Assembly: GCF_018283675.1 (NCBI RefSeq)
Contig: NZ_JAGVRK010000001.1
Location: 2,046,001-2,110,000, forward strand
From: Metabacillus flavus
GTDB lineage: Bacteria; Bacillota; Bacilli; Bacillales; Bacillaceae
DNA length: 64,000 bases
Direction of reading: 5' to 3'
Both the position numbers and the translations under genes were made by a program. The notes beneath the pieces were generated by a model. That model was not told the origin of the DNA. It saw only the letters and a list, made by a program, of their open reading frames with translations, and searched no databases. Shown one piece after another: positions 1-64,000 of the stretch. Position 1 is the first letter of the stretch, and every line of letters starts with the position of its first letter.

Positions 1-1
1 C

Positions 2-1198
2 GGCGCTTACCCTCTTCGCGGACACAATAATGTTCAAGGCGCATGTGATATGGGTACCCTGCCAGGCTGGCTTCCTGGTTATCAGCATGTTACCGATGAT
101 GCAGCCCGCGCTAAATTTGAAGAAGCGTACGGTGTAAAAATCTGCAGTACGCCTGGATTGAATAACATTGAGATGCTTGGCTCAATCGGTGCTGGAAAAA
201 TGAAAGCTATGTACCTTGTCGGGGAAGACATGGCTTTAGTAGATGCCGATTCAAACCATGTTGATGAAATTCTTTCAAGCCTAGAATTTTTTGTTGTTCA
301 GGACATCTTCCTTTCCAGAACGGCCCAATATGCAGATGTCGTTCTGCCGGCGGCTCCCTCTCTAGAGAAAGATGGAACGTTCACTAATACAGAACGCCGG
401 GTTCAAAGATTGTATCAAGCCCTGCCAACACTTGGTGACTCCAAGCCGGATTGGTGGATTGTTCAGGAAATTGCCAACCGTTTAGGGGCAAATTGGAATT
501 ACACGCATCCAAGCGATATTTTTGCTGAAATGGCTTCCCTGTCTCCATTGTTCGGTGATGCAAGCTATGAAGTGCTTGAAGGCTGGAACAGCTTCCTGTG
601 GGGCAGCTTTGATGGGAAAAGTACGCCGCTTCTCTATACGGACGGCTTCAACTTCCCGGACAAAAAAGCGCGGTTCGCCCTTTCTGACTGGGTGACACCT
701 GCTGAGTTCCCTGATGAGTATGACCTGAATATCAATAACGGGCGGATGCTCGAGCATTTCCATGAAGGAAATATGACGAACAAATCCAAAGGAATTCAAG
801 CCAAGGTTCCCCAGGTATTCGTAGAGGTCTCCCCTGCCCTCGCTAAAGAACGCGGAGTTGAGGATGGTTCAGTAGTTCGTCTCGTTTCTCCATTCGGAGC
901 CGTAAAACTGAGTGTCCTGATCACGGATCGTGTAAAAGGAAAAGAAATTTATCTTCCGATGAATTCAGTTGATAAAGAGACAGCTGTCAACTTCTTGACC
1001 GGCCCTATATATGATACGGAAACCAATACGCCTGCCTATAAACAGACGAAAGTACGGATGGAAGTGCTGGGAGAAAAACGCGAGATGCCATTGCCAAGCA
1101 CAAATCCAAGAAATAAAAAACGTTACCCTCAGAACGGCGTTGAAGCAGAACGCAAATGGGCTCGCCCAGGCTATGTTCATCTGACTACGGACAAATAA
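2..1198 (+). CDS. Formate dehydrogenase alpha subunit, C-terminal part (5' end outside window)
   Basis: The reading frame is open from base 2, so the gene enters the window from the left; the first visible residues (GAYPLRGHNNVQGACDMGTL) match the conserved molybdopterin-oxidoreductase segment that follows the active site in formate dehydrogenases. The last ~110 residues (from VFVEVSPALAKERGVEDG) are the molybdopterin-dinucleotide-binding beta-barrel domain. It resembles the YrhE/YjgC proteins of Bacillus, which oxidise formate to CO2 in the cytoplasm. A DUF1641 gene follows after 13 bases, the usual partner, and moaB-mobA-moaC lie 7 kb away. The ATG at 50 is internal, not the start. Electron acceptor and full length cannot be judged here. 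Confidence 0.9.
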   Translation, partial: GAYPLRGHNNVQGACDMGTLPGWLPGYQHVTDDAARAKFEEAYGVKICSTPGLNNIEMLGSIGAGKMKAMYLVGEDMALVDADSNHVDEILSSLEFFVVQDIFLSRTAQYADVVLPAAPSLEKDGTFTNTERRVQRLYQALPTLGDSKPDWWIVQEIANRLGANWNYTHPSDIFAEMASLSPLFGDASYEVLEGWNSFLWGSFDGKSTPLLYTDGFNFPDKKARFALSDWVTPAEFPDEYDLNINNGRMLEHFHEGNMTNKSKGIQAKVPQVFVEVSPALAKERGVEDGSVVRLVSPFGAVKLSVLITDRVKGKEIYLPMNSVDKETAVNFLTGPIYDTETNTPAYKQTKVRMEVLGEKREMPLPSTNPRNKKRYPQNGVEAERKWARPGYVHLTTDK

Positions 1199-1211
1199 GG
1201 AGGAAATACCA

Positions 1212-1694
1212 TTGGCAGCTCCTATTACAGAAATCAGAAAACCTCAATTAAGCGAGGAAGAAGTTAAACAGCAAAAGCTTAATGATTTAAAGACCCTGCT
1301 GGCTGAAAATGAAACAGCTTTGGCAAAAATGATGGAAATTGCGAGCGAGCTGAACAGCATCGGCATTCTTGACGCAGCTGACCATATGCTTCTTGCAAAA
1401 GATGAAATTGCTAAAATAGCTCTTGGACAGGTTTCCCGCAAACCGGTTACCAACCTTCTCAATACCTTGCTCGGTGCAACCGGAGCATTGATGAAAGCAG
1501 ATCCCGGACAGACTTCCAAGCTATTAAACAGTGCTGTTGCCGGTATGGATGCAGGAAGCAAATACTTGAAATCTGAAAAAAAGGTAACCGTCATGGATTT
1601 ATTAAAAACGCTGAACGATCCTGATATTAATAGAGCAATCGGTTTCGGCCTCCATTTCCTCCGCGGAATGGGAAAAGATCTGAAAGAGGATTAA
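1212..1694 (+). CDS. DUF1641 protein, formate dehydrogenase partner (YrhD/YjgD-like)
   Basis: 160 codons starting with TTG at 1212, behind an AAGGAGG site at 1198-1203 that overlaps the stop of the dehydrogenase gene, so the two are probably translated together. The protein is helical and charged at both ends, with a central hydrophobic Gly/Ala-rich segment (LLNTLLGATGALMKADPG). It ends with a motif typical of DUF1641 (NRAIGFGLHFLRGMGKDL). In Bacillus this family always sits next to YrhE/YjgC-type formate dehydrogenase; its biochemical role is not established, and a subunit or assembly role is inferred from the pairing only. A strong terminator follows directly. Confidence 0.88.
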   Translation: MAAPITEIRKPQLSEEEVKQQKLNDLKTLLAENETALAKMMEIASELNSIGILDAADHMLLAKDEIAKIALGQVSRKPVTNLLNTLLGATGALMKADPGQTSKLLNSAVAGMDAGSKYLKSEKKVTVMDLLKTLNDPDINRAIGFGLHFLRGMGKDLKED

Positions 1695-1700
1695 CCTGCT

Positions 1701-1738
1701 GACTGAAAAGACGCCGTGAGCTTCTTTTCAGTCTTTTT
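1701..1738 (+). terminator. Terminator of the formate dehydrogenase operon
   Basis: An 11-bp perfect stem (GACTGAAAAGA / TCTTTTCAGTC) with an 11-base loop is followed by TTTTT, 6 bases after the DUF1641 stop. Confidence 0.85.
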
Positions 1739-1762
1739 CAATGGCGGCGTGAGAGTCCAGAG

Positions 1763-1900
1763 TTTGTTTGACAAATGATCGACTGCCCGGTTTGTCTGAG
1801 AATTTTGCCTGACAAGTGATGGACTGCCCGGATTGTCTGACAATTTTGTCTGACAAGTGATGGATTTCTCCGTTTGTCTGACGATTTTGTCTGACAAATG
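1763..1900. repeat. 41-bp tandem repeat with GTCTGAC palindromes
   Basis: About 3.4 units of exactly 41 bp. Each unit carries two copies of the near-palindrome TTTGTCTGACAA with their cores 13 bp apart: cores start at 1794, 1835 and 1876 in one phase and at 1766, 1807, 1848 and 1889 in the other. Between the pairs is a semi-conserved AGTGATGGACTGCCCGG spacer. The antisense reading frames across it stay open only because 41-bp units without stops are repeated, so I do not call a gene. From 1901 to about 2074 I see no further signal. The function of the array is unknown. Confidence 0.9.
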
Positions 1901-2092
1901 ACGGATTGCCCAACGAGAAGCAGGACAGGTGAGATTATTCAGGAGTGTTGCGCAGCGGATCCTCTACTTTGCCCTGCTCATGCAAGCATCCTTATACGAA
2001 AACCAGCCATCTTTATTCTTGTTTCACAGCAGCAAGGTTAGCGTAAGCAGTCTCCAGTATAGAATCTGACTTAGTAAGGAATGATCAAGAAT

Positions 2093-3145
2093 ATGACAAA
2101 TGAACAAGTACTGAGTGCTTTAAAGCATGTAAACGATCCTGAATTGAATAAGAGCTTAACAGAGTTGAATATGATACGAAATATACAGATTGAGGAAAAA
2201 CATATCCACCTTGAGGTCGTGCTAACAATTTCAGGCTGTCCATTAAAGGCGAAAATACAGGAAGACATCGAAAATGCCCTTTACAAAATTGGCGCATCCA
2301 AGGTCACGATCACATTCGGATCGATGACTCCCGAGGAAAGAGCAGCATTAACACAATCTCTGAAAAATGAAACGACAGCTGATAACGGCATGCCTGCCAT
2401 GCTGCGCCCCGATTCCGGGGTTTCGATCTTTACCATTACAAGCGGGAAAGGCGGAGTCGGAAAATCTACAGTTACGATCAACCTTGCGGCTGCACTGGCT
2501 AAAATGGGTAAAAAAGTCGGCATTCTCGATGCAGACATTTACGGATTCAGCATCCCTGCAATGCTGCAGGTGAAGGATAAACCTACAATGATTGATCAAA
2601 CCGCAATTCCGGTAGAAAGCTACGGAATTAAAATCATGTCCATGGCCTTCTTTGCGAATGGAAACAACCCTGTAATGTGGCGCGGTCCCATGCTTAATAA
2701 ATGGATTAAAAATTTCCTGGTAAACACCCATTGGGGGGAACTTGACTATTTGCTGCTCGATCTTCCACCCGGAACCGGTGATGTGGCCATCGATGTAGCG
2801 GCGATGATTCCACAGGCAAAGGAAGTCATCGTTACCACTCCCCATGCGGTTGCTTCTTTAGTGGCAGCAAGAGCGGGAATCATGGCTCAGCACACGAAGC
2901 ACGAAATAGCCGGCGTCGTTGAAAACATGGCCTATCTGGAAGAAGCAGATGGCACAAAAAGATATCTGTTCGGAAAAGATGGCGGAGAAATGCTGGCCAG
3001 ACAGCTCCATACGGAAGTCATCGCAAGAATACCTTTTGGACAACCTGATGACAGACTTACAGAAGGACTTTATCAAGAAGAATCCCTGCCCGGAGAAATG
3101 TTTAGAAGCCTTGCTCAACATCTCATACGTCAACAAAAGACCTAA
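2093..3145 (+). CDS. Mrp/ApbC-family P-loop ATPase (SalA-like)
   Basis: The protein has an N-terminal MIP18/DUF59-type domain (about residues 1-85, with VNDPELNKSL) and then an Mrp/NBP35 ATPase domain. The latter has a deviant Walker A GKGGVGKST, a switch DADIYGFSIP, WRGPML and DLPPGTGD. This family carries iron-sulfur clusters or, as SalA in B. subtilis, acts as a regulator. The C-terminal CxxC that bridges Fe-S clusters in Mrp proteins is absent (ENMAYLEEADG in its place), as in SalA. I prefer the ATG at 2093 because AAGGA at 2076-2080 abuts the upstream ATG at 2081; neither spacing is ideal. It follows the formate dehydrogenase operon but has its own leader. It ends at a bidirectional terminator. 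Confidence 0.85.
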   Translation: MTNEQVLSALKHVNDPELNKSLTELNMIRNIQIEEKHIHLEVVLTISGCPLKAKIQEDIENALYKIGASKVTITFGSMTPEERAALTQSLKNETTADNGMPAMLRPDSGVSIFTITSGKGGVGKSTVTINLAAALAKMGKKVGILDADIYGFSIPAMLQVKDKPTMIDQTAIPVESYGIKIMSMAFFANGNNPVMWRGPMLNKWIKNFLVNTHWGELDYLLLDLPPGTGDVAIDVAAMIPQAKEVIVTTPHAVASLVAARAGIMAQHTKHEIAGVVENMAYLEEADGTKRYLFGKDGGEMLARQLHTEVIARIPFGQPDDRLTEGLYQEESLPGEMFRSLAQHLIRQQKT

Positions 3146-3174
3146 CTATGTTCATACTGAAAATAAACCAAAAG

Positions 3175-3208
3175 AAAAAGCAAGAAGCTTTCCAGCTTCT
3201 TGCTTTTT
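3175..3208. terminator. Bidirectional terminator
   Basis: A 15-bp perfect inverted repeat (AAAAAGCAAGAAGCT / AGCTTCTTGCTTTTT, 4-base loop) has A- and T-tracts on both sides. It lies between the convergent ATPase gene and the copper-locus lipoprotein-like gene, so it can stop transcription from either side. Confidence 0.9.
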
Positions 3209-3220
3209 CTCAATAATCTA

Positions 3221-4030
3221 TCACTCTTCCACCTTAACCGTATAAGGGAAAACATGAACCTTCCCTTCAAACTTAAATTCTGCCCAAATCTTATAAATTC
3301 CCGGTTTTTCAAATTCAGTTTCAAACTTTGTCTCTTTTTCAGAAGCCGGGTGAACATGCACGTATTTTTCACCCTTCTCATCCAGAATAACGACATGTCC
3401 TGAAGCGCCAAGGTATGGTTCCGGCTCCCCTTTGTTAAATGAAAATGCAAGCGTAACAGGTTCTTGTCTTTTCAGTTTTTTGGGATTCATCTCAGCCATA
3501 TAGTCCCCTGTTGTCATTTTAAATGAGTTCTCCGGCTGCAGCGAGGGGATTTTATCTTCATTAGAAGTACCGATTTGGAATCCAAGCGGCTTCACTTCAT
3601 ACTCCGCATTTTCAGGGCTTATATCCACGAATGCTTTGTAGTTTCCGTCAGAAAGCTTTTGTTCTGCCTCATATGTGCCATCTGCCGTTTTCCCGGGATG
3701 AATATGGTGATATTTCTTTAAATCCTTACTTACTACAATTAGGTGCATGATTTTTTCGTGATTCACCTTGAGTTTACTGAATGGCTTTCCTTCACTGTCT
3801 GTTAATTTAATTTGAATACGATTATCTTTAAACTTTACAGATGCCTGGATTTCATTTAAATGGCTGTTATGACTTCCATGACTGGCATGAGTAACGGCCT
3901 CTTGATGAGAGTGACCTGTTTCTTTTATTGCAGCAGGCTTTTCTGAATTAGCCTGAACAATAAAATATGCACCGGTCACCGCTCCCGCAATTAAAGCTGC
4001 TGCCAGGACCCATTTCCAAATAATCGACAT
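3221..4030 (-). CDS. Membrane-anchored YtkA-like domain protein of the copper locus
   Basis: 269 residues. One N-terminal membrane segment (WVLAAALIAGAVTGAYFIV) is followed by a His-rich stretch (residues ~40-58, with HSHQEAVTHASHGSHNSH) and two YtkA-like beta-sandwich repeats. The second contains KYVHVHPASEKETKFETEF and ends PYTVKVEE. The bulk of the protein should lie outside the membrane. The start has a GGGAGG site 6 bases ahead, and only 12 bases separate it from the copA stop, so it is the last gene of the copA transcript. The His-rich region and position suggest extracytoplasmic copper binding or delivery; this is inference, since YtkA-like domains have no settled function. Confidence 0.82.
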   Translation of the reverse strand: MSIIWKWVLAAALIAGAVTGAYFIVQANSEKPAAIKETGHSHQEAVTHASHGSHNSHLNEIQASVKFKDNRIQIKLTDSEGKPFSKLKVNHEKIMHLIVVSKDLKKYHHIHPGKTADGTYEAEQKLSDGNYKAFVDISPENAEYEVKPLGFQIGTSNEDKIPSLQPENSFKMTTGDYMAEMNPKKLKRQEPVTLAFSFNKGEPEPYLGASGHVVILDEKGEKYVHVHPASEKETKFETEFEKPGIYKIWAEFKFEGKVHVFPYTVKVEE

Positions 4031-4042
4031 AATCTGCCTCCC

Positions 4043-6457
4043 TTATTTTAGCTTCAATCTCTGCAGACGAAGCGCGTTAAGAACTACCGAAACTGAGCTG
4101 AATGCCATTGCTGCGCCTGCAAGCCATGGAGCAAGGAAGCCTGCTGCAGCGATAGGAATTCCAATTATGTTATAGCCAAATGCCCAAAACAGGTTTTGTT
4201 TAATATTGCGGATCGTTTTCCGGCTCATGAATAAGGCATCCGCAATACTGTTCAAGTCCCCTCGTATAAGGGTGATATCGGCTGCCTCCATCGCGACATC
4301 TGTTCCGGTGCCGATTGCCATGCCGATATTAGCTGAAGCAAGGGCAGGTGCATCGTTAATACCATCTCCCACCATTGCCACCCGTTTGCCTTCTTTCTGC
4401 AGCTTTTTCACTGCTGCAGCTTTTTCAGCCGGCAATACCTCTGCAATCACTTCATCGATTCCTGCCTGAGCCGCAATGGATCTGGCTGTTCTCTCGTTAT
4501 CTCCAGTAATCATGACTACCCTTACACCCATGTCTTTCAATCTCTTCACTGCTTCGGCCGAACTCTCTTTAATGGTATCTGCAACTGCAATCAGTCCGGC
4601 ATAGGTACCGTTAATGCCAATCAGCATGGCGGTCTTGCCATCGCCTTCTAATTTCTTCATTAAAGGGATCGCCTGAGAGATTTCAATTCCATGGTTTTCC
4701 ATCAGCTTTCTTGTTCCAATCAAAACTTTATCTCCATTAACAGTAGAACGGATTCCATACCCTGGAATCGTTTCAAATTCCTGAACCTCTGCTAAGGGAA
4801 TTCCCCGTTCTTTGATTCCATCTGTAATGGCTTTCGCCAGCGGGTGCTCTGACTGATTTTCTGCTGCAGCAATGATTGATAGCACTTGATTTTCATTTTC
4901 AGAAATGATGTTTACATCGGTCAAAACAGGTGTACCATTCGTTACTGTGCCCGTCTTATCTAATAAAACGGTATCAATTCGGTGCGCTGCTTCCAGATGT
5001 TCTCCTCCCTTAAACAAGATTCCGAATTCTGCGGCACGTCCTGAACCGGCCATAATGGACGTTGGAGTCGCGAGACCCAGAGCACAGGGACAGGCAATAA
5101 CAAGAACCGCAATCAGCTTTTCAAGGGCAGAAGGAAATTCCCCGGGGTTTATCCAAATAATCCAGCACAAAAAGGTCAGAAATGCCAATCCCAGCACAAT
5201 AGGGACAAAGATTCCTGATATTTGATCAGCCAGACGCTGAATTGGTGCCTTTGAGGTTTGAGCCTCTTCCACCACTTTAATAATCTGGGCAAGGGCTGTG
5301 TCTTTTCCCACTTTGTCAGCGCGGAACTTAATAAATCCATTTTTATTTATAGTAGAACCGAATACTGCATCCCCTGCTGTTTTATCTGCAGGAATGCTTT
5401 CCCCTGTAAGCATGGACTCATCTACTGCAGTACGGCCTTCGATAATCTCACCGTCAACCGGAATTTTTTCTCCTGGTTTAACGAAAACAAGATCCCCTTT
5501 TGCAACCTCTTCAAGCGGAACCGTCATCTCCTGCCCATCCCGGAAAACGGAAGCTGTTTTGGCCTGCAGCCCCATCAGTTTTTTGATTGCTTCGGATGAC
5601 CGGCCTTTTGCCTGTGCTTCGAATAATTTACCAAGCAGGATGAGGGTAATGAGAATGGCGCTTGTTTCAAAATAAAGCCCTTGTATATGTTCCTGTATAC
5701 CGATTGATTTAACCGTTAAGAACAGGCTGTAAAAATAAGCTGCGGAAGTACCCAAGGCCACCAGAACGTCCATATTGGCCCCTTTATTTCTTAATGTATG
5801 GTAAGCGCCTTTATAAAATTGCCAGCCGGCGATAAATTGAACAGGCGTAGCAAACGCAAGCTGCACCCAAGGATTCATCAGCATATCCGGCAAATAAATA
5901 AAGGATGTAAAAGAAAAATGGCTGACCATTGCCCAAAGCAGCGGAATGGACAGAATCATAGAAAACAAGAATTTCCCCTGCTGGTTTTGAATCTCTTTTA
6001 ATCGCCGGTGCCCTGCATCCTTATCTTCCTTCTTCACTGCGGCCCCATATCCTAATTTTTCAATTTGGCTGACAATTTCTTTAGGCCCTGAACCGGCAGG
6101 ATTATACTCAACGGATGCACTTTCCATGGCCAGGTTGACAGTTGCATTGTAAACGCCATCCATTTTGTTCAAGCCCTTTTCAATCCTCGCTGCGCAGGCT
6201 GCACAGGTCATGCCTGTAATGGAAAAAGCGGCTTTCCTTCCATCTGGTTCATAGCCGAGTTCTCTAATTTTTGTTTGGATCTCTGAGAGGCTGACTGTCT
6301 TTGCATCATATTGAATGGATGAGCGCTCAAGCGCAAGATTCACATGAGCTTCCTCAATTCCTTCCATTTTCTTCAGTCCTTTTTCAATTCGGACTGCACA
6401 AGCAGCGCATGTCATCCCGCTGATTCCGATATTTGTTTCCTTCAATTGACTGTTCAT
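4043..6457 (-). CDS. copA: Copper-exporting P1B-type ATPase
   Basis: 804 residues, normal for Bacillus CopA. Two N-terminal heavy-metal-associated domains each carry GMTCAAC (Cys17/Cys20, and again near residue 85). Eight membrane segments follow, with the CPC metal-transport motif (IACPCALGLATP, near residue 455), the phosphorylation site DKTGT (near 500), the TGES loop and GDGINDAPAL. Couples ATP hydrolysis to Cu(I) export across the plasma membrane, receiving copper from CopZ. The ATG has a strong AAGGAGGTGG site. It has its own CsoR-type operator at 6473-6491, separate from the csoR-copZ one, and is followed by the YtkA-like gene. Confidence 0.97.
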   Translation of the reverse strand: MNSQLKETNIGISGMTCAACAVRIEKGLKKMEGIEEAHVNLALERSSIQYDAKTVSLSEIQTKIRELGYEPDGRKAAFSITGMTCAACAARIEKGLNKMDGVYNATVNLAMESASVEYNPAGSGPKEIVSQIEKLGYGAAVKKEDKDAGHRRLKEIQNQQGKFLFSMILSIPLLWAMVSHFSFTSFIYLPDMLMNPWVQLAFATPVQFIAGWQFYKGAYHTLRNKGANMDVLVALGTSAAYFYSLFLTVKSIGIQEHIQGLYFETSAILITLILLGKLFEAQAKGRSSEAIKKLMGLQAKTASVFRDGQEMTVPLEEVAKGDLVFVKPGEKIPVDGEIIEGRTAVDESMLTGESIPADKTAGDAVFGSTINKNGFIKFRADKVGKDTALAQIIKVVEEAQTSKAPIQRLADQISGIFVPIVLGLAFLTFLCWIIWINPGEFPSALEKLIAVLVIACPCALGLATPTSIMAGSGRAAEFGILFKGGEHLEAAHRIDTVLLDKTGTVTNGTPVLTDVNIISENENQVLSIIAAAENQSEHPLAKAITDGIKERGIPLAEVQEFETIPGYGIRSTVNGDKVLIGTRKLMENHGIEISQAIPLMKKLEGDGKTAMLIGINGTYAGLIAVADTIKESSAEAVKRLKDMGVRVVMITGDNERTARSIAAQAGIDEVIAEVLPAEKAAAVKKLQKEGKRVAMVGDGINDAPALASANIGMAIGTGTDVAMEAADITLIRGDLNSIADALFMSRKTIRNIKQNLFWAFGYNIIGIPIAAAGFLAPWLAGAAMAFSSVSVVLNALRLQRLKLK

Positions 6458-6472
6458 GGATGTCCACCTCCT

Positions 6473-6491
6473 TATACCTTATAGGGGTATA
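6473..6491. promoter_or_regulatory. CsoR operator upstream of copA
   Basis: TATACCTTATAGGGGTATA is an inverted repeat of the TACCC/GGGTA type bound by CsoR. It sits just ahead of the copA ribosome binding site and closely resembles the site at 7136-7154. Confidence 0.82.
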
Positions 6492-6541
6492 TTTTTTCTA
6501 AAAAGATACGCGCTATTTTGATCTAGCACGTACTCACTGGC

Positions 6542-6748
6542 TTATTCTGCTGCTTCATATCCTTGTTCATCAATCGTTTCAATGATTTCTTCCAGACTAA
6601 CCTTTTCAGGTGCATAATTTACATCAGCTTTTCCTTCATTTAAATGCACCTTTACGGAGGACACTCCTGTAAGCTTTCCTACGCTGCCTTCAACTGCTTT
6701 TACGCAATGTTCACAGCTCATTCCTTTGACCGTTAACGTGGTAATCAA
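6542..6748 (-). CDS. copZ: Copper chaperone CopZ
   Basis: A 68-residue heavy-metal-associated domain with the Cu(I)-binding motif GMSCEHC at residues 9-15 and the ferredoxin-like fold pattern through to the C-terminal GYEAAE. The cytoplasmic chaperone hands Cu(I) to the N-terminal domains of CopA. The ATG follows GGGGAG with good spacing and lies 12 bases after the csoR stop, so csoR and copZ form one transcript. copA follows after 84 bases with a second operator. Confidence 0.96.
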   Translation of the reverse strand: MITTLTVKGMSCEHCVKAVEGSVGKLTGVSSVKVHLNEGKADVNYAPEKVSLEEIIETIDEQGYEAAE

Positions 6749-6760
6749 AATAATCTCCCC

Positions 6761-7102
6761 TTATCCTTTTTTCATAAGCTTTCCAATGGTTAACAGCACT
6801 TCATCCAGGACCTCTTCGTCCCCTGCCTGGATCCGTTCTGCTACACACGATTTCATATGGCCTTCGAGCAATAGCTTTCCTACACTATTTAAAGCAGCCT
6901 GAGTAGCAGCGATTTGAGTAATGACATCATCACAGTACGTATCTTCTTCAATCAGTCTTTTAATTCCCCGTACCTGCCCCTCAACTCGGTTAAGACGGGA
7001 AGTTAAATTCTTTTTCATTAATTCCGAATGATGGCTTTTCCGGCCGGAGCTTGCACAGTGCTGAGCTTCCTTTTCCACTGCGTGAATTTGTTCTTCTTCC
7101 AT
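6761..7102 (-). CDS. csoR: Copper-sensing repressor CsoR
   Basis: 113 residues, all-helical CsoR/RcnR family. The Cu(I) ligands are visible as Cys-His-Cys: Cys in DTYCDD, then His and Cys in GHMKSC. It also has LTSRLNRVEGQVRGIKRL, typical of the DNA-binding surface. The N-terminal extension carries an extra Cys/His cluster (AQHCASSGRKSHH) whose role is unknown. CsoR represses copper genes and lets go of DNA when it binds Cu(I). The start has a GGGGGG/GGTGG-type site, and the operator at 7136-7154 lies immediately upstream, implying autoregulation of csoR-copZ. Confidence 0.95.
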   Translation of the reverse strand: MEEEQIHAVEKEAQHCASSGRKSHHSELMKKNLTSRLNRVEGQVRGIKRLIEEDTYCDDVITQIAATQAALNSVGKLLLEGHMKSCVAERIQAGDEEVLDEVLLTIGKLMKKG

Positions 7103-7135
7103 CGTTCCACCCCCCTCTAACTGCCCTTAATATAA

Positions 7136-7154
7136 CATACCCTTATAGGGTATG
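7136..7154. promoter_or_regulatory. CsoR operator upstream of csoR-copZ
   Basis: CATACCCTTATAGGGTATG is a perfect 7-bp inverted repeat with a TTATA centre, matching the CsoR operator pattern; it lies 34 bases ahead of the csoR start. Confidence 0.88.
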
Positions 7155-7193
7155 CAATTATGCTGTTTTGGATTCGGTTTTTTGAAAGAAGTT

Positions 7194-7223
7194 TTGGGAG
7201 AGCGGAATGGCTAATGGTATAAT
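7194..7223 (+). promoter_or_regulatory. Sigma-A type promoter of the FAD oxidoreductase gene
   Basis: TTGGGA, 18 bases, TATAAT. The -10 box lies downstream of the first in-frame start codon at 7207, so that codon cannot be the translation start and the ATG at 7279 is used. Confidence 0.7.
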
Positions 7224-7278
7224 AGCAAGTACGAAAAATGAACCTACTATTACACGATTTCATAAAAGGGTGCAGAAG

Positions 7279-8418
7279 ATGAAGAGATTTATCATAATAG
7301 GGGCTGGCATTTTAGGTGCTTCCACCGCATATCACTTAGTTAAAAAAGGAGCAGAGGTTGTCATTATTGACCGGCTCGATGAAGGTCAGGCAACAGGTGC
7401 CGCTGCTGGTATTGTATGTCCTTGGCTTTCACAGCGCAGAAATCAGGCATGGTACAAACTTGCCAAAAGCGGTGCCCGCTATTACCCGGAGCTGATTGCC
7501 GAGCTTGAAGCCGATGGTGAAAAAGATACAGGCTATGCAAAAGTCGGCGCAATCAGCATCCATCCCGATGAAGAAAAAATAGCGGCGATGGAAAAACGGG
7601 CGCTGAAGCGAAAAGAGGTTGCCCCTGAAATTGGGGAGCTGACGAGGATGAACCCATCGCAAATTTCGGACCTCTTCCCTCCTCTTGGAGATAAATATTA
7701 TGGCCTCCATGTAAGCGGCGCTGCCAGAGTGGACGGGCGCGGAATACGGGATGCTTTGCTGAACGCGGCAAAGAAACGCGGTGCCAAAGTAATTTCAGGT
7801 GATGCATCCTTATTGCATCAAGATGACACCGTTACCGGAGCGATCGTAAATGGACATTCCTATTTATCTGATCAGGTGATTGTATGTGCGGGAGCCTGGG
7901 CCTCCTCTTTGTTAAAACCATTAGGCATATCCTTTCAGGTCCATTTTCAAAAAGCACAAATTGTCCACTTGGAGCTTCCGGGAGAGCAGACTGAACAATG
8001 GCCGGTAGTTATGCCGCCCGGCACTCAATATATTCTTGCTTTTGATCATGGTCGAATTGTGGCAGGTGCCACTCACGAAAATACCGATGTTTTTGATTCC
8101 CGTTTAACGGCAGGCGGCATTCATGAAGTTCTCAGCAAGGCAGCGGAAACCGCTCCCGGATTAAGCCATGGCCGCTTTCTTGAAGGCCGGGTTGGTTTCC
8201 GGCCCTTTACGGAAGACTTCCTGCCGGTTATAGGAGCCGTGCCTAAATGGAAAGGCCTGCTAGCCGCAAATGGATTAGGTTCTTCTGGTTTGACGATGGG
8301 TCCATTCCTTGGTTCACAGCTTGCTAATCTGGCACTTGATGAACATCTTGAAATTGATTTGCAGCTCTATTCTCTAAATAAAACGATGAAAAGTGAAGGA
8401 AGTGAAAGTCTTGAGTAA
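7279..8418 (+). CDS. FAD-dependent amine/glycine oxidase family protein (DadA/ThiO-like)
   Basis: 379 residues from the ATG at 7279 (AAAAGGG eight bases upstream). The N-terminal dinucleotide fold is clear: IIIGAGILGASTAYHLVKKGAEVVIID. The C-terminal FAD-contact segment is GRVGFRPFTEDFLPVIGAVPKWKGLLAANGLGSSGLTMGP. These are features of the DAO family, which oxidises amino groups or imino acids with FAD. The substrate cannot be told from sequence. The next gene starts within its last codons. It may also be part of the transcript that reaches the Moco genes, but a 100-base gap with possible promoter signals follows the next ORF. Confidence 0.88.
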   Translation: MKRFIIIGAGILGASTAYHLVKKGAEVVIIDRLDEGQATGAAAGIVCPWLSQRRNQAWYKLAKSGARYYPELIAELEADGEKDTGYAKVGAISIHPDEEKIAAMEKRALKRKEVAPEIGELTRMNPSQISDLFPPLGDKYYGLHVSGAARVDGRGIRDALLNAAKKRGAKVISGDASLLHQDDTVTGAIVNGHSYLSDQVIVCAGAWASSLLKPLGISFQVHFQKAQIVHLELPGEQTEQWPVVMPPGTQYILAFDHGRIVAGATHENTDVFDSRLTAGGIHEVLSKAAETAPGLSHGRFLEGRVGFRPFTEDFLPVIGAVPKWKGLLAANGLGSSGLTMGPFLGSQLANLALDEHLEIDLQLYSLNKTMKSEGSESLE

Positions 8419-8719
8419 TAAAGAACTGGAAAACCAAATCATACAAAACTATCAAAATGAGGAAAAGATGATGATATTAGTTTTTGCCCAATGGTGCGTC
8501 AATCATGATCTCAATCCTGAAGAATTGTATGTAGCCGCCTATCCGCAGCAAGCTGATAATCAGGCGTTAAAGGATGCCTTGGAATTGACTATTCCTAAGG
8601 AAGAAGCTGGAGAAATTGAGGATGATACGCTGCTTGGAGTGCTATCCTTATTTGGCAACGAAGACCTTGCGTTTACGGTAACAGAAGAAATTGAAAAGCG
8701 AAAAAAGAAGAAAAAATGA
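8411..8719 (+). CDS. Conserved small acidic protein, function unknown
   Basis: 102 residues if the TTG at 8411 is the start; AAGGA lies ten bases upstream and the start overlaps the stop of the oxidoreductase gene. GTG codons at 8393 and 8402 are alternatives but lack a spaced site. The sequence is helical and acidic in the middle (PKEEAGEIEDDTLLGVLSLFG) and ends in a Lys-rich tail (EIEKRKKKKK). No enzyme motif is visible. Overlap with the upstream gene suggests translational coupling. I do not recognise the family. Confidence 0.75.
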   Translation: MSNKELENQIIQNYQNEEKMMILVFAQWCVNHDLNPEELYVAAYPQQADNQALKDALELTIPKEEAGEIEDDTLLGVLSLFGNEDLAFTVTEEIEKRKKKKK

Positions 8720-8824
8720 ATCAAATGCAGTCAGTATTGGCTGCAAATGACTTTAGATGTAATTCATCACTGAGTCTGCTAAAGTGGAAATATAGTGATT
8801 TACAGAAGGAGAGTGCAGATTTAC

Positions 8825-9319
8825 GTGCATAGGCATAATCAGTCTATTTCGGTGCAAACGGCCATTTTGACCGTAAGCGATACTCGTACTAAAGAAAATG
8901 ACATAAGCGGAGCAGCCATCCGGGAATTTTTAGAGGCGAATGGGCATCATGTTGAGGATTATACAATTGTTGATGACGATGTTTACTCGATCCGTAATGC
9001 TGTGACGGGCTGGTGCGAACGTTCAGCCAACCAGGCTATTATCATCACAGGGGGAACTGGATTCAGCCCAAGAGATGTTACATATGAAGCAGTATCAGAT
9101 TTGTTTCACAAGGAAATGACAGGATTTGGGGAATTATTCAGGAATCTGAGCTACGAAGAAATCGGTGCAAAGGCAATGTTCAGCAGAGCTGCCGCTGGAA
9201 GCATAAACGGCCGTGCTGTATATGTATTGCCCGGATCAGAAAACGCAGTAAAGCTCGGAATGTCAAAGCTCATTCTTCCATCCATTCAGCACTTCACAGA
9301 GGAGTTAAACCGTCTATGA
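8825..9319 (+). CDS. moaB: Molybdenum cofactor biosynthesis protein MoaB/MogA
   Basis: About 164 residues. The MoCF-biosynthesis fold is shown by AILTVSDTRTKENDISG near the start, the molybdopterin-binding motif TGGTGFSPRDVT, and the C-terminal LPGSENAVKLGMSKLILP. The family adenylates molybdopterin before molybdate insertion. The start is uncertain: GTG at 8825 gives a normal-length N-terminus and lies 13 bases from AAGGAG (8806-8811), while GTG at 8813 is too close and GTG 8795 precedes the site. The stop overlaps the mobA start by four bases (ATGA). It heads a moaB-mobA-moaC cluster that would support the formate dehydrogenase. Confidence 0.93.
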   Translation: MHRHNQSISVQTAILTVSDTRTKENDISGAAIREFLEANGHHVEDYTIVDDDVYSIRNAVTGWCERSANQAIIITGGTGFSPRDVTYEAVSDLFHKEMTGFGELFRNLSYEEIGAKAMFSRAAAGSINGRAVYVLPGSENAVKLGMSKLILPSIQHFTEELNRL

Positions 9320-9894
9320 AAATGGCTGGCGTAGTTCTTGCAGGCGGCAGGTCTTCAAGATTCGGAAAACCAAAAATGTTCGAGCTGCATAATGGAAAAC
9401 CGTTTTATGAACATAGTTTGGATGCATTAAAACAAAATCATCTCTCCCCATTAGTAATTTCTACTAATGAAGTGCTTGTCCAGCAATTCAAGCGCCAGGA
9501 TGTAAGGCTCATTGTTGAAGAAGAGTCTTCTTCCTATCAAGGGCCCTTGTATGCCATCCATAATGTAATGAGCCGTATGGACGACCCGGACTGGTTTTTC
9601 ATCCTGTCATGCGATATCCCTTTTGTCACGGCAGAATTTGTAGATGAAATGATTGGTTTTGCGGGCGATTCCGAAGCAGATGCGGTCGTACCTGTCCAGG
9701 GCGGACGCATTCAGCCGTTAATGGCCCTTTATCATAAGCGGACCATTGAAAATCTGGAAAAAATGCTGGCAGCTGATGAACATAAGCTGGAGCATCTTTT
9801 AAATGATTTGCATGTATTAACGATTCCATTTCCTGAGGATGACCCTGCTTTCATCAATATTAATCATGCCAGGGACTGGAACACTGATTATTAG
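9316..9894 (+). CDS. mobA: Molybdenum cofactor guanylyltransferase MobA
   Basis: 192 residues, the usual size. The N-terminal nucleotide-binding signature VLAGGRSSRFGKPK and the metal-binding ILSCDIPFV near residue 97 identify a MobA-type nucleotidyltransferase. It attaches GMP to molybdopterin to form the guanine dinucleotide cofactor used by formate dehydrogenases of this class. Start overlaps the moaB stop; an in-frame ATG two codons later is an alternative. moaC follows after 12 bases with its own AGGAGG site. Confidence 0.93.
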   Translation: MKMAGVVLAGGRSSRFGKPKMFELHNGKPFYEHSLDALKQNHLSPLVISTNEVLVQQFKRQDVRLIVEEESSSYQGPLYAIHNVMSRMDDPDWFFILSCDIPFVTAEFVDEMIGFAGDSEADAVVPVQGGRIQPLMALYHKRTIENLEKMLAADEHKLEHLLNDLHVLTIPFPEDDPAFININHARDWNTDY

Positions 9895-9906
9895 GAGGAA
9901 AACGTT

Positions 9907-10389
9907 ATGAGTTCTTTCACTCATTGGAACGAATCAGGAAGACCGAAAATGGTGGATATATCTGATAAGGACAGTTCAAGCCGCACGGCTTCCGCTCAAG
10001 CTGTCATCACTTTATCCGCCGAGCTCTATGAAGCGATACAAGCTGGATCCATAAAAAAAGGCGATCCGCTGCAAGTGGCTCAGATTGCCGGAATTATGGG
10101 AGCAAAGAAAACAGCGGAGATTATTCCGATGTGCCACCCTATTCAGCTTCAGGGCACCGACTTTGACTTTCAGTATATGAAAAGCAAGGAAGGCTATGAG
10201 CTGATTATGCAGGCAGAAGTAAAGTGCGACGGTAAAACGGGCGTTGAAATGGAAGCCTTGACCGCGGTATCCATTGCTGCACTGACTTTCTATGATATGT
10301 GCAAAGCGGTTGATAAAAGCATGGTGATTAAGGAAACCTCCCTTCTGAAAAAAACAGGTGGAAAGAGCGGCGATTATATCCGCTCTTGA
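9907..10389 (+). CDS. moaC: Cyclic pyranopterin monophosphate synthase MoaC
   Basis: 160 residues. Conserved MoaC segments are all present: [18 protein letters not shown] near the start, [10 protein letters not shown], the C-terminal [22 protein letters not shown] and the ending [15 protein letters not shown]. With MoaA, it converts GTP-derived 3',8-cyclo-GTP into cyclic pyranopterin monophosphate, the first precursor in Moco synthesis. The ATG has TTAGGAGGAAAACGTT ahead of it. Last gene of the Moco cluster; a terminator follows 21 bases later. Confidence 0.96.
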
Positions 10390-10410
10390 AATGATTTGGT
10401 CTCATATGTA

Positions 10411-10440
10411 AAGAGCCTGGAATTCCTTCCAGGCTCTTAT
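10411..10440. terminator. Terminator between convergent moaC and ywaF-like genes
   Basis: A perfect 10-bp stem AAGAGCCTGG / CCAGGCTCTT with an 8-base loop lies between two converging genes. The downstream T-tract (ATCTTTTAT) is moderate on the plus side. Confidence 0.7.
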
Positions 10441-10452
10441 CTTTTATATGAT

Positions 10453-11193
10453 CTAATCGAATGATCTTGCCTCCACCCGATTTTCCCCTACTCCCGTTTT
10501 TTCCCTGAAAATCAGCCAAAGCACCACTCCCATACCTGCGGCAATTCCTTCGAGTGAAAGAATATACCAAGGGTAGGGTCCAAGCAGGTCAAGCAAACTT
10601 CCGCTTGTAGGCTTATGATCAAGGAACATGTAATTTCCTCCCGTATAGTGGTTTACCAAAAGAACAACCGGAAGCAGGATATTTAGAAATACAACCGTTT
10701 TTATAACCGAGTAAATCGTAGGACGATACCCCTTCACCCATGTATAGTAGAGCGGAACGGCTATAATCCAGGTATGTGTATAGAAAAAATGAAAAAAGCG
10801 GAAATGCGGAAAATCGATTGAGAGCACCGGAGTCAGCAATGCCTGAGACGCTCCCATTAATCCGATAAACAGCAGGATCTCGTACACAAGACGGCTCCCT
10901 GTAAGCAGCAGCAATCCAGTCATAATAAAACTGATATTGCAAAGCTCGAGCGGCAGTGCATGTCTTACTTCCCAATTGTTATTAACAATCAGCCAAACGT
11001 GATAAAGAAGTTCAATTGCAACTAAGGTGATAGCTAAGCCAATCTCTAAGGGTTTCATCTTTTTTTCTTTAAGTACTGATTTAAAACCATACAAAATAAT
11101 CAATAAAACGAGAAGCACAGCCAAAGCAGCAATATGACTGCTGCCGAACATAGCAAAAGGAAAATCCTCCTGATTGTTTCCGAATAGATTCAT
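10453..11193 (-). CDS. TIGR02206 / YwaF-like integral membrane protein
   Basis: 246 residues from the ATG at 11193, which has GGAGAAGG upstream; the longer frame to 11229 lacks a site. About seven hydrophobic segments are visible. Family features include the HALPLELCNISFIMTGLLLLTG motif and SIDFPHFRFFHFFYTHTW, with conserved His residues in helices. It matches the YwaF/TIGR02206 family of Bacillus, whose function is not established. It is monocistronic and divergent from adaA. Confidence 0.82.
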   Translation of the reverse strand: MNLFGNNQEDFPFAMFGSSHIAALAVLLVLLIILYGFKSVLKEKKMKPLEIGLAITLVAIELLYHVWLIVNNNWEVRHALPLELCNISFIMTGLLLLTGSRLVYEILLFIGLMGASQALLTPVLSIDFPHFRFFHFFYTHTWIIAVPLYYTWVKGYRPTIYSVIKTVVFLNILLPVVLLVNHYTGGNYMFLDHKPTSGSLLDLLGPYPWYILSLEGIAAGMGVVLWLIFREKTGVGENRVEARSFD

Positions 11194-11371
11194 TTTTCCT
11201 TCTCCACCAAAGTATGACGTCCTTTTCATAATATCATTTTTTAAAGGATGGGAGACCCCTTCTTGTCATTTACCGAAAGTCTATTGCTGTCATATTCTTG
11301 CTTTCCTATTCATAAATCGTTATCGGCTGCCTCCTCTTGGTTTATAATTTTCCCATAAAGGAGTGATGAGC

Positions 11372-11953
11372 GTGAATGAACAAGAACTATTTGAAGCAAT
11401 CTATGAAACCATTTTAAACCGAACGGCAAAATACGATGGCCAATACTATATCGGAATCACCTCAACCAAAATCTTCTGCCGGCCATCCTGCCGGTCGAGG
11501 ACACCGAAAAGGAAAAATGTGAGGGTGTACAGAAGCATCCAGGAAGCAATAGATGCAGGCTTCCGGGCATGCAAACGGTGCAAGCCCGAGGTATCAGGAA
11601 AGCATGGACCAGATGCAGAAATGGCTGAAAGAGTAAAGCAGCTCATTCACCATCAATATAAAGAAGCATTAACATTAAACGCCATGGCCCAGCAATTAGC
11701 CATAAGTCCATATCATCTCCTGCGTGTATTTAAACGGGTCACAGGATTGACCCCTTCCAAATACTTGATGACTCACAGAATAAGCGAGGCTAAAAAGCTA
11801 TTACTGGCAGATCAAAAAGCCATCGCTCAAGTTGCAGCTGAGACAGGATTTTCAAATCCCCCGCATTTTTCATCTGTGTTTAAAAAGATGGCAGGCTGCT
11901 CCCCTCACGAATATAGAGAAAAAACGGCTGAAGAAGGTGAACGGTTAAAATGA
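11372..11953 (+). CDS. adaA: AdaA: methylphosphotriester-DNA methyltransferase and AraC-type activator
   Basis: 193 residues from the GTG at 11372 (AAAGGAG eight bases upstream; the GTG/ATG at 11363/11366 are too close). The N-terminal zinc/methyl-acceptor domain has the four cysteines FCRPSC...CKRC. The C-terminal ~100 residues form two AraC helix-turn-helix motifs (LTLNAMAQQLAISPYHLLRVFKR and AIAQVAAETGFSNPPHFSSVFK). AdaA accepts a methyl group from damaged phosphotriesters and then activates the adaptive-response genes. The stop overlaps the adaB start (ATGA), and alkA follows, so the three make one alkylation-repair operon that it probably autoactivates. Confidence 0.95.
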   Translation: MNEQELFEAIYETILNRTAKYDGQYYIGITSTKIFCRPSCRSRTPKRKNVRVYRSIQEAIDAGFRACKRCKPEVSGKHGPDAEMAERVKQLIHHQYKEALTLNAMAQQLAISPYHLLRVFKRVTGLTPSKYLMTHRISEAKKLLLADQKAIAQVAAETGFSNPPHFSSVFKKMAGCSPHEYREKTAEEGERLK

Positions 11954-12507
11954 CAGAAATCGTGCCTGTTTACTGGAGTCAATTTTCACATGAAACTTTC
12001 AACCCTCTCCCTTTCTATATCGCAGCGACCGACTATGGAATTTGCAGGCTGACATGGCCGGGGGAATCATTTGAAGTTTTGGAAAACTGGGTTGCTTTAA
12101 AAATTCCGGGTTCAAAATTAGAACATAACCCAAAAGAAACAGCTGTCTACATTCAAGAGCTTATGGAATATTTAAACGGGGAGCGAAAAGTATTTCAGTT
12201 TCCTATAGATTTATACGGAACCTCTTTTCAAAAGGCTATATGGAATGCATTGTTAAACATTCCTTATGGAGCTGTCCGCAGCTATTCCCAGCTTGCAGAA
12301 GCTGCCGGAAATAAAAAGGCAGTCCGGGCAGCCGGAACAGCAAATGGCGCTAATCCCGTTCCGATCGCAGTGCCCTGCCATCGAGTGATTGGCTCCAATA
12401 ATACCTTAACAGGATTCAGGGGCGGACTCCATATGAAAGAACACCTTCTCCGATTGGAGGATTATCATGACTTCAGCATCAAAGGACATGCACGTTTTCA
12501 ATTTTAG
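11950..12507 (+). CDS. adaB: AdaB: O6-methylguanine-DNA methyltransferase
   Basis: 185 residues. The C-terminal methyltransferase domain contains the suicide Cys in IAVPCHRVIG, preceded by the helix-turn-helix GTSFQKAIWNALLNIPYGAVRSYSQLAEAAGN. It transfers methyl groups from O6-methylguanine irreversibly to itself. The start overlaps the adaA stop. The 3' end overlaps alkA by 41 bases in another frame; the last residues (DYHDFSIKGHARFQF) are therefore also encoded by the alkA start region, an unusually long but believable overlap because the alkA ribosome site lies inside adaB. Confidence 0.95.
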   Translation: MTEIVPVYWSQFSHETFNPLPFYIAATDYGICRLTWPGESFEVLENWVALKIPGSKLEHNPKETAVYIQELMEYLNGERKVFQFPIDLYGTSFQKAIWNALLNIPYGAVRSYSQLAEAAGNKKAVRAAGTANGANPVPIAVPCHRVIGSNNTLTGFRGGLHMKEHLLRLEDYHDFSIKGHARFQF

Positions 12508-13408
12508 CACCGCGTCTGAATCCATGATCATCCAGGTCCCGAAACTTTTCAGCTGCAAAGAAGCCCTTCATTATTTAACTAGATCTCCTCAAGAATGCCT
12601 TCATCAAGTTGTTGACGGAGAAATCTATAAGGTTCTCGTTATAGACCGGCATAAAATTCTTGTGAGGATAAAGGAGAGCGGACATTCTTTTCTTGAGCTT
12701 AAAATAGTGGACGGTTCAGATAAAAGCGAGATCATGCATCGTAAAGCTGCCGAATATACGGCCGAGTGGCTGGATCTCACTACAGATCTCGAACCTTTTT
12801 ATCAGATAGCAAATAACGATCCAATTCTTGGTTCTCTCACTCAAAAATTTGAGGGCCTTCGGATAATTGGGGTTCCTGATTTGTTCGAAGCATTGACCTG
12901 GGCAGTCATCGGACAGCAAATCAATCTGGCTTTTGCTTATACACTGAAGAAAAGATTGGTTGAAGCATACGGTGAGAAGCATGTATGGGCTGAAAAGGCT
13001 TTTTGGACCTTTCCTGCTCCGGAAACCATAGCTTCTCTTTCCGCAGAAAACCTGCGGGAGCTTCAATTTACAGAAAAAAAAGCAGAGTATGTGATCGGGA
13101 TCGCCAAACTGATTGCAGACGGAAAGATAACGAAAGAAAACCTTTTGAGAGTTCGGAATGTAAAGTCAATAGAAGAAAAACTTTTGTCCATCCGGGGGAT
13201 CGGTCCATGGACAGCTCACTATTGTATGATGAGATGCCTCAGGATTTCCTCGAGTTTTCCCTTTGGTGATGCGGCTTTAAATAAAGCCTTGCAGAATGCG
13301 GGCTTTAAAGAAGGAAAACTAACGAGAGATGAAATGGAAGAGATATTTTCACCATGGGCACCATGGGAGGCTTATGCTGTTTTCTATTTTTGGAAGAGTT
13401 TGTCATAA
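12467..13408 (+). CDS. alkA: DNA-3-methyladenine glycosylase II
   Basis: 313 residues. The helix-hairpin-helix LLSIRGIGPWTAHYCMMRCL and the catalytic Asp in SSFPFGDAALNKAL identify an AlkA/HhH-GPD glycosylase; AVIGQQINLAFAYTLKKRLVE is also typical. It removes alkylated bases such as 3-methyladenine. The ATG at 12467 has GGAGGA six bases upstream, so the long overlap with adaB looks real. It is the last gene of the adaA-adaB-alkA operon; no clear terminator hairpin follows. Confidence 0.95.
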   Translation: MTSASKDMHVFNFSTASESMIIQVPKLFSCKEALHYLTRSPQECLHQVVDGEIYKVLVIDRHKILVRIKESGHSFLELKIVDGSDKSEIMHRKAAEYTAEWLDLTTDLEPFYQIANNDPILGSLTQKFEGLRIIGVPDLFEALTWAVIGQQINLAFAYTLKKRLVEAYGEKHVWAEKAFWTFPAPETIASLSAENLRELQFTEKKAEYVIGIAKLIADGKITKENLLRVRNVKSIEEKLLSIRGIGPWTAHYCMMRCLRISSSFPFGDAALNKALQNAGFKEGKLTRDEMEEIFSPWAPWEAYAVFYFWKSLS

Positions 13409-13478
13409 TTGGACTTATAGTTCCATTTATATAAATAATGCAGATTTTCCTATAAGCCTCTCGCCTGTGCAATTTATT

Positions 13479-13506
13479 TTGCTTCCCATGACCAGTAAGA
13501 TATGAT
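13479..13506 (+). promoter_or_regulatory. Sigma-A type promoter of the first LLM monooxygenase gene
   Basis: TTGCTT, 16 bases, TATGAT, about 30 bases ahead of the ATG at 13539. Confidence 0.5.
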
Positions 13507-13538
13507 GTGGGTAGCATTTTTCAGAAAGAAGGGTATTC

Positions 13539-14534
13539 ATGAAACTCAGCATACTGGATCAATCTCCTTTATCATCAGGCAAAACGCCAAAAGAAGCTCT
13601 TGAAGCTTCTCTTCGTCTTGCACAAGCTGGAGAAAGGCTCGGGTATAAAAGATATTGGATTGCAGAACATCATGACTTTTCCGGTCTTACAAGTTCAGCT
13701 CCGGAAGTGATGCTTGGATTTATAGGAGGCCATACCCGAAGCATCCGTCTTGGAGCGGGTGCAATTCTTCTGCCCCATTATAAGCCATATAAAATAGCAG
13801 AGACTTTTAATCTCCTTTCTACCCTTTTTACGGATCGGATTGATCTTGGAATTGGCAGGTCCCCCGGAGGATCCGCTGAAGCAGCCAGCGCCCTGTCCGG
13901 AAATTTTCTTAATAATGTGAAACAATTCCCTGATACATTCAAAGAACTGCTTCATTTTCTAAGAAATGATTTTCCGGATGATCATATGTACTCGGCCGTT
14001 AAACCCTCCCCGGTTCCTCCCTCTCCTCCTCAGGTTCATGTATTGGGGACGAGCAGCAAAAGCGCTTTGCTTGCGGCGGCGAATGGAACGGGATATGTAT
14101 TCGGGCAGTTTATGGGAAGCAAGGAGCCAGCGATTGTACGTCAATATAAAGAGGCGTTCATGCCAAGCTCTCATCTTCCCGCTCCAAAAGTCATCCTCGC
14201 TGCTGCGGCAATATGCGCTGAAACAGCCGAAGATGCCGAAAAAATTGCTTACAGCAGCCAAGTCTGGCATCTCATGCTTGCAAAAGGAGAAGGAAAAAAG
14301 GGAGTACCTTCATTTGAGGAAGCCCATGCTTATATCCTTACAGCAGATGAAGAGGAAATGCTGAAGAAAATTAAATCGCAGCAGATCGTAGGTACCCCTT
14401 CTGCAGTCAAGAAAAAACTTGAGAAGCTGGCTATTGAATATGGAGCAGGCGAAGTGATGATAATATCCATCACCCATAAAGAGGAAGATAAAATTCGTTC
14501 TTATGAGCTTATTGCCAACGAATTTTCCCAATAA
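13539..14534 (+). CDS. Luciferase-like flavin-dependent monooxygenase (MsnO8/YceB type), copy 1
   Basis: 331 residues, TIM-barrel luciferase-like family. Diagnostic stretches are MKLSILDQSPLSSGKTPKEAL at the N-terminus, RYWIAEHHDFSGLTSSAPEV, and RIDLGIGRSPGGSAEA. The family usually uses FMNH2 and O2; the substrate is not predictable. The start is supported by AAGAAGGG ten bases upstream. It is monocistronic and ends in a strong bidirectional terminator. Two relatives occur in the window (15227-16252 minus; 21833-22825 plus); copies 1 and 3 are much more alike than either is to copy 2. Confidence 0.9.
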   Translation: MKLSILDQSPLSSGKTPKEALEASLRLAQAGERLGYKRYWIAEHHDFSGLTSSAPEVMLGFIGGHTRSIRLGAGAILLPHYKPYKIAETFNLLSTLFTDRIDLGIGRSPGGSAEAASALSGNFLNNVKQFPDTFKELLHFLRNDFPDDHMYSAVKPSPVPPSPPQVHVLGTSSKSALLAAANGTGYVFGQFMGSKEPAIVRQYKEAFMPSSHLPAPKVILAAAAICAETAEDAEKIAYSSQVWHLMLAKGEGKKGVPSFEEAHAYILTADEEEMLKKIKSQQIVGTPSAVKKKLEKLAIEYGAGEVMIISITHKEEDKIRSYELIANEFSQ

Positions 14535-14565
14535 AAAAAGGCCGGATTTACTTTCCGGCCTTTTT
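14535..14565. terminator. Bidirectional terminator
   Basis: Stem AAAAAGGCCGGA / TCCGGCCTTTTT with a 7-base loop between the convergent LLM gene and the DUF3219 gene; it overlaps the end of the latter. Confidence 0.9.
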
Positions 14566-14835
14566 CTCAATCAATTGAAGATAGTAATCCCCAATTGCAT
14601 TGTCTTCATATAAATTTACGGCAGAGGTTGAATATTGTTTGATGACTGCTTGAAATGAAAGGTTTTTTTCCGGTACTTTCACTTCGAAATCATTTTTATA
14701 AAGCAAGGTTGTTGTATCATGATAATCTTCCCCGCTTTTCACTTTAAAATGGAAGCTGATTAAATGGGATCCCTTCACTTCCTCATGAAGAAAGTCTGTC
14801 CCTTCAATTGGCCGTTCATTAATATAAATGATCAT
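14548..14835 (-). CDS. DUF3219 family protein (YkvR-like)
   Basis: 95 residues, mostly beta-strand: MIIYINERPIEGTDF, then YHDTTTLLYKNDFEVKVPEKNLSFQAVIKQYSTSAVNLYEDN. This pattern matches the small cytoplasmic DUF3219 family of Bacillus (YkvR). No catalytic residues stand out and its function is unknown. The start has an AGGAG-type site (from AATAGGAGCGATTTCC). It is separated from the upstream HesB-like gene by a terminator, so it is probably transcribed alone. Confidence 0.8.
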   Translation of the reverse strand: MIIYINERPIEGTDFLHEEVKGSHLISFHFKVKSGEDYHDTTTLLYKNDFEVKVPEKNLSFQAVIKQYSTSAVNLYEDNAIGDYYLQLIEKKAGK

Positions 14836-14857
14836 GGAAATCGCTCCTATTCCTGAT

Positions 14858-14894
14858 AAAAAAGAGAGTTCTTTATGAAAAGAACTCTGCTTTT
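14858..14894 (-). terminator. Terminator of the HesB-like gene
   Basis: Stem AGAGTTCTTT / AAAGAACTCT with a 4-base loop; on the minus strand it is followed by CTTTTTT. Confidence 0.85.
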
Positions 14895-14899
14895 ATTTG

Positions 14900-15202
14900 T
14901 TAATGGTGGTCATGCCATCCTTTATTTCTGTTGATGATTTCAAATCGTTCCTGAGGGACGAAGAAAAACTGGATCCATACTCCGTCCAAAAATTCTTCAC
15001 GGCTGTCCATCAGAATATCGATATCTTTATCTGTTTTCACAATCTCATCATGTTCAGTAGGTGTATCAAGTTTCACATCATAATGGGCATGGTCCCCGTG
15101 CATTTCCGTGATGAACACCCGTATCATTTTCCCTTGTCCTTCTTTACTCTCAAGCATTCTTTTTAACACTTTTGCAGCGTTGCGGTTTATTTTGCATTCC
15201 AT
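14900..15202 (-). CDS. HesB/IscA-fold protein without cluster-binding cysteines
   Basis: 100 residues starting MECKINRNAAKVLKRML. The sequence follows the Fe-S biosynthesis (HesB-like) fold: helix, then VFITEMHGDHAHYDVKLDTP, then DILMDSREEFLDGVWIQFFFVP. The three cysteines that bind iron in IscA/SufA are missing; the only Cys is residue 3. Histidines are frequent (GDHAHYD, WHDHH at the C-terminus). Similar Cys-less proteins are annotated in Bacillus as iron-sulfur biosynthesis family, so a cluster-scaffold role is doubtful. It is preceded by a GGAG-type site and its own terminator follows. Confidence 0.72.
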   Translation of the reverse strand: MECKINRNAAKVLKRMLESKEGQGKMIRVFITEMHGDHAHYDVKLDTPTEHDEIVKTDKDIDILMDSREEFLDGVWIQFFFVPQERFEIINRNKGWHDHH

Positions 15203-15226
15203 CGTCTCTTCTCCTTCAATAAATTG

Positions 15227-16252
15227 TTACTTGACTAGCTGTGAAACAATTTCATAAGATTGCAGTCTTGCCTGATGATCAAAAATATTAGCGGTAATCA
15301 TCATCTCATCAGCCTGGGTTTCATCCAGGAAGCTTTGAAGCTTCGTCTTCACTTGTTCAGAATCGCCAATCGCAGAAGCTCTTAATGTTTGCTGAATAGA
15401 AGCTTTTTCATATTCGTTCCATAAATCATCCATATTATCCACCGGAGGATTCAATTGTCCCGGACGTCCTCTGACCAGATTCAGAAATTGCTGTTTCATG
15501 GAAGTAGATAAATATTGCGCCTGTGCCTCTGTCTCCGCAGCAACGACATTTACCCCTACCATTGCATATGGTTCATCCAAAACTTCGGAAGGACGGAAAT
15601 GATTCCGGTAAATCCTTAATGCTTCAGTTGTATGATCCGGTGAAAAATGGCTGGCAAAGGCAAACGGCAATCCAAGCTGGCCGGCAAGATGGGCACTGAA
15701 GCCGCTTGAGCCAAGCAGCCAAATCGGAATATTCAACCCTTCACCAGGAATGGCTTTTACATGGCTATATTCAACAGGGTTAAAATAGGCTCTCAATTCT
15801 TCCACCTGTTCAGGAAAATCCTCTCCGCTCCCCTTCAGCTCTCTTCTAAGTGCCTGCGCGGTTAGCTGATCTGTTCCAGGTGCCCTTCCTAGTCCAAGAT
15901 CGATTCGGCCGGGAAAAAGCGATTCAAGTGTTCCAAATTGCTCAGCAATGACAAGCGGAGCGTGGTTAGGGAGCATAATGCCGCCTGAGCCGACCCGGAT
16001 GGTCGAAGTACCCTGCGCAATATGACCAATCACGACTGACGTCGCTGAACTGGCAATCCCTCTCATATTGTGATGCTCAGCCAGCCAATAGCGGTTATAT
16101 CCCCACTTTTCTGCATGCTGTGCCAAATCCAGTGAGTTGCCCAAAGCTTCCCCAGCATGGCTTCCAGAAACAATAGGAGCCAGGTCCAAGACAGAGAGCT
16201 TAATTTCGTGCAGCTGCTTTTTATTTTTATCTGCGTAATTCCGTTTAAACAC
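15227..16252 (-). CDS. Luciferase-like flavin-dependent monooxygenase (YwcH type), copy 2
   Basis: 341 residues. Signature segments [59 protein letters not shown] and [13 protein letters not shown] match the YwcH branch of the luciferase-like family. The start is GTG at 16252, with AAGGAGG eight bases upstream. It is divergent from the DUF2512 gene. The family uses reduced FMN or F420 type cofactors; substrate unknown. It is the only one of the three LLM paralogs here with the GLGRAPGTD rather than GRSPGG loop. Confidence 0.9.
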
Positions 16253-16427
16253 GCGTATTCCTCCTTAGTCACGATTCCTTATATATGGAAGGGTTTCTTA
16301 TAGTATCAAATCATAAGGACAACTTTACTATATGTCCTTTAAAAACTCGAATAATTTGCACACAGCCGGCCAATCATGTATGTTTGCTCCCATTTCTGAC
16401 AAAACTTTAGAAAAAGGAGTGAGAAAA

Positions 16428-16865
16428 ATGAATCAGCTTGCTGTCATTGCCGTAAAATTTATTATCGCAGCCATCGCCTTTGCTATAGGTCTGGATTTAT
16501 TTTTTGATGCGAACATAACAGATATTTTTTCTTTTAGTTTATTTGCAGCCCTTGCTACCTATTTGCTGGGAGACAGAGTCGTACTGCCTGCATTGGGACA
16601 TCGGTCAGCGTACATAGTAGAATTTTTCACTGTTTACCTCGGGGTGTGGATTTTTGGATCTGTTTTGTATGAAAACTATCTGCAAATTGCCTGGGGCAGC
16701 GGGATCTCTGCTGTCATCTTTACAGCTGGAGAGGTATTCGTTCACCTCTTTTTACTTGAGCGGATGCAAACTGCGGAGAGAAGATCCATCCGTACAGGAC
16801 ACGCAGCTTTTGGAACCGAATTTTCAAAAGAACTGGACCCTTTAGAAAAAAATAAAAAAGATTAA
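16428..16865 (+). CDS. DUF2512 small membrane protein (YndM-like)
   Basis: 145 residues from the ATG at 16428, which has AAAAAGGAGTGAG upstream; the longer frame from 16332 has no site. Four hydrophobic helices are visible (LAVIAVKFIIAAIAFAIGL; IFSFSLFAALATYLLGD; YIVEFFTVYLGVWIFGSVL; ISAVIFTAGEVFVHLFLL) and then a hydrophilic tail. This is the DUF2512 family (YndM of B. subtilis), of unknown function. Monocistronic. Confidence 0.82.
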   Translation: MNQLAVIAVKFIIAAIAFAIGLDLFFDANITDIFSFSLFAALATYLLGDRVVLPALGHRSAYIVEFFTVYLGVWIFGSVLYENYLQIAWGSGISAVIFTAGEVFVHLFLLERMQTAERRSIRTGHAAFGTEFSKELDPLEKNKKD

Positions 16866-17087
16866 TTTTTTTTCGTCATATTCACCTATAACCAGTCAGG
16901 TTTTGAGGCCAAAGTCTTGCAATGACCAGACGAAATGACCCTCTAATCACCATATAAATACAAAAAACACTCATCTTTTTCATAAACAGCAAAAGGATTA
17001 GCGGAATTTGCAGAGTGTTTAAAGGTTTTATACATTGGAAAAGACGGTATTTAATAGATAACAATCCGATTTTAAGGAGGGAGCAGA

Positions 17088-17183
17088 ATGGTCATTCGAG
17101 CAGGGAGCTGGAAGATGCTCTCGGTTAAAGAAAAATTGTTCATCTTAAAAGCCGTCAGCCATTTATATAAATCCAAAGCCTAA
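17088..17183 (+). CDS. Candidate 31-residue basic small protein
   Basis: ATG at 17088 with a near-perfect AAGGAGG site at 17074-17080 (7-base spacing). The 31 codons end in TAA at 17181, and a rho-independent terminator lies 60 bases downstream. The peptide is basic and amphipathic (KMLSVKEKLFILKAVSHLYKSKA). I do not recognise a family. The 220 bases before it (16866-17087) show no other gene; a weak -35/-10 pair (TTTGCA, 16 bases, TATACA) ends near 17030. The good ribosome site and own terminator favour a real gene. Confidence 0.5.
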   Translation: MVIRAGSWKMLSVKEKLFILKAVSHLYKSKA

Positions 17184-17244
17184 TGATCCCCTATACGCTC
17201 TAGCCTGATCCTATCCTATACTTAAAAATCCAAATACCAGATAG

Positions 17245-17276
17245 AACCGCATCTGACACAGCATGCGGTTTTTGTT
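17245..17276 (+). terminator. Terminator downstream of the 31-codon ORF
   Basis: AACCGCAT / ATGCGGTT stem with a 10-base loop, followed by TTTGTTTT. Confidence 0.75.
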
Positions 17277-17355
17277 TTATCAAATTTTAATAAGGATATA
17301 TATGCTTATATAAGAACACAATAAAAGAAGATATGCTGTTATGAGGAGGATTTGC

Positions 17356-18957
17356 ATGGCGGATCAGGGAAAATTTAAGAAAACAATCTCTTTGCTTGAT
17401 TTAACACTAATAGGACTTGGAGCAATCTTTGGGTCTGCCTGGCTGTTTGCAGTAAGCAATGTCGCTTCCAAAGCAGGCCCTGCCGGGAGTTTCTCCTGGA
17501 TAATCGGAGGAGTCATCATTTTATTGATTGGATTTGTATATGCCGAGCTTGGTGCAGCTTTGCCAAGGACCGGAGGGATTATTCGGTATCCGGTTTATTC
17601 ACATGGGCACCTGGTAGGTTACATGATTTCTTTCATTACCATTATTGCGTATACAAGTCTTATCTCCATTGAAGTAACTGCTGTAAGACAGTATGTTGCC
17701 TTTTGGTTTCCAGGTTTAACGGTTAAAGGTTCAGAATCTCCCACGATCGCTGGATGGCTGCTTCAATTCGGATTGCTGTGTCTTTTCTTTTTGTTAAATT
17801 ATTGGAGTGTAAAAACATTTGCCAAATCCAATATTATCATTTCAATTTTTAAGTATTTCGTTCCATTAACCATCATCACCGTGCTTATTTTCTATTTTAA
17901 ATCTGCAAATCTCACTGCAGCTGGATTTGCTCCTTCAGGATTTACCGGGATTCAGGCTGCCATTTCCACCGGCGGAGTCATGTTTGCCTATCTTGGCCTG
18001 CATCCGATCGTATCGGTCGCAAGCGAGGTGAAAAATCCGCAGCGTAACATCCCGATTGCTTTGTTTTTGTGCATCATTTTATCAGCTGCCATTTATACTG
18101 CCCTGCAGGTTCTGTTTATTGGAGCGATTCCAACGGACATGCTGTCTTCCGGCTGGGAAAACATTCAAAAAGAGTTTGCATTGCCATTTAAAGATATTGC
18201 TGTCGTTCTCGGACTTGGATGGCTGGCATTTCTTGTTGTATTTGACGCCATAGTGTCGCCGGGCGGCAACGGGAATATTTTTATGAATACTACGGCACGG
18301 CTCGTGTATGCCTGGTCCAGAAACGGAACACTATTTAAAACCTTTTCAAAAATCGATCAAAAAACAGGTATCCCAAGATCATCGCTGTGGCTGTCATTCG
18401 GTCTTTCCGTTTTTTGGACTCTTCCGTTTCCTTCCTGGAATGCGCTTGTAAACGTGTGTTCTGTCGCATTAATCCTGTCTTATGCGATTGCACCTATCTC
18501 TTCCGCCACTTTCAGAGTAAACGCCAAAAATCTCGAGAAACCCTTTAAGCTTAGAGGAATGAGTGTGATAGCCCCTCTTTCATTCATTTTTGCCTCTTAT
18601 ATCGTGTATTGGTCAGGCTGGACAACGATCTCATGGCTTCTTGCATCACAGCTCGTCATGTTTGTTGTTTATCTGTTATTTTCTAAATATGTTCCAACCC
18701 GTGAAGTCAGTTTACCTCAGCAGCTTAAATCGTCTTGGTGGCTTATCGGATACTATGTCATGATGCTGGTTTTCTCTTATACCGGATCTTTCGGAGGAGG
18801 ACTTGGAATTTTATCCAATCCTCTCGACCTGATCCTGATTGCAATAGGATCACTTGGTATCTTCTATTGGGCAAAATATTCAGGCCTGCCTGAAGCATTG
18901 ATTGATGATGACGAAACCGATGATGCTGCAAAGCAAGTTCAGCCTGCCAGCCCATAA
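17356..18957 (+). CDS. APC-family amino acid permease
   Basis: 533 residues from the ATG at 17356 (AGGAGG six bases upstream; the ATG at 17341 precedes the site). About 12 membrane helices are visible, with the APC consensus loop IGLGAIFGSAWLFAVSNVASKAGPAGSFSW in helix 1 and YAELGAALPRTGGIIRYPVYSHG after helix 2. The acidic C-terminal tail (IDDDETDDAAKQ) is cytoplasmic. It is a proton- or sodium-coupled amino acid importer by family; it resembles the ~520-residue aspartate/glutamate transporter type of B. subtilis, but the substrate is inference. Monocistronic, with a terminator following. Confidence 0.88.
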   Translation: MADQGKFKKTISLLDLTLIGLGAIFGSAWLFAVSNVASKAGPAGSFSWIIGGVIILLIGFVYAELGAALPRTGGIIRYPVYSHGHLVGYMISFITIIAYTSLISIEVTAVRQYVAFWFPGLTVKGSESPTIAGWLLQFGLLCLFFLLNYWSVKTFAKSNIIISIFKYFVPLTIITVLIFYFKSANLTAAGFAPSGFTGIQAAISTGGVMFAYLGLHPIVSVASEVKNPQRNIPIALFLCIILSAAIYTALQVLFIGAIPTDMLSSGWENIQKEFALPFKDIAVVLGLGWLAFLVVFDAIVSPGGNGNIFMNTTARLVYAWSRNGTLFKTFSKIDQKTGIPRSSLWLSFGLSVFWTLPFPSWNALVNVCSVALILSYAIAPISSATFRVNAKNLEKPFKLRGMSVIAPLSFIFASYIVYWSGWTTISWLLASQLVMFVVYLLFSKYVPTREVSLPQQLKSSWWLIGYYVMMLVFSYTGSFGGGLGILSNPLDLILIAIGSLGIFYWAKYSGLPEALIDDDETDDAAKQVQPASP

Positions 18958-18962
18958 GAAAA

Positions 18963-18993
18963 AGGCCTTGCTTTATGCAGGCCGTTTTTTTAT
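18963..18993 (+). terminator. Terminator of the amino acid permease gene
   Basis: GGCCT / AGGCC stem followed by GTTTTTTT, about 6 bases after the stop. Confidence 0.75.
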
Positions 18994-19008
18994 GGAGACA
19001 GCATGAAT

Positions 19009-19314
19009 TCATCTTGAATCAGAGATGTCATTCAAATTCAATTTGTAAAGCTTATCATCCTTCTTAAACCGTACTGCTCGCCCATCCCTATTGTTCATGA
19101 CAAAATACATCGCTTCTCCTTCGATAAACACATCCCGGATTCGTCCATATCCATTGATGGCTGTCTTTAATTGTCCGGAGCGGATTGAATAAGACTTCAC
19201 ACTTTCACCGCCAAGCTCACCGAAATAAAGAGTGCCGCCGGAAAAAGCCAATTCGAGCAGGAAACCAGCCATACAAATAGAATGAGACAGCAGAAAGAAA
19301 CAATTTTCTTCCAC
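19009..19314 (-). pseudogene. Remnant of a PQQ-type sugar dehydrogenase (C-terminal fragment)
   Basis: The frame encodes about 85 recognisable residues: LAFSGGTLYFGELGGESVKSY... GYGRIRDVFIEGEAMYFVMNNRDGRAVRF...DDKLYKLNL. This is the last beta-propeller blade of soluble glucose/sorbosone dehydrogenase-like secreted proteins, where GRIRDV and TSNRDGR recur. A whole gene would encode about 350-400 residues; nothing matching the earlier blades lies upstream in this window, since the TerD gene begins its 3' end at 19356. The metal/PQQ-binding residues are lost. I interpret it as a decayed gene truncated at about 19290, not a functional protein. Confidence 0.6.
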
Positions 19315-19355
19315 TAGATCTACTGTATTTTTCCAATGGGTTTAGGTGGAGAGAT

Positions 19356-20840
19356 TCAAGATAAAAATTCCGCTGGATTCAAGCCAAGCTCGCTGCAAAT
19401 TTCTGCTACCGCCTGTTTTTCTGAAGGATCGAAGTTTCCATCAGCAAAACCGATTGCCACACAGTACCGGACAACAAGCCTTCCTACTTCAGGCTTGCTT
19501 CTTACATTTCCAAGAGCTCTCATTGCTTCTGCACGTCCAGTCATCCAATCTCTTTCCAGATTCATTACAAACTGGTTGAACCGCTGATTCACTTTCGCTG
19601 TATCAAATACACGCAATTCCTGGCTATTATTAAAAAACTCGTTTACCTTTTGCCGTTCGGCTGAAGAAATATGCCCATCCGCCAAACTCACTAATGCACA
19701 GCCTGCTACAATGGCGTCCATAACATCCTGGCTTTTAAAGCGCTGCAGGAGCTCCTGTGCATTTCGCTTCTGTTCATTGGCCCAGGCCGCGAAATCCTTC
19801 TGATCAGGAGACCATTTATGCATACATTGGTTGCAGTTAAATTGCACTTTGCCGCCGCCGATAAAGCCTCCGAGCAATCCAACCGGTCCAAGCACGAGCC
19901 CGCCCAGTGCTGCTTTCCCGATACCAAAGCCTTTCTTTCCGGCAGCTACATTTTGGGAGTGGCATCTTGGACAAGAAGTGGTCCTGCCTGCAGTATGAAC
20001 CTGTCCGCCTGGATAAGAAGACTGCGGAGCCACTCCATAGCCTTGTGAGCCAGAATACGTCTGTGCTGATGGAGACCCTTGCTGATATGGATTGGAACTG
20101 ATGCCCGGTGACTCTTGATAAACGCCGGAAGAATAACCTCTACTTTGATTATACTCAGGCTGCGGCTGGAAGTTTTGCTGGAATAATCCTTGCGGTGGAT
20201 GATTCGGCTGTATGTATCCTGATCCTTGAGGCTGGCTATATCCCGCTTGGGTAGCCGGTTCATCATCTATAGTCACACCAAAATTTCTGCAAAGCGCTGA
20301 CAGACCCCCGCCAAATCCGCTCCCAATTGCATTGAATTTCCATTCATTCTGATGTCTGTAAAGTTCTGCTGCCACAATTGCTGTTTCCACTGAAAACTCT
20401 TGGCCCAGTTGATATCGGATAAATTCCATCCCGGTATCTTCGCTGAAAATGCGGACATAGGCATTGGAAATTTGACCAAAGTTCTGTCTTTTTTCCGCAG
20501 CATCATGGATAGTGATGGTAAAAGCGATTTTTTGGAGATTTTGCGGTACCCGGTTAAGATCTATAAGGATTAGCTCATCATCCTGCATTCCTGCGCCCGT
20601 CCGATTATCACCGCAATAAAGAACTGAGCCCGATGCACCGTTTGGATTGTTATAAAATATAAAGTCGTTATCAGAAGGGACCTTTCCATTTTCCCCGAGC
20701 AGAAAGACGGATGCATCTAAATCAAACGCAGAGCCCCCCATCTGATTAATGTCCCATCCTAAGCCGACAGCAATTTTTGAAAGACCGGGGTTTGTCTTTG
20801 TCAAATCTACTTTTTGTCCTTTTCTCAAGCTTACACCCAC
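19356..20840 (-). CDS. TerD-zinc ribbon-TerB fusion protein (tellurite/stress resistance type)
   Basis: 494 residues with three parts. Residues 1-190 are a TerD domain ([31 protein letters not shown]; the Ca-binding [13 protein letters not shown]). Residues ~190-285 are a Gln/Pro/Tyr/Ser-rich disordered linker. A zinc-ribbon-like pair CPRC (~290) and CNQC (~335) flanks a Gly-rich hydrophobic hairpin ([22 protein letters not shown]). Residues ~360-494 are a TerB-type acidic helical domain ([43 protein letters not shown]). Ter proteins act in tellurite, phage and envelope stress complexes, usually as separate genes. The start has an AGAGGTACCTGTGG-type site. Monocistronic. Confidence 0.9.
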
Positions 20841-20931
20841 AGGTACCTCTCCCTTTCTTCATAAGGTATATTATCTCTATCATTCTACCATTATTTCATT
20901 CCATCCCCAAATTATTACAATAGTCTTAATC

Positions 20932-20962
20932 AAAAAACCAGCAGGATTCACTCTGCTGGTTC
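20932..20962 (-). terminator. Terminator of the YqcI/YcgG gene
   Basis: ACCAGCAG / CTGCTGGT stem with an 8-base loop; the minus strand continues TTTTTTG. Confidence 0.8.
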
Positions 20963-20971
20963 GATAACCGG

Positions 20972-21697
20972 TTACTTATGAGAGAAAGGGCATTTTCCCT
21001 TTATTGGTTCAATATCATCCCCGATGAAATACTGTTTCCACTCATTATGATCCACATCACCGTAATGACTGATGTCAGGATGTGTCGGAAGCTGATCCCA
21101 CTTTTCAACTCGCTCTCTCACTTTTTCCCTGGACATAATTCCTCCCTTTTCCGTTCCTTCAAGACCTTCAAAAATCATCCTTGGCTGAAACCCCAATACG
21201 AGACTGTTTCCAAGGTGCCTCGTTTTCCTCTGCTTGTAGGCAGGTGCATTTCCAAAAATGAAAAATGGTTCTCCATTAAAATGAAAATCCCATAAATGAT
21301 GATCTGGATCCTTAGGCGCTTCTGCTGGCCATGGCTTCGGATCATGTTCATGAAGGTACTGCAAAATATCCCAAAAACGTTTCCTATATAAATCAAGTTC
21401 CCCTTCCTCTTTTTCAGGTTCCATAAACACGAATAGACCGTGCCGCGTATACGGCGGTTCTTTAAAGAGGGTTAAAAACTGCTCAACGGCCTTAGGAAGG
21501 TTTGACCAATCCTCTCTTGTTATGTATGCATACCGCAGCTCTCCTTTTTTTTCGGCCTTCATTCCGAAATAGCAAGGAAAAGTTGCGTCTGTAACTACGC
21601 CATGAAAGGTCTGATATTCATCGATCACCCATTGAGGCACAACTTCGGGATTCGTCATATCCTCCTTAGTCAAAAGAAAAGATGAAATAGTTTGCAT
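20972..21697 (-). CDS. YqcI/YcgG family protein
   Basis: 241 residues. Recognisable family segments are TFPCYFGMKAEKKGELRYAYI, EPPYTRHGLFVFMEPEKEEG, FHFNGEPFFIFGNAPAYKQRKTRHLGNSL and the C-terminal GKCPFSHK, with a conserved Cys and several His. This matches the YqcI/YcgG proteins of B. subtilis (~240 residues). Function is unknown; a heme- or metal-related role has been suggested for some relatives but nothing here proves it. It is divergent from the third LLM monooxygenase and has an AAGGAGG-type site at its ATG. Confidence 0.82.
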   Translation of the reverse strand: MQTISSFLLTKEDMTNPEVVPQWVIDEYQTFHGVVTDATFPCYFGMKAEKKGELRYAYITREDWSNLPKAVEQFLTLFKEPPYTRHGLFVFMEPEKEEGELDLYRKRFWDILQYLHEHDPKPWPAEAPKDPDHHLWDFHFNGEPFFIFGNAPAYKQRKTRHLGNSLVLGFQPRMIFEGLEGTEKGGIMSREKVRERVEKWDQLPTHPDISHYGDVDHNEWKQYFIGDDIEPIKGKCPFSHK

Positions 21698-21832
21698 GAT
21701 AAGCCTCCTTTAAAATACTCAATACACCATTCCCTGTTTAGAAAAAAGAGAAACAATGAATGCATGCTTCTTGCTTATTGGCTTTCTATTGTGGCATCCT
21801 ACAAAAAACAAGATGAAGGAAAGGAAATATAT

Positions 21833-22825
21833 ATGAAACTCAGCATACTCGACCAAGTTCCGGTTTCTAAAAACATAAGCGTTACCGGAACGTTTCAGCA
21901 GACAGCAGAACTTGCTCAGCATGCTGAAGACCTCGGATACACAAGATACTGGTTTGCCGAACATCACGGGACAAGAGGGCTTGCCAGCACTTCTCCTGAA
22001 ATTCTGATGTCCTATATCGCTTCCAAAACCTCAAGGATCAGATTAGGCTCAGGCGGAGTGCTTCTTCCCCAATACAGTCCCTACAAAATAGCGGAAAACT
22101 TCCGGCTGCTCGAAGCTGTATTTCCCGGAAGAATCGATCTTGGCGTCGGCCGCTCACCTGGCGGCACTCAAAAAGTGAGACAGGCGCTTTTGGATGGTGC
22201 GGCAAGAGGCTTGAGTGAATTTCCAAGGCAGCTGAAGGATCTCATTTATTATATAACCGATTCATTACCGTCAGACCATCCATCTCATGGAATCAAGGCT
22301 GCTCCTCTTCCTGAATCCGTCCCGCCGGTTTGGATCCTTGGGCTCGGGGAAAACAGTGCACGGCAGACAGCGCAACTCGGACTTAATTATGTGTTCGGCC
22401 ATTTTATAAAACCTGATAGAGGACAAGAAGCTTTTCAGGATTATCGGGAAAATTTTGTCCCAACTTCATTTTCCGCTGCTCCGCAGTCTCTCGCAGCCGT
22501 TTTCGTCATTTGCGGAAAAGACGACGATCATGCTGAAGAACTTGCATGGAGTCAGGATCTATGGCTTCTCCGGGTAGAGAAAGGGCTTGACAGCCGGGTA
22601 CCAAGCATTGAAGAAGCCAAGGCAGCGGTTCTGTCCGCTGCAGACCGAGAAAGAATGGCAAACAACCGAAAGAGAATGATTATAGGCGGCCCTGATAAGG
22701 TGAAGAAGTCAATATACGAGCTATCCGAGCGGTACGAAACGGATGAAATCATGATTTTGACTAATGTCTATTCTTTTGAACAGAAAAAGCACTCCTATTC
22801 AAGACTTGCAGAACTGTTTTTATAG
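21833..22825 (+). CDS. Luciferase-like flavin-dependent monooxygenase (MsnO8/YceB type), copy 3
   Basis: 330 residues from the ATG at 21833 (GAAGGAAA upstream); the frame upstream to 21692 has no site and no family similarity. It shares MKLSILDQVP, RYWFAEHHGTRGLASTSPEI, LLPQYSPYKIAENFRLLEA and RIDLGVGRSPGGTQ with copy 1 at 13539, so the two are probably paralogs from an old duplication. TIM-barrel FMN/F420-type oxidoreductase; substrate unknown. Divergent from YqcI/YcgG. Confidence 0.9.
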   Translation: MKLSILDQVPVSKNISVTGTFQQTAELAQHAEDLGYTRYWFAEHHGTRGLASTSPEILMSYIASKTSRIRLGSGGVLLPQYSPYKIAENFRLLEAVFPGRIDLGVGRSPGGTQKVRQALLDGAARGLSEFPRQLKDLIYYITDSLPSDHPSHGIKAAPLPESVPPVWILGLGENSARQTAQLGLNYVFGHFIKPDRGQEAFQDYRENFVPTSFSAAPQSLAAVFVICGKDDDHAEELAWSQDLWLLRVEKGLDSRVPSIEEAKAAVLSAADRERMANNRKRMIIGGPDKVKKSIYELSERYETDEIMILTNVYSFEQKKHSYSRLAELFL

Positions 22826-22949
22826 AGATTATCGTGCATGCAGATTTAATCAGGTGACATACTAACCCTAAATGTAATACCTTGATGCGGGTTTCACTTC
22901 CTTTTTAAATGGACAGACTAAGGAATCGCTTGGGCGGGGAGTTTTCTGT

Positions 22950-24161
22950 GTGCTGAAGAAAATCATAATCATTCTATTCGTATCTGCCGCCGCTTTGACA
23001 GGCATTGGCTTTACGGCCATAAACGATGTGAAATCAGGGGCAGAATCCTATAATAAGCAGCATCCGATTTTCGCGTCTCCAATTTCATCCGGAGACGCGA
23101 GTCTTTTTACTGACGGAAAAACCCTGATTCGTTCTTTATATAAAGACATCAAGGAAGCCCAGAGTTTTATTTATATCCACTTTTTTATCATCCGGGACGA
23201 TGCCGTCAGCAAAGAATTTTTTGCTATTCTTCAAGAAAAAGCGGAGCAAGGCGTTGATGTAAAGCTTTCGGTTGATGCAATCGGCGGAAACGACATCACA
23301 AAATCAATGATCCGAAGACTTGAGAAAAGCGGCGTGCAGTTTGCCAAAAGCAGACCGCTTGCCTACCGGCATTTTTTTTACCGGTTAAATCACCGCAATC
23401 ATCGCAAAATCGCTGTTATAGATGGAAAGGTTTCGTATATTGGCGGATTTAATATTGGAGAAGAGTACCTGGGAAATGATCCGAGATTTGGGTATTGGAG
23501 AGATTATCACGTTCGGCTTTCCGGCTCTGGGTCAAGAGAAATAACCAAACAGTTTTTGAAGGACTGGAAGGAAGATACGGGCAAAACCGTTCAGCCTCTC
23601 ATCACAAAAATTCAAGACACTGGCTCTGATCGCTATCAATTTGTTTTCTCAACCGGGGATGATCTCGAAAAGAAAATAATTGGAATGATCAATCATGCAA
23701 AAAGCAGCATTATGATTGCTACTCCCTATTTTATTCCAACCGATGAGCTGATGAAATCTTTGCTTGCCTCTTTAAAACGAGGGGTTAAGGTTGAACTGCT
23801 GATACCTGATAAGCCAGATTACTGGTATACGAAACCGCCGAGCTACCCAAGAACGAAGAAGCTTCTAAAAAAAGGGGCTGTCATTTATTTATACCGCGAA
23901 GGTTTTTTTCATGGGAAAGTTATGGTTATTGATAATGAATTGGCGGACATCGGCACAGCAAACTGGGATAAACGGAGCTTTTTTATTAATGATGAAGCGA
24001 ACTGTCTGATTTACTCCAAATTATTTATTTCAGAAACAAAAAAGGAGCTCCGAAAGGATTTCTCCTCCAGCCGCATCCTTACAGAAGACATGTATGATAA
24101 AATTCCGTTCTGGGAAAGATTACTTGAACATACCCCTGAATGGATTTACGAGCTATTCTAA
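22950..24161 (+). CDS. Cardiolipin synthase (YwjE/ClsB-like)
   Basis: 403 residues with one N-terminal membrane segment (IIIILFVSAAALTGIGFTAI) and two phospholipase D domains. The HxKxxxxD motifs are HRKIAVID (near residue 150) and HGKVMVID (near 320), each followed by the GG or GTAN segment. It joins two phosphatidylglycerols (or PG and PE) into cardiolipin at the membrane. A single N-terminal segment instead of two makes it YwjE-like rather than ClsA-like. The start is GTG with GGGGAG eight bases upstream. The 3' end overlaps the convergent gene by nine bases. Confidence 0.92.
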   Translation: MLKKIIIILFVSAAALTGIGFTAINDVKSGAESYNKQHPIFASPISSGDASLFTDGKTLIRSLYKDIKEAQSFIYIHFFIIRDDAVSKEFFAILQEKAEQGVDVKLSVDAIGGNDITKSMIRRLEKSGVQFAKSRPLAYRHFFYRLNHRNHRKIAVIDGKVSYIGGFNIGEEYLGNDPRFGYWRDYHVRLSGSGSREITKQFLKDWKEDTGKTVQPLITKIQDTGSDRYQFVFSTGDDLEKKIIGMINHAKSSIMIATPYFIPTDELMKSLLASLKRGVKVELLIPDKPDYWYTKPPSYPRTKKLLKKGAVIYLYREGFFHGKVMVIDNELADIGTANWDKRSFFINDEANCLIYSKLFISETKKELRKDFSSSRILTEDMYDKIPFWERLLEHTPEWIYELF

Positions 24162-24674
24162 GTTTTCATCTTCAATATATTTTTCCTCTTCTTCAGAAGA
24201 CAGCAGACGGTTGGCCTTCCCGATGGTTCCCCCCTGCAGGGACCAAATGGAATTGTGATCCTTTACTGCATGAGAGAAATCACCGGATTCCCAGCGAGAC
24301 AAAATGTCCTTATAAATATCTGCATGTTCGAGATCAGAATAGTGCTTATCTAAAGAATCAGTCAATTTAGCAATCCGTTCGTCTGTAATTTTTATGGCTC
24401 CCCATTTTTCAGGGGCACCTACTTTCTGATGCGACATGTAATGAAGGACCTGCTGAAATGCCTCATCATCCCATTCCCTGCTGGCGGAAAAATACTGGAA
24501 AGCCGGATTCCCCTTCCCACTCACTGCCGCCTTCGCATGCTGCTCTGGATTTTGAACAGGCTCTCCAAACAAATAGAAGTATAAAGCTCCTGCTAAACCC
24601 AATGATGCTGCAGAAATAGCAATGAAGGACAGTCTTCCTTTAGCGGCTCTTTTTACCGTTCTTTTTTCAGGCAT
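24153..24674 (-). CDS. Membrane-anchored DUF6241-like protein
   Basis: 173 residues. After a basic N-terminus (EKRTVKRAAKGR) comes one membrane segment (LSFIAISAASLGLAGALYFYLFG), then an exported or outside domain with QVLHYMSHQKVGAPEKWGAIKITDERIAKL, DIYKDILSRWESGDFSHAVKDHNSIWSLQGGTIGKANRLLSSEEEEKYI. This pattern fits the Bacillus family I know as DUF6241; I am fairly but not fully sure of the family number. Function unknown. The stop overlaps the end of the cardiolipin synthase gene by nine bases on the opposite strand. Confidence 0.72.
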   Translation of the reverse strand: MPEKRTVKRAAKGRLSFIAISAASLGLAGALYFYLFGEPVQNPEQHAKAAVSGKGNPAFQYFSASREWDDEAFQQVLHYMSHQKVGAPEKWGAIKITDERIAKLTDSLDKHYSDLEHADIYKDILSRWESGDFSHAVKDHNSIWSLQGGTIGKANRLLSSEEEEKYIEDENLE

Positions 24675-24749
24675 ATAAACCCCTCCCTTAATCCTGATTG
24701 TACCACTTTTTCCATGTTTTATGTAAAGGAATGTGAGGGGTTTCTTTCA

Positions 24750-25712
24750 TTATGGTTTAAGCAAAATTTTACCTGTGCTTTTACGGCTCTCCAGAAGTCT
24801 ATGAGCATCTGCACCTTTTTCCATTGGAAATGAACGCGGGGGCTGAATTATGATATGGCCATCTAGTATCCATTTTAACAGCTCTGAGGCACGGCTCTGG
24901 CGTTCTTCACTTGAAGTGAGAACATTCCACAGGTCCCCGCCTGTAAGCGTCTTGGATTGATCCATCAGCATTCTCGGGTCAACAGGAAGAGGATCCCCGC
25001 CGGCCATTCCATAAAAAATGACGGTGCCTCCAATGCGGACGGCGGAAAAACTTTCATTTAGGGTGGAGCCGACAGACTCATACACGGCATCTGCACCTTT
25101 CCCGTTTGTATAGGCAATCGTTTTCTCCGTCCAATTTTCATGATAAAGGAATACTTCATCTGCCCCTGCCTTTAAAGCGGCCTCTCTTTTTTCTGCAGAG
25201 GAAGTTAGGCCAATAACTTTTCCTCCCATCATTTTAATAATTTGAACCAAAATTTGTCCGACACCGCCAGCTGCAGCATGAACGAGGATTACATCTCCCT
25301 CTTTGACCTGATAGCTGTCTTTAGTTAAGTATTGGGCAGTCAATCCCTGAAGAAGGACAGATGCAGCTATGTCAGAAGTAATGCCGGCAGGCAGCGGGAT
25401 GGCTTTCTCAACAGGGACTGCAGCATACTCAGCATTTGCATAAGGCACATCTGCAAACGCAATTCTGTCCCCGGGTTTGAATTCAGCGTGATTCCCTGCA
25501 TCCTCGACAACACCCGCTCCCTCATAACCCAATATGTACGGCGGCTTGCCTGCTAAATGATAATTCCCTTTTCTTCGGTAAACATCTGCAAAATTCAAAC
25601 CGGCTGCCTCAATACGGACCATAATTTCATCGGTCTTTAAAACGGGTTTGCTGATCTCCGCGTACTTTAATACCTCAGGTCCTCCAAACTCTTCAAACAC
25701 TAATGCTTTCAT
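24750..25712 (-). CDS. NADPH:quinone reductase (zeta-crystallin-like MDR family)
   Basis: 320 residues from the ATG at 25712. The medium-chain reductase pattern is clear: MKALVFEEFGGPEVLKYAEI, AAGLNFADVYRRKGNY, LGYEGAGVVE, and the NADPH fold DVILVHAAAGGVGQILVQIIK. Zinc-ligand cysteines are absent, as in quinone oxidoreductases. The start lies two bases beyond the rpiA stop, and the AAGGAG site is inside the last rpiA codons, so translation is coupled. Reduces quinones or enals with NADPH; substrate not predictable. Confidence 0.92.
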   Translation of the reverse strand: MKALVFEEFGGPEVLKYAEISKPVLKTDEIMVRIEAAGLNFADVYRRKGNYHLAGKPPYILGYEGAGVVEDAGNHAEFKPGDRIAFADVPYANAEYAAVPVEKAIPLPAGITSDIAASVLLQGLTAQYLTKDSYQVKEGDVILVHAAAGGVGQILVQIIKMMGGKVIGLTSSAEKREAALKAGADEVFLYHENWTEKTIAYTNGKGADAVYESVGSTLNESFSAVRIGGTVIFYGMAGGDPLPVDPRMLMDQSKTLTGGDLWNVLTSSEERQSRASELLKWILDGHIIIQPPRSFPMEKGADAHRLLESRKSTGKILLKP

Positions 25713-25713
25713 A

Positions 25714-26391
25714 TCAAATCTCCTTATTTTCACGAATGACGACACTTCCGTTGACTCCCGTAACCACAACATTTGGATGCTTTAGAAACAGACCGTGCTC
25801 TACAACGCCTGGAAGCTGTTTTAACATGTCAGCAAACTTACCTGGTTCTGCAATCTCTTTCAAATGCAGATCATAAATGACATTTCCGCTGTCTGTATAA
25901 AATGTCTTACCGTTCTCCTTTTTGCGAAGGACCGGAACTAAATTATTCTTTGCAAGGAGGCGTCCTGTATGTTCTGACCCAAACGATATGACCTCGACAG
26001 GAAGAGGAAATTTTCCGAGCTTTTGAACCAATTTCGTGTGGCTCGCCACCCATACGATTTTATTAGAAGCATTTGCGACAAGCTTTTCACGAAGAAGAGC
26101 GCCTCCTCCCCCTTTAATTCCATTAAATTGAGGATCAATTTCATCGGCTCCGTCAATCGTCAGATCTATTATTTCTGTTTCGTTTAAATCGATTAAAGGA
26201 ATGTGCATGCTTTCAGCAATCCGGGCGGTATTAGTGGATGTAGCTACTCCTTTTAGCGTCATTCCCTGTTTAACCAATTCACTGATTTTGGCAAGCGTAT
26301 AATAAACCGTACTGCCTGTCCCTAAGCCAATCGTCATTCCATCTTTTATATATCCTGCCGCATATTCACCAGCTTGTTTCTTCTCATTCAT
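25714..26391 (-). CDS. rpiA: Ribose-5-phosphate isomerase A
   Basis: 225 residues. GLGTGSTVYYTL near the N-terminus, LTIDGADEIDPQFNGIKGGGGALLREK with the catalytic Asp/Lys region, and FGSEHTGRLL identify RpiA. It interconverts ribose-5-phosphate and ribulose-5-phosphate in the pentose phosphate pathway. I choose the ATG at 26391 (GGAAGG nine bases upstream) over GTG at 26400. It is cotranscribed with the downstream quinone reductase gene, which may tie NADPH production and use, though this is only suggestive. Confidence 0.94.
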   Translation of the reverse strand: MNEKKQAGEYAAGYIKDGMTIGLGTGSTVYYTLAKISELVKQGMTLKGVATSTNTARIAESMHIPLIDLNETEIIDLTIDGADEIDPQFNGIKGGGGALLREKLVANASNKIVWVASHTKLVQKLGKFPLPVEVISFGSEHTGRLLAKNNLVPVLRKKENGKTFYTDSGNVIYDLHLKEIAEPGKFADMLKQLPGVVEHGLFLKHPNVVVTGVNGSVVIRENKEI

Positions 26392-26410
26392 AGCATGCAC
26401 CTTCCATACG

Positions 26411-26448
26411 ATAAAGCGGCCAAGTTCTTAACAGCAATTGACCGCTTC
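26411..26448 (-). terminator. Probable terminator of the peroxiredoxin-like gene
   Basis: AAGCGGTCAA / TTGGCCGCTT stem (one G-T pair) lies six bases after the stop; the following T-tract is poor. Confidence 0.45.
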
Positions 26449-26453
26449 ATTAA

Positions 26454-27110
26454 TTAGTAATTAAGCTGTTTTAATTGGGAAAGAATTTCTGAAGGCTCTG
26501 CCCGATCTTTATAATCGGCTTTTGTATACTCATAAATAATATTCCCGCTTTGGTCGGCAATGTAGGTAGCGGATACAGGAAGACTCCAGGTTTCATCTCT
26601 ATTGTGCCCTGGAACATCCAATCCCTTTTCCTTATAAATTTCAATTAAATATTCAGGCATCCGGTAAACAAGATTAAAATCCTGTGCTGTACTGTTTTCT
26701 TTGTCACTTAATACATGAAAGGAAAGTTCATTTTTTTCTTTCGTACTTAAGGATGCATCAGGGCTTTCCGGACTGATGGCCACAAGTTCTGCTCCCGCTT
26801 CATGAATCTCATCCAGAATGGACTGATACGCTTTAAGCTCCATATTGCAATAAGGACACCATCCGCCTCTGTAAAATGTTATAACAGCAGGTCCTTTTTT
26901 CAGAATATCCGTAATGCTGATTTCCTTTCCTCTGGCATCCGGAAGAACGAAATTGGGAACTTGATCACCAACCTGAAGGCCCTTTCCTTCTTCAGAATCC
27001 TCAAGCTCTTGGATCGCTGTCTCCATTTTCTGCTGAGTTTCTATTGGAGTATTTTTCTTGAACTGCTCCAGATATGCCTTAAAGCCTTCACGAAGCTGTA
27101 CTTCAGCCAT
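26454..27110 (-). CDS. Peroxiredoxin-like AhpC/TSA family protein
   Basis: 218 residues from the ATG at 27110 (GGAGGATTTGAA upstream; residues encoded before it lack a site). The thioredoxin fold contains the redox motif FYRGGWCPYCNMELKAYQ, so two cysteines as CxxC. It is preceded by VPNFVLPDARGKEISI and followed by LVAISPESPDASLSTKEKNELSFHVLSD. The motif is like that of YkuU/YfhA-type thioredoxin-like peroxidases rather than typical 2-Cys AhpC. It probably reduces peroxides in the cytoplasm. It follows the TetR gene in the same direction, 73 bases apart, so the TetR protein may control it. Confidence 0.88.
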   Translation of the reverse strand: MAEVQLREGFKAYLEQFKKNTPIETQQKMETAIQELEDSEEGKGLQVGDQVPNFVLPDARGKEISITDILKKGPAVITFYRGGWCPYCNMELKAYQSILDEIHEAGAELVAISPESPDASLSTKEKNELSFHVLSDKENSTAQDFNLVYRMPEYLIEIYKEKGLDVPGHNRDETWSLPVSATYIADQSGNIIYEYTKADYKDRAEPSEILSQLKQLNY

Positions 27111-27182
27111 TTCAAATCCTCCTTCATATTCTATACTTGAAACCATGGTATCAAGTTTTGGCCAGTCTTGCTCCTTATATGC

Positions 27183-27797
27183 TTAACTGGACGATGAAAG
27201 CAGATCTTCCCTGTTGAAAAGCTGGCTCAAAACAGCAGAAAGTTCATCAGAACTCAGCTTAAAATCCGATTGATAAAGAGTGGACCTCAGCCTGAAGCCG
27301 TCAAGCAACAGCATGTACAGCTCCGCTGCCTTAGCAGGATCCAGCCCACTAGGGATTGTCCCATTCTGCTGTCCGGAACGTATCCATAATAGAGCAAACT
27401 GATAGAGGCTGTCATAGAAATCATCGAGGGCATCCCGTGCAGTTTGATGATCTGTTCGTGAAACTAAATAAACAAATATCTTCCCGATAATTTGTTCCGG
27501 ATCTTCCATCACTCTGATTTGTTCTGCTAATACGTCCGCTGGATCCAGCATGGCTTTTTGGCCTTCAGACAGCTTGTAAAAAAAACGGTCGTTGCTTTCT
27601 TCCAGAAGATTCTGCAGAACCTTTGCCATCAGGTCGTCTTTGCTTGACACGTAATGATAAATAGCACCTTTTGACAGACCTGTCATCTTCATTAATTCAG
27701 CAAACGTTGTCTGGTGGCAGCCTTTTTGTGCAATAAGCTGTTTAGCCGATTCTGCTATCAATTGCTCTGAACGAATACGTCTGGCAAGCTGTTTCAC
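27183..27797 (-). CDS. TetR/AcrR-family transcriptional regulator
   Basis: 204 residues. The N-terminal helix-turn-helix is typical: IAESAKQLIAQKGCHQTTFAELMKMTGLSKGAIYHYVSSKDDL. The C-terminal part is a helical ligand-binding and dimer domain ending in a Ser-rich tail. A palindromic site lies 27 bases upstream (27825-27841), consistent with autoregulation. The peroxiredoxin-like gene downstream and the ABM monooxygenase upstream are plausible targets, but this is inference from position. Confidence 0.9.
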   Translation of the reverse strand: MKQLARRIRSEQLIAESAKQLIAQKGCHQTTFAELMKMTGLSKGAIYHYVSSKDDLMAKVLQNLLEESNDRFFYKLSEGQKAMLDPADVLAEQIRVMEDPEQIIGKIFVYLVSRTDHQTARDALDDFYDSLYQFALLWIRSGQQNGTIPSGLDPAKAAELYMLLLDGFRLRSTLYQSDFKLSSDELSAVLSQLFNREDLLSSSS

Positions 27798-27824
27798 GAC
27801 ATCCCTCCCCTCATTATTATAAAA

Positions 27825-27841
27825 ACCGACCAGCGGTCTGT
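27825..27841. promoter_or_regulatory. Candidate TetR operator
   Basis: ACCGACCAGCGGTCTGT contains the palindrome GACC/GGTC with a 3-base centre and lies directly before the TetR gene start. TetR proteins often bind such ACCGAC...GGTCTGT arms. Confidence 0.5.
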
Positions 27842-27862
27842 AAATACGACACCATAAAATTA

Positions 27863-27883
27863 CCCGATCCTTTAAGGATCGGG
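27863..27883 (-). terminator. Terminator of the ABM monooxygenase gene
   Basis: Perfect 8-bp CCCGATCC / GGATCGGG stem seven bases after the stop, followed on the minus strand by TAATTTTAT, a weak T-tract. Confidence 0.65.
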
Positions 27884-27889
27884 ATTGTA

Positions 27890-28180
27890 TTAATCATCGT
27901 CATTAATAAATCGCTTTAATGTGAGGGGTTCTGCAAGTATTTTTTTAGCCGATGCGAAAAAAGTCTGGAAGTGTTCTGATCGATTGTGAACATCGATCGC
28001 ATGCTGATCTTTCCATTGCTCAAGCATAACAAACTGGTTTGAATTGCTTACTTCTTCAAATAGGCGGTAACTAACATTACCTTCTTCTTCTCTTGTAAGT
28101 TCAACTACCTGCTGCACTTTTTCAAGAAACACTTCCCGGTACTCTGGTTTCACATTCATATAGGCTGTAATGCTGATCAT
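27890..28180 (-). CDS. Antibiotic-biosynthesis-monooxygenase-domain protein (YgiN/YcnE-like)
   Basis: 96 residues, one ferredoxin-like ABM domain: MISITAYMNVKPEYREVFLEKVQQVVELTREEEGNVSYRLFEE and FVMLEQWKDQHAIDVHNRSEHFQTFF. Such small cofactor-free proteins are quinol monooxygenases or heme-degrading enzymes; here the HxxxxHF pattern is the YgiN type. The start has GAGGAGGAGT at good spacing. Encoded upstream of the TetR gene in the same direction, but with a terminator between. Confidence 0.82.
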   Translation of the reverse strand: MISITAYMNVKPEYREVFLEKVQQVVELTREEEGNVSYRLFEEVSNSNQFVMLEQWKDQHAIDVHNRSEHFQTFFASAKKILAEPLTLKRFINDDD

Positions 28181-28392
28181 TACGACTCCTCCTCTTCAAT
28201 CACAGACTGTTTCTGTTTATTCGTGAAATATTGCACGTGTCATTTAAATTTAAAGTAGCATGCTTTTGTTAGTCTATCAACGTATTTGCCTTTCATAATT
28301 CAGGCTGCGGTTCCTGTCACAAAAAGTTCGGTTTATCTTGAATGGACTATTTGATATTCTGTTGCTAGATAGGCTAAGCATGTTTAAAAAGA

Positions 28393-28420
28393 TGAAACCT
28401 TTTATTTAATACCCCGTATA
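28393..28420 (+). promoter_or_regulatory. Sigma-W type promoter of the Spo0M-like gene
   Basis: TGAAAC (28393-28398), 16 bases, CGTATA (28415-28420), an exact match to the sigma-W consensus, 34 bases before the ATG. In B. subtilis spo0M is reported in the sigma-W regulon, so the pairing fits. Confidence 0.78.
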
Positions 28421-28453
28421 CATGATATCGAATGAAAATGGAGAGGTTAAAAT

Positions 28454-28840
28454 ATGCTATTGAGAAAATGGATGTCCCGTCTTGGGATTGGCGCAGCTAA
28501 AATTGATCTTGTTTTAGACAGCGAAATCTATAAACAAGGAGACGTCATACATGGACGCTACGATATTTATGGGGGAACCATTGAACAAAAATTGAAAAGA
28601 ATTGAATCCGATCTTGTTCAAACGCAAAATGGAAAAGAAACCCACATTTTGAATAACTGTATTTACACTGCATCCACCGTCATGGCAGATGAGAATCGGG
28701 CGATATCCTTTAAATGCAGATTACCTGAGCATTTACCTCTGACGGATGAAAAGACAAGCTACAAGTTTGTCACAAAACTCATTTTTGATAATGGGACGGA
28801 CAGTCTGGATCATGATGAAATCAGGGTCATCTCACTATAA
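28454..28840 (+). CDS. Short Spo0M-like arrestin-fold protein
   Basis: 128 residues, about half the length of Spo0M (~258). It matches the N-terminal beta-sandwich: LGIGAAKIDLVLDSEIYKQGDVIHGRYDIYGGTIEQKLKRIESDLV, and FKCRLPEHLPLTDEKTSYKFVTKLIFDNGTDSLDHDEIRVI. The second domain is absent and its loss leaves a clean ending, not a frameshift, so this looks like a single-domain member. Spo0M controls sporulation and cell envelope behaviour in B. subtilis. The ATG has GGAGAGG. An exact sigma-W promoter precedes it; a terminator follows. Confidence 0.85.
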   Translation: MLLRKWMSRLGIGAAKIDLVLDSEIYKQGDVIHGRYDIYGGTIEQKLKRIESDLVQTQNGKETHILNNCIYTASTVMADENRAISFKCRLPEHLPLTDEKTSYKFVTKLIFDNGTDSLDHDEIRVISL

Positions 28841-28901
28841 ACCGTCCGCTTCAAGCTTAACGAAAGGATCGGCCCAAGCATCCAATACCTTTGAACCGGC
28901 T

Positions 28902-28939
28902 AAAAACGGGAAGCTGTCAATCAGCCTTCCCGTTTTTTT
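28902..28939. terminator. Terminator between the Spo0M-like and SGNH genes
   Basis: AAAAACGGGAAGCTG / CAGCCTTCCCGTTTTTTT (one mismatch), strong on the plus strand, between convergent genes. Confidence 0.85.
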
Positions 28940-29579
28940 ATCCTAAAGAATGGGTAACCGAATGAATCCAGGATTTCGCCATTAGCAGATTACCCGTCGA
29001 AGTCATATGAACTCCATCTGTGGTTAAAGGAATGCCCTCATTTATCTGAAGAACTTCAGTGAACGCCTGGTGGGCCGGAACTAAAATTGCGTGATATTTC
29101 AAAGCAAGTTCATTTACTGTATTTATGTAAGGAACCAGCTTCTTATTCCCCTCTGATTGAAGATCTTCTTCAATCACTGTAGGCTGCATCAAGATAAGCC
29201 TGGCTGTCGTTTTTTCTATCGCTTTATTTATTATTTGTTCATAAATTTCTTTAAATTCATCAGGGAGCACCTGTTTCTTGCCTGGCTGATCGAGCTGTCT
29301 CCAGACGTCATTTATCCCAATGGATACCGAAAGAAAATCGGGCTTCTCATTTATAACATCCCTTTCCCATCGTGTAGCAAGATCCGTCACACGGTTGCCG
29401 CTGACTCCCCTGTTGCATATCTCTATTTGGCTGCTCATTCCTTCTGATACATAGTAATCTCTTATTAACCGCACATATCCATGTCCAAGGTTTTCAGGAT
29501 CGGATTTTCTCCCGGAATCCGTAATACTGTCTCCAATAAAAACTATTTTTCCAACTGGCAAGTTTTTATGTGCAAACAC
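28938..29579 (-). CDS. SGNH/GDSL-family hydrolase
   Basis: 213 residues. The catalytic Ser is in IVFIGDSITD near residue 17; the oxyanion Gly/Asn are in NRGVSGNRVTDL and SVSIGINDVW; Asp and His are in LTTDGVHMTSTGN. No signal peptide is present, so the enzyme is probably cytoplasmic, an esterase or thioesterase of unknown substrate. The start is GTG at 29579 with AAGGAGCG upstream. It is divergent from the YueD-like gene, the two starts being 81 bases apart. Confidence 0.9.
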   Translation of the reverse strand: MFAHKNLPVGKIVFIGDSITDSGRKSDPENLGHGYVRLIRDYYVSEGMSSQIEICNRGVSGNRVTDLATRWERDVINEKPDFLSVSIGINDVWRQLDQPGKKQVLPDEFKEIYEQIINKAIEKTTARLILMQPTVIEEDLQSEGNKKLVPYINTVNELALKYHAILVPAHQAFTEVLQINEGIPLTTDGVHMTSTGNLLMAKSWIHSVTHSLG

Positions 29580-29660
29580 TGGCGTTCGCTCCTTTTCATG
29601 CGATATAGTGATAGCAATTGTATGATTATCATTCTATCATAAGAGCCTGGAGGCATACTC

Positions 29661-30413
29661 ATGAAAACTTTTATTATTACAGGTACATCAAGAGGTCTTG
29701 GGGAAGAGCTGGCCTCTCAATTACTGAAAACAGATCATTATGTTATCTGTCTATCAAGATCAAAAAGCGGCATGCTCAAGCAGAAAGCAGAAGAGAGAAA
29801 GGCTCCGCTCCTCGAAATTCAAGCAGATTTAACGGCAGCAGATTCCATTCCGGATCTTATGGAACATATTTTTTCTTCCATTCCTGCAGAAGGTCTGCAA
29901 GGCATTTATTTACTGAATAATGCGGGTACCGTTCAGCCCGTTGCACCCGCAGAACTTGCATCAGCAGGTGAAATGGTTCAAAACATATCCATCAACCTCA
30001 TAGCTCCCATGGTATTAACGGCTGAATTTATAAAAAGAACGGCTGATATCCCTGCTGAAAAGAGAATAATGAATATCTCATCCGGCGCTGCCAGGAATTC
30101 CTATGAAGGCTGGAGCAGCTATTGCTCTGCTAAAGCTGGTCTAGATCATTTTTCGCGCTGCATCGCTGAAGAACAAAAACATAGAGAAAATGGGATTAAA
30201 TGTGTCTCGATCGCTCCAGGTGTCGTTGATACAAGTATGCAGGAGCATATCCGCAGCCTTGAAGAAGGCAGGTTCCCTCAGCAGGCCAAATTTATTAAAT
30301 TAAAAAAAGAAGGAAAGCTTTATTCGCCTACTTTTGCCGCTGAGAAACTGCTCACAGTACTCTTTGATGATCAATTTGGCAGCGAGGTGATTATGGATAT
30401 CCGCGGCGTATGA
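29661..30413 (+). CDS. yueD: Short-chain dehydrogenase, (S)-benzoin-forming benzil reductase (YueD-like)
   Basis: 250 residues. The SDR fold shows TFIITGTSRGLGEELASQLL, LLNNAG, the active site NISSGAARNSYEGWSSYCSAKAGL (Ser, Tyr, Lys) and SIAPGVVDTSMQEHIRS. The NSYEGWS.YCSAKAGLD and APGVVDT.MQ segments match B. subtilis YueD, which reduces diketones such as benzil with NADPH. The physiological substrate is unknown. The ATG has GAGCCTGGAGGC-type pairing. Divergent from the SGNH gene. Confidence 0.87.
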   Translation: MKTFIITGTSRGLGEELASQLLKTDHYVICLSRSKSGMLKQKAEERKAPLLEIQADLTAADSIPDLMEHIFSSIPAEGLQGIYLLNNAGTVQPVAPAELASAGEMVQNISINLIAPMVLTAEFIKRTADIPAEKRIMNISSGAARNSYEGWSSYCSAKAGLDHFSRCIAEEQKHRENGIKCVSIAPGVVDTSMQEHIRSLEEGRFPQQAKFIKLKKEGKLYSPTFAAEKLLTVLFDDQFGSEVIMDIRGV

Positions 30414-30487
30414 ACTATACCCCTGTATCGGGTTCAAGAGAAAGGGCATCATCCCTCCAAGTACCCTGTCGGCTAACCGATGTATAT

Positions 30488-30528
30488 GATCAAAGAACCC
30501 GCTTACTCAAGTAAGCGGGTTCTGATCA
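30488..30528. terminator. Terminator between convergent YueD-like and VanW genes
   Basis: A 13-bp perfect stem AGAACCCGCTTAC / GTAAGCGGGTTCT with a TCAA loop, extended by GATCA/TGATC, about 90 bases after the yueD stop. Confidence 0.75.
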
Positions 30529-30532
30529 TTTA

Positions 30533-31440
30533 TTAGCTTTTCACCGTCTGTGCTGCACTCAATACTTGAATGGTCATGGATCCATTTGCTTCATCAACTG
30601 TCGAACGGATCAAAACAGGGAAATCCTTGCTGTTCTCAAATTTAAAATCCGGTCCGCCCCATGAAACCGTAGCATCTTTATCCTTAGGCACATATCCAAC
30701 CTGTTTGGAATGGTGGTGCAGTTCAATAATTTCAAGTCCGGCATTTTCTACAGCGTTGTAAAGAGTAGAGGATGTCTGGCAGATTCCTCCACCAACCCCT
30801 TCGACAAACTCTTTATTCACGATCTCAAGTGCTTTTTGATAGCCTCTTGCTTCCGTTCTTTCGCCAACGATTAAATTGTAGTAAAAACGGTCTCCAGGAC
30901 CAAGCACAATGTTATTAATCGAGTTTGAAGACAGCTTAATATTATGGACCCGGCCTTTAACCGCAGGATTAAAAGCTGTTTTGTATTCACCGATTACTTG
31001 ATTGGTAATCCCGCTTATGTCTTCTGCTTTTACATTCGGGACACTTTCTTCAATTGGAAGAGTAATTTGGCTTTCATAAGCACTTAAGTTTTGAAGCATG
31101 CCAGATGTTTTTTCTTCATCGAGGACTACTCTTTTCTGCCCCTCTGAAAACTGTCCGTTGGCGCCTAACTTTGCCGGCACCATGGGCTGGTCGATTTTCT
31201 TTGCAAGGTCATCTGCGATTGAATCTGCATCTATATCACCATTCGAGGAATCGTACGTATAAAGAACATCATTTGTTCTGGAATCAATTAACTCCACTTT
31301 GCGGTTGAAATTTTTTGCTTCGAGAACTGTCTCTTTTGTCATTAAATCTTCCGCCTTGGTTACTTCCGCTGTGTCCCCCCTGCTGCTGCACATCCTCCAG
31401 CAAACAATAGTCCTAACACAATGACTGTTTGTTTTAACAA
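30533..31440 (-). pseudogene. VanW-family lipoprotein gene with a frameshift in a poly-G run
   Basis: The large downstream part is a clear VanW protein (VHNIKLSSNSINNIVLGPGDRFYYN; VGGGICQTSSTLYNAVENAGLEIIELHHHSKQVGYVPKDKDATVSWGG). Its own frame runs upstream without a signal peptide. In another frame a TTG start at 31440 (GGGAGAGAG upstream) begins a lipoprotein signal, MLKQTVIVLGLLFAGGC, that stops after ten more codons. The two frames join at a run of six G (31375-31380, C on plus strand); seven G would restore one lipoprotein of about 300 residues. So it is either a true mutation, a phase-variable tract or a sequencing error. Family roles are in envelope/surface functions, unproven. Confidence 0.8.
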
Positions 31441-31526
31441 TTGCTCTCTCTCCCAATTCACTATTTATTTCTTGCTCCCCTATAAAACGTTTAAACCATG
31501 GAAAATGTTTCATATTTTAATAGTAG

Positions 31527-31656
31527 GCTCCAAACTTGGCTGTTGATCTCTGCTGGCAATCGTTTTCCGCGGGCGGGCGGTGAGCCCGAAGGAGTCTCAT
31601 GCCTTCCGCTCCAATTAACAGGTGTTAAATAAACAACATAAAGCTTTAACAAAACC
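31527..31656. repeat. MITE-like intergenic repeat, internally deleted copy
   Basis: About 130 bp. Its ends (CTCCAAACTTGGCTGTTGAT left; TTAAAGC...TTATGTTG from the right, read inverted) match the terminal inverted repeats of the element at 52421-52603 in the opposite orientation. The middle keeps GGGCGGGCGGTGAGCC and TCTCATGCCTTCCGCTCCAA but lacks about 50 bp of the internal hairpin. No coding capacity. The rest of the intergenic stretch to 31814 is AT-rich and shows no gene. Confidence 0.78.
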
Positions 31657-31814
31657 TAATAATAAGAGAATATTAAATCCATTCCTTGGATGAATCCAAT
31701 AAATTATGGAATGAACACCTATAGATTTTACCACTTAAGAGAAATGACACATGTGTATATAGTACCATTTTCACCAAAAAACTAAACTATTCGGCTTATG
31801 ATGGAAAGAGGATA

Positions 31815-31885
31815 AAAGAAAAAAGAAGCAGTGTCACGATTCAGGTTAATGATATTAGTGACTGAATCGGCCTGCTTCTTTTTTC
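31815..31885. terminator. Terminator of the DCC gene, long inverted repeat
   Basis: Arms GAAAAAAGAAGCAG...CGATTCAG and CTGAATCG..CTGCTTCTTTTTTC with a 17-base loop, three bases after the minus-strand stop; T-runs on both strands. Confidence 0.8.
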
Positions 31886-31888
31886 AAA

Positions 31889-32254
31889 TCAATCATACCG
31901 GGGCTGGCTGTAACGGCCAAACCACTTGAACCGGCTTGTAGATACTTTAGAGTAAAACATCTCTGCTGCCTTTATCACGAATGGAACATACATAATGATG
32001 CCAAGCGGCTTGGTAAGTGGCATGGATAGAAAAATCTTCCTTAATGCATGCGCTCCGGCCAAGACCTCTTCATCTTTTGTAATCATATGAATTTTTTCAA
32101 GTAAAGGAAGATCTCTCAAGAATGCAAAGGGAGTTTCTTCTATCGTTTGTATAGAAGACCATTTAATTCTGCAGCGCCAGTCTAATGAGGAAAGGGATTT
32201 TTTTAAATGAAAACATAATGGACACTGTGCATCATAAAACACGACATGCTTCAA
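31889..32254 (-). CDS. Thiol-disulfide oxidoreductase, DCC family (DUF393)
   Basis: 121 residues. The DCC family motif is FYDAQCPLCFHLKKSL near the N-terminus (YDAxCPLC), giving a CxxC redox pair. The C-terminal segment is amphipathic and ends RFKWFGRYSQPRYD. The family is described as putative thiol-disulfide oxidoreductases; real substrates are unknown. It starts at the ATG 32254 with GGAGGAG upstream, 44 bases from the panE stop, and may share the panE transcript. Confidence 0.85.
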   Translation of the reverse strand: MKHVVFYDAQCPLCFHLKKSLSSLDWRCRIKWSSIQTIEETPFAFLRDLPLLEKIHMITKDEEVLAGAHALRKIFLSMPLTKPLGIIMYVPFVIKAAEMFYSKVSTSRFKWFGRYSQPRYD

Positions 32255-32298
32255 AATATCTCCTCCTATACCTGTTCATTACCACAATGCGAAGCAGC

Positions 32299-33222
32299 TT
32301 AAAACGAGGATTCCCTGGATTTTTCATATAGTTTTAAATTTGAGTAAACAGCCTGCAAATTCGGAACTGATACACCTGTCTCACTTGCCATACTATAAAG
32401 ATATCCGTGCAGATGGTCTGCTTCAACATTTCCGTGTTTTTCCATGTCTCTTTGCATAGAAGATTTCATTGTATAGCTTATCTGATCGATTGTTTGCATA
32501 TGTTTCTCTGTAATGTGTCCGGATAGAGGTGCATATGCCTGTCTCATTACAGATTCCAATTCTTTAAACAACCGCGCTAGAAATTCTCTCGATTCATGCA
32601 CCTTTCTAATCGGCCCGATCGGCTGTCTGAAAAGTGTCGTTACACCTGACATAGCTGCGATAAAAAGATACTTCTCCCACATGTCCTGCACAATCGAGCG
32701 GCTTGCTTTAGCATCACTTTTGCTTCCATCAAATGCATGCTCGACATCCCGAACCCTTTCCGGCATACTCCCATCCCATTCCCCAAAAACGAAACGGTGG
32801 GTCTGGCTGGTCTGAATAATGAAACCCTCCGGTGAAAGGTCAGACTCAATGAAACACAGGCCCCCTAGCACCTGATGAGCAGAAAAACGCTCTTTCAGCT
32901 TATGTATATGATCCATCCCATTCAGCATCGGAATAATTACCTTATTATCCTGAACGTACGGCTCAATATCGGATAGCGCCTGATCAATCTGGTAGGCTTT
33001 TGTACTAAGAAGGATCACATCGTATGCTCCTTGATCTCCGCTTAGGATGGTTTTTGGCTGAAAGCTGAAATCCCCGTGAACACTTTTTATAATCAGGCCT
33101 GTTTCAGCAAGCTGCCGATTCCGTTTTTCCCTTACAAGAAACGTTACATCCTGTTCGTTTTCGGCCAGTCTTCCTCCAAAATATCCCCCAACAGCTCCTG
33201 CTCCAACAACCAAAAATTTCAT
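32299..33222 (-). CDS. panE: 2-dehydropantoate 2-reductase
   Basis: 307 residues. The N-terminal Rossmann fold MKFLVVGAGAVGGYFGGRLAEN is followed by ILLSTKAYQID and the substrate-binding MLNGMDH. The C-terminal domain has SSMQRDMEKHGNVEADHLHGYLYS, typical of ApbA/PanE. It reduces ketopantoate to pantoate with NADPH in coenzyme A synthesis. The ATG has AGGGGGAGG. B. subtilis carries two such proteins (YlbQ, YkpB); which one this is cannot be told. Confidence 0.9.
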   Translation of the reverse strand: MKFLVVGAGAVGGYFGGRLAENEQDVTFLVREKRNRQLAETGLIIKSVHGDFSFQPKTILSGDQGAYDVILLSTKAYQIDQALSDIEPYVQDNKVIIPMLNGMDHIHKLKERFSAHQVLGGLCFIESDLSPEGFIIQTSQTHRFVFGEWDGSMPERVRDVEHAFDGSKSDAKASRSIVQDMWEKYLFIAAMSGVTTLFRQPIGPIRKVHESREFLARLFKELESVMRQAYAPLSGHITEKHMQTIDQISYTMKSSMQRDMEKHGNVEADHLHGYLYSMASETGVSVPNLQAVYSNLKLYEKSRESSF

Positions 33223-33299
33223 TTGTTACCTCCCCCTTCATTCCCCGTTACTCAAATTATACACGAACATGGAAAAAGAAGGAAAAATCCGGACTGTAT

Positions 33300-34175
33300 T
33301 CAAGCAGGCTGTTTCTTATTCATCCAAAAGACACCAAGAAGAATCATAACCCCCCCTGTTAGTGCTGAAACTGCCATTCTTTCTTGCAGGAGGACTGCTC
33401 CTGCAGCCAAGGTAAATAGAGGCTCAATATACAGAAAAGCGGCCACGCTTGAGGCATTCATCCTTGATAACGCCTTTCCCCAAAACCAATAGGCGGCTGC
33501 AGAAACAAAGATTGCCAGAAAAAGAAGGTGCGCCCATTGATGTTCAGGCATTGTAACTAAAGCATGCCAGCCCCCATTTCTTATCGTAAACGGAAGCATC
33601 AGCAGAGAACCAATGACACTCGTGTAAAACGCAATCGTGATTATTGGGTAAGGCACAAATAACTTTTTTAATAAGATGGAGTAAATCGCCCAATTAAGTG
33701 TACTGAGCACCATTAATGCAACACCTGCATTAGATGAAGCTTTAAATCCCTCACTATAAGCGACAAAAAGTACACCTGCGAGGGCGGCAGCCATCCCGAA
33801 CACTTTGCTTTTCGTCATGTTCTCCCCTAAAAGTGCGGCCGATAGTATGACGGTAAAAACCGGGGAACAGGCAATCAGCCAGCCTGCGGAAACGGCATCA
33901 ATGTATTGAAGAGCCAGCACTTGAATCCACTGATGAATGAACACACCGGAAACACCCAGGATTACAAGCTGGGGTATATGCTTCAATCTGATAGCTAAAG
34001 GGATATTAAAAACGGCACCTGCCAGTCCAAGAAGTAAAGAAGCCAGTCCGAATCTTGACGCCACGATTGTATAAGGATCCAGGTTCTGAAGCAAAGATTT
34101 ACTGGATACAAAGGAAACTCCCCAAAAAGCAACCGCTGCTAATGCATATAATTTAAAGACAAATCCCTCTCGCAA
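33300..34175 (-). CDS. EamA/DMT-family transporter
   Basis: 291 residues with ten membrane helices in two EamA repeats (AAVAFWGVSFVSSKSLLQNLDPYTIVASRFGLASLL; ALMVLSTLNWAIYSILLKKLF). Export or import of a small metabolite by the drug/metabolite transporter superfamily; no substrate can be read off. The start has a GGAGGTATAGTT-type site. Monocistronic, with about 77 bases before panE and 94 before the MFS gene. Confidence 0.88.
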   Translation of the reverse strand: MREGFVFKLYALAAVAFWGVSFVSSKSLLQNLDPYTIVASRFGLASLLLGLAGAVFNIPLAIRLKHIPQLVILGVSGVFIHQWIQVLALQYIDAVSAGWLIACSPVFTVILSAALLGENMTKSKVFGMAAALAGVLFVAYSEGFKASSNAGVALMVLSTLNWAIYSILLKKLFVPYPIITIAFYTSVIGSLLMLPFTIRNGGWHALVTMPEHQWAHLLFLAIFVSAAAYWFWGKALSRMNASSVAAFLYIEPLFTLAAGAVLLQERMAVSALTGGVMILLGVFWMNKKQPA

Positions 34176-34269
34176 AACTATACCTCCAGAGTAAGACCTG
34201 TCCTTATATATATGCTGTTAAGGTTTGTTCAGCACAAAATCGCCAATTCCATATAAGACTCCCATGACT

Positions 34270-35586
34270 TCATTTGCTCTCTTTTTCCGTTTTACCAAAT
34301 TCGACCGTTTTTATATCTCCCAGCACAATCGTATAAAAGAACAGTCCGATAGCAAGAACCGCTCCTGCAATCATGAAAGATAAATTAAAAGAACCCGTTT
34401 TATCTACAAGGTATCCTGTAAGGGCAGCCGCTATGATTCCTCCGAATAAATTATTCGAGAAATTAACGATAGAGCTTGTCTGCCCCTGTGCACCGGGTGG
34501 AGAAATTTTGGATGCAATTGTCCATCCGATTGGTGCCGTGGCAGATATTCCGGCGAGACCAACGGAGATAAATACCATGGAGAGAATCGGATTGCTGGTA
34601 AAAATGGCGCCAAGGAATGAAAAACCAATCAGCATTCCGATTATAATGACACCTTTGTACACCCGATCCGGTTTATGCCCTTTTTGAATCAGCCGATCAA
34701 CGAGCCATCCTCCCACCGCTACTCCTGTTATAGAAGCGATTAGCCATGGAATAGCGGTCAGCAAAGAGGACGATAAGAGGTCAACCTGGAATTCTTCTTT
34801 AAAAAAGGTAGGGAGCCATAGTAATAAAAGATTAAACGTATAGCCGTATCCGGTAAAACCAATGGTCACTCCCCATACCTTTCTGCTGGCAAAAAGCTTT
34901 TTCCACACATCTTTCGCCCGGTGCACAGGGATATCCGAAGCATCTGCTCCATACTTTTGAATGTAATTGATTTCTTCTTCTGAAATTTTTTTATGTCTCC
35001 CCGGTTCGTCATAATAGCTCCAAAAAACCAGTGTAAAGATGACATTTATGATTCCTAAAACCAAAAAGGCAGTGCGCCAGTCATAAAATGTAATTAATAG
35101 TGCAACCAGCGGTCCTCCAATTACATTCGAAAATTTAGCAGCGGAATCAAATAATGAATTAGCCAGACCCCGTTCATGATATGGAAACCAGTTAGCCGTA
35201 GCTTTAGAAGCAGCAGGAAAAGCAGATGCACTCATGACTCCGGTAAAAAACCTTAATATGTAAAGGAGCAGCTTTCCGCTTATAAATGCGAAAATGATGG
35301 TTAATATGCTCCATACCGCCATACCGATTCTTGTAATCCATGATACTCCCCATTTATCCAGCATTGTTCCTATAGGCAGCTGCATCATAGTATAAGCATA
35401 ATTATATATCGAAAAAACAATACCAATCTCAGTAGCGGACAGGTTGAAGCTGGCCTGCAGCTCAGGCGCCGCGACCGCGATCGCAACCCGGTCAAAATAA
35501 TTGAGGATAATTATGCTGCATAAGAGGGAAGAAATAGCCCATCTCGTATTTTTCCCCTTCGGTCTTTGAATCGCTGCATCACCCAT
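34270..35586 (-). CDS. MFS transporter, anion:cation symporter (ACS) type
   Basis: 438 residues, 12 membrane helices. ACS-family features are LNYFDRVAIAVAAPELQASFNLSATEIGIVFSIYNYAYTMMQLPIGTMLDKWG, RFFTGVMSASAFPAASKATANWFPYHERGLANSLFDSAAKFSN and a central loop ending in a conserved domain boundary. Members import hexuronates, glucarate, or other organic acids with H+. The substrate is unknown; no uronate genes are nearby. GGAGAGGA precedes the ATG. Convergent-free intergenic space of about 210 bases precedes it. Confidence 0.85.
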   Translation of the reverse strand: MGDAAIQRPKGKNTRWAISSLLCSIIILNYFDRVAIAVAAPELQASFNLSATEIGIVFSIYNYAYTMMQLPIGTMLDKWGVSWITRIGMAVWSILTIIFAFISGKLLLYILRFFTGVMSASAFPAASKATANWFPYHERGLANSLFDSAAKFSNVIGGPLVALLITFYDWRTAFLVLGIINVIFTLVFWSYYDEPGRHKKISEEEINYIQKYGADASDIPVHRAKDVWKKLFASRKVWGVTIGFTGYGYTFNLLLLWLPTFFKEEFQVDLLSSSLLTAIPWLIASITGVAVGGWLVDRLIQKGHKPDRVYKGVIIIGMLIGFSFLGAIFTSNPILSMVFISVGLAGISATAPIGWTIASKISPPGAQGQTSSIVNFSNNLFGGIIAAALTGYLVDKTGSFNLSFMIAGAVLAIGLFFYTIVLGDIKTVEFGKTEKESK

Positions 35587-35797
35587 GAAATCCTCTCCTT
35601 CATTTGCCTGTTAAACCCCTATTAACCTTCCCCGCTGCCTATTCTGCTACCCTTTTTTTCTCAAATGGTTTTCAACTTTAAATAAGGGGAACATAACGAT
35701 TAAATACAATTTTTAAAATTGTCTTTTCATGTACAGGCAAACATACTATACTGTCCTTATTGCATAAATGTACTTCTACAGAAATGGGGTTTTCTTT

Positions 35798-36373
35798 TTG
35801 CTTTTACAGCCGCTTTTGATTTTCGTCCTGCAGATTCTATATGTTCCAATCCTTACTCTTCGGACAATCTTTTTAGTTAAGAATCAAACGAGAGCAGCCG
35901 CTGGCGTTGGATTAATGGAAGCTGCGATTTACATCGTGGCGCTTGGAATTGTTTTTCAGGACCTTTCTAATATTTATAACATTATTGCCTATGTTCTGGG
36001 CTTCAGCGTTGGGTTATATTTAGGCGGCAAACTTGAAAACAGGCTGGCAATCGGCTACGTTACCCACCACGTTAATCTTAATGAGCGTTCTGACGAATTA
36101 GTTCATGCGCTAAGAAACGCCGGCTTCGGAGTTACGGTTTTCACCGGACAAGGCTTAAACTCCATGCGCTACCGTTTGGATATTGTCGCCAAACGATCAA
36201 GAGAGCAGGAACTTATGGAAATTGTAGAGGAAATTGAACCGAAGGCGTTTATGACTTCCTATGAATTGAGATCATTTAAGGGCGGTTATATGGTTAATTC
36301 CATGAAAAAAAGAGCTAAAAAGTTTAACAGTGAAAAAAATCAGGAACAAGCTAAAACGGGCGATTCTCAATGA
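35798..36373 (+). CDS. UPF0316/DUF2179 membrane protein (YebE-like)
   Basis: 191 residues if TTG at 35798 is the start, which lines up with the B. subtilis YebE N-terminus ([46 protein letters not shown]); GGGG lies eight bases upstream. An ATG at 35768 has no site. Three membrane helices precede a cytoplasmic DUF2179 domain ([65 protein letters not shown]). Function unknown. It converges on rtp with a terminator between. Confidence 0.87.
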
Positions 36374-36384
36374 ATCGCCCGTTT
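36355..36384. terminator. Terminator between convergent yebE-like and rtp genes
   Basis: Perfect 12-bp stem AACGGGCGATTC / GAATCGCCCGTT with a 5-base loop, overlapping the yebE-like stop and five bases beyond the rtp stop. Confidence 0.8.
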
Positions 36385-36388
36385 ACCT

Positions 36389-36754
36389 TTAAAAATTATC
36401 TTTAATCGCTTTGTCAATAAGCCCCTGACACCGCTCAAGTTCTACCTTCAGCTGCTTTTTATAGAGCATCGCAGCGTCAAAATCCTTAAACTCATAAAAG
36501 ACAACTTCCTGCAGTTTCATACCCTCTTTCTTTTTCTTAACCTGCTTTAATACTCCATCATCAATTAATTCATGAAGAGCTTTATATACTTCAGAATGAT
36601 TAGGCTTATAGCCGAATCTTCTGAATTCATCTCTCATATTATCCAGCAGCTTTAGCCCATAAAGTCTTTTCTGGTCTGTCAGTGTGATCATATATAATTT
36701 AAGAAATGCCCGCTGTTTAAGCAGGAAACCGCTGCTGTTTCTCGATTCTTTCAT
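36389..36754 (-). CDS. rtp: Replication terminator protein RTP
   Basis: 121 residues from the ATG at 36754 (GGAGGGGACAGA upstream). The whole sequence matches B. subtilis RTP: SSGFLLKQRAFLKLYMITLTDQKRLYGLKLLDNMRDEF, then GYKPNHSEVYKALHELIDDGVLKQVKKKKEGMKLQEVVFYEFKD, and a C-terminal dimer helix YKKQLKVELERCQGLIDKAIKDNF. RTP is a winged-helix dimer that binds Ter sites and stops replication forks in one direction. The Ter-like site at 36869-36898 overlaps its promoter, which in B. subtilis gives autoregulation. Its presence marks this window as the terminus region. Confidence 0.96.
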   Translation of the reverse strand: MKESRNSSGFLLKQRAFLKLYMITLTDQKRLYGLKLLDNMRDEFRRFGYKPNHSEVYKALHELIDDGVLKQVKKKKEGMKLQEVVFYEFKDFDAAMLYKKQLKVELERCQGLIDKAIKDNF

Positions 36755-36861
36755 TCTGTCCCCTCCTATTGAAAGCATACTACTCCTTTCGCTAATAGAA
36801 CATGATTTCCTTTTTGAATTTTTAAAATGATCCTTTTTACATTTTATTACGGGCTTGTTTT

Positions 36862-36890
36862 ATAGTATGATTATTTAGAACATAGTTCAA
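36862..36890 (-). promoter_or_regulatory. rtp promoter overlapping the proximal Ter site
   Basis: On the minus strand: TTGAAC, 17 bases, TACTAT. The -35 box and spacer lie inside the Ter-like sequence, so RTP binding would block its own transcription. Confidence 0.7.
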
Positions 36891-36898
36891 CTAGAAAG
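36869..36898 (-). other. Ter site 1 (RTP binding, replication fork arrest), proximal
   Basis: The minus strand reads CTAGTTGAACTATGTTCTAA followed by ATAATC. Compared with the B. subtilis Ter consensus (an ACTAA-type A half, then CTATGTACTAAAT with TTC), the B half CTATGTNCTAAAT is kept with one change. It lies 115 bases ahead of the rtp start. By B. subtilis polarity the B half, here at the low-coordinate end, faces the fork that is blocked, so a fork moving to higher coordinates would be arrested. Confidence 0.8.
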
Positions 36899-36930
36899 TT
36901 TTTTGTCTGTTGTCTGTGCAGCACAAAGTT

Positions 36931-36960
36931 GATTATTTAGAACATAATTCTTTTAAAATT
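36931..36960 (-). other. Ter site 2, distal, direct orientation
   Basis: GATTATTTAGAACATAATTC (plus strand) repeats 19 of 20 bases of site 1 exactly 62 bp further from rtp and in the same orientation. The A half is more diverged (TTTTAAAATT), so binding may be weaker. Confidence 0.7.
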
Positions 36961-36995
36961 TGTTTACATAAGATGGTTATTAAATTCAATTTCTC

Positions 36996-37030
36996 CAAAA
37001 AAAAACTGCCGGATGATTTCCGGCAGTTTT
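36996..37030 (-). terminator. Strong terminator of the HAD phosphatase transcript
   Basis: AAAACTGCCGG / CCGGCAGTTTT stem with a 7-base loop and, on the minus strand, nine T. Confidence 0.9.
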
Positions 37031-37035
37031 GACGT

Positions 37036-37098
37036 TTATTTATTTTTGATCCCTTTGTAATCTCCACGGTATCGCTTGTCGAAGCCACTCTTTCTCAT
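37036..37098 (-). CDS. Candidate 20-residue basic peptide coupled to the HAD gene
   Basis: The ATG overlaps the HAD stop as TAATG and the 20 codons (RKSGFDKRYRGDYKGIKNK after Met) end just before the terminator. There is no separate ribosome site, so translation could only be by reinitiation. The high Lys/Arg/Gly/Asp content is unlike random intergenic sequence. It may be chance. Confidence 0.25.
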   Translation of the reverse strand: MRKSGFDKRYRGDYKGIKNK

Positions 37099-37949
37099 TA
37101 AGCCATTATGACATTCATTATTGCGTGTGCTACACCATCATCGTTATTGGAAACCGTTTCTCTGTCACAAAGTTTCTTTACATCTGGATCTGCATTTCCC
37201 ATTGCAATGGATAATCCAGCGGCTTCCATCATCGGAACGTCATTAAAGTTATCACCAATGGCCACAGTGTCCTCCATTTTAATTCCTAAATGGGACGCCA
37301 TGATTCGAAGACCCTGTCCTTTATGCCCGTCTGGATTCATGATTTCGATATTATTTGGTCCTGATGAAGTCGGAGCAATCCCATCGATGCTCTCAAGGGC
37401 TGGGAGCAGCTCCTCTTTTAAACCTTGATCGAGAGTTAAAATAAAGAACTTTTGAATGGACAGCCCTTCCATACTCAGCAAGTCTTCAACCGAGTCAAAC
37501 AGCTTTACTGCTCCATCCGCTTTCGGCTGTTCAGTGATTCTTTTATATTCTGATTCAGAAATGGAATGCCTGCCATCCATAGCTTTTAATGCGGCGGTAG
37601 TCCGTTCCGCCCAGCTGTTCAGCACATAAATGCCTTCGCTTGTATAAATTTTATATGGTACATTCTTTTGATCGAGTAAAGCGGCTGATTCCCTGACTGC
37701 CCCTTCACTGATTGATACCCTTGATAGCAGCTTTCCTTTTGAGTAAACGACTGTGCCATTGCTGCCTGCAAGATCACATTGCAAATCAAATTCCTTTAAT
37801 ACCGCTTGAATATCTTCTGGAGCCCGGCCGGAGCAAATCATGACATGATGTTTTTCCTGTGCTTTTAAAATTGCCTTTCGGTTTACGTCAGAAATCTTCA
37901 GCTGCGATGATAACAGTGTTCCATCTAAGTCAATTGCAATCAGTTTCAT
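37098..37949 (-). CDS. Cof-type HAD-IIB sugar/flavin phosphatase
   Basis: 283 residues from the ATG at 37949 (AAGGAG ten bases upstream). Haloacid dehalogenase motifs: IAIDLDGTLLSSQLKIS (nucleophile Asp), ICSGRAPEDIQ, and GDNFNDVPMMEAAGLSIAMGNA. The C2-type cap places it in the Cof/YxeH group, which dephosphorylates sugar phosphates and FMN-like substrates. The specific substrate is not predictable. Transcribed alone; the region 37950-38194 upstream has no supported gene. Confidence 0.9.
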   Translation of the reverse strand: MKLIAIDLDGTLLSSQLKISDVNRKAILKAQEKHHVMICSGRAPEDIQAVLKEFDLQCDLAGSNGTVVYSKGKLLSRVSISEGAVRESAALLDQKNVPYKIYTSEGIYVLNSWAERTTAALKAMDGRHSISESEYKRITEQPKADGAVKLFDSVEDLLSMEGLSIQKFFILTLDQGLKEELLPALESIDGIAPTSSGPNNIEIMNPDGHKGQGLRIMASHLGIKMEDTVAIGDNFNDVPMMEAAGLSIAMGNADPDVKKLCDRETVSNNDDGVAHAIMNVIMA

Positions 37950-38194
37950 TATGTATGTCTCCTTTATATTCAATCTTCCTTGGTGCATATCTATCTTACA
38001 CGTATTATGCTCGTTCGTCATGACTTTGCTTATTTTGAAGCTCTGTTAAACTTGTCTGTTGGGCAGCCCGCAGAGGAAAACTTCAATGGAAAAGACTTAA
38101 GCCTATCTGACGTACGCACCATCCGCTCCAGTCAACTTAATACAGTTTTTCGTCATAAGAACCGATATAAAAACAGCCATCTTTAAAAAAAAGC

Positions 38195-38230
38195 CATTTA
38201 AAATAGCCGGCTCCGAAAATGGAACCGGCT
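38195..38230 (-). terminator. Terminator of the proline operon
   Basis: AGCCGGTTCC / GGAGCCGGCT stem (one G-T pair), loop of six, followed on the minus strand by ATTTTAAATGG, eight bases after the proA stop. Confidence 0.75.
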
Positions 38231-38238
38231 GGTGGATG

Positions 38239-39501
38239 CTATCTGATTTGACCATTCCCTTTAAGCTTAAGCTTTGTTGTAGTTAATGCCGGAAGACCCA
38301 TCGGACCTCTTGCATGGAGCTTTTGTGTCGAGATGCCGATCTCTGCTCCAAAGCCTAATGCACTCCCATCAGTGAACCGTGTTGAAGCGTTGTGATAAAC
38401 AGCTGCTGCGTCCACCCTGTTAAGAAATTCTTCGGCGGAATCTGCATCCTCTGTAATGATTGCTTCGGAATGCTTCGTTCCATACCGGTCAATATGATGA
38501 ATCGCATCATCCATATTTTCAGCTGTTTTCACAGCAACATCCAAGCTTAAATATTCATCTGCCCAGTCCGGCTCTCCGGCTGCCGCGGCTCCATCCAAAA
38601 CATTCATTGCCGCTTGATCAGCATGAACTTTAATCTGATTACTCTTAAGTGTCTCATCCAATATGTCTTTATTAGCAAAGAGCCACTCTTTATGAACAAT
38701 GACCGTCTCAGCAGCGTTACAAACAGCAGGACGATCTGTCTTTGCATTCACGATAATGGATAATGCTTTTTCAGTATCTGCATGCTTATCGACATAAATG
38801 TGACAGTTCCCGACTCCTGTTTCCAGCACAGGTACAGTAGCATTTTCCACGACGGCATTGATTAATGCTCCGCCTCCGCGCGGAATTAGAACATCAATGT
38901 ATTCTTTCATCGTAAACAGCTCCTGTGCTGCTTTACGGTCTGTGCTTGAAATAAACTGGACTGCGTCTTCCGGAATATCCGTTTTGGATAATCCCTGATG
39001 CAGAATATTTACAATCGCTTGATTGGAGTAAAGAGCAGAGGAACCGCCTTTTAGGACAATCGCATTGCCTGATTTAAGCGCAAGCCCTGCAGCATCGGCT
39101 GTTACGTTTGGTCTAGCCTCATAAATCATCCCGATTACTCCTAAAGGAACGGAAACTTTCTCAGCCGATAGTCCGTTTTCAAGCTCCCATTTTTCCTGTA
39201 TTATACCTGCGGGATCTTCAAGATCGATAAGCTTTCTTAAACCGCTGGAAAAATCTTTAATTCTTGATTCACTCAATTTTAAACGGTCCATATACGCTTC
39301 GTCGTACCCTTTTTTTCTTCCCGTCTCCAGATCTTTTGCATTTTCATCTAAAATGTACGGGATGTTAGCTTCTAATTCATCAGCGAGTTTTTCCAAAGCA
39401 CGGTCTTTCGTTTCCGTATCCAGCATCTTTAAAACATTTGCTGCTTTTTTTGCCTTAATCGCCTGGTCCTCTACTGTTTGACTTTCCATTAATAAAGTCA
39501 T
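38239..39501 (-). CDS. proA: Gamma-glutamyl phosphate reductase
   Basis: 420 residues, the normal size. Aldehyde-dehydrogenase-like domains are clear: PLGVIGMIYEARPNVTADAAGLALKSGNAIVLKGGSSALYSN, PRGGGALINAVVENATVPVLETGVGNCHIYVD and the catalytic Cys in TDRPAVCNAAETVIVH. It reduces gamma-glutamyl phosphate with NADPH in proline synthesis. It is the third gene of proH-proJ-proA, 18 bases behind proJ. In Bacillus this three-gene form is the osmostress-proline route known from B. licheniformis. Confidence 0.96.
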   Translation of the reverse strand: MTLLMESQTVEDQAIKAKKAANVLKMLDTETKDRALEKLADELEANIPYILDENAKDLETGRKKGYDEAYMDRLKLSESRIKDFSSGLRKLIDLEDPAGIIQEKWELENGLSAEKVSVPLGVIGMIYEARPNVTADAAGLALKSGNAIVLKGGSSALYSNQAIVNILHQGLSKTDIPEDAVQFISSTDRKAAQELFTMKEYIDVLIPRGGGALINAVVENATVPVLETGVGNCHIYVDKHADTEKALSIIVNAKTDRPAVCNAAETVIVHKEWLFANKDILDETLKSNQIKVHADQAAMNVLDGAAAAGEPDWADEYLSLDVAVKTAENMDDAIHHIDRYGTKHSEAIITEDADSAEEFLNRVDAAAVYHNASTRFTDGSALGFGAEIGISTQKLHARGPMGLPALTTTKLKLKGNGQIR

Positions 39502-39519
39502 CCAATTCCTCCCATCAGA

Positions 39520-40644
39520 TTATACGCCCGCTGGCATAGGAAAATCCAGCCGGCAAACTAAGCCTTCGCTGTCCACTATAGCTTTTGCATCCTGATCCAT
39601 TCCTGTTACATCCAAGCCTCGGAAATTTGAAAGCTGTTCAGATGAATAGTTGACGATACCGAGTCCTATTTCCTCTCCCCGATCATCTTTAAGTCTCACA
39701 ACAGCGCCATGCTTAAACCTGCCTGATACTTTTATGACGTGCTGAGCATGCAGTTCACCCGAATGCTCTACAATAGCGGTTTTTGCTTTGTCATTGACGG
39801 TCACGCTTCCCTCTGGTCCTGAGTTAAAGGCAATCCATTGCTTGCGGTGATCCAAACCGTCTCTTTCGGTGCTTGGATTGAAATACGTTCCTCGTGCAGT
39901 TCCGCTGACTGCGTTTCCAATCAGTCCTTTTATTCCTGATTTTCCTAGAAAAGCCGGGATTCCTGAAGCCATCGTGATTTTAAATGCTTCAATTTTAGAT
40001 TTCATCCCGCCTGTTCCTACGCCGCTCCCTGGATCGCCGGCAGAATCCTCAATCTCGGATGTGATTTCATGCACATTTAATAGAAGTTCTGCATGCGGAT
40101 TTTTCCTGGGATCACTGTCATATAAACCGTCTATATCCGACATGATGATTAGCTGATCTGCATCTACTAAACCTGCAACCTTAGCGGAAAGAGTGTCATT
40201 GTCTCCGAACTTCAAACGGTCGATTGTAACGGTATCATTCTCATTTACAATCGGGACAATGCCTCGATCCAGCAGGATTTTTAATGTATTTCGCGCATTC
40301 ATATATCTTTTCTCATCTGAAAAGTCACTTCTCGTTATGAGAATTTGGGAAGCCACATATCCATGGGATAGGAAGTATTCCGAGTAGGCCTCCATCAGCA
40401 GGCCCTGACCAATGGATGCTGCTGCCTGCTTTTCTGTTAATGCAGTCGGCCGGTCTACACAGCCAAGCTTGCGGTATCCTGCTGCTACTGCTCCTGAAGA
40501 TACGAGGAGAACTTCGTGTCCTTCTTCCTTTAATTCCACAACTTCCTCTACAATTCTTTTCAGCTTCCTTCTGCTGATTTCTCCGTGAAGACTGGTTAAA
40601 GAGCTGCTTCCAATTTTGATGACAATGCGTTTTTTATTAGTCAA
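39520..40644 (-). CDS. proJ: Glutamate 5-kinase (osmostress paralog ProJ)
   Basis: 374 residues: an amino-acid kinase domain (RIVIKIGSSSLTS; VLLVSSGAVAAGYRKLG; PIVNENDTV; FGDNDTLSAKVAGLVDADQLIIMSDIDGLYDSDPRKNPHA; GGMKSKIEA) and a C-terminal PUA domain (FNSGPEGSVTVNDKAKTAIVEHSG onwards). It phosphorylates glutamate to gamma-glutamyl phosphate. I use the symbol proJ because of its operon with proH and proA without a T-box; the alternative is the anabolic proB. Feedback sensitivity to proline cannot be judged by eye. Confidence 0.9.
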   Translation of the reverse strand: MTNKKRIVIKIGSSSLTSLHGEISRRKLKRIVEEVVELKEEGHEVLLVSSGAVAAGYRKLGCVDRPTALTEKQAAASIGQGLLMEAYSEYFLSHGYVASQILITRSDFSDEKRYMNARNTLKILLDRGIVPIVNENDTVTIDRLKFGDNDTLSAKVAGLVDADQLIIMSDIDGLYDSDPRKNPHAELLLNVHEITSEIEDSAGDPGSGVGTGGMKSKIEAFKITMASGIPAFLGKSGIKGLIGNAVSGTARGTYFNPSTERDGLDHRKQWIAFNSGPEGSVTVNDKAKTAIVEHSGELHAQHVIKVSGRFKHGAVVRLKDDRGEEIGLGIVNYSSEQLSNFRGLDVTGMDQDAKAIVDSEGLVCRLDFPMPAGV

Positions 40645-40674
40645 CTGTGATCACTCCTAAAAATACTGGTATGA

Positions 40675-41514
40675 TTACTTAACCAAAATCGCTTCCTGTA
40701 ATTGTTCACTCATTTCCTTAGACCGTTCAGCGGCTGATAAAATCGCTTGTGAGATTGCATGGCCGCCTCCGTTAAATTTAAGGGCTTCAAGTCCGGCTGC
40801 TGTTGTTCCATTTGGGGACGTAACATTTTCCCTCAGCTGTGACGGTGTTTCCTCCCTGCTCATCATCATTTTCGCTGCCCCTAAAATCGTCTGGGCTCCT
40901 GCTTTCCTAGCCATTTCAGGGTCCATTCCATTTTCTTCTGCTGTTTTTTCAATGCTTTCCATTAGATAATAGAAGTAAGCGGGACCGCTGCCTGCTATTC
41001 CGGTGAACAAATCCATCTGGCTTTCTTTAATGACAAATACTTTTCCAATGGCAGCCATCAATTCCTCTGCCATCCATACGTTTTCCATTGAAACGTTAGG
41101 ACTTGGTGATAAAGCGGTGGCTGACTCTCCTATCATGCTCGATGTATTCGGCATCACTCTGATTACCTGCTGTCCGCTGTGAAGGCATGCTTCAATAAAA
41201 TGATTTGATATTCCTGCGAGAACCGACATAATGGTTTGTTCCGGCTGGATTTTTTCTTTGAGCGGCTTCATAGCTTTTTCTGCATCCTTAGGCTTCATAG
41301 CCAGGATAAATGCATCTATTTCTTCATATGGCAGCTCTTCTGTATGCATGGCTTTTATTCCGTATTTCCGGATTAATTCATGCCTTCTATTTAGATTGCT
41401 TCTGTTTGTCACGTAAATATTTTCTTTTTTAACTGTGCCTGATTCTACTATGCCGGATATCATAGCTTCAGCCATGGAACCTGCACCAATAAATGCAACT
41501 TTCAATTCCTTCAT
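40675..41514 (-). CDS. proH: Pyrroline-5-carboxylate reductase (ProH type)
   Basis: 279 residues. N-terminal Rossmann fold VAFIGAGSMAEAMISGI, then MSVLAGISNHFIEACL, RVMPNTSSMIGESATALS, and the C-terminal GSGPAYFYYLMESIEKTAEENG and LRENVTSPNGTTAAGLEAL. It reduces pyrroline-5-carboxylate to proline with NAD(P)H. It heads proH-proJ-proA. No T-box (AGGGTGG-ACCGCG) is present in the 500 bases upstream, which favours osmotic rather than tRNA-Pro control. A paralog lies 1.2 kb upstream at 42712. Confidence 0.94.
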   Translation of the reverse strand: MKELKVAFIGAGSMAEAMISGIVESGTVKKENIYVTNRSNLNRRHELIRKYGIKAMHTEELPYEEIDAFILAMKPKDAEKAMKPLKEKIQPEQTIMSVLAGISNHFIEACLHSGQQVIRVMPNTSSMIGESATALSPSPNVSMENVWMAEELMAAIGKVFVIKESQMDLFTGIAGSGPAYFYYLMESIEKTAEENGMDPEMARKAGAQTILGAAKMMMSREETPSQLRENVTSPNGTTAAGLEALKFNGGGHAISQAILSAAERSKEMSEQLQEAILVK

Positions 41515-41634
41515 TAAGAAGACCCCCTATTTAAATGATCTTTTAATATTTGCGCACTTCAGGATTTGTAAATCGTTGTTTAAGAACTCGTTTCATTACA
41601 ACAATTATTTCATGGTTTTGGTGTGCGGATCACC

Positions 41635-41663
41635 TTATATATGGACACCGCCGAGGGTGTAAA
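41635..41663 (-). promoter_or_regulatory. Candidate sigma-A promoter of proH-proJ-proA
   Basis: Minus strand: TTTACA, 16 bases, TATATA, giving a leader of about 115 bases. A second candidate (TTGACA, 16 bases, TACGAT) lies at 41716-41743. Either could be the osmotically controlled promoter. Confidence 0.45.
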
Positions 41664-41850
41664 TCCGCTGTTTTTACTGTTCGTATTTTGTTCGTATTTT
41701 TATTTAACGTTACCTATCGTAACATGACCTCAACCAGTGTCAAGCGTGCAGAAACTCTTGAAAAACCGGTATTCTTTTGAGGGGTGCGAGAGTAAGCGTT
41801 CTCAAAGAACGGTTCAATTCTAAATTTTCAGATATTTTTTATAAAAAATC

Positions 41851-41990
41851 GCTCATTTGAAGTTTTCTGTGGATTTCCACTCCAGGATGCTCGATTTGCG
41901 GTCAGCCTGCTATTCGCCTCTGCGTATTTGGCACGCTCTTCGATCCATTCAACCTATACAGGTGTTTTTCAAAAAACACCTGTACGAAAA
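41851..41990. repeat. Degenerate copy of the MITE-like repeat
   Basis: GCTCATTTGAAGTTTTCTGT then GGATTTCCACTCCAGG, CGCTCTTCGATCCATT and ACAGGTGTTTTT follow the order of motifs in the element at 52421-52603 (inverted), with many substitutions. Its right end contains a 13-bp perfect hairpin TACAGGTGTTTTT / AAAAACACCTGTA at 41957-41984. From 41664 to 41850 I see only promoter-like AT-rich sequence. Confidence 0.6.
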
Positions 41991-42030
41991 ACTAAAAAAA
42001 ACCTGAAACCCCACAATATGCTTTAGATAA

Positions 42031-42062
42031 GCAAAAAAAAAACGGCCGCATTGGCCGTTTAT
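42031..42062 (-). terminator. Terminator of ydjO
   Basis: AAACGGCC / GGCCGTTT stem with a 5-base loop; ten T follow on the minus strand. Confidence 0.88.
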
Positions 42063-42069
42063 TTTCTTA

Positions 42070-42267
42070 TTAAAAGGATGAGCATGGATTGTCGACTACT
42101 TGAAGCTCTTTTGTCTGGGTAGCCATTGGGCTTTTACAGATCGGGCATAACGGCTCATCACTGCTTTTAAAGTTATCCCGAACCCAGCATTTGCAATTGT
42201 CAGCTGTACAAGTCCAGATTTTCGTATCTTTTGTAATAATTTCCTCAACCGGTTTTTTATTATACAA
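42070..42267 (-). CDS. ydjO: YdjO-like cold-inducible zinc-ribbon protein
   Basis: 65 residues from TTG at 42267, eight bases after GGAGGG; TTG at 42273 is too near the site. The CxxxxC...CxxC arrangement (WTCTADNCKCWVRDNF; EPLCPICKSPM) is a small zinc ribbon and matches YdjO of B. subtilis, described as cold-inducible. Function unknown. It is preceded by a terminator, a 33-codon ORF and a consensus promoter (42297-42664), so its expression may depend on readthrough of that leader. Confidence 0.85.
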   Translation of the reverse strand: MYNKKPVEEIITKDTKIWTCTADNCKCWVRDNFKSSDEPLCPICKSPMATQTKELQVVDNPCSSF

Positions 42268-42296
42268 GTACAAAACCCTCCTTTTATACCTCTAAC

Positions 42297-42325
42297 TAAA
42301 AAGCTACCCAAAAAAGGCAGCTTTT
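42297..42325 (-). terminator. Terminator/attenuator between the 33-codon ORF and ydjO
   Basis: Minus strand AAAAGCTGCC, loop TTTTTT, GGTAGCTTTTT (one G-T pair), starting right after the stop codon of the small ORF and 17 bases before the ydjO ribosome site. Confidence 0.7.
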
Positions 42326-42326
42326 A

Positions 42327-42428
42327 TTACTCGCAATTTCCGCAATACGTGAGATTATGAAGCGGCTTCTTAGACTGGAGAATAAATCTCCAAAAACCAA
42401 AACAACGAAAGCCCTGCCTCTCTTTCAT
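42327..42428 (-). CDS. Candidate 33-residue leader peptide or small protein upstream of ydjO
   Basis: ATG at 42428 with AGGAG eight bases upstream, 33 codons, TAA directly at the terminator. The N-terminal half is basic and aromatic (ERQGFRCFGFWRFILQSKK) and the end is LTYCGNCE with a CxxC, which together with one Cys earlier could bind metal. I do not recognise it. A perfect TTGACA-17-TATAAT promoter lies 200 bases upstream on the same strand. It may be an independent small gene or the leader peptide of ydjO. Confidence 0.5.
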   Translation of the reverse strand: MKERQGFRCFGFWRFILQSKKPLHNLTYCGNCE

Positions 42429-42630
42429 CCTTACGGCTCCTAGGCCGTGCCAGTATGAATCAGTTGTTTGGATAAACCAAAAACATCATTTTGAAAAAGG
42501 TTTCTTGTTAAGCAGATAAACTGAAGATAAGCTCTTGGAGGGAAAGAATGCGGTGAAAAAAGAATACTTCTTCGTTTATTTTCTAATATCGAACTTAACG
42601 TACTCTCAAGTCTAACATCGAGTCGATCAA
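42429..42630 (-). ncRNA. Candidate structured leader or small RNA before ydjO
   Basis: About 200 transcribed bases between the consensus promoter and the 33-codon ORF, with inverted-repeat pieces (GAAGAAGTATTCTTTTTTC; CGGCCTAGGAGCCG just before the ATG, which would hide the ribosome site). It fits no riboswitch class I can recognise. An antisense-looking 84-codon frame across it has no ribosome site and is not called. Confidence 0.35.
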
Positions 42631-42635
42631 AACTT

Positions 42636-42664
42636 ATTATATACCTGAATCCTGAAAATGTCAA
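42636..42664 (-). promoter_or_regulatory. Perfect consensus sigma-A promoter upstream of ydjO leader
   Basis: Minus strand TTGACA (42664-42659), 17 bases, TATAAT (42641-42636). Exact consensus in both boxes and spacing, typical of stable or attenuated transcripts. Confidence 0.85.
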
Positions 42665-42711
42665 TAGGCCGATAAGCTTCACGTAATTACGCACTTCATC
42701 TGCCAGGTATA

Positions 42712-43509
42712 TTACGTTAACGATTTTTTGTTTACAGCAGTAATCGCATTCTTAATCATGGTTGTGTATCCCCGTTCCTCTAATACTGCGATTCCCTCGG
42801 CGGTCGATCCTCCAGGGGTCGTGACTTGTTCCCTTAAAGCAAAAGGATCGCCATTTTCCTTCAGCATGGAAGCAGAACCGGCAATCATCTGTGTGACAAG
42901 TTTTTCTGCCTTGAATTCAGATATTCCGTACTCCTTCGCTTTTTCAATCAGCACTTCGGCAAACAAATAAACAAATGCAGGCGCACTGCCCGTGATTGCT
43001 GTTAAATGATGTATTTCCTCCTCCGTGCACTCTTCAGCCTGTCCTATTGCATCAAGGAGCAGCTTGAGACTTTTTTCCTGAAGGGCTTCAAGCGGCTTTT
43101 TCCCTTTGCAGTACAGAGACATGCTTTCTCCAATAGAAGAGGCCGTGTTTGGCATAATCCAGCTGACTGCTGAACCGGGCAAAGCCTTCTCCATTTTTGA
43201 TGGACCGATTCCAGCGGCAATCGTAACGATCAATTGGCCGCTGACAAGACTTCGGAGCTTCATAAAAACTTCCTCATGTTCTTCTGGAGGCATAGCCAGT
43301 ACGACAGTGTCTGCTTCGTGAATCTTCTCCTGCCATTGGAAGACTGTTTCTGCATAATACTGTTTTTTTAGCCTCTCCAGCCTCATAATATTCGATTGGT
43401 TTGAAACAATAATCCGCTCTATTTCATTTTCTTTTTTTGCTCGTAATCCAGCAATTATGGCCTCAGCCATTCTCCCCGCTCCAATAAATAAAATAGTCGG
43501 TTTTTCCAT
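42712..43509 (-). CDS. Second pyrroline-5-carboxylate reductase
   Basis: 265 residues. Same fold as proH: TILFIGAGRMAEAIIAGLRA, VVLAMPPEEHEEVF, VTIAAGIGPSKMEKAL, SWIMPNTASSIGES, ITGSAPAFVYLFAEVLIEKAKEYG, LREQVTTPGGSTAEGIAVL. It keeps the NADPH fold and the C-terminal dimer region, so it should be active, but is clearly diverged from the proH product. In B. subtilis three P5C reductases coexist (proG, proH, proI). No T-box precedes it. A -10 box TATAAT near 43555 with a weak -35 lies upstream. The 250 bases before it show no other gene. Confidence 0.92.
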   Translation of the reverse strand: MEKPTILFIGAGRMAEAIIAGLRAKKENEIERIIVSNQSNIMRLERLKKQYYAETVFQWQEKIHEADTVVLAMPPEEHEEVFMKLRSLVSGQLIVTIAAGIGPSKMEKALPGSAVSWIMPNTASSIGESMSLYCKGKKPLEALQEKSLKLLLDAIGQAEECTEEEIHHLTAITGSAPAFVYLFAEVLIEKAKEYGISEFKAEKLVTQMIAGSASMLKENGDPFALREQVTTPGGSTAEGIAVLEERGYTTMIKNAITAVNKKSLT

Positions 43510-43763
43510 TCATCCCACTCTCTCTTCACATTTGTAATTGTTGAAAAAATTATATCATGAAAGCGTCTGAAGGTCACCGGCTGTATAAATTGATACAGAA
43601 AACATTCAATTAGTAATACAGATTTCAGCTGTTTCACTTAAATATAAACAACAAGAAAACAAGGGTGCAACAGCTAAACAGCCGTTCTTTATAACTAACG
43701 CTTTTCCACACTTAGCCAGCCGATGTGAATAACCTTAGATTAATAAATATTTTTATAAAATAT

Positions 43764-43791
43764 TTAAAAAAAAGCCCCTAAAAGGGCTCAA
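43764..43791 (-). terminator. Terminator of the LacI-family gene
   Basis: GAGCCC / GGGGCT stem with a 5-base loop and eight T on the minus strand; the stop codon lies inside the stem. Confidence 0.85.
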
Positions 43792-44783
43792 TTTGAGGAT
43801 TTAATGGCTGCCACACTCTCTCTTCTAATGATCTCATAGCCTGATACCATTTTTTTCTGAACGGACTTTCCTTCAATGAGACTTACTATAGAAAAAGCTG
43901 CATTCAAGCCGACATCAAAATAATGAAAACTGACTGTTGTAAGTCCCGGATGGACCATTTCTGAAATCCGGTATCCTCCAAATCCTGCCACGGAAAGGTC
44001 TGCAGGTATTGTAAAATTCTTTTCTTGTATAGCTTTCATTGCTCCTAGTGCCATATTATCTGTAGAACAGACAATAATGTCAGGGATACCTACCCTTAAA
44101 GCTTTATCTGTTTCGATTCTGGCTCGTTCCATGGAAAAGTCAGCTTCTAAAGCTTTTACCGAATGGGGACCGCTGTCTTTCAAAGCGTCCATAAACCCGC
44201 GTTTTCTCTTTAAGCCAACCGCTTCATCCTGTTCGCTTACTCCAAGAAACAAAATTTTCCGGTGACCATTTTTATATATAAATTTTCCAAGGTCATATCC
44301 TGCTTCATAATCTGCATGGATGATGGAATGATAATTGGTACTTTCCTGCCCAATGACTAATGTCGGAATTCCTGCATATTCAAACGCTTCATTGTGTTCT
44401 TCTGTTATGTTTGTAGCCATTAAAATAATACCGGCCACTTTTTGCCGTGAAAAGGCATAGATATTTTCGATTTCCCTCTCCTGTACCTGATCGGTATTGG
44501 CAACAAGCATTTGAAACCCAAGTTCCTTGAGTCTTTCATCAATGCCCATCAGCATTTTGGTCATCGTATAGGAATCGAGCCTTGGGATAATGACTCCAAT
44601 AAAATTAGTTTTCTTTTGTTTCAAACTTTGTGCAAACGAATTTGGTTCAAACTTCGTTTCAGTTATGGCGGTTTGAATTTTCTTAGCTGTTGCCGCGCTT
44701 ACGTAGCCGCCATTTAAAAACCTGGAGACGGTACTTTTTGATACTTTCGCCATATTGGCAATATCGGATATGGTCGTTCTCAA
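43788..44783 (-). CDS. LacI-family transcriptional regulator
   Basis: 331 residues from TTG at 44783, which has GGGGAGGGGAG upstream; the frame to 44819 has no added similarity. N-terminal helix-turn-helix TTISDIANMAKVSKSTVSRFLNGGYVSAATAKKIQTAI, then a periplasmic-binding-like sugar-sensing core (FIGVIIPRLDSYTMTKMLMGIDERLKELGFQML; VCSTDNMALGAMKAI; LSVAGFGG). Proteins of this sort repress sugar uptake and catabolism genes. No such operon is adjacent, so its target is elsewhere. Confidence 0.9.
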   Translation of the reverse strand: MRTTISDIANMAKVSKSTVSRFLNGGYVSAATAKKIQTAITETKFEPNSFAQSLKQKKTNFIGVIIPRLDSYTMTKMLMGIDERLKELGFQMLVANTDQVQEREIENIYAFSRQKVAGIILMATNITEEHNEAFEYAGIPTLVIGQESTNYHSIIHADYEAGYDLGKFIYKNGHRKILFLGVSEQDEAVGLKRKRGFMDALKDSGPHSVKALEADFSMERARIETDKALRVGIPDIIVCSTDNMALGAMKAIQEKNFTIPADLSVAGFGGYRISEMVHPGLTTVSFHYFDVGLNAAFSIVSLIEGKSVQKKMVSGYEIIRRESVAAIKSSN

Positions 44784-44974
44784 ATACTCCCCTCCCCCTT
44801 TTTTTAAATGCTTTCTCATAAACGTGTATTTTATATCATTCCCAGGGAAAAAGACAAGTACCCATCACTTGTCTTTTGTTTACATAATTAAATTATGTAT
44901 CACTTAAATACTTCAATAAAATTTGATTACAATACGTATATGCTTCTCTTTTTTTACCGCTATAAAATAATAGA

Positions 44975-45745
44975 CTACGATTTAACCAGTGTATATCCAA
45001 GTTTTTCCCACACATAACTGATGCCTTGTTTAAACGATGGAAAGGCTTTAATGGAAAGTCCGTAGCCTCTGCTGATCATTTGCCGGGCCATGTCCGGCTT
45101 TAATCCAACGCAAATCGCTTCCGTCCCCATCAGATTTAATGCCTGCACGAGCTGTTCAAGCTTATCAATAACAGCTTCATCCGGCACAGAATACATTTCA
45201 GAGAAATCAAACAGCATGTATTCTGCTTGATTAGCACCTGCAAAGGACAATATTTTCTCTGTCATATGCTCGATTCTGTGCTCGGATAAAAATCCCGTAA
45301 TGGCTGCAAGAAAAGTGTGATCAAGCATTGTCCCAATGATTGGAGTGTATAATTCCTCCATTAGCTTCCTGCCTGAAAGCAATTCCTTTTCGTAATCGGT
45401 TACATCTTTCCATGTGAGTATATAGCCCCTGCTCTCCGGAAGCCTGTCAACGACAATATGTGCAGAAAACGTTTGAAACAGATGAATAGTAGAAGTATAA
45501 GGGAGAGGTCCATGTTCAATTATCCGGATTTGATCTGCCCTGTGAAACGATTTTAAATTAACTCCCAGAAATGAATTTGCATCAGCAAGATTAATATGCG
45601 GAGCGACAGTATTTAATAAATCTCTTGCACACTCGTTAAACCAAGATATATTTAGTTCATCATCAGTTAAAATTAATGATTCTCCTACTCGGTTCAGGAG
45701 TTCAATCGTGTTAACGCCTTCCAGAAAACCCCTCTTTGGCTCCAC
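44975..45745 (-). CDS. PAS-STAS domain protein (RsbR/YtvA-like architecture)
   Basis: 256 residues. Residues ~12-130 form a PAS domain (LLNRVGESLILTDDELNISWFNECARDLL; GYILTWKDVTDYEKE) without the flavin-binding Cys motif of LOV domains. A linker leads to a STAS domain (~145-256: IGTMLDHTFLAAITG; AEYMLFDFSEMYSVPDEAVIDKLEQLVQALNLMGTEAICVGLKPDMARQMISRGY). At the place where RsbR/RsbS proteins have a phospho-acceptor Thr/Ser after Asp (VDT/DS), this protein has PDE. It probably acts in stressosome-like or partner-switch signalling, with an unknown input. Close to a PP2C-like gene in the same direction. Confidence 0.85.
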   Translation of the reverse strand: MEPKRGFLEGVNTIELLNRVGESLILTDDELNISWFNECARDLLNTVAPHINLADANSFLGVNLKSFHRADQIRIIEHGPLPYTSTIHLFQTFSAHIVVDRLPESRGYILTWKDVTDYEKELLSGRKLMEELYTPIIGTMLDHTFLAAITGFLSEHRIEHMTEKILSFAGANQAEYMLFDFSEMYSVPDEAVIDKLEQLVQALNLMGTEAICVGLKPDMARQMISRGYGLSIKAFPSFKQGISYVWEKLGYTLVKS

Positions 45746-45809
45746 CTGCTCAATTCCTCTCTTTCATATAGCTGTTTCCTTTTAAAAAGAAAGTGGATAT
45801 ATGTATGTA

Positions 45810-46013
45810 TTACGCCTCTTTAAAGTAATCCTTGTAAAATCCGCTTACTTTTCCCGAATTATCCACGACAAAATAAAACTCTTCGGTTTCGTTTTTCACT
45901 TCATAGCTCCGGCCTTCTGTTAATGCACGATTTACGATGTATTTCTCTGCGTTTGTGTGAATGCATGTCACATTTTTTATCGTTTTTTTGTCCTGCCAAT
46001 TGAGATGATTCAT
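45810..46013 (-). CDS. Small DUF6501-like protein
   Basis: 67 residues from the ATG at 46013 (GAAGGAGC about ten bases upstream); the frame to 46046 adds residues without a site. It reads NVTCIHTNAEKYIVNRALTEGRSYEVKNETEEFYFVVDNSGKVSGFYKDYF, a beta-rich small domain found in Bacillus (family number from memory). Function unknown. It lies between the PAS-STAS and PP2C genes on the same strand but with gaps of 65 and 80 bases. Confidence 0.68.
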   Translation of the reverse strand: MNHLNWQDKKTIKNVTCIHTNAEKYIVNRALTEGRSYEVKNETEEFYFVVDNSGKVSGFYKDYFKEA

Positions 46014-46093
46014 AGCTGATCCGCTCCTTCGATATATGTACTTCATATGTATATTTTATTCTTATTTCAGCTGCAAGGCAAACCCCTGCAGCT

Positions 46094-46906
46094 TTAAAAT
46101 TGAATATATATTCCGGTCATATCATCATGCTGTAAGCCATTCATGTGCTCCATGTATCTTAACGCTTCTGCATATGATTCAAGACCAATTTTTGAAATCT
46201 CTTTATGTACTTCCTGAAGACTCCATTCAGGATGAAAAAAACCGTCACTAATTAATAAAAGGCTCTTAATATCCTTTAAATCAGCTTCCCCTGCCTGAAT
46301 AAAATCTATCAGCTCACGGTCCCCGTTCACGACAGAATATCCTCCGCTCCGATTGGCCAGCTGCCGGTGATCTTTCATCCTTTCATGAGGGTGATCAAGA
46401 AACCAGCTTTCAGGCGGAATGGCAAGCCCTTCTGCTCTTTTGCTTTCCCGGAAATGTCTGGCCCTTTCTGAAATGCCTTCAACAGAGTTAACAGTAAGCG
46501 GAGTAACCAAACCATTAAAATCTTCCTTTAAAATCATGCAGTCCCCGCATTGGACAAAAGCCGCCCGACCTCCGTCAATCCTTAAAACAGCTGCGCAGGA
46601 TGCCCACCTTAAATGCCTGTCTTCAATTTTTACAGCAGCTGACTCCATTCTTTGCAGAAGGAGCGCATTGGATTCAACCAGCCATTCTATTAAACTCTTA
46701 TCTTTGTATAATGGGAGACCGAGGGTGGAAGCGAGCATATGTGAAGCAAGAAAAGCACCATTATGGCCGTTGGCAAACAACATGCCGTTCATCGGTGTAA
46801 CACCGTCGAATACACCAAAGGTCTGGCAATCGTCTGAAATAAAAAAAGCATCTTCTATTTCAATTTTGCTTGGACTTTTATGACTCAGTAAGGATATGTT
46901 CATCAA
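46094..46906 (-). CDS. PP2C-like serine/threonine phosphatase
   Basis: 270 residues. PPM-type motifs: IEIEDAFFISDDCQTFGVFDGVTP (metal Asp in EDA and FDG), WASCAAVLRIDGGRAAFVQCGDCMI, SLLLISDGFF and DDMTGIYIQF. They fit a PP2C-fold phosphatase with Mn/Mg at the active site. The long loop with HFRESKRAEGLAIPPESW is unusual. An ATG one codon downstream is an alternative start. It lies upstream of the PAS-STAS gene in the same direction, so a partner-switch pair is possible (inference). Confidence 0.8.
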   Translation of the reverse strand: MMNISLLSHKSPSKIEIEDAFFISDDCQTFGVFDGVTPMNGMLFANGHNGAFLASHMLASTLGLPLYKDKSLIEWLVESNALLLQRMESAAVKIEDRHLRWASCAAVLRIDGGRAAFVQCGDCMILKEDFNGLVTPLTVNSVEGISERARHFRESKRAEGLAIPPESWFLDHPHERMKDHRQLANRSGGYSVVNGDRELIDFIQAGEADLKDIKSLLLISDGFFHPEWSLQEVHKEISKIGLESYAEALRYMEHMNGLQHDDMTGIYIQF

Positions 46907-47147
46907 AAATCACCCCTAATTCTCCCGGTATGCTGCTTTTTCAGTATAGCATATAATGGAAAAATGGTGAATGAACCGCGGATTAGACATTTCCAATCGA
47001 TAGACCGTGCGGCAGCCTGGTGGAGGATTTTATATTGGCATCCAAAAGGACCTTTCCGTTTCATAGATTAAGGGTGGAAGAAGACCAAAAAGGGAAGAAC
47101 GCTTTCGCTTCATTGAAGAACCAATAAGCCAAACAGCTTCCCATTGA

Positions 47148-47558
47148 TTATTCTCCATTCCGGTTCTTTAGTTCCGCTAAATGAGATATGAGATTGACCA
47201 CAGCGTCCAGCCATTCATTTAGCGTTTTATAAAACACATTGATATCAATGGCAAAAATGCTCTCATCCAGAATTACAGCTGCGATTGCATTTCTAAATGA
47301 CTGAATTGTCATATTCAAATACACTGCCGGCCAATTATCATCTAATAATTGAGAGAGGAAAGCCTCTAGGTTTTCTGTGCGTTTTTTCTGAAAGTCAGTA
47401 AAATAGGAAAACAGAGTCTCAAAAATTTGATTATTTTTCTCAGTTTGATCAAGGTACTTAGCATATTCATTTTCCCCTCTTATTGTCAGCTCATTATTCC
47501 ATACAGACTGAATTCGCGTTTTCCCTTCAACTGCTCCTCGGATCATCGTTTGAATCAT
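47148..47558 (-). CDS. Hypothetical helical protein, acidic, function unknown
   Basis: 136 residues, ATG at 47558 with GGAGGGG seven bases upstream. Predicted to be nearly all helix (FETLFSYFTDFQKKRTENLEAFLSQLL; LNMTIQSFRNAIAAVILDESIFAIDINVFYKTLNEWLDAVVNLISHLAELK). The helical content and the C-terminal WLDAVVNLI stretch recall the ligand domain of TetR regulators, without the DNA-binding half, but I do not claim this. It follows the odhB terminator on the same strand. Confidence 0.6.
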   Translation of the reverse strand: MIQTMIRGAVEGKTRIQSVWNNELTIRGENEYAKYLDQTEKNNQIFETLFSYFTDFQKKRTENLEAFLSQLLDDNWPAVYLNMTIQSFRNAIAAVILDESIFAIDINVFYKTLNEWLDAVVNLISHLAELKNRNGE

Positions 47559-47670
47559 ACATGGCCCCTCCGCTTCCTGCTTCTGAAATATTAAAGCAAC
47601 TGCACTTCAACCAAACTTTTTCAAAACATTACCCATACTAATATAGCATTTATTGAAGGTTAGCCAAAAT

Positions 47671-47705
47671 TGAAAAAGACCTATTCCAAGCGGAACAGGC
47701 CTTCT
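47671..47705 (-). terminator. Terminator of odhAB
   Basis: AGGCCTGTTCC / GGAATAGGTCT stem (G-T pairs) with a 4-base loop, followed by TTTTTC on the minus strand. Confidence 0.75.
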
Positions 47706-47720
47706 ATCAAAAAAGTCTAA

Positions 47721-49001
47721 TTATCCCTCCAGAAGAAGTGACTCAGGGTCTTCAAGCAAATCTTTTACAGTAGCAAGGAAGCTAACTGCTTCTTTTCCAT
47801 CAACAATACGATGATCATATGATAATGCAATATACATCATTGGACGATTTTCCATTCTTTCCTGATCAAGTGCAATCGGACGCCATTGAATTTTATGCAT
47901 CCCAAGGATCCCTACTTGAGGTGCGTTCAAAATTGGTGTGGAAAGCAGGGAGCCAAAAACTCCGCCATTTGTAATTGTAAAGGTTCCGCCTTGAAGCTCA
48001 TTAAGCGCAAGCTTGTTGTCTCTTGCTTTTTTAGCAAGGTTGGAAATTTCCCCTTCTATTCCTGCAAAGCTCATGCGGTCTGCATCACGGACTACAGGTA
48101 CGACAAGACCGTCCGGAGCAGCTACAGCAATACCGATATCATAGAATTTTTTCAGCACAAGTTCAGTTCCTTGAATTTCTGCATTTAAAAGCGGGAATTG
48201 CTTAAGTGCAGCCACCACGGCTTTTGTGAAGAATGACATAAAACCAAGACGAACATCATGCTGCTCAAAAAACTTATCTTTGCGGCGCTTTCTAACATCC
48301 ATGACAGCTGTCATATCTACTTCATTGAATGTCGTAAGCATGGCAGCCGTTTGCTGCACTTCAACCAAACGGTTCGCAATCGTTTGTCTGCGGCGGGACA
48401 TTTTCACGCGCTCAACCGGTTTAGCCGGATTATCTGCCTGCGCTTGAGGAGCTTTTTCAGCAGGTTTCGCTGCTTGCGGCTGCTTAGGCGCGTTTTGGTG
48501 ATTTTCGATATCATGCTTGCGCACTCTTCCAAGCGGGTCGGAAGCATTCACAGAGCTGAGATCAATTCCTTTTTCTCTCGCAAGCTTTCTTGCAGAAGGC
48601 GAAGCGATTGTACGGCTCTTAGAATCCGCTTGTACAACAGGCTCACTTTCTCTAGATGGGATGTGATCTGTTTTTGGTTCTTCTTTCTTGGATTCCTCTT
48701 TAACAGGCTTTAGCTCAGCTTGTTCCTGGCTTCCTTCATTTGTGCTTTGTCCGCCGCCCGATTCTTCTTTCTCATCGATCGTTCCGATGATTTCACCTAC
48801 TTGAACGGTATCCCCAGCGTCCTTCAGCACTTCTTTCAGTACTCCGGATTGTTCTGCTGTCAATTCCACATTGACTTTATCTGTTTCAAGCTCTAGCAAA
48901 TACTCGCCCTGCTCAACAAAATCACCAGGCTGCTTTAGCCATTGTGCAATTGTTCCTTCCGAGATTGATTCTGCCAGTTCCGGTACTTTAATTTCAGCCA
49001 T
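47721..49001 (-). CDS. odhB: Dihydrolipoyllysine-residue succinyltransferase (E2 of 2-oxoglutarate dehydrogenase)
   Basis: 426 residues from the ATG at 49001. N-terminal lipoyl domain [27 protein letters not shown] with the lipoylated Lys in ETDKVNVE; a charged linker; a peripheral-subunit-binding domain ([37 protein letters not shown]); then the catalytic domain ending in [26 protein letters not shown] with the active-site HxxxDG. It transfers the succinyl group to CoA in the TCA cycle. Translated 13 bases after odhA. Confidence 0.97.
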
Positions 49002-49014
49002 GATCATTTCCCCC

Positions 49015-51864
49015 TTAGTTTCGTGTGATCGCCTGTGTTATGATGCGTTCCTGATCTTTTTTATGGACAGTTGGATCTCCCTCTGCTGTACTGGATCTCC
49101 TTGTTCTGCCGATATAGGATACGTCAGCTCCTGATGGGGCTGATTCGCGAAGTTTAGGTTCTATATACGTCCATGCACCCATATTTTGAGGCTCTTCCTG
49201 AACCCAGATGATTTCTTTAAGATTTTCGTATCTGGACAATATGGATTCCACTTCTTTTTGCGGATATGGATAAAGTTCTTCCACTCTCAGAACGTGAAGC
49301 CAATCTGTATTTTCTTCTGACTGGCGTACTTTATCTGAAATATCAATGGCAAGCTTCCCGCTGCAAAGAACAACGCGTGTAACGGCCTTGTGCTCTCCGC
49401 CCATCCCTGATTGCTCAAGCACCTTTTTAAAGGATCCGCTGCTTAGTTCCTGAACATCCGAAACCGTGTTCGGGTTGCGAAGCAGGCTCTTCGGAGTCAT
49501 AATAACGAGCGGTCTGACTTCCTCCATTTGCAGGATTTTAGCCTGTCTTCTAAGGATATGGAAGTATTGGGCAGCACTTGTAAGGTTAGCTACTGTCCAG
49601 TTGTTTTCAGCGGCAAGCTGAAGATAGCGTTCCAGTCTTCCGCTTGAATGCTCTGGTCCTTGTCCTTCATAACCATGCGGAAGCAGCATCACGAGCCCGG
49701 ATTTTTGACCCCATTTTGCACGGCCCGCAGAGATAAACTGGTCGAAGAATACTTGAGCAGCATTCGCGAAATCTCCGTATTGGGCTTCCCAAAGGACTAA
49801 TGTTTCAGGAGAGAATACGTTATAGCCATATTCAAAGCCGATGACAGAGCCTTCAGAAAGCGGGCTGTTATGAACCGCGAAGGATGCTTTCGTCTGATTA
49901 AGCTGATGAAGCGGTGAATACACGCTGCCTGTTTCACTGTCATGCAATACAAGATTTCGCTGTGCGAAGGTTCCCCGCTCTGAATCCTGCCCGCTTAATC
50001 GGATTGGTGTGCCATCAAGCAAAATGGAACCGAATGCAAGAGCTTCAGCAAGTCCCCATTCTACCTTGTGATCCTCTTCAAGAACACTTGCACGTCGTTC
50101 GAGGATCCGCTGCAGCTTCCCGAATACCTTAAAGTCTTCCGGCCACTCTACTAGAGCACGGTTAATGGAACGGATATCGCTAATGTCAACAGCCGTCTCG
50201 ATTTGAGGGATTCCATGAGAAATTGTTTCCGGAAGCTGAATCTCATGTACCTGTGTCACCTTTTTATCAGGGACTTTTTTGTATGCAGTCTCAAACTTGT
50301 TCTGTACTTCCTCTTCCAGGGCTGATACTTCCTCTTCTGAGAGAACCTGATCTTCAGTAAGAGATTTGGCGTAAAGTGCCTTCACTGTATCGTGCGCTTT
50401 AATCTTGCTGTAAAGCTGCGGCTGAGTCGTCATCGGTTCATCCATTTCGTTATGTCCGAAACGGCGGTACCCGATTAAGTCGATAAGGAAATCTTTTTTA
50501 AATAGTCGTCTGTATTCAGATGCCAGATAAGCTGCAGCAAGACACGCTTCAGGATCATCGGCATTTACATGGATGATCGGTATTTCATACCCTTTCGCTA
50601 AATCACTCGCATAGCGGGTTGATCTCGAGTCGGAGCTTTCTGTTGTAAAGCCGATCATGTTATTTGCAATAATGTGAATGGTTCCGCCAGTCTGATAGCC
50701 TTTCAGCTGACTGAGGTTGAGCGTTTCAGCTACAATTCCTTCACCAGGAAAAGCTGCGTCACCGTGAATAAGAATGGCAAGAGATTTGCTTGTATCGATT
50801 TCAGGAAATCCGCTGACTTTCCGGTTTTCCTGTGCAGCTCTCGTGTAGCCCTCTACGATTGGATCAATATATTCCAGATGGCTCGGATTATTTGCAAGTG
50901 TAATGCGGGCTCTTACCATGTTCTCTTCTTTAATCTGCCTGTCTGCGCCTAAATGATATTTTACATCTCCGCTCCAGCCGTAGTTAATGCCTGTCGATCC
51001 TTCAGAAGGGACGAGGTCTTTATTTGGTGCATGCTGGAATTCCGAAAAGATGATTTCATACGGTTTGCCAAGTACGTGTGCAAGCACATTCAGGCGTCCC
51101 CGATGAGCCATACCGATATTAATGGTTTTCGTGCCGTTCTCAACTGCGCTTTGAACCATTTCATCAAGCACCGGCACAAGCATATCCAGTCCTTCAATGG
51201 AAAACCTTTTTTGCCCTACAAATGTTTTATGAAGATATTTTTCAAATCCGTCTACCTCAAATAGCCTTTTAAGGAGTGCTTTGCGTTTTTCTTTGGAGTG
51301 CGGTTTGAATAAATCTCCCGTTTCCACCATGCGCTTCAGCCAATTTTTTTCTTCGAACCGGTGAACATGATCGAATTCGAAAGACAGTGATTTTTTATAG
51401 CTTTCTTTTAAGTGAAGAATGGCATCATATCCGTTCTTCACACTGGATGGAGCGTCTTCGCATAATACAGAATACGGGATTTCTTTCAAATCCTCTTCTG
51501 AAAGACCGTATGCCTCAATGCTTAGCAGATCCTGTCTGTCACCCATTCCTTCAATTGGAAAAATGGAAGCATTTAAATGTCCATACGTACGAATATCCTC
51601 AGCCAGTTTTACAGCTGAAGCAATTTTTACGATTTTTTCAGGACCGAAATCCGCGATTGACTGCTTGGACACTGGAGCTGCTTGAACTGAAACAGCGGTT
51701 CCCTTATCCGGCGGGTGGCCCAATTGTTGAAATAGTTCCTGCAAATCAGCGTCGACCGATTCAGGATTTTCAGAAAATTGATCATACAGATCCATGACAT
51801 AGCCAAGGTTAGGGCCATGGAAGTCTTCCCATGTAACGTTGAGCTTTGACTTGGTTTGCGACAT
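49015..51864 (-). CDS. odhA: 2-oxoglutarate dehydrogenase E1 component
   Basis: 949 residues. It opens with the OdhA N-terminus ([38 protein letters not shown]) and shows thiamine-diphosphate motifs: [55 protein letters not shown], and the transketolase-like C-terminal half with [29 protein letters not shown]. It decarboxylates 2-oxoglutarate in the TCA cycle. GGGGGTAGTGTGAA precedes the ATG. A cre-like site upstream (51958) suggests CcpA-mediated glucose repression, known for odhAB in B. subtilis. Confidence 0.98.
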
Positions 51865-51957
51865 TTCACACTACCCCCAACTAATAATTACCGAATGTAA
51901 ATAATAGGATATTATTCTGGTATATATATTTATGCTGACCGCGTTTTATGTAAATTG

Positions 51958-51973
51958 GTTAAAACGCTTCCAT
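51958..51973 (-). promoter_or_regulatory. Candidate cre site (CcpA) upstream of odhA
   Basis: Minus strand ATGGAAGCGTTTTAAC fits 14 of 16 positions of the cre consensus (WTGNAARCGNWWWCAW). It lies just upstream of a TTTACA-16-TAAATA promoter-like pair. Confidence 0.6.
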
Positions 51974-52103
51974 AGATATTTTAACACTACCATTTATTCT
52001 TTCCAACAATTATCTATCGAAAATTGTAAATAATATTGAAAAACAAAAAATTGTGGCGAATCATGGGAAAAAGCCATTCAGTGCAAATTTTCCGCCAGAA
52101 TTC

Positions 52104-52420
52104 CTTGCACACCATCGGTTTTCTCTTTCTATTTGTTCTCCATTGCTGCGACTCATTTAATATAAATGGTTAAAAGTAGAGTCCCTGAAGAATAGGATTA
52201 TCATGGTTCGTGTCGATTTTTGTATTTTTTTCTGCTGAAAGGGAATGGCTTCAGGCACTCATCTAAGATGGCGGTTTTCGTGCTCTGCCCGATCTTTTCA
52301 ACCAGCAGCCAAACGCCCTTCCGCTTCATTACAGATAGAGCAGAAATCAACATTGAGCTTTAATGAACCTATTAGAAAAGGACACCATGCATCTGCCGGG
52401 TGCCCTCCTCTTAATTTTTG
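52104..52420. other. Gene-free stretch upstream of odhA and the repeat
   Basis: No supported ORF or RNA. A GC-richer part (52235-52400) has short motifs like AGAAATCAACATTGAGCTT that recall the end of the repeat next to it, so it may be further eroded repeat sequence. The reading frames in it lack ribosome sites. Confidence 0.5.
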
Positions 52421-52603
52421 GCTCTGTTAAAGCCTGATGTTGATTTTTAACACCTGTTGATTGGAGTGGAAGGCGCGAGACTTGAGCTTTAGAGCAGCGG
52501 GACAGGTGAGACCCCGCAGGCGCAAAGCGGCGAGGAGGCTCACCGCCTGCCCAAGGATAAGCGAGCGCCTGCAACGGAAATCAACAGCCAAGTTTAACAG
52601 AGC
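52421..52603. repeat. MITE-like repeat with terminal inverted repeats, full-length copy
   Basis: 183 bp. The ends GCTCTGTTAAA..TGATGTTGATTT and, inverted, GCTCTGTTAAA..TGGCTGTTGATTT match over about 26 bp. The GC-rich core carries a hairpin CAGGTGAG / CTCACCGCCTG around GACCCCGCAGGCGCAAAGCG. No coding capacity. It resembles intergenic repeats common in Bacillaceae genomes. Confidence 0.85.
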
Positions 52604-52710
52604 TTAATTTCTAGCTGTTTACGCTGAAATTGCTGTTAAGAAATAGTAAGGATAAGTTTGATTTCCTCGCCCGGCGCTCCAATCATCCGATGTTTCCTAA
52701 GCAGAAGTGA

Positions 52711-54633
52711 TTACAAGCTTTGAATGCTTTTCTTTAAAAGCTTTCTCAGAAGAGGAAACAGTACATCAGGCAAATCGCTGACATTCGGCACGATGATACT
52801 GAATTTCCCATAGATGTTCTGAATGGTTTTGACCTGGCTTTCCTCTGCTTCCCCATTGGACAGGAAGATGTTGATCACTTCGATCCCTCTTTTTCGTGCT
52901 TCAATGACCGCTTCATGAGTATCGACAATTCCTTTTTGCTCATAATCCATTGCTGCTGGTTCTCCATCTGAAAAAACGATTAAAAACTTTTGTTTTTCTT
53001 GTCTGGCCGACAATTCCTTCGTCATATGACGGATTGCAAAGCCATCCCTGTTATCTTCTTCAGGATTCAGCTGCATGATAGCCGGACCGGCACTTTTGTT
53101 CAATGAGCTGCGGAACGGGATGATGCGGTGAAAATAATTGGGCTGGCTGACTGCAGACGCATCATTCGTATCCTCCCAGAATCCCGTAACCTGATGGACG
53201 ACCCCTACTGATTTCAGTGCCTCATGGAAAAGGGTAATTCCAAGCTTGGTGTCATCCATTTTATCGTGCATAGATGCGGAGCAGTCGACAAGTAGAGTAA
53301 ACACGGCATCAATTTGGATTGATGGCTCCTGCTTTTTATAAAAAAGTCTTGGATTATCGTCTGTGATCCACCGCAGCAGTTTTTTGCCAAGTCTGCCGGT
53401 ATGAAGATCTGTTCTTGGATTGGTCTTTTTATGCTCAAGTGTTTTTTGAATCATCTGCTTTAATTTTTTTTGATAATGAGAAATAATGGCTTTATTCCGG
53501 CTGTATTGCTGATAGTGCTCAGGAGAAGCAGGGTCCGGTGTCTTTTGGACAGCAAAAGCAAACTTATTTTCTTTGCCAAATGCATTCTGGCTGCCGTTTG
53601 TGTTTCCATCCTGGCGGTTTTCAAGAACCTCTGATTGAGCATAATTATTTTTCTTCGATTCTCTTGCCGATCCTTGAACGGTCCCCATGGCCTGATCCCC
53701 GTCCTCACCTTCACGCAGACCATTTCCCATTAAGTCCGTTTTGGAACCGTGTTCGAGATCATATTGAAGAAAACTGTCTGTCGCCTTGCTTGTCTCCCTG
53801 TGCCACGTCGGCATTTCCTGGTCATGGACGTCCCGCTCTTCTTTACGGTCAAGCTCAAGAGAATCATCATTATCCAGTTTGTTTGTCCTTTTCAGATCTT
53901 TAAAGGTAAGGCCCGTCCCCTCTTCAAATCCATGTTCTGGAAGAAAAAAGTATGTATTGAGCATATCCTTTTCCAGGAATTCTTCTATGGTTTCACTAAT
54001 TCTGAGCGCAATCCTTGCAGTCTGTTCTGTCCCTGCACTTTCATAAGCATATTCAAGCTCCCTTTGAAGAAAGGGCAGCATTCTTTCAAAATCTTCGTTT
54101 ATAGCCGGCACCGCCTCAAGCGGCGATTCAGCGGTCAGCTTTAAAAATAACGCATTAAACAAAGCATCTGTCTTGATATTGCGTTCAAGGTGAATGGTCA
54201 GCTGAGAACGGAAATACATCCGGTACATTTCTGTGCGGCGTTTGAAAAACTTCTTTGTACCCGGCCGTTCCCTTTTGATAATTTCTTCGGTTCGGACATC
54301 TTCAAGCAGTGAAAAAAGCTGCTTCGCAAACTCAGGGATTGATAGTCTTTTTGTCTTCTTAATAAAATCATTCGTTTCTCGAGGGCTGCTGTGAAAAACG
54401 TGCCCTGTTGCATGAAGGTAAACATCACTTTTCAGCCCGCTAATCTGATCTGCAGCAGGCCGGTGATCCCAAAAATGGGTTAGATAGATTTTATTTTCAG
54501 CCGGATTCAAATAAGAGTACGGAGCATACTCCATCTCCAGGTCCGGATTTTTAGAGAGTGTTTTTGCAAGGTCTGACAGTTCCATAAAAAGGAAGGAATC
54601 GATTTGGCTATCGTTGAATTTTATAAATCTCAT
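52711..54633 (-). CDS. yojO: VWA-domain protein, CobT-like (YojO)
   Basis: 640 residues. The C-terminal ~190 residues are a von Willebrand A domain with the MIDAS motif DCSAS (TLLVDCSASMHDKM) and FSDGEPAAMDY. The N-terminal part is helical (FAKQLFSLLEDVRTEEIIKRERPGTKKFFKRRTEMYRMYFRS), as in CobT-like/nitric-oxide reductase-activation proteins. A charged, low-complexity middle links them. It works with a MoxR AAA ATPase (yojN, 9 bases upstream in the same operon), a pair typically used for metal insertion or complex maturation. The target is unknown. Confidence 0.93.
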   Translation of the reverse strand: MRFIKFNDSQIDSFLFMELSDLAKTLSKNPDLEMEYAPYSYLNPAENKIYLTHFWDHRPAADQISGLKSDVYLHATGHVFHSSPRETNDFIKKTKRLSIPEFAKQLFSLLEDVRTEEIIKRERPGTKKFFKRRTEMYRMYFRSQLTIHLERNIKTDALFNALFLKLTAESPLEAVPAINEDFERMLPFLQRELEYAYESAGTEQTARIALRISETIEEFLEKDMLNTYFFLPEHGFEEGTGLTFKDLKRTNKLDNDDSLELDRKEERDVHDQEMPTWHRETSKATDSFLQYDLEHGSKTDLMGNGLREGEDGDQAMGTVQGSARESKKNNYAQSEVLENRQDGNTNGSQNAFGKENKFAFAVQKTPDPASPEHYQQYSRNKAIISHYQKKLKQMIQKTLEHKKTNPRTDLHTGRLGKKLLRWITDDNPRLFYKKQEPSIQIDAVFTLLVDCSASMHDKMDDTKLGITLFHEALKSVGVVHQVTGFWEDTNDASAVSQPNYFHRIIPFRSSLNKSAGPAIMQLNPEEDNRDGFAIRHMTKELSARQEKQKFLIVFSDGEPAAMDYEQKGIVDTHEAVIEARKRGIEVINIFLSNGEAEESQVKTIQNIYGKFSIIVPNVSDLPDVLFPLLRKLLKKSIQSL

Positions 54634-54642
54634 AAGGAGGCC

Positions 54643-55521
54643 TCACTCAAATAACGTTTCTGCAATATTGCGGATGGCCGCTTTTTCCCGTTCATCCTCG
54701 ACCTTTTCTGCAATTCCACGCTCAATTGCGCGCATAGGAGGGATGAATGCAGCAAGGTCGCACGTATCAAGAAGAGCCCTTATGGAAGCAGCTTCTTCTG
54801 ATACCTGGCCATTTTTAACCTGAGTTATTAAATCTGCAGAAAGCCTGACAAATAAGCTGATGAGGACCGGATCCTTCAGTCCTGATTGATTCGTGATAAT
54901 TTGACGGAGCTCTTCCCCTTGGATATAAGGAACGTCAATGATAACAAAACGGTTCTTTAATGCTTCATTTAAAGGAACCGTTCCTACATACCCTTCATTA
55001 ATCGCTGCAATGACTCCGAATGCTTCAGACCCTTTTACCACTTCACCTGTAAATGGATTCGTGATCATTTTGCGGTAATCGAGAACACCGTTCAAAATTG
55101 GCAATGTCTCAGGTTTTGCCATGTTGATTTCATCTATGTATAGGAATTGTCCTTTTTTCATTGCATTGATTACGGGTCCCGGAACAAATTCAATCGACGT
55201 GCTGTCCCCTTTTGTGAAGATTGTTTTATAGCCTAATAGCGCTTCTGCATCAAGATCTACCGAACAATTTATGCTGTGCATAGACCGGTTGAATAAGTGA
55301 GAAATCGTCTCTGCCAGCTTTGTTTTTCCTGATCCGGTCGGTCCTTTCAGCAGGATATTTTTCCCGAGGGCCAGGGCGATGACGGCGTCCTCTATTATAG
55401 AAGAATCTCCTGTGATGAATCCTCCTCCGCCAATTAGTGAAGCATCCATTTCAGATAATGCAGATGTTTTTTGTATTTTAGCCCGAATGGCTTCAGGCAA
55501 ATTCAATTTCATTTCATTCAT
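54643..55521 (-). CDS. yojN: MoxR-type AAA ATPase (YojN)
   Basis: 292 residues. Walker [15 protein letters not shown], Walker B LYIDEIN, sensor segment [27 protein letters not shown] and the arginine finger position follow the MoxR/CbbQ-NirQ pattern. It couples ATP hydrolysis to remodelling of a VWA partner or its client. It starts the yojN-yojO operon and is next to odhA, as in B. subtilis. Confidence 0.93.
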
Positions 55522-55633
55522 ACAATCAAACCTCTTTTCAGCGTCTCATTTTCTTATATCAGTATACAGAAAAAAGACGTACATCACAAAAAATCCTTAC
55601 CCGGCTGACAGGCCGGATAAAGATTCCTCTCTT

Positions 55634-56212
55634 TTACATTGATTGGTTCTCTTTATGAATCACACCGCAGGCAATTCTTGCACCGGCATTACCAGCCGGA
55701 TCAGTTTTATAATCATCTTCTTTCTCGTGTATGACTAATGCGCTCCCATCTTCATCAAGCACCTGAGAAAATTCTGCAAGAGGTGCGGTTACATCTGCAG
55801 TAATCTTCCCGTCTGAACCAATGGTGATGTTCGGAATGTCTCCTGCATGGGGCCCATGCGGATTTTCGAAACCGTGTTTTTTTGCAAACGGATTCAAATG
55901 GGCACCGGCCGACGTGAAATCAGGCTTTACGCATGACCCCGTTTCATGAATATGAATTGCTCTTTTCCCAGGAGGAAGGTTTTCTCCCTCCAGATGAATG
56001 TTTACCCCTTTTATCGTCTCTGTAATAATAGCTTTTCCAGCAGCCTCTCCTTTAGATGTGATCAGAGATACTGTTATCTCCTTTTGATTTTTTTCAGATG
56101 CAGTTTCCAGTCCCTCAGCTTCCGGATGGTGATGTTCGCTCATCCCGCTCGAACATGCGTTTAAAAATCCTGCAAGCAGCAATAGGATTCCTGCTTTGAC
56201 TATGTTGTTCAT
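55634..56212 (-). CDS. yojM: Cu-Zn superoxide dismutase-like lipoprotein (YojM)
   Basis: 193 residues from the ATG at 56212 (GGAGGAATGGT upstream; residues before are unsupported). A lipoprotein signal LLLLAGFLNACSS places it on the outer face of the membrane. The SodC fold shows HIHETGSCVKPDFTSAGAHLNPFAKKHGFENPHGPHAGDIPN and LVIHEKEDDYKTDPAGNAGARIACGVI. The copper ligands (two His of HIHE, GAHLNP, VIHEKEDDY) and the zinc ligands (GAHLNP, KKHG, PHAGDIP) all appear present, and the two cysteines of the disulfide remain. B. subtilis YojM is known to lack two copper ligands, so this protein may be the more active form. A GGAGG ATG start. Confidence 0.9.
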   Translation of the reverse strand: MNNIVKAGILLLLAGFLNACSSGMSEHHHPEAEGLETASEKNQKEITVSLITSKGEAAGKAIITETIKGVNIHLEGENLPPGKRAIHIHETGSCVKPDFTSAGAHLNPFAKKHGFENPHGPHAGDIPNITIGSDGKITADVTAPLAEFSQVLDEDGSALVIHEKEDDYKTDPAGNAGARIACGVIHKENQSM

Positions 56213-56417
56213 ACCATTCCTCCGTTCTTTGTTTTTTTGCCTTTCATTCGCATTTTCTCCAATTGTTACAGCATACAAACCCGGAATTATTGAGCATGAA
56301 CATCTATTATCAGCTGATTTTTCAGTGAATTCTTCCGTGAATATTCCTCCCTGATTTGCGCACTGCAAAATGCAAGGTTCTTTATCCATTAGGCAAAAAA
56401 AAGAAGCCAGCGGCCTC

Positions 56418-57467
56418 TTAGAAGTAGCGCTTAGCTCCGAGATAATGACTTTTCCAATACGAATTGGATAAATTGGAGACGGTAATCCCTTGAGACCCGC
56501 TGGCGTGTATGAAATCTCCGTTGCCCAGGTAAATTCCCATATGCGAAGGTCCTGCCTTATACGTGGTGAAGTACACGAAATCTCCTCGTTCAGGCTCTGA
56601 TACAGGTTTCATTATGCTGGAGTAGCCTGCAGCGCTGAGACGGGAAACCGAGGTTACCTTGTTCATCACATAATAAACAAATCCGCTGCAATCGAATCCT
56701 GAAGGTGTGTTTCCGGCCCATTTGTACGGAATCCCCATCAATCGTTCAGCTTCATTGATCATGGCTTCCGTTTTGCCTGTATCGGCCTGGCTGTTATCAG
56801 GAGCAGAAGGAGCTGGATTGGATTCCGGCTTTACCTCACCTTTCAGCTTAAGTACTTGATTAACATAAAGTGTGTCGTTTTTCAGCTGGTTGGAGACCTT
56901 CAATTCAGCAATCGTTAAATTAAACCGGTTGGCAATCTTCCAGAGGGAGTCGCCTGGTTTTACCTGGTATGTATTCTGGCTGCTCGTGTCTTTATCCTCT
57001 GAAACAGGCGTTTTAGGCGGGGCAGGCGGAGTAACCGCCGGTTTCACAGGATTAGAATTCGAATTAATCTTTAAAACCTGTCCAAGAAAAATCGTATCTT
57101 TTTTAAGTGCGTTCAGGGTTTTCAGTTCATTAACGGTCATCCCGTACTTTCTGGCAACCAGCCATAAGGAGTCGCCTTTTGAAACCTTGTATGTATCTTG
57201 TGTGCCTGATTCTTTATGCGGCTCTGTGCTGGCATTTTTGATTTGAGTCCCTGTACCTGGAATCTGAAGAACCTGTCCAGCAAAAATCGTGTCGCTTTTC
57301 AGCTGATTGGCTTCCTTTAATGCCTTTTGGGAAACCTTGTACTGATTCGCAATCTTCCAAAGCGAATCTCCGCTCTTAACCGTTACGCTCTCTGCAGAAG
57401 CAGCGGTTGCAAAAAATGAAGCACCTGCCACTGCGGTTACCGTCAATCCGAGTACTTTATGGTTCAT
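56418..57467 (-). CDS. LysM x3 / NlpC-P60 cell wall endopeptidase (CwlS/LytE-like)
   Basis: 349 residues from the ATG at 57467 (GGAGG eight bases upstream). A signal peptide (~26 residues, ends ATAASAES), three LysM domains (about 27-70, 92-136, 164-208, each starting VKSGDSLWKIA or SKGDSLWLVA), a Pro/Ser linker and an NlpC/P60 domain. Catalytic Cys and His are in FDCSGFVYYVMN and SHMGIYLGNGDFIHASG. It cuts the D-gamma-glutamyl-diaminopimelate bond in peptidoglycan. Genomic position fits cwlS (yojL), but three LysM and this length are more like lytE. Confidence 0.93.
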   Translation of the reverse strand: MNHKVLGLTVTAVAGASFFATAASAESVTVKSGDSLWKIANQYKVSQKALKEANQLKSDTIFAGQVLQIPGTGTQIKNASTEPHKESGTQDTYKVSKGDSLWLVARKYGMTVNELKTLNALKKDTIFLGQVLKINSNSNPVKPAVTPPAPPKTPVSEDKDTSSQNTYQVKPGDSLWKIANRFNLTIAELKVSNQLKNDTLYVNQVLKLKGEVKPESNPAPSAPDNSQADTGKTEAMINEAERLMGIPYKWAGNTPSGFDCSGFVYYVMNKVTSVSRLSAAGYSSIMKPVSEPERGDFVYFTTYKAGPSHMGIYLGNGDFIHASGSQGITVSNLSNSYWKSHYLGAKRYF

Positions 57468-57494
57468 TAACAGAGCCTCCTCTACTTTCACCAT

Positions 57495-57963
57495 TTATTT
57501 TACTTCAGTTCCTAAACTTAGACTACTAATTTTGTAAAAAATAAGTAGTTTTTGCAATAGATGAGTCGATCTTTGACAGCAATCTTTATATATATCGGAT
57601 ATTTTTCTATTTATTTAACATGGAAAGGGCGAATTTTGCAAAAAAAAATTTAATAGAATGCAGATTTCCTTTCCAGTATGCTGGTTTTGGGCTGCGGGTA
57701 AGCAGTCTGGCGTAAGCGGGATCTCTTCCCTCCCGCCGTTCACGCAAGATTCAAAGACCTTTAGCTTCAATCAGCTTAAAAACCTTTTGTTCTAAAACTA
57801 ATTTTTTAATAAAGTTGCTATTTCATTCAAATAACGATCTTTTCGTTCGAAATGTGCGTGAATGCAGGGATTTATTACACCTTGGAAAGTTCCGCGTCTC
57901 CTATCAGCCTCCTTCTTATCCTTCACCTTCCTTCCCTTCTGTCCTGCAAATGAAACTGGAATA
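57495..57963. other. Gene-free stretch upstream of the LysM gene
   Basis: No supported ORF. The part 57670-57760 is GC-richer (CTGGCGTAAGCGGG...CCCTCCCGCCGTTC), possibly an eroded repeat. AT-rich sequence with TATATATCGG-type runs around 57590 may hold the promoter of the LysM gene, but I could not settle on one. Confidence 0.4.
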
Positions 57964-57992
57964 AAAAAACAGCCCTGATGGACTGTTCAGCT
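57962..57992 (-). terminator. Terminator of the MFS gene
   Basis: ACAGTCC / GGGCTGT stem (one G-T pair) with a 4-base loop and seven T on the minus strand; it overlaps the end of the coding region. Confidence 0.75.
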
Positions 57993-59210
57993 TCTAACTT
58001 TTTTGGGTTCAGAAAATGCGATAAGATCATCCTTCTTGCCCAAATTTCTCAGCTGCCTGCTGCCGTAAATCATTACAAGAGCAAGGGATCCTGCACCGAA
58101 CACGACAACCATGTATTTCAGGCCGATGGTATCGAGCAGGAGTCCGGTTCCCAGCAAAACAACCTGAAACATGATCCGGTCCAGCATATTCCGGAACGAA
58201 AAGAAGCGGCCATGATATTCTTTGTCGATTTTCGTTTGAAAAATCGTAGAAGCAATCGGGAAAAAGCAGCCGACGCTTAACCCGAAAAAACCGAATGATA
58301 CGAGCGACATCCAAAAATGGTCACTGAAAAACAATGAAAGATGCGCAATAGAGGTTAAAAAAGAGAACAAAATCATTAACGCAATATGGTTATAACGGTC
58401 AGATAGCTTCTTAACGAGTAAGGCTCCCAGCATGAAGCTGAGTCCTTCCACTGTGTAAAGCAGCCCCTTTACGGCTGTACTGTCCTGAAGCTCGCTGATG
58501 TTAATAACCATGAGGTTGAATCCGCCAATAAAGAGCATCGGAATGATGGTCAGGATCAGGGCAGTCAGTGCGATAGGAGCAGCTTTTAGAATGGGCATAA
58601 CCTCTAAAAATCCTCCTTTTTTCCCTGTCTGCTTTTGACTGCTTTTTTCCTCTTCTTCCAAGTGCAGAAAAAACGTCGCAAGGAGCAGAACACCATAAGC
58701 CGCCATTGACATGGCGTACAGCATACTCAGGCTTAAATATGCGAGGAGGATACCGGCGAGTGCCGTTCCGATGACACGGGCAAGTGTCGCAACATTCATG
58801 TGGACACCATTCATTTGTACCAGTTCTTCTTCCATAACGATCAAAGGGATAGCGGCCTGCAGAGCAGGAAAATAAAAGGCAGCAGATAGCTGAATCCCGA
58901 TTAAAAATAGTAGCATGAGCCATACCGAACCGAAGGAAATGGCGGCAAACATAAAGATAACACTCAGCATTCTTCCTATTCCGGAAACAATCAGGACCTT
59001 TTTTTTTGAACGGCTGTCAATCATTCTGCCTGCCATTGGGCCTACCGCGACTCCAGCTAAAAGTCCGGCAATCAAAAGAAGCGATTTTAAAAAATCAGAG
59101 GGAATGTAGGTCTGCATAAACTCCAGATTTCCGATGATTCCCATCCATAAACCGAGACCTGCGATAAACTCCCCGGCTAAAATAATCCAAACATTTTTAT
59201 TTTTCCACAT
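57987..59210 (-). CDS. MFS transporter (enterobactin-exporter/MFS_3-like)
   Basis: 407 residues from the ATG at 59210 (GGAGAATG upstream). Twelve membrane helices; the loop between helices 2 and 3 is AGRMIDSRSKKKVLIVSGIGRMLSV and there is a charged central loop (HLEEEEKSSQKQTGKKGG). The pattern fits MFS_3/EntS-like exporters. The substrate is unknown. Its position is where B. subtilis has yojK (a glycosyltransferase), so this is a local replacement. Confidence 0.86.
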   Translation of the reverse strand: MWKNKNVWIILAGEFIAGLGLWMGIIGNLEFMQTYIPSDFLKSLLLIAGLLAGVAVGPMAGRMIDSRSKKKVLIVSGIGRMLSVIFMFAAISFGSVWLMLLFLIGIQLSAAFYFPALQAAIPLIVMEEELVQMNGVHMNVATLARVIGTALAGILLAYLSLSMLYAMSMAAYGVLLLATFFLHLEEEEKSSQKQTGKKGGFLEVMPILKAAPIALTALILTIIPMLFIGGFNLMVINISELQDSTAVKGLLYTVEGLSFMLGALLVKKLSDRYNHIALMILFSFLTSIAHLSLFFSDHFWMSLVSFGFFGLSVGCFFPIASTIFQTKIDKEYHGRFFSFRNMLDRIMFQVVLLGTGLLLDTIGLKYMVVVFGAGSLALVMIYGSRQLRNLGKKDDLIAFSEPKKVRS

Positions 59211-59289
59211 GAGCATTCTCCATTTATTGTATGATGCATTTACTATAGCACCGCCCGAGATATTTCGCCACCCGAAATTTCACAAAAAA

Positions 59290-59410
59290 AAAGCGCGAGC
59301 GCCATGAAATAATGAAGTTCTGCTAAGTGCGCGACGTCCCGCGTCCTGTGGCCCCCGCCGAATCAGGGGCTTAAGACCTCGAGGGGCCAGGCGCTGTCGC
59401 TGGACGAGGA
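59290..59410. repeat. GC-rich structured intergenic repeat
   Basis: About 120 bp starting AAGCGCGAGCGCC and ending AGGCGCTGTCGCTGGACGAGG; the two ends pair as inverted repeats (10 of 12 positions). The core contains GGGGCTTAAGACCTCGAGGG, a segment common in intergenic repeats of Bacillaceae. No coding capacity. Confidence 0.65.
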
Positions 59411-59450
59411 TATACCGAGTTATATTTTTCCACATTCCTAAACAACAAAA

Positions 59451-59477
59451 AAATACAGGGCAATTGCCCCGTATTCA
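59451..59477 (-). terminator. Terminator of the purine permease gene
   Basis: AATACGGGGCAATTGCCCTGTATT (one G-T pair), near-palindromic, with seven T following on the minus strand; the stop codon abuts the stem. Confidence 0.8.
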
Positions 59478-60791
59478 GCCTATTAAAAAGAAGTTAATGA
59501 TAAATGCTGCTGAAATCAGATACATGAGCCAATGCAGTTCTCTTGCACGTCCGGTGAAGAGTTTGATCAACGTGTAAGAAAGGAATCCAAAGGCCACTCC
59601 CTCAGCTATTGAGTAAGTGAGGGGCATCATGATTAAAGCAAGGAATGCAGGGATTAATTCTGTTAGATCATCGAAGTCAACTTCTTTCAGCTCAGTCAGC
59701 ATAAAAGCTCCGATGATTATGAGCGCAGGGGCTGTCGCGACACTCGGAATAAATTGAATAAGCGGTGCGAACAGCAGTGTAAGCAGGAATAAAAGTGCAG
59801 CGAAGATCGCCTTTAAGCCAGTTCTTGCTCCTGCTGCTATCCCGGTAGCATTTTCAACGTACGTATTCATGGCTGTACTTCCAAGCACTGCACTTACCAT
59901 CGTTCCAAATGCCCCTGTTGTAAGAGCACGGTTCATATTCGGTACGTTCCCATGTTCATCAGTAAGGTTTGCTTTTTTCGTCAATCCAATAAGAGTGGCG
60001 AGGGTATCAAACAGTTCCACAATTGTAAAAGAGAAAATGATTGAAAGGATTCCGTACCCAATGGCAGCCTTAAGGTCCATTGCCATAAACGTCGGTTCAA
60101 TTGATGGAATCTGAAAGGAGAGAAAATCGGTAATTCCTTTAGGCGATGGAGAATTTCCCAGCAGGATGGATGCAGCTGAGATGATCAGGATGGACAAAAT
60201 GATTCCGCCCCTTACATTCAGCGCTGCCAAAACAGCTGTGAGAACGATTCCTGCAATCGCAAGAATCGTTCCAATATTCGTCATATCTCCTAATGCAACA
60301 AGAGTGGCTTCATCCGGTACGACAATTCCGCCATTTTTCAATCCTATAAAGGCAATAAACAAACCAATACCTGCTGTAATGGATGCTTTGAGCGTTTTAG
60401 GAATGGCTTTAACCACTTTTTCACTGATTCCGAAAATAGAAAGAAGGAAGAAGCAAAGCCCGGAGATAAATACGGCACCAAGAGCTGTTTCCCATGAAAG
60501 ACCCTGCTTTAAGACGACGGTATATGTAAAAAATGCGTTGAGACCCATTCCTGGTCCGATCACGATTGGGAGATTCGCCCACAATCCCATAATCAGACTG
60601 GTAATGACAATTCCGTAGATGGTCGCAGCGAGGGCCGCTTCTTTAGGGATGCCTGCCTCAGATAAAATAACCGGGTTTACAAGGATAATATAGCTGACGG
60701 TCACAAATGTCGTAAGGGCAGCAAGAAATTCTCTCCGTACGGTCGTTTTGCGTTCCGTTAATTTAAAAAATTGATCAACTAGCCTGTTCAA
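59475..60791 (-). CDS. Hypoxanthine/guanine permease (PbuG/PbuO, NCS2 AzgA-like family)
   Basis: 438 residues with about 13 membrane helices. Family motifs: REFLAALTTFVTVSYIILVNPVILSEAGIP, IVIGPGMGLNAFFTYTVVLKQGLSW, VELFDTLATLIGLTKKANL, and TGAFGTMVSAVLGSTAMNTYVENATGIAAGARTGL. It takes up hypoxanthine and guanine by proton symport. No purine riboswitch is seen in the 85 bases upstream, unlike pbuG of B. subtilis, so it is closer to pbuO in regulation. The start has GAGGAGGTAAGAG. Confidence 0.92.
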   Translation of the reverse strand: MNRLVDQFFKLTERKTTVRREFLAALTTFVTVSYIILVNPVILSEAGIPKEAALAATIYGIVITSLIMGLWANLPIVIGPGMGLNAFFTYTVVLKQGLSWETALGAVFISGLCFFLLSIFGISEKVVKAIPKTLKASITAGIGLFIAFIGLKNGGIVVPDEATLVALGDMTNIGTILAIAGIVLTAVLAALNVRGGIILSILIISAASILLGNSPSPKGITDFLSFQIPSIEPTFMAMDLKAAIGYGILSIIFSFTIVELFDTLATLIGLTKKANLTDEHGNVPNMNRALTTGAFGTMVSAVLGSTAMNTYVENATGIAAGARTGLKAIFAALLFLLTLLFAPLIQFIPSVATAPALIIIGAFMLTELKEVDFDDLTELIPAFLALIMMPLTYSIAEGVAFGFLSYTLIKLFTGRARELHWLMYLISAAFIINFFLIG

Positions 60792-60875
60792 CCTCTTACC
60801 TCCTCAATTGAAAACATATCCGCCATTATATCTCACATTTAATAGGGATGAAAGAACTTTATAAAAGGTTACAAT

Positions 60876-61499
60876 TTAAAGATTATTTGTACTTATCGGA
60901 TAAATCGTTCCATCCTTCGCAAATGACATTTTCCCTGTTTCCTCCGAAACAATCAGCACGACGGCATCCGTTCTTTCTGTCAATCCCAAAGCCGCTCTAT
61001 GCCTCGTCCCAAGCTTGCTTCCGCCTGAAGAAATTTCAGACAGCGGAAGGACATTGGCGGCTGAAACAATCTTATCTCCCTTAACAAGCATGGCCCCGTC
61101 ATGAAGAGGATTCCCCGGATAAAATATGCTTTCAGCAAGAGAAGCAGAAAGCTCCGCCTGTACGTGTACCCCATTCCGGATGAAAGGAGCCACTGGTTCC
61201 CCCCTCTCCACGATGATTAATCCTCCATGATGTTTGTTTGACAAATTTTGCATAGCGGAAGCAAGAGCATGGAAGCTTTCTGTATAGGCTGACAGGTACA
61301 CTTGGAGATAAAAGGTGGATGCCGATGATTGAATCATCTGAAAGCGTCCATTGATCTCATCCAGTTCGCATAACAGACAGCTCTCACTGTTCCCAAGCTC
61401 CCTGAGAATTTTTTGGGAGCCGGCTATAATATCGTTCAAATTGCGTTCAATGCTGTTCTTTATTTCATCTATAATGACGATTTCCTCTGATTTGCTCAT
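60876..61499 (-). CDS. cdaS: Sporulation diadenylate cyclase CdaS
   Basis: 207 residues. The N-terminal helical region (NSIERNLNDIIAGSQKILRELG) is the CdaS-specific autoinhibitory part; the DAC domain follows with the ATP-binding motifs FYPGNPLHDGAMLVKG (DGA) and SKLGTRHRAALGL (RHR). It makes c-di-AMP from two ATP. In B. subtilis (yojJ) it is a forespore gene. It faces away from the small membrane protein at 61618. The start has AGAAAGGAGC. Confidence 0.94.
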   Translation of the reverse strand: MSKSEEIVIIDEIKNSIERNLNDIIAGSQKILRELGNSESCLLCELDEINGRFQMIQSSASTFYLQVYLSAYTESFHALASAMQNLSNKHHGGLIIVERGEPVAPFIRNGVHVQAELSASLAESIFYPGNPLHDGAMLVKGDKIVSAANVLPLSEISSGGSKLGTRHRAALGLTERTDAVVLIVSEETGKMSFAKDGTIYPISTNNL

Positions 61500-61551
61500 A
61501 CATTTCGCTCCTTTCTTATATGGTTAGCATCCTGCGCCCGAACATGAAAGC

Positions 61552-61581
61552 GAATTGGATGGAAAATGGTGGTACATACTA
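61552..61581 (+). promoter_or_regulatory. Sigma-G type promoter
   Basis: GAATT (61552-61556), 18 bases, CATACTA (61575-61581), an exact -10 and near-exact -35 for forespore sigma-G, 37 bases before the ATG of the 39-codon ORF. Confidence 0.6.
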
Positions 61582-61617
61582 ACACCGTACAAAAGATAAT
61601 GAAAAGGAGCATGATCG

Positions 61618-61737
61618 ATGACAGCTGCCAAAATCTTTCAATACCTATTTTCTCTGTCAGGTACAGCTATTCTTGGATGCTTTTACTACAGGATGTTTAA
61701 AAGGGATTCTTCAAAGGATCATAAACAAAAGCAGTAG
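61618..61737 (+). CDS. Candidate 39-residue forespore membrane protein
   Basis: ATG at 61618 with AAAAGGAG eight bases upstream, 39 codons. A hydrophobic stretch (KIFQYLFSLSGTAILGCFYYRMF) would span the membrane once; the C-terminal tail is charged (KRDSSKDHKQKQ). A sigma-G-like promoter lies directly ahead and cdaS, a sporulation gene, is divergent. I do not recognise the family. An alternate ATG at 61611 is in a different frame and less likely. Confidence 0.6.
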   Translation: MTAAKIFQYLFSLSGTAILGCFYYRMFKRDSSKDHKQKQ

Positions 61738-61798
61738 CCATCTCTTCGATTCGTGATATAATTCCTTCATTATGTCAATGAACAGAAGAGGTTAACTA

Positions 61799-63166
61799 AT
61801 GCTATCTGCACCTGCATATTCAGAAAAACTAAAGCAATTCAGCATCATCCTGTTTCCTATTCTTATTACCCAGCTTGGTCTTTACTCCATGACGTTTCTT
61901 GATACAACGATGTCAGGCAAGGTCAGTCCGGAGGACCTAGCAGGAGTGGCCGTTGGTTCAAGTATTTGGGTTCCGGTTTATACGGGATTAAGCGGAATCT
62001 TTATGGCTATCACGCCGATGGCCGGGCAGCTTGCAGGGGCTAAAAAGACAAAAGACATTCCCTTTACCGTCATTCAGGGGCTTTACCTGTCCATTTTCAT
62101 GACAGCTCTTATTATTACGGCAGGATTTTTCATTCTTAATCCTTTGCTATCTTTCCTCCCTTTGGAAGAAAAGGTGGAAGTCATCGCAAAAAATTATTTA
62201 ATTGCCCTTTCCTTCGGGATTCTGCCTCTTTTTCTTTACGGAGTTCTAAGGAGCTTTATTGACTCACTCGGCATGACACGGATTACCATGTGGATCACGC
62301 TGACAGCACTCCCGGTAAACTTTGTCTTGAATTATTTGTTTATTTTTGGAAATCTTGGCTTCCCCGAGCTTGGAGGAGCTGGAGCCGGAGTTGCCACTGG
62401 TATTACCTATTGGATAACAGCCATCATAACAATCGCTATTTTAACTCAACACCCTTCTTTGGCTTCTTTTTCCCTCTTTTCGCATTTTTATAAAGTGTCT
62501 TTGCAAAAATGGAGAGAAATTTTAGCGATTGGAATGCCGATCGGATTTGCTATTTTTTTTGAAACAAGTATTTTTGCAGCGGTAACACTGTTTATGAGCG
62601 AATACAATACAGTCACAATTGCTTCCCATCAGGCAGCAATGAATTTCGCCTCATTCCTATACATGATTCCGCTCTCCATTTCAATGGCGTTAACTATTGT
62701 CATAGGGTATGAAGCCGGGGCAAAAAGATGGAAGGATGCAAAGGAGTACAGTTATCTCGGAATCTTAATGGGAATTTGCCTGTCTCTTTTGACCGCAGCC
62801 GTCATTTTCTTTTTCAGAGGGTTTATCGCTTCGATTTATACCGAAAATGCTGATGTTCTCCAGTTAACGAAAACATTTCTGATCTATGCGATTTTCTTTC
62901 AAATGTCGGATGCGATTGCTGCACCGATTCAAGGAGCCCTTCGAGGTTATAAAGATGTCCAATTTACCTTTTATACTGCCCTGATTTCTTATTGGGCAAT
63001 CGGACTTCCACTTGGATATGTGCTTGCCCAATATACCAGCCTTCAGGCGTTTGGGTATTGGATCGGTCTGATCGCGGGGCTTGCTTCAGGGGCAATCGGG
63101 CTTTCACTTAGACTTGGAAGAACCCAAAAGCTTGTTCAGGACACCCCTTCGAAAAATTTGCAATAA
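61799..63166 (+). CDS. yojI: MATE-family multidrug efflux protein (YojI)
   Basis: 455 residues, twelve membrane helices. MATE motifs: LFPILITQLGLYSMTFLDTTMSGKVSPEDLAGVAVGSSIWVPVYTGLSGIFMAITPMAGQLAGAKK, LIALSFGILPLFLYGVLRSFIDSLGMTR, and MNFASFLYMIPLSISMALTIVIGYEAGA. It exports cationic drugs in exchange for Na+ or H+. Position between cdaS and bshB2 agrees with yojI of B. subtilis. The start has AGAGGTTAACTA-type weak site. A bidirectional terminator follows. Confidence 0.92.
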   Translation: MLSAPAYSEKLKQFSIILFPILITQLGLYSMTFLDTTMSGKVSPEDLAGVAVGSSIWVPVYTGLSGIFMAITPMAGQLAGAKKTKDIPFTVIQGLYLSIFMTALIITAGFFILNPLLSFLPLEEKVEVIAKNYLIALSFGILPLFLYGVLRSFIDSLGMTRITMWITLTALPVNFVLNYLFIFGNLGFPELGGAGAGVATGITYWITAIITIAILTQHPSLASFSLFSHFYKVSLQKWREILAIGMPIGFAIFFETSIFAAVTLFMSEYNTVTIASHQAAMNFASFLYMIPLSISMALTIVIGYEAGAKRWKDAKEYSYLGILMGICLSLLTAAVIFFFRGFIASIYTENADVLQLTKTFLIYAIFFQMSDAIAAPIQGALRGYKDVQFTFYTALISYWAIGLPLGYVLAQYTSLQAFGYWIGLIAGLASGAIGLSLRLGRTQKLVQDTPSKNLQ

Positions 63167-63167
63167 C

Positions 63168-63201
63168 AAAAACCAGTCCGGTATGTCCGGACTGGTTTTT
63201 T
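63168..63201. terminator. Terminator between convergent yojI and bshB2
   Basis: AACCAGTCCGG / CCGGACTGGTT stem with a 5-base loop and six T on the plus strand, with A-run before it. Confidence 0.88.
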
Positions 63202-63207
63202 CATTTC

Positions 63208-63867
63208 TTACCATTGATAATGCCAGTAGGTTTCTGTCTCAAACCAGTTCATGACTTGAGGCACGCCTTTTTTAAAGTTTTCTTCCATTTGCCTGATTAA
63301 GCCTTCTGTCTGAGAACGATGGGCTTTTAATGCTTCCATTTTTGTTTCAGCCACTTCCCTGATATCCAGTATTATATCAGGAGCACCGAGAACGTTTTCT
63401 CTATTTTTCGTAATAGCCAGGCAGTATGTTTCCGGGCGCTCTTCAGCAGGCATTCTTTTTAGTGCATGGATAACCGCTCTGCCTGTAGCATCATGGTCTG
63501 GATGAACGCCATGATCCGGATAAAACGTGACAATCAATGTCGGTTTTACCTCTTGGATGATACTTTCAATGCGGTCTGCGAAAAGATCGATATCTTCGAA
63601 CTCAAGTGTTTTATCCCTCATGCCAAGCATTCTTAAATCCGTAACATCCATTGCCTTGCATGCATCCTGCAGCTCCCTTTTTCTAATAAGCGGAAGTGTC
63701 TCGCGGTTAGCGAATAATGGGCTTCCCATATTTCTTCCCATTTCTCCCAGTGTTCCGCAGGCATATGTAACTGGTACCCCTGCTTTTCGCTTTAACGCAA
63801 TTAAACCGGCAACCCCAAATGATTCATCATCCGGATGCGGCAAAACAACCAATACATGTTCATTCAT
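63208..63867 (-). CDS. bshB2: N-acetylglucosaminyl-malate deacetylase BshB2 (bacillithiol synthesis)
   Basis: 219 residues. The PIG-L/LmbE fold is visible: VLVVLPHPDDESFGVAGLIALKRKAGVPVTYACGTLGEMGR and PDHGVHPDHDATGRAVIHAL, where His and Asp residues bind zinc. It removes the acetyl group from GlcNAc-malate in bacillithiol synthesis, the second step, and also in related conjugates. The start is 19 bases after the yojF stop with AAGGAG upstream, so the two form an operon as in B. subtilis. Confidence 0.95.
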   Translation of the reverse strand: MNEHVLVVLPHPDDESFGVAGLIALKRKAGVPVTYACGTLGEMGRNMGSPLFANRETLPLIRKRELQDACKAMDVTDLRMLGMRDKTLEFEDIDLFADRIESIIQEVKPTLIVTFYPDHGVHPDHDATGRAVIHALKRMPAEERPETYCLAITKNRENVLGAPDIILDIREVAETKMEALKAHRSQTEGLIRQMEENFKKGVPQVMNWFETETYWHYQW

Positions 63868-63886
63868 ATTAAAAAACTCCTTTTAT

Positions 63887-64000
63887 TCAAGATGGAAATG
63901 GCACTGTACTGATTTGCAGCGCAATGGCAAGTTTTCCGTCAGGGTGATGTCCAGCAAGAATCAAACGGTTTTGCTCATCGATGGTAAAATCCGTTAATCC
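63887..64000 (-). CDS. yojF: YojF-like DUF1806 protein, C-terminal end (5' end outside window)
   Basis: The minus frame from 64000 to the stop at 63887 encodes 37 residues: LTDFTIDEQNRLILAGHH and then PDGKLAIALQISTVPFPS. This is the end of the DUF1806 domain (YojF), usually just upstream of bshB2. Function unknown; most of the gene lies outside. Confidence 0.8.
   Translation of the reverse strand, partial: GLTDFTIDEQNRLILAGHHPDGKLAIALQISTVPFPS

Follow-up and report, generated by a model that had tools for sequence, protein, structure and literature searches.

The window analyzed here is a 64,000 bp stretch of the Metabacillus flavus genome, covering positions 2046001–2110000 of a 4.03-Mb contig on which dnaA lies at the contig start, so that the directions of both replication forks are fixed. 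It carries rtp, the gene for the replication terminator protein (RTP), with two Ter-like sites upstream, a promoter-like sequence and a terminator-like hairpin (Table 1). The encoded protein is a member of the RTP family: it matches the PF02334 profile across the full domain (profile positions 1–113 of 113; E = 3.5e-54, 182.5 bits against a curated cut-off of 26.7), and it also matches the solved RTP of B. subtilis (E = 2.3e-55). The listed open reading frame is longer, with a start at 36778 and 129 aa, and a GGAGGGG motif lies just upstream of the ATG adopted in Table 1. In an ungapped comparison, 85 of 122 positions are identical to the protein of locus L016 in genome G036, which we take to be B. 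subtilis 168 from the fit of its rtp position, dif and Ter sites; its genus is named accordingly below. Among named genomes, the most similar RTP proteins are those of Bacillus sp. SJS (98% alike) and Metabacillus mangrovi (89%).

Table 1. Features of the rtp locus (window positions) and of the terminus region outside the window (contig positions, window genome G000, contig C1).
Feature	Position	Strand	Remarks
rtp, replication terminator protein, 121 aa	36389–36754	minus	ATG at 36754; PF02334; 1bm9
Candidate rtp promoter, TTGAAC-17-TACTAT	36862–36890	minus	8/12 consensus bases; overlaps proximal site
Proximal Ter-like site (TerI position)	36869–36897	minus	20/25 consensus; 1 mismatch to joint A+B pattern
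Distal Ter-like site	36931–36959	minus	18/25 consensus; 2 mismatches to joint A+B pattern
Terminator-like hairpin	37002–37030	minus (plus strand also listed)	between upstream HAD-hydrolase gene and rtp
Left-array Ter-like site	G000:C1:1974490	plus	0 mismatches to A+B pattern
Left-array Ter-like site	G000:C1:1972611	plus	1 mismatch to A+B pattern
Left-array Ter-like site	G000:C1:1971320	plus	3 mismatches to A+B pattern
Weaker left-array Ter-like site	1972555		17/25 consensus
dif	G000:C1:1991277

Ter-like sites and candidate promoter upstream of rtp

As the sequence-only reading had described, the two Ter-like sites lie 62 bp apart in the same orientation and are identical at 19 of 20 bases over a 20-base stretch; a direct repeat of this kind appeared in none of 500 first-order resamplings of the 400-bp region. 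The B half of the proximal site (CTATGTTCTAAAT) forms the end nearest rtp, and in that of the distal site (TTATGTTCTAAAT) the first C is replaced by T. Judged by their letters, both sites have the CTATGTACYAAAT-type B-half core of B. subtilis-type Ter sites, with T for A at one position, likewise found in the other genomes of the genus. The overlapping A half (KMACTAANWNNW) is partial in the proximal site and poorer in the distal one; over both halves the sites total 20 and 18 of 25. The reference for these scores was the B. subtilis consensus for Ter, KMACTAANWNNWCTATGTACYAAATNTTC, as published (25 informative positions, as given in the accessible part of PMC3317982). For the 260-kb terminus region, chance alone predicts 0.15 sites at ≥20/25 and 11.3 at ≥18/25, so the distal site is not significant alone; it is convincing only because of its position and because a second same-direction site is present in all six genomes of the genus. 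The positive control, five sites of G036, scored 24–25/25. The proximal site is predicted to block the clockwise fork, which arrives from lower coordinates.

The proximal site was also said to overlap a promoter, implying autoregulation by RTP. The sequence TTGAAC-17-TACTAT is indeed present letter for letter, but it falls below the threshold of the promoter tool (≥9/12), which lists nothing between 36300 and 37100, where 1.9 matches are expected by chance, and it is poorly conserved. Among the six genus genomes the promoter-like match at the proximal site is the clear best only in L027 (TTGAAC-18-TATAAT), while in L032 it is one of three tied best matches. Another spot reaches 9/12, but it lies upstream of the terminator-like hairpin. 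This hairpin separates the upstream HAD-hydrolase gene from rtp, which would fit transcription of rtp from a promoter of its own. Autoregulation through RTP bound at the proximal site is possible, though weakly supported. In B. subtilis a ter site lies within the rtp promoter area, according to the available text of a review (PMC10331603).

Opposite-facing sites and dif

A joint A+B pattern searched across the 4.03 Mb at ≤2 mismatches gave four matches, two of them the minus-strand sites at rtp and two plus-strand sites in a left array about 108 kb from the pair, outside the window and beyond dif. At exactly three mismatches there were six more, one in the left array (1971320) and five elsewhere; the reversed control of the pattern gave two matches at ≤3 mismatches. 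The sites at 1971320, 1972611 and 1974490 are all intergenic. A search with the B half alone at ≤2 mismatches was discarded as noise, since it returned 274 matches genome-wide against 513 for its reversed control. Measured from dif, the left array is 17 kb away and rtp 92 kb, and both sites of the rtp pair point their B half toward dif. By its sequence, the genome has two opposed Ter groups with dif between them.

This layout does not support the proposal that the terminus blocks one fork only. The array just described faces the other way, with counterparts in all six genus genomes; because the opposite wall stands 108 kb away, a direct pair does not imply a one-fork terminus. Two opposed Ter clusters, separated by 93 to 119 kb at their closest sites, are found in 6/6 genomes of the genus, and a three-site spacing like that of the left array recurs in G076 and G077. 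A dif-like site was detected in 14 of the 17 genomes searched and was not found in G074, G047 and G051 (in G074 not with a second pattern either). Within the genus (n = 6), dif lies inside the trap in all five genomes where it was found.

Comparison across genera

A family search over 80 genomes placed 33 above the cut-off, of which 30 loci were examined (G035, G054 and G068 left out); 15 further loci (17 less two repeating L025 and L027) brought the comparison to 45. Three clades were distinguished, namely the window's own genus (g1), the B. subtilis genus (g2) and a further genus (g3). The region compared was the 600 bp upstream of rtp (322 bp in L028), with a site counted at ≥12/15. A plus site, in the same sense relative to the gene, was present upstream of rtp in 38/45 loci.

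Each of the 17 loci of the B. subtilis genus carries one plus site, at −156 to −173, without another in the 600-bp region, together with an inverted one (TerII) at −49 to −53. The six genomes of the window's own genus all have a direct pair of plus sites, one at −124 to −153 and the other no farther than about 310 bp from rtp, in upstream sequence that is otherwise hard to align. The two are 61–69 bp apart in four genomes and 177 bp apart in two (L025 and L026). By eye, the extra sequence between the sites in L025 and L026 resembles a decayed, shortened copy of an intergenic repeat, and a repeat resembling this insert also lies near the left Ter array. An inverted TerII in the slot near rtp was found in 0/6 own-genus genomes, where the best inverted score is 7–9/15 (7/15 in the window genome) and so at background, given that scores of at least 7, 9 and 11 occur in 98%, 30% and 0.8% of random AT-rich 60-mers. 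By sequence, the genus lacks the inverted TerI/TerII pair beside rtp of the B. subtilis terC arrangement, and the earlier statement that a direct rather than inverted pair departs from the B. subtilis arrangement holds for all six genomes.

In the further genus, each of the seven loci has a plus site, with a second plus site within 600 bp in five and about 1.36 kb away in the other two, and all seven have a degenerate inverted element in the TerII slot that scores 11–13/15. This element is kept at about −40 to −54 of rtp (L003–L009), reading ATGTTCTAATAATTC in five loci and ATGTTCTAACTATTC in two, and is perhaps an RTP operator. Elsewhere, a single plus site is present in each of six loci from Anoxybacillus and in one from Thermolongibacillus, Geobacillus icigianus has no site in the region compared, and of seven Priestia-type loci (L036–L041 and L050) five have none, L041 a weak plus site and L036 a weak inverted one. 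A protein tree of RTP (45 rows, 27 different) gives poor support for the order of the genera, so that TerII may have been lost in the window's genus or gained elsewhere.

Residue 30 of RTP is K in the window genome, in 5/6 own-genus genomes overall and in 2/17 of the B. subtilis genus, D in 7/7 of the further genus and E in the remaining loci. This position is important for arrest, and in the B. subtilis protein the mutant E30K is reported to be arrest-defective, so the K of the window genome counts against the fork-trap reading given below; a literature search for E30K gave no match.

Site polarity was compared over ten terminus stretches, three from the window's genus, four from that of B. 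subtilis and three from the further genus (G037 and G040, which have dif and Ter sites, were left out). With a 20-position pattern, written after the sites of both clades had been viewed and therefore partly circular in its scores, 45 sites reached at least 17/20, compared with a chance expectation of 0 to 0.05 per stretch. Their B half points toward dif in 40/45; the five that deviate are a single site in G076 and the TerII of each of the four B. subtilis-genus stretches. By the published B. subtilis consensus, the five sites of the window genome in this set score 18 to 21 of 25. The TerI-position site beside rtp faces dif in all ten stretches. TerII is thus, by these site scores, the odd one out in polarity among these genomes, and it is absent from the window's genus. 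A polarity this constant in three genera could serve as a simple predictor of the terminus.

A proposed two-sided fork trap and its alternatives

We propose, with a probability of about 0.85, that dif is bracketed by a two-sided RTP/Ter trap, in which rtp and its tandem Ter-like pair make up the right-hand wall, the one that blocks the clockwise fork. In B. subtilis, two RTP dimers occupy each Ter site and a fork stops when it meets the B half first, as stated in the accessible text of two papers (PMC10331603, PMC13220808). If RTP works here by this established mechanism, two dimers would bind each site, forks meeting the B half first would halt and those meeting the A half first would pass. 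The pair at rtp would then stop the clockwise fork and let the anticlockwise one through, the left array would do the opposite, and the two forks would be free to enter the 108-kb interval that contains dif but unable to leave it. RTP on the proximal site may also repress rtp, which is the weakest step of the scheme.

Cumulative G-C skew peaks close to dif, at a distance of 21 bp in the window genome and of no more than 2.3 kb in all ten stretches (≤250 bp in eight), TerII-bearing G036 included. The contig's arithmetic midpoint falls 22 kb from dif, 69 kb before the rtp pair is reached; the midpoint lies inside the trap in five of six genomes computed (in G002 with a left site that has 2 mismatches) and in G036 it is 89 kb beyond TerI. 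With the skew switch 92 kb and the midpoint 69 kb short of it, the pair may seldom meet a fork. These positions are a hint, though no proof, that fork fusion usually takes place near dif and that the rtp-side sites are probably a backstop, in which the doubling would make the wall harder to pass. The skew switch at dif may, however, reflect segregation-orienting sequence rather than fork meeting, and because it also occurs in TerII-bearing B. subtilis it does not separate the two designs. Skew was dropped as a test of TerII, as the ratios of the dif–rtp interval to the right flank overlap between the groups (0.77, 0.91 and 0.80 in the window's genus; 0.54, 0.66, 0.70 and 1.08 in the B. subtilis genus; 1.16, 0.98 and 0.64 in the further genus).

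A one-sided terminus, at which the pair blocks the clockwise fork alone and leaves the other unblocked, would fit the shared orientation of the two sites and the empty TerII slot (7/15, background), but it is very improbable in view of the opposite-facing array, whose best site has 0 mismatches and which recurs in 6/6 genus genomes. It is also improbable, though less so, that the two sites serve mainly as operators for rtp and arrest forks only incidentally. Their place in the rtp upstream region, the promoter-like sequence overlapped by the proximal one, their distance from the skew switch and the ter site in the B. subtilis rtp promoter area (in the available text of PMC10331603) would suit operators, which nevertheless have no need of an orientation, whether the dif-facing one kept at the TerI position in 10/10 stretches or the one relative to rtp kept in 38/45 loci; the promoter match is, moreover, weak and poorly conserved.

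Compatible with the two-sided trap, and on balance unlikely, is a further possibility in which only the proximal site is functional and the distal one is a decaying duplicate. The distal site has a poor A half and a score (18/25) that some 11 chance matches per 260 kb would reach, and the spacing of the pair varies within the genus; against decay, a second same-direction site has been kept in all six genus genomes despite upstream sequence that aligns poorly, and the further genus has one in every locus, within 600 bp in 5/7 and at about 1.36 kb in the other two.

The two-sided trap is most likely a variant of the B. subtilis system (TerI–TerIX, terC) in which TerII is missing and the rtp-side wall is doubled. 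The two have in common a homologous RTP, Ter sites with A and B halves, a TerI-position site in the same orientation and the same outer layout (TerI–dif–TerVIII) of opposed groups bracketing dif, over a width of 108 kb here and about 100 kb in B. subtilis (TerI–TerVIII, in the accessible text of PMC13220808). They differ in that the window's genus has, in place of the inverted TerII, a second same-direction site (62 bp off in the window), that the left array comprises three or four sites within 3.2 kb rather than two sites 12 kb apart, that no further outward right-hand site was found within 2 mismatches, and that the B half is CTATGTTC rather than CTATGTAC. The Tus/ter trap of E. coli works alike, with two opposed groups of polar barriers and dif inside, but its protein and DNA site are unrelated and it is not a member of the family (PMC10331603 and PMC13220808, in the text available).

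According to the accessible text of a 2026 review, the TerII of B. subtilis does not arrest forks when moved elsewhere (PMC13220808), and its absence may thus change the working geometry little. Tentatively, at somewhat less than even odds, the terminus of the genus could be described as a wide trap made of two separate tandem-Ter walls around dif, with no TerII. If so, TerII would not be needed for the trap in B. subtilis and could be either an operator or an addition specific to that clade; the genus would amount to a naturally occurring TerII deletion, where a fork coming from the right could pass rtp and reach dif. As far as the available text of the literature goes, RTP/Ter termination is known chiefly from B. 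subtilis, where the point of TerII is unclear, and a genus with rtp, a TerI-like site and an opposite array but no TerII offers a comparative test of its role. A literature search for rtp in Metabacillus or B. atrophaeus gave no match, and direct Ter pairs beside rtp may have been described in print before. The distribution of RTP among Bacillus species has been called even more restricted than that of Tus (review, text available in part; PMC10331603), and, as noted above, Anoxybacillus and Thermolongibacillus likewise have an rtp gene preceded by a Ter-like site.

In two other genomes rtp may sit away from the terminus. In Priestia abyssalis (L040, G086, C1), in which dif was searched for and not found, 10 of 11 Ter-like sites with ≤1 mismatch are plus at 1.88–2.43 Mb and minus at 2.77–3.00 Mb; the eleventh is plus at 3.19 Mb, and rtp lies at about 4.13 Mb, seemingly on the same scaffold. 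In Metabacillus iocasae (L037, G088), all seven sites on contig C4 face the dif-like site found there, and rtp is apparently on another contig.
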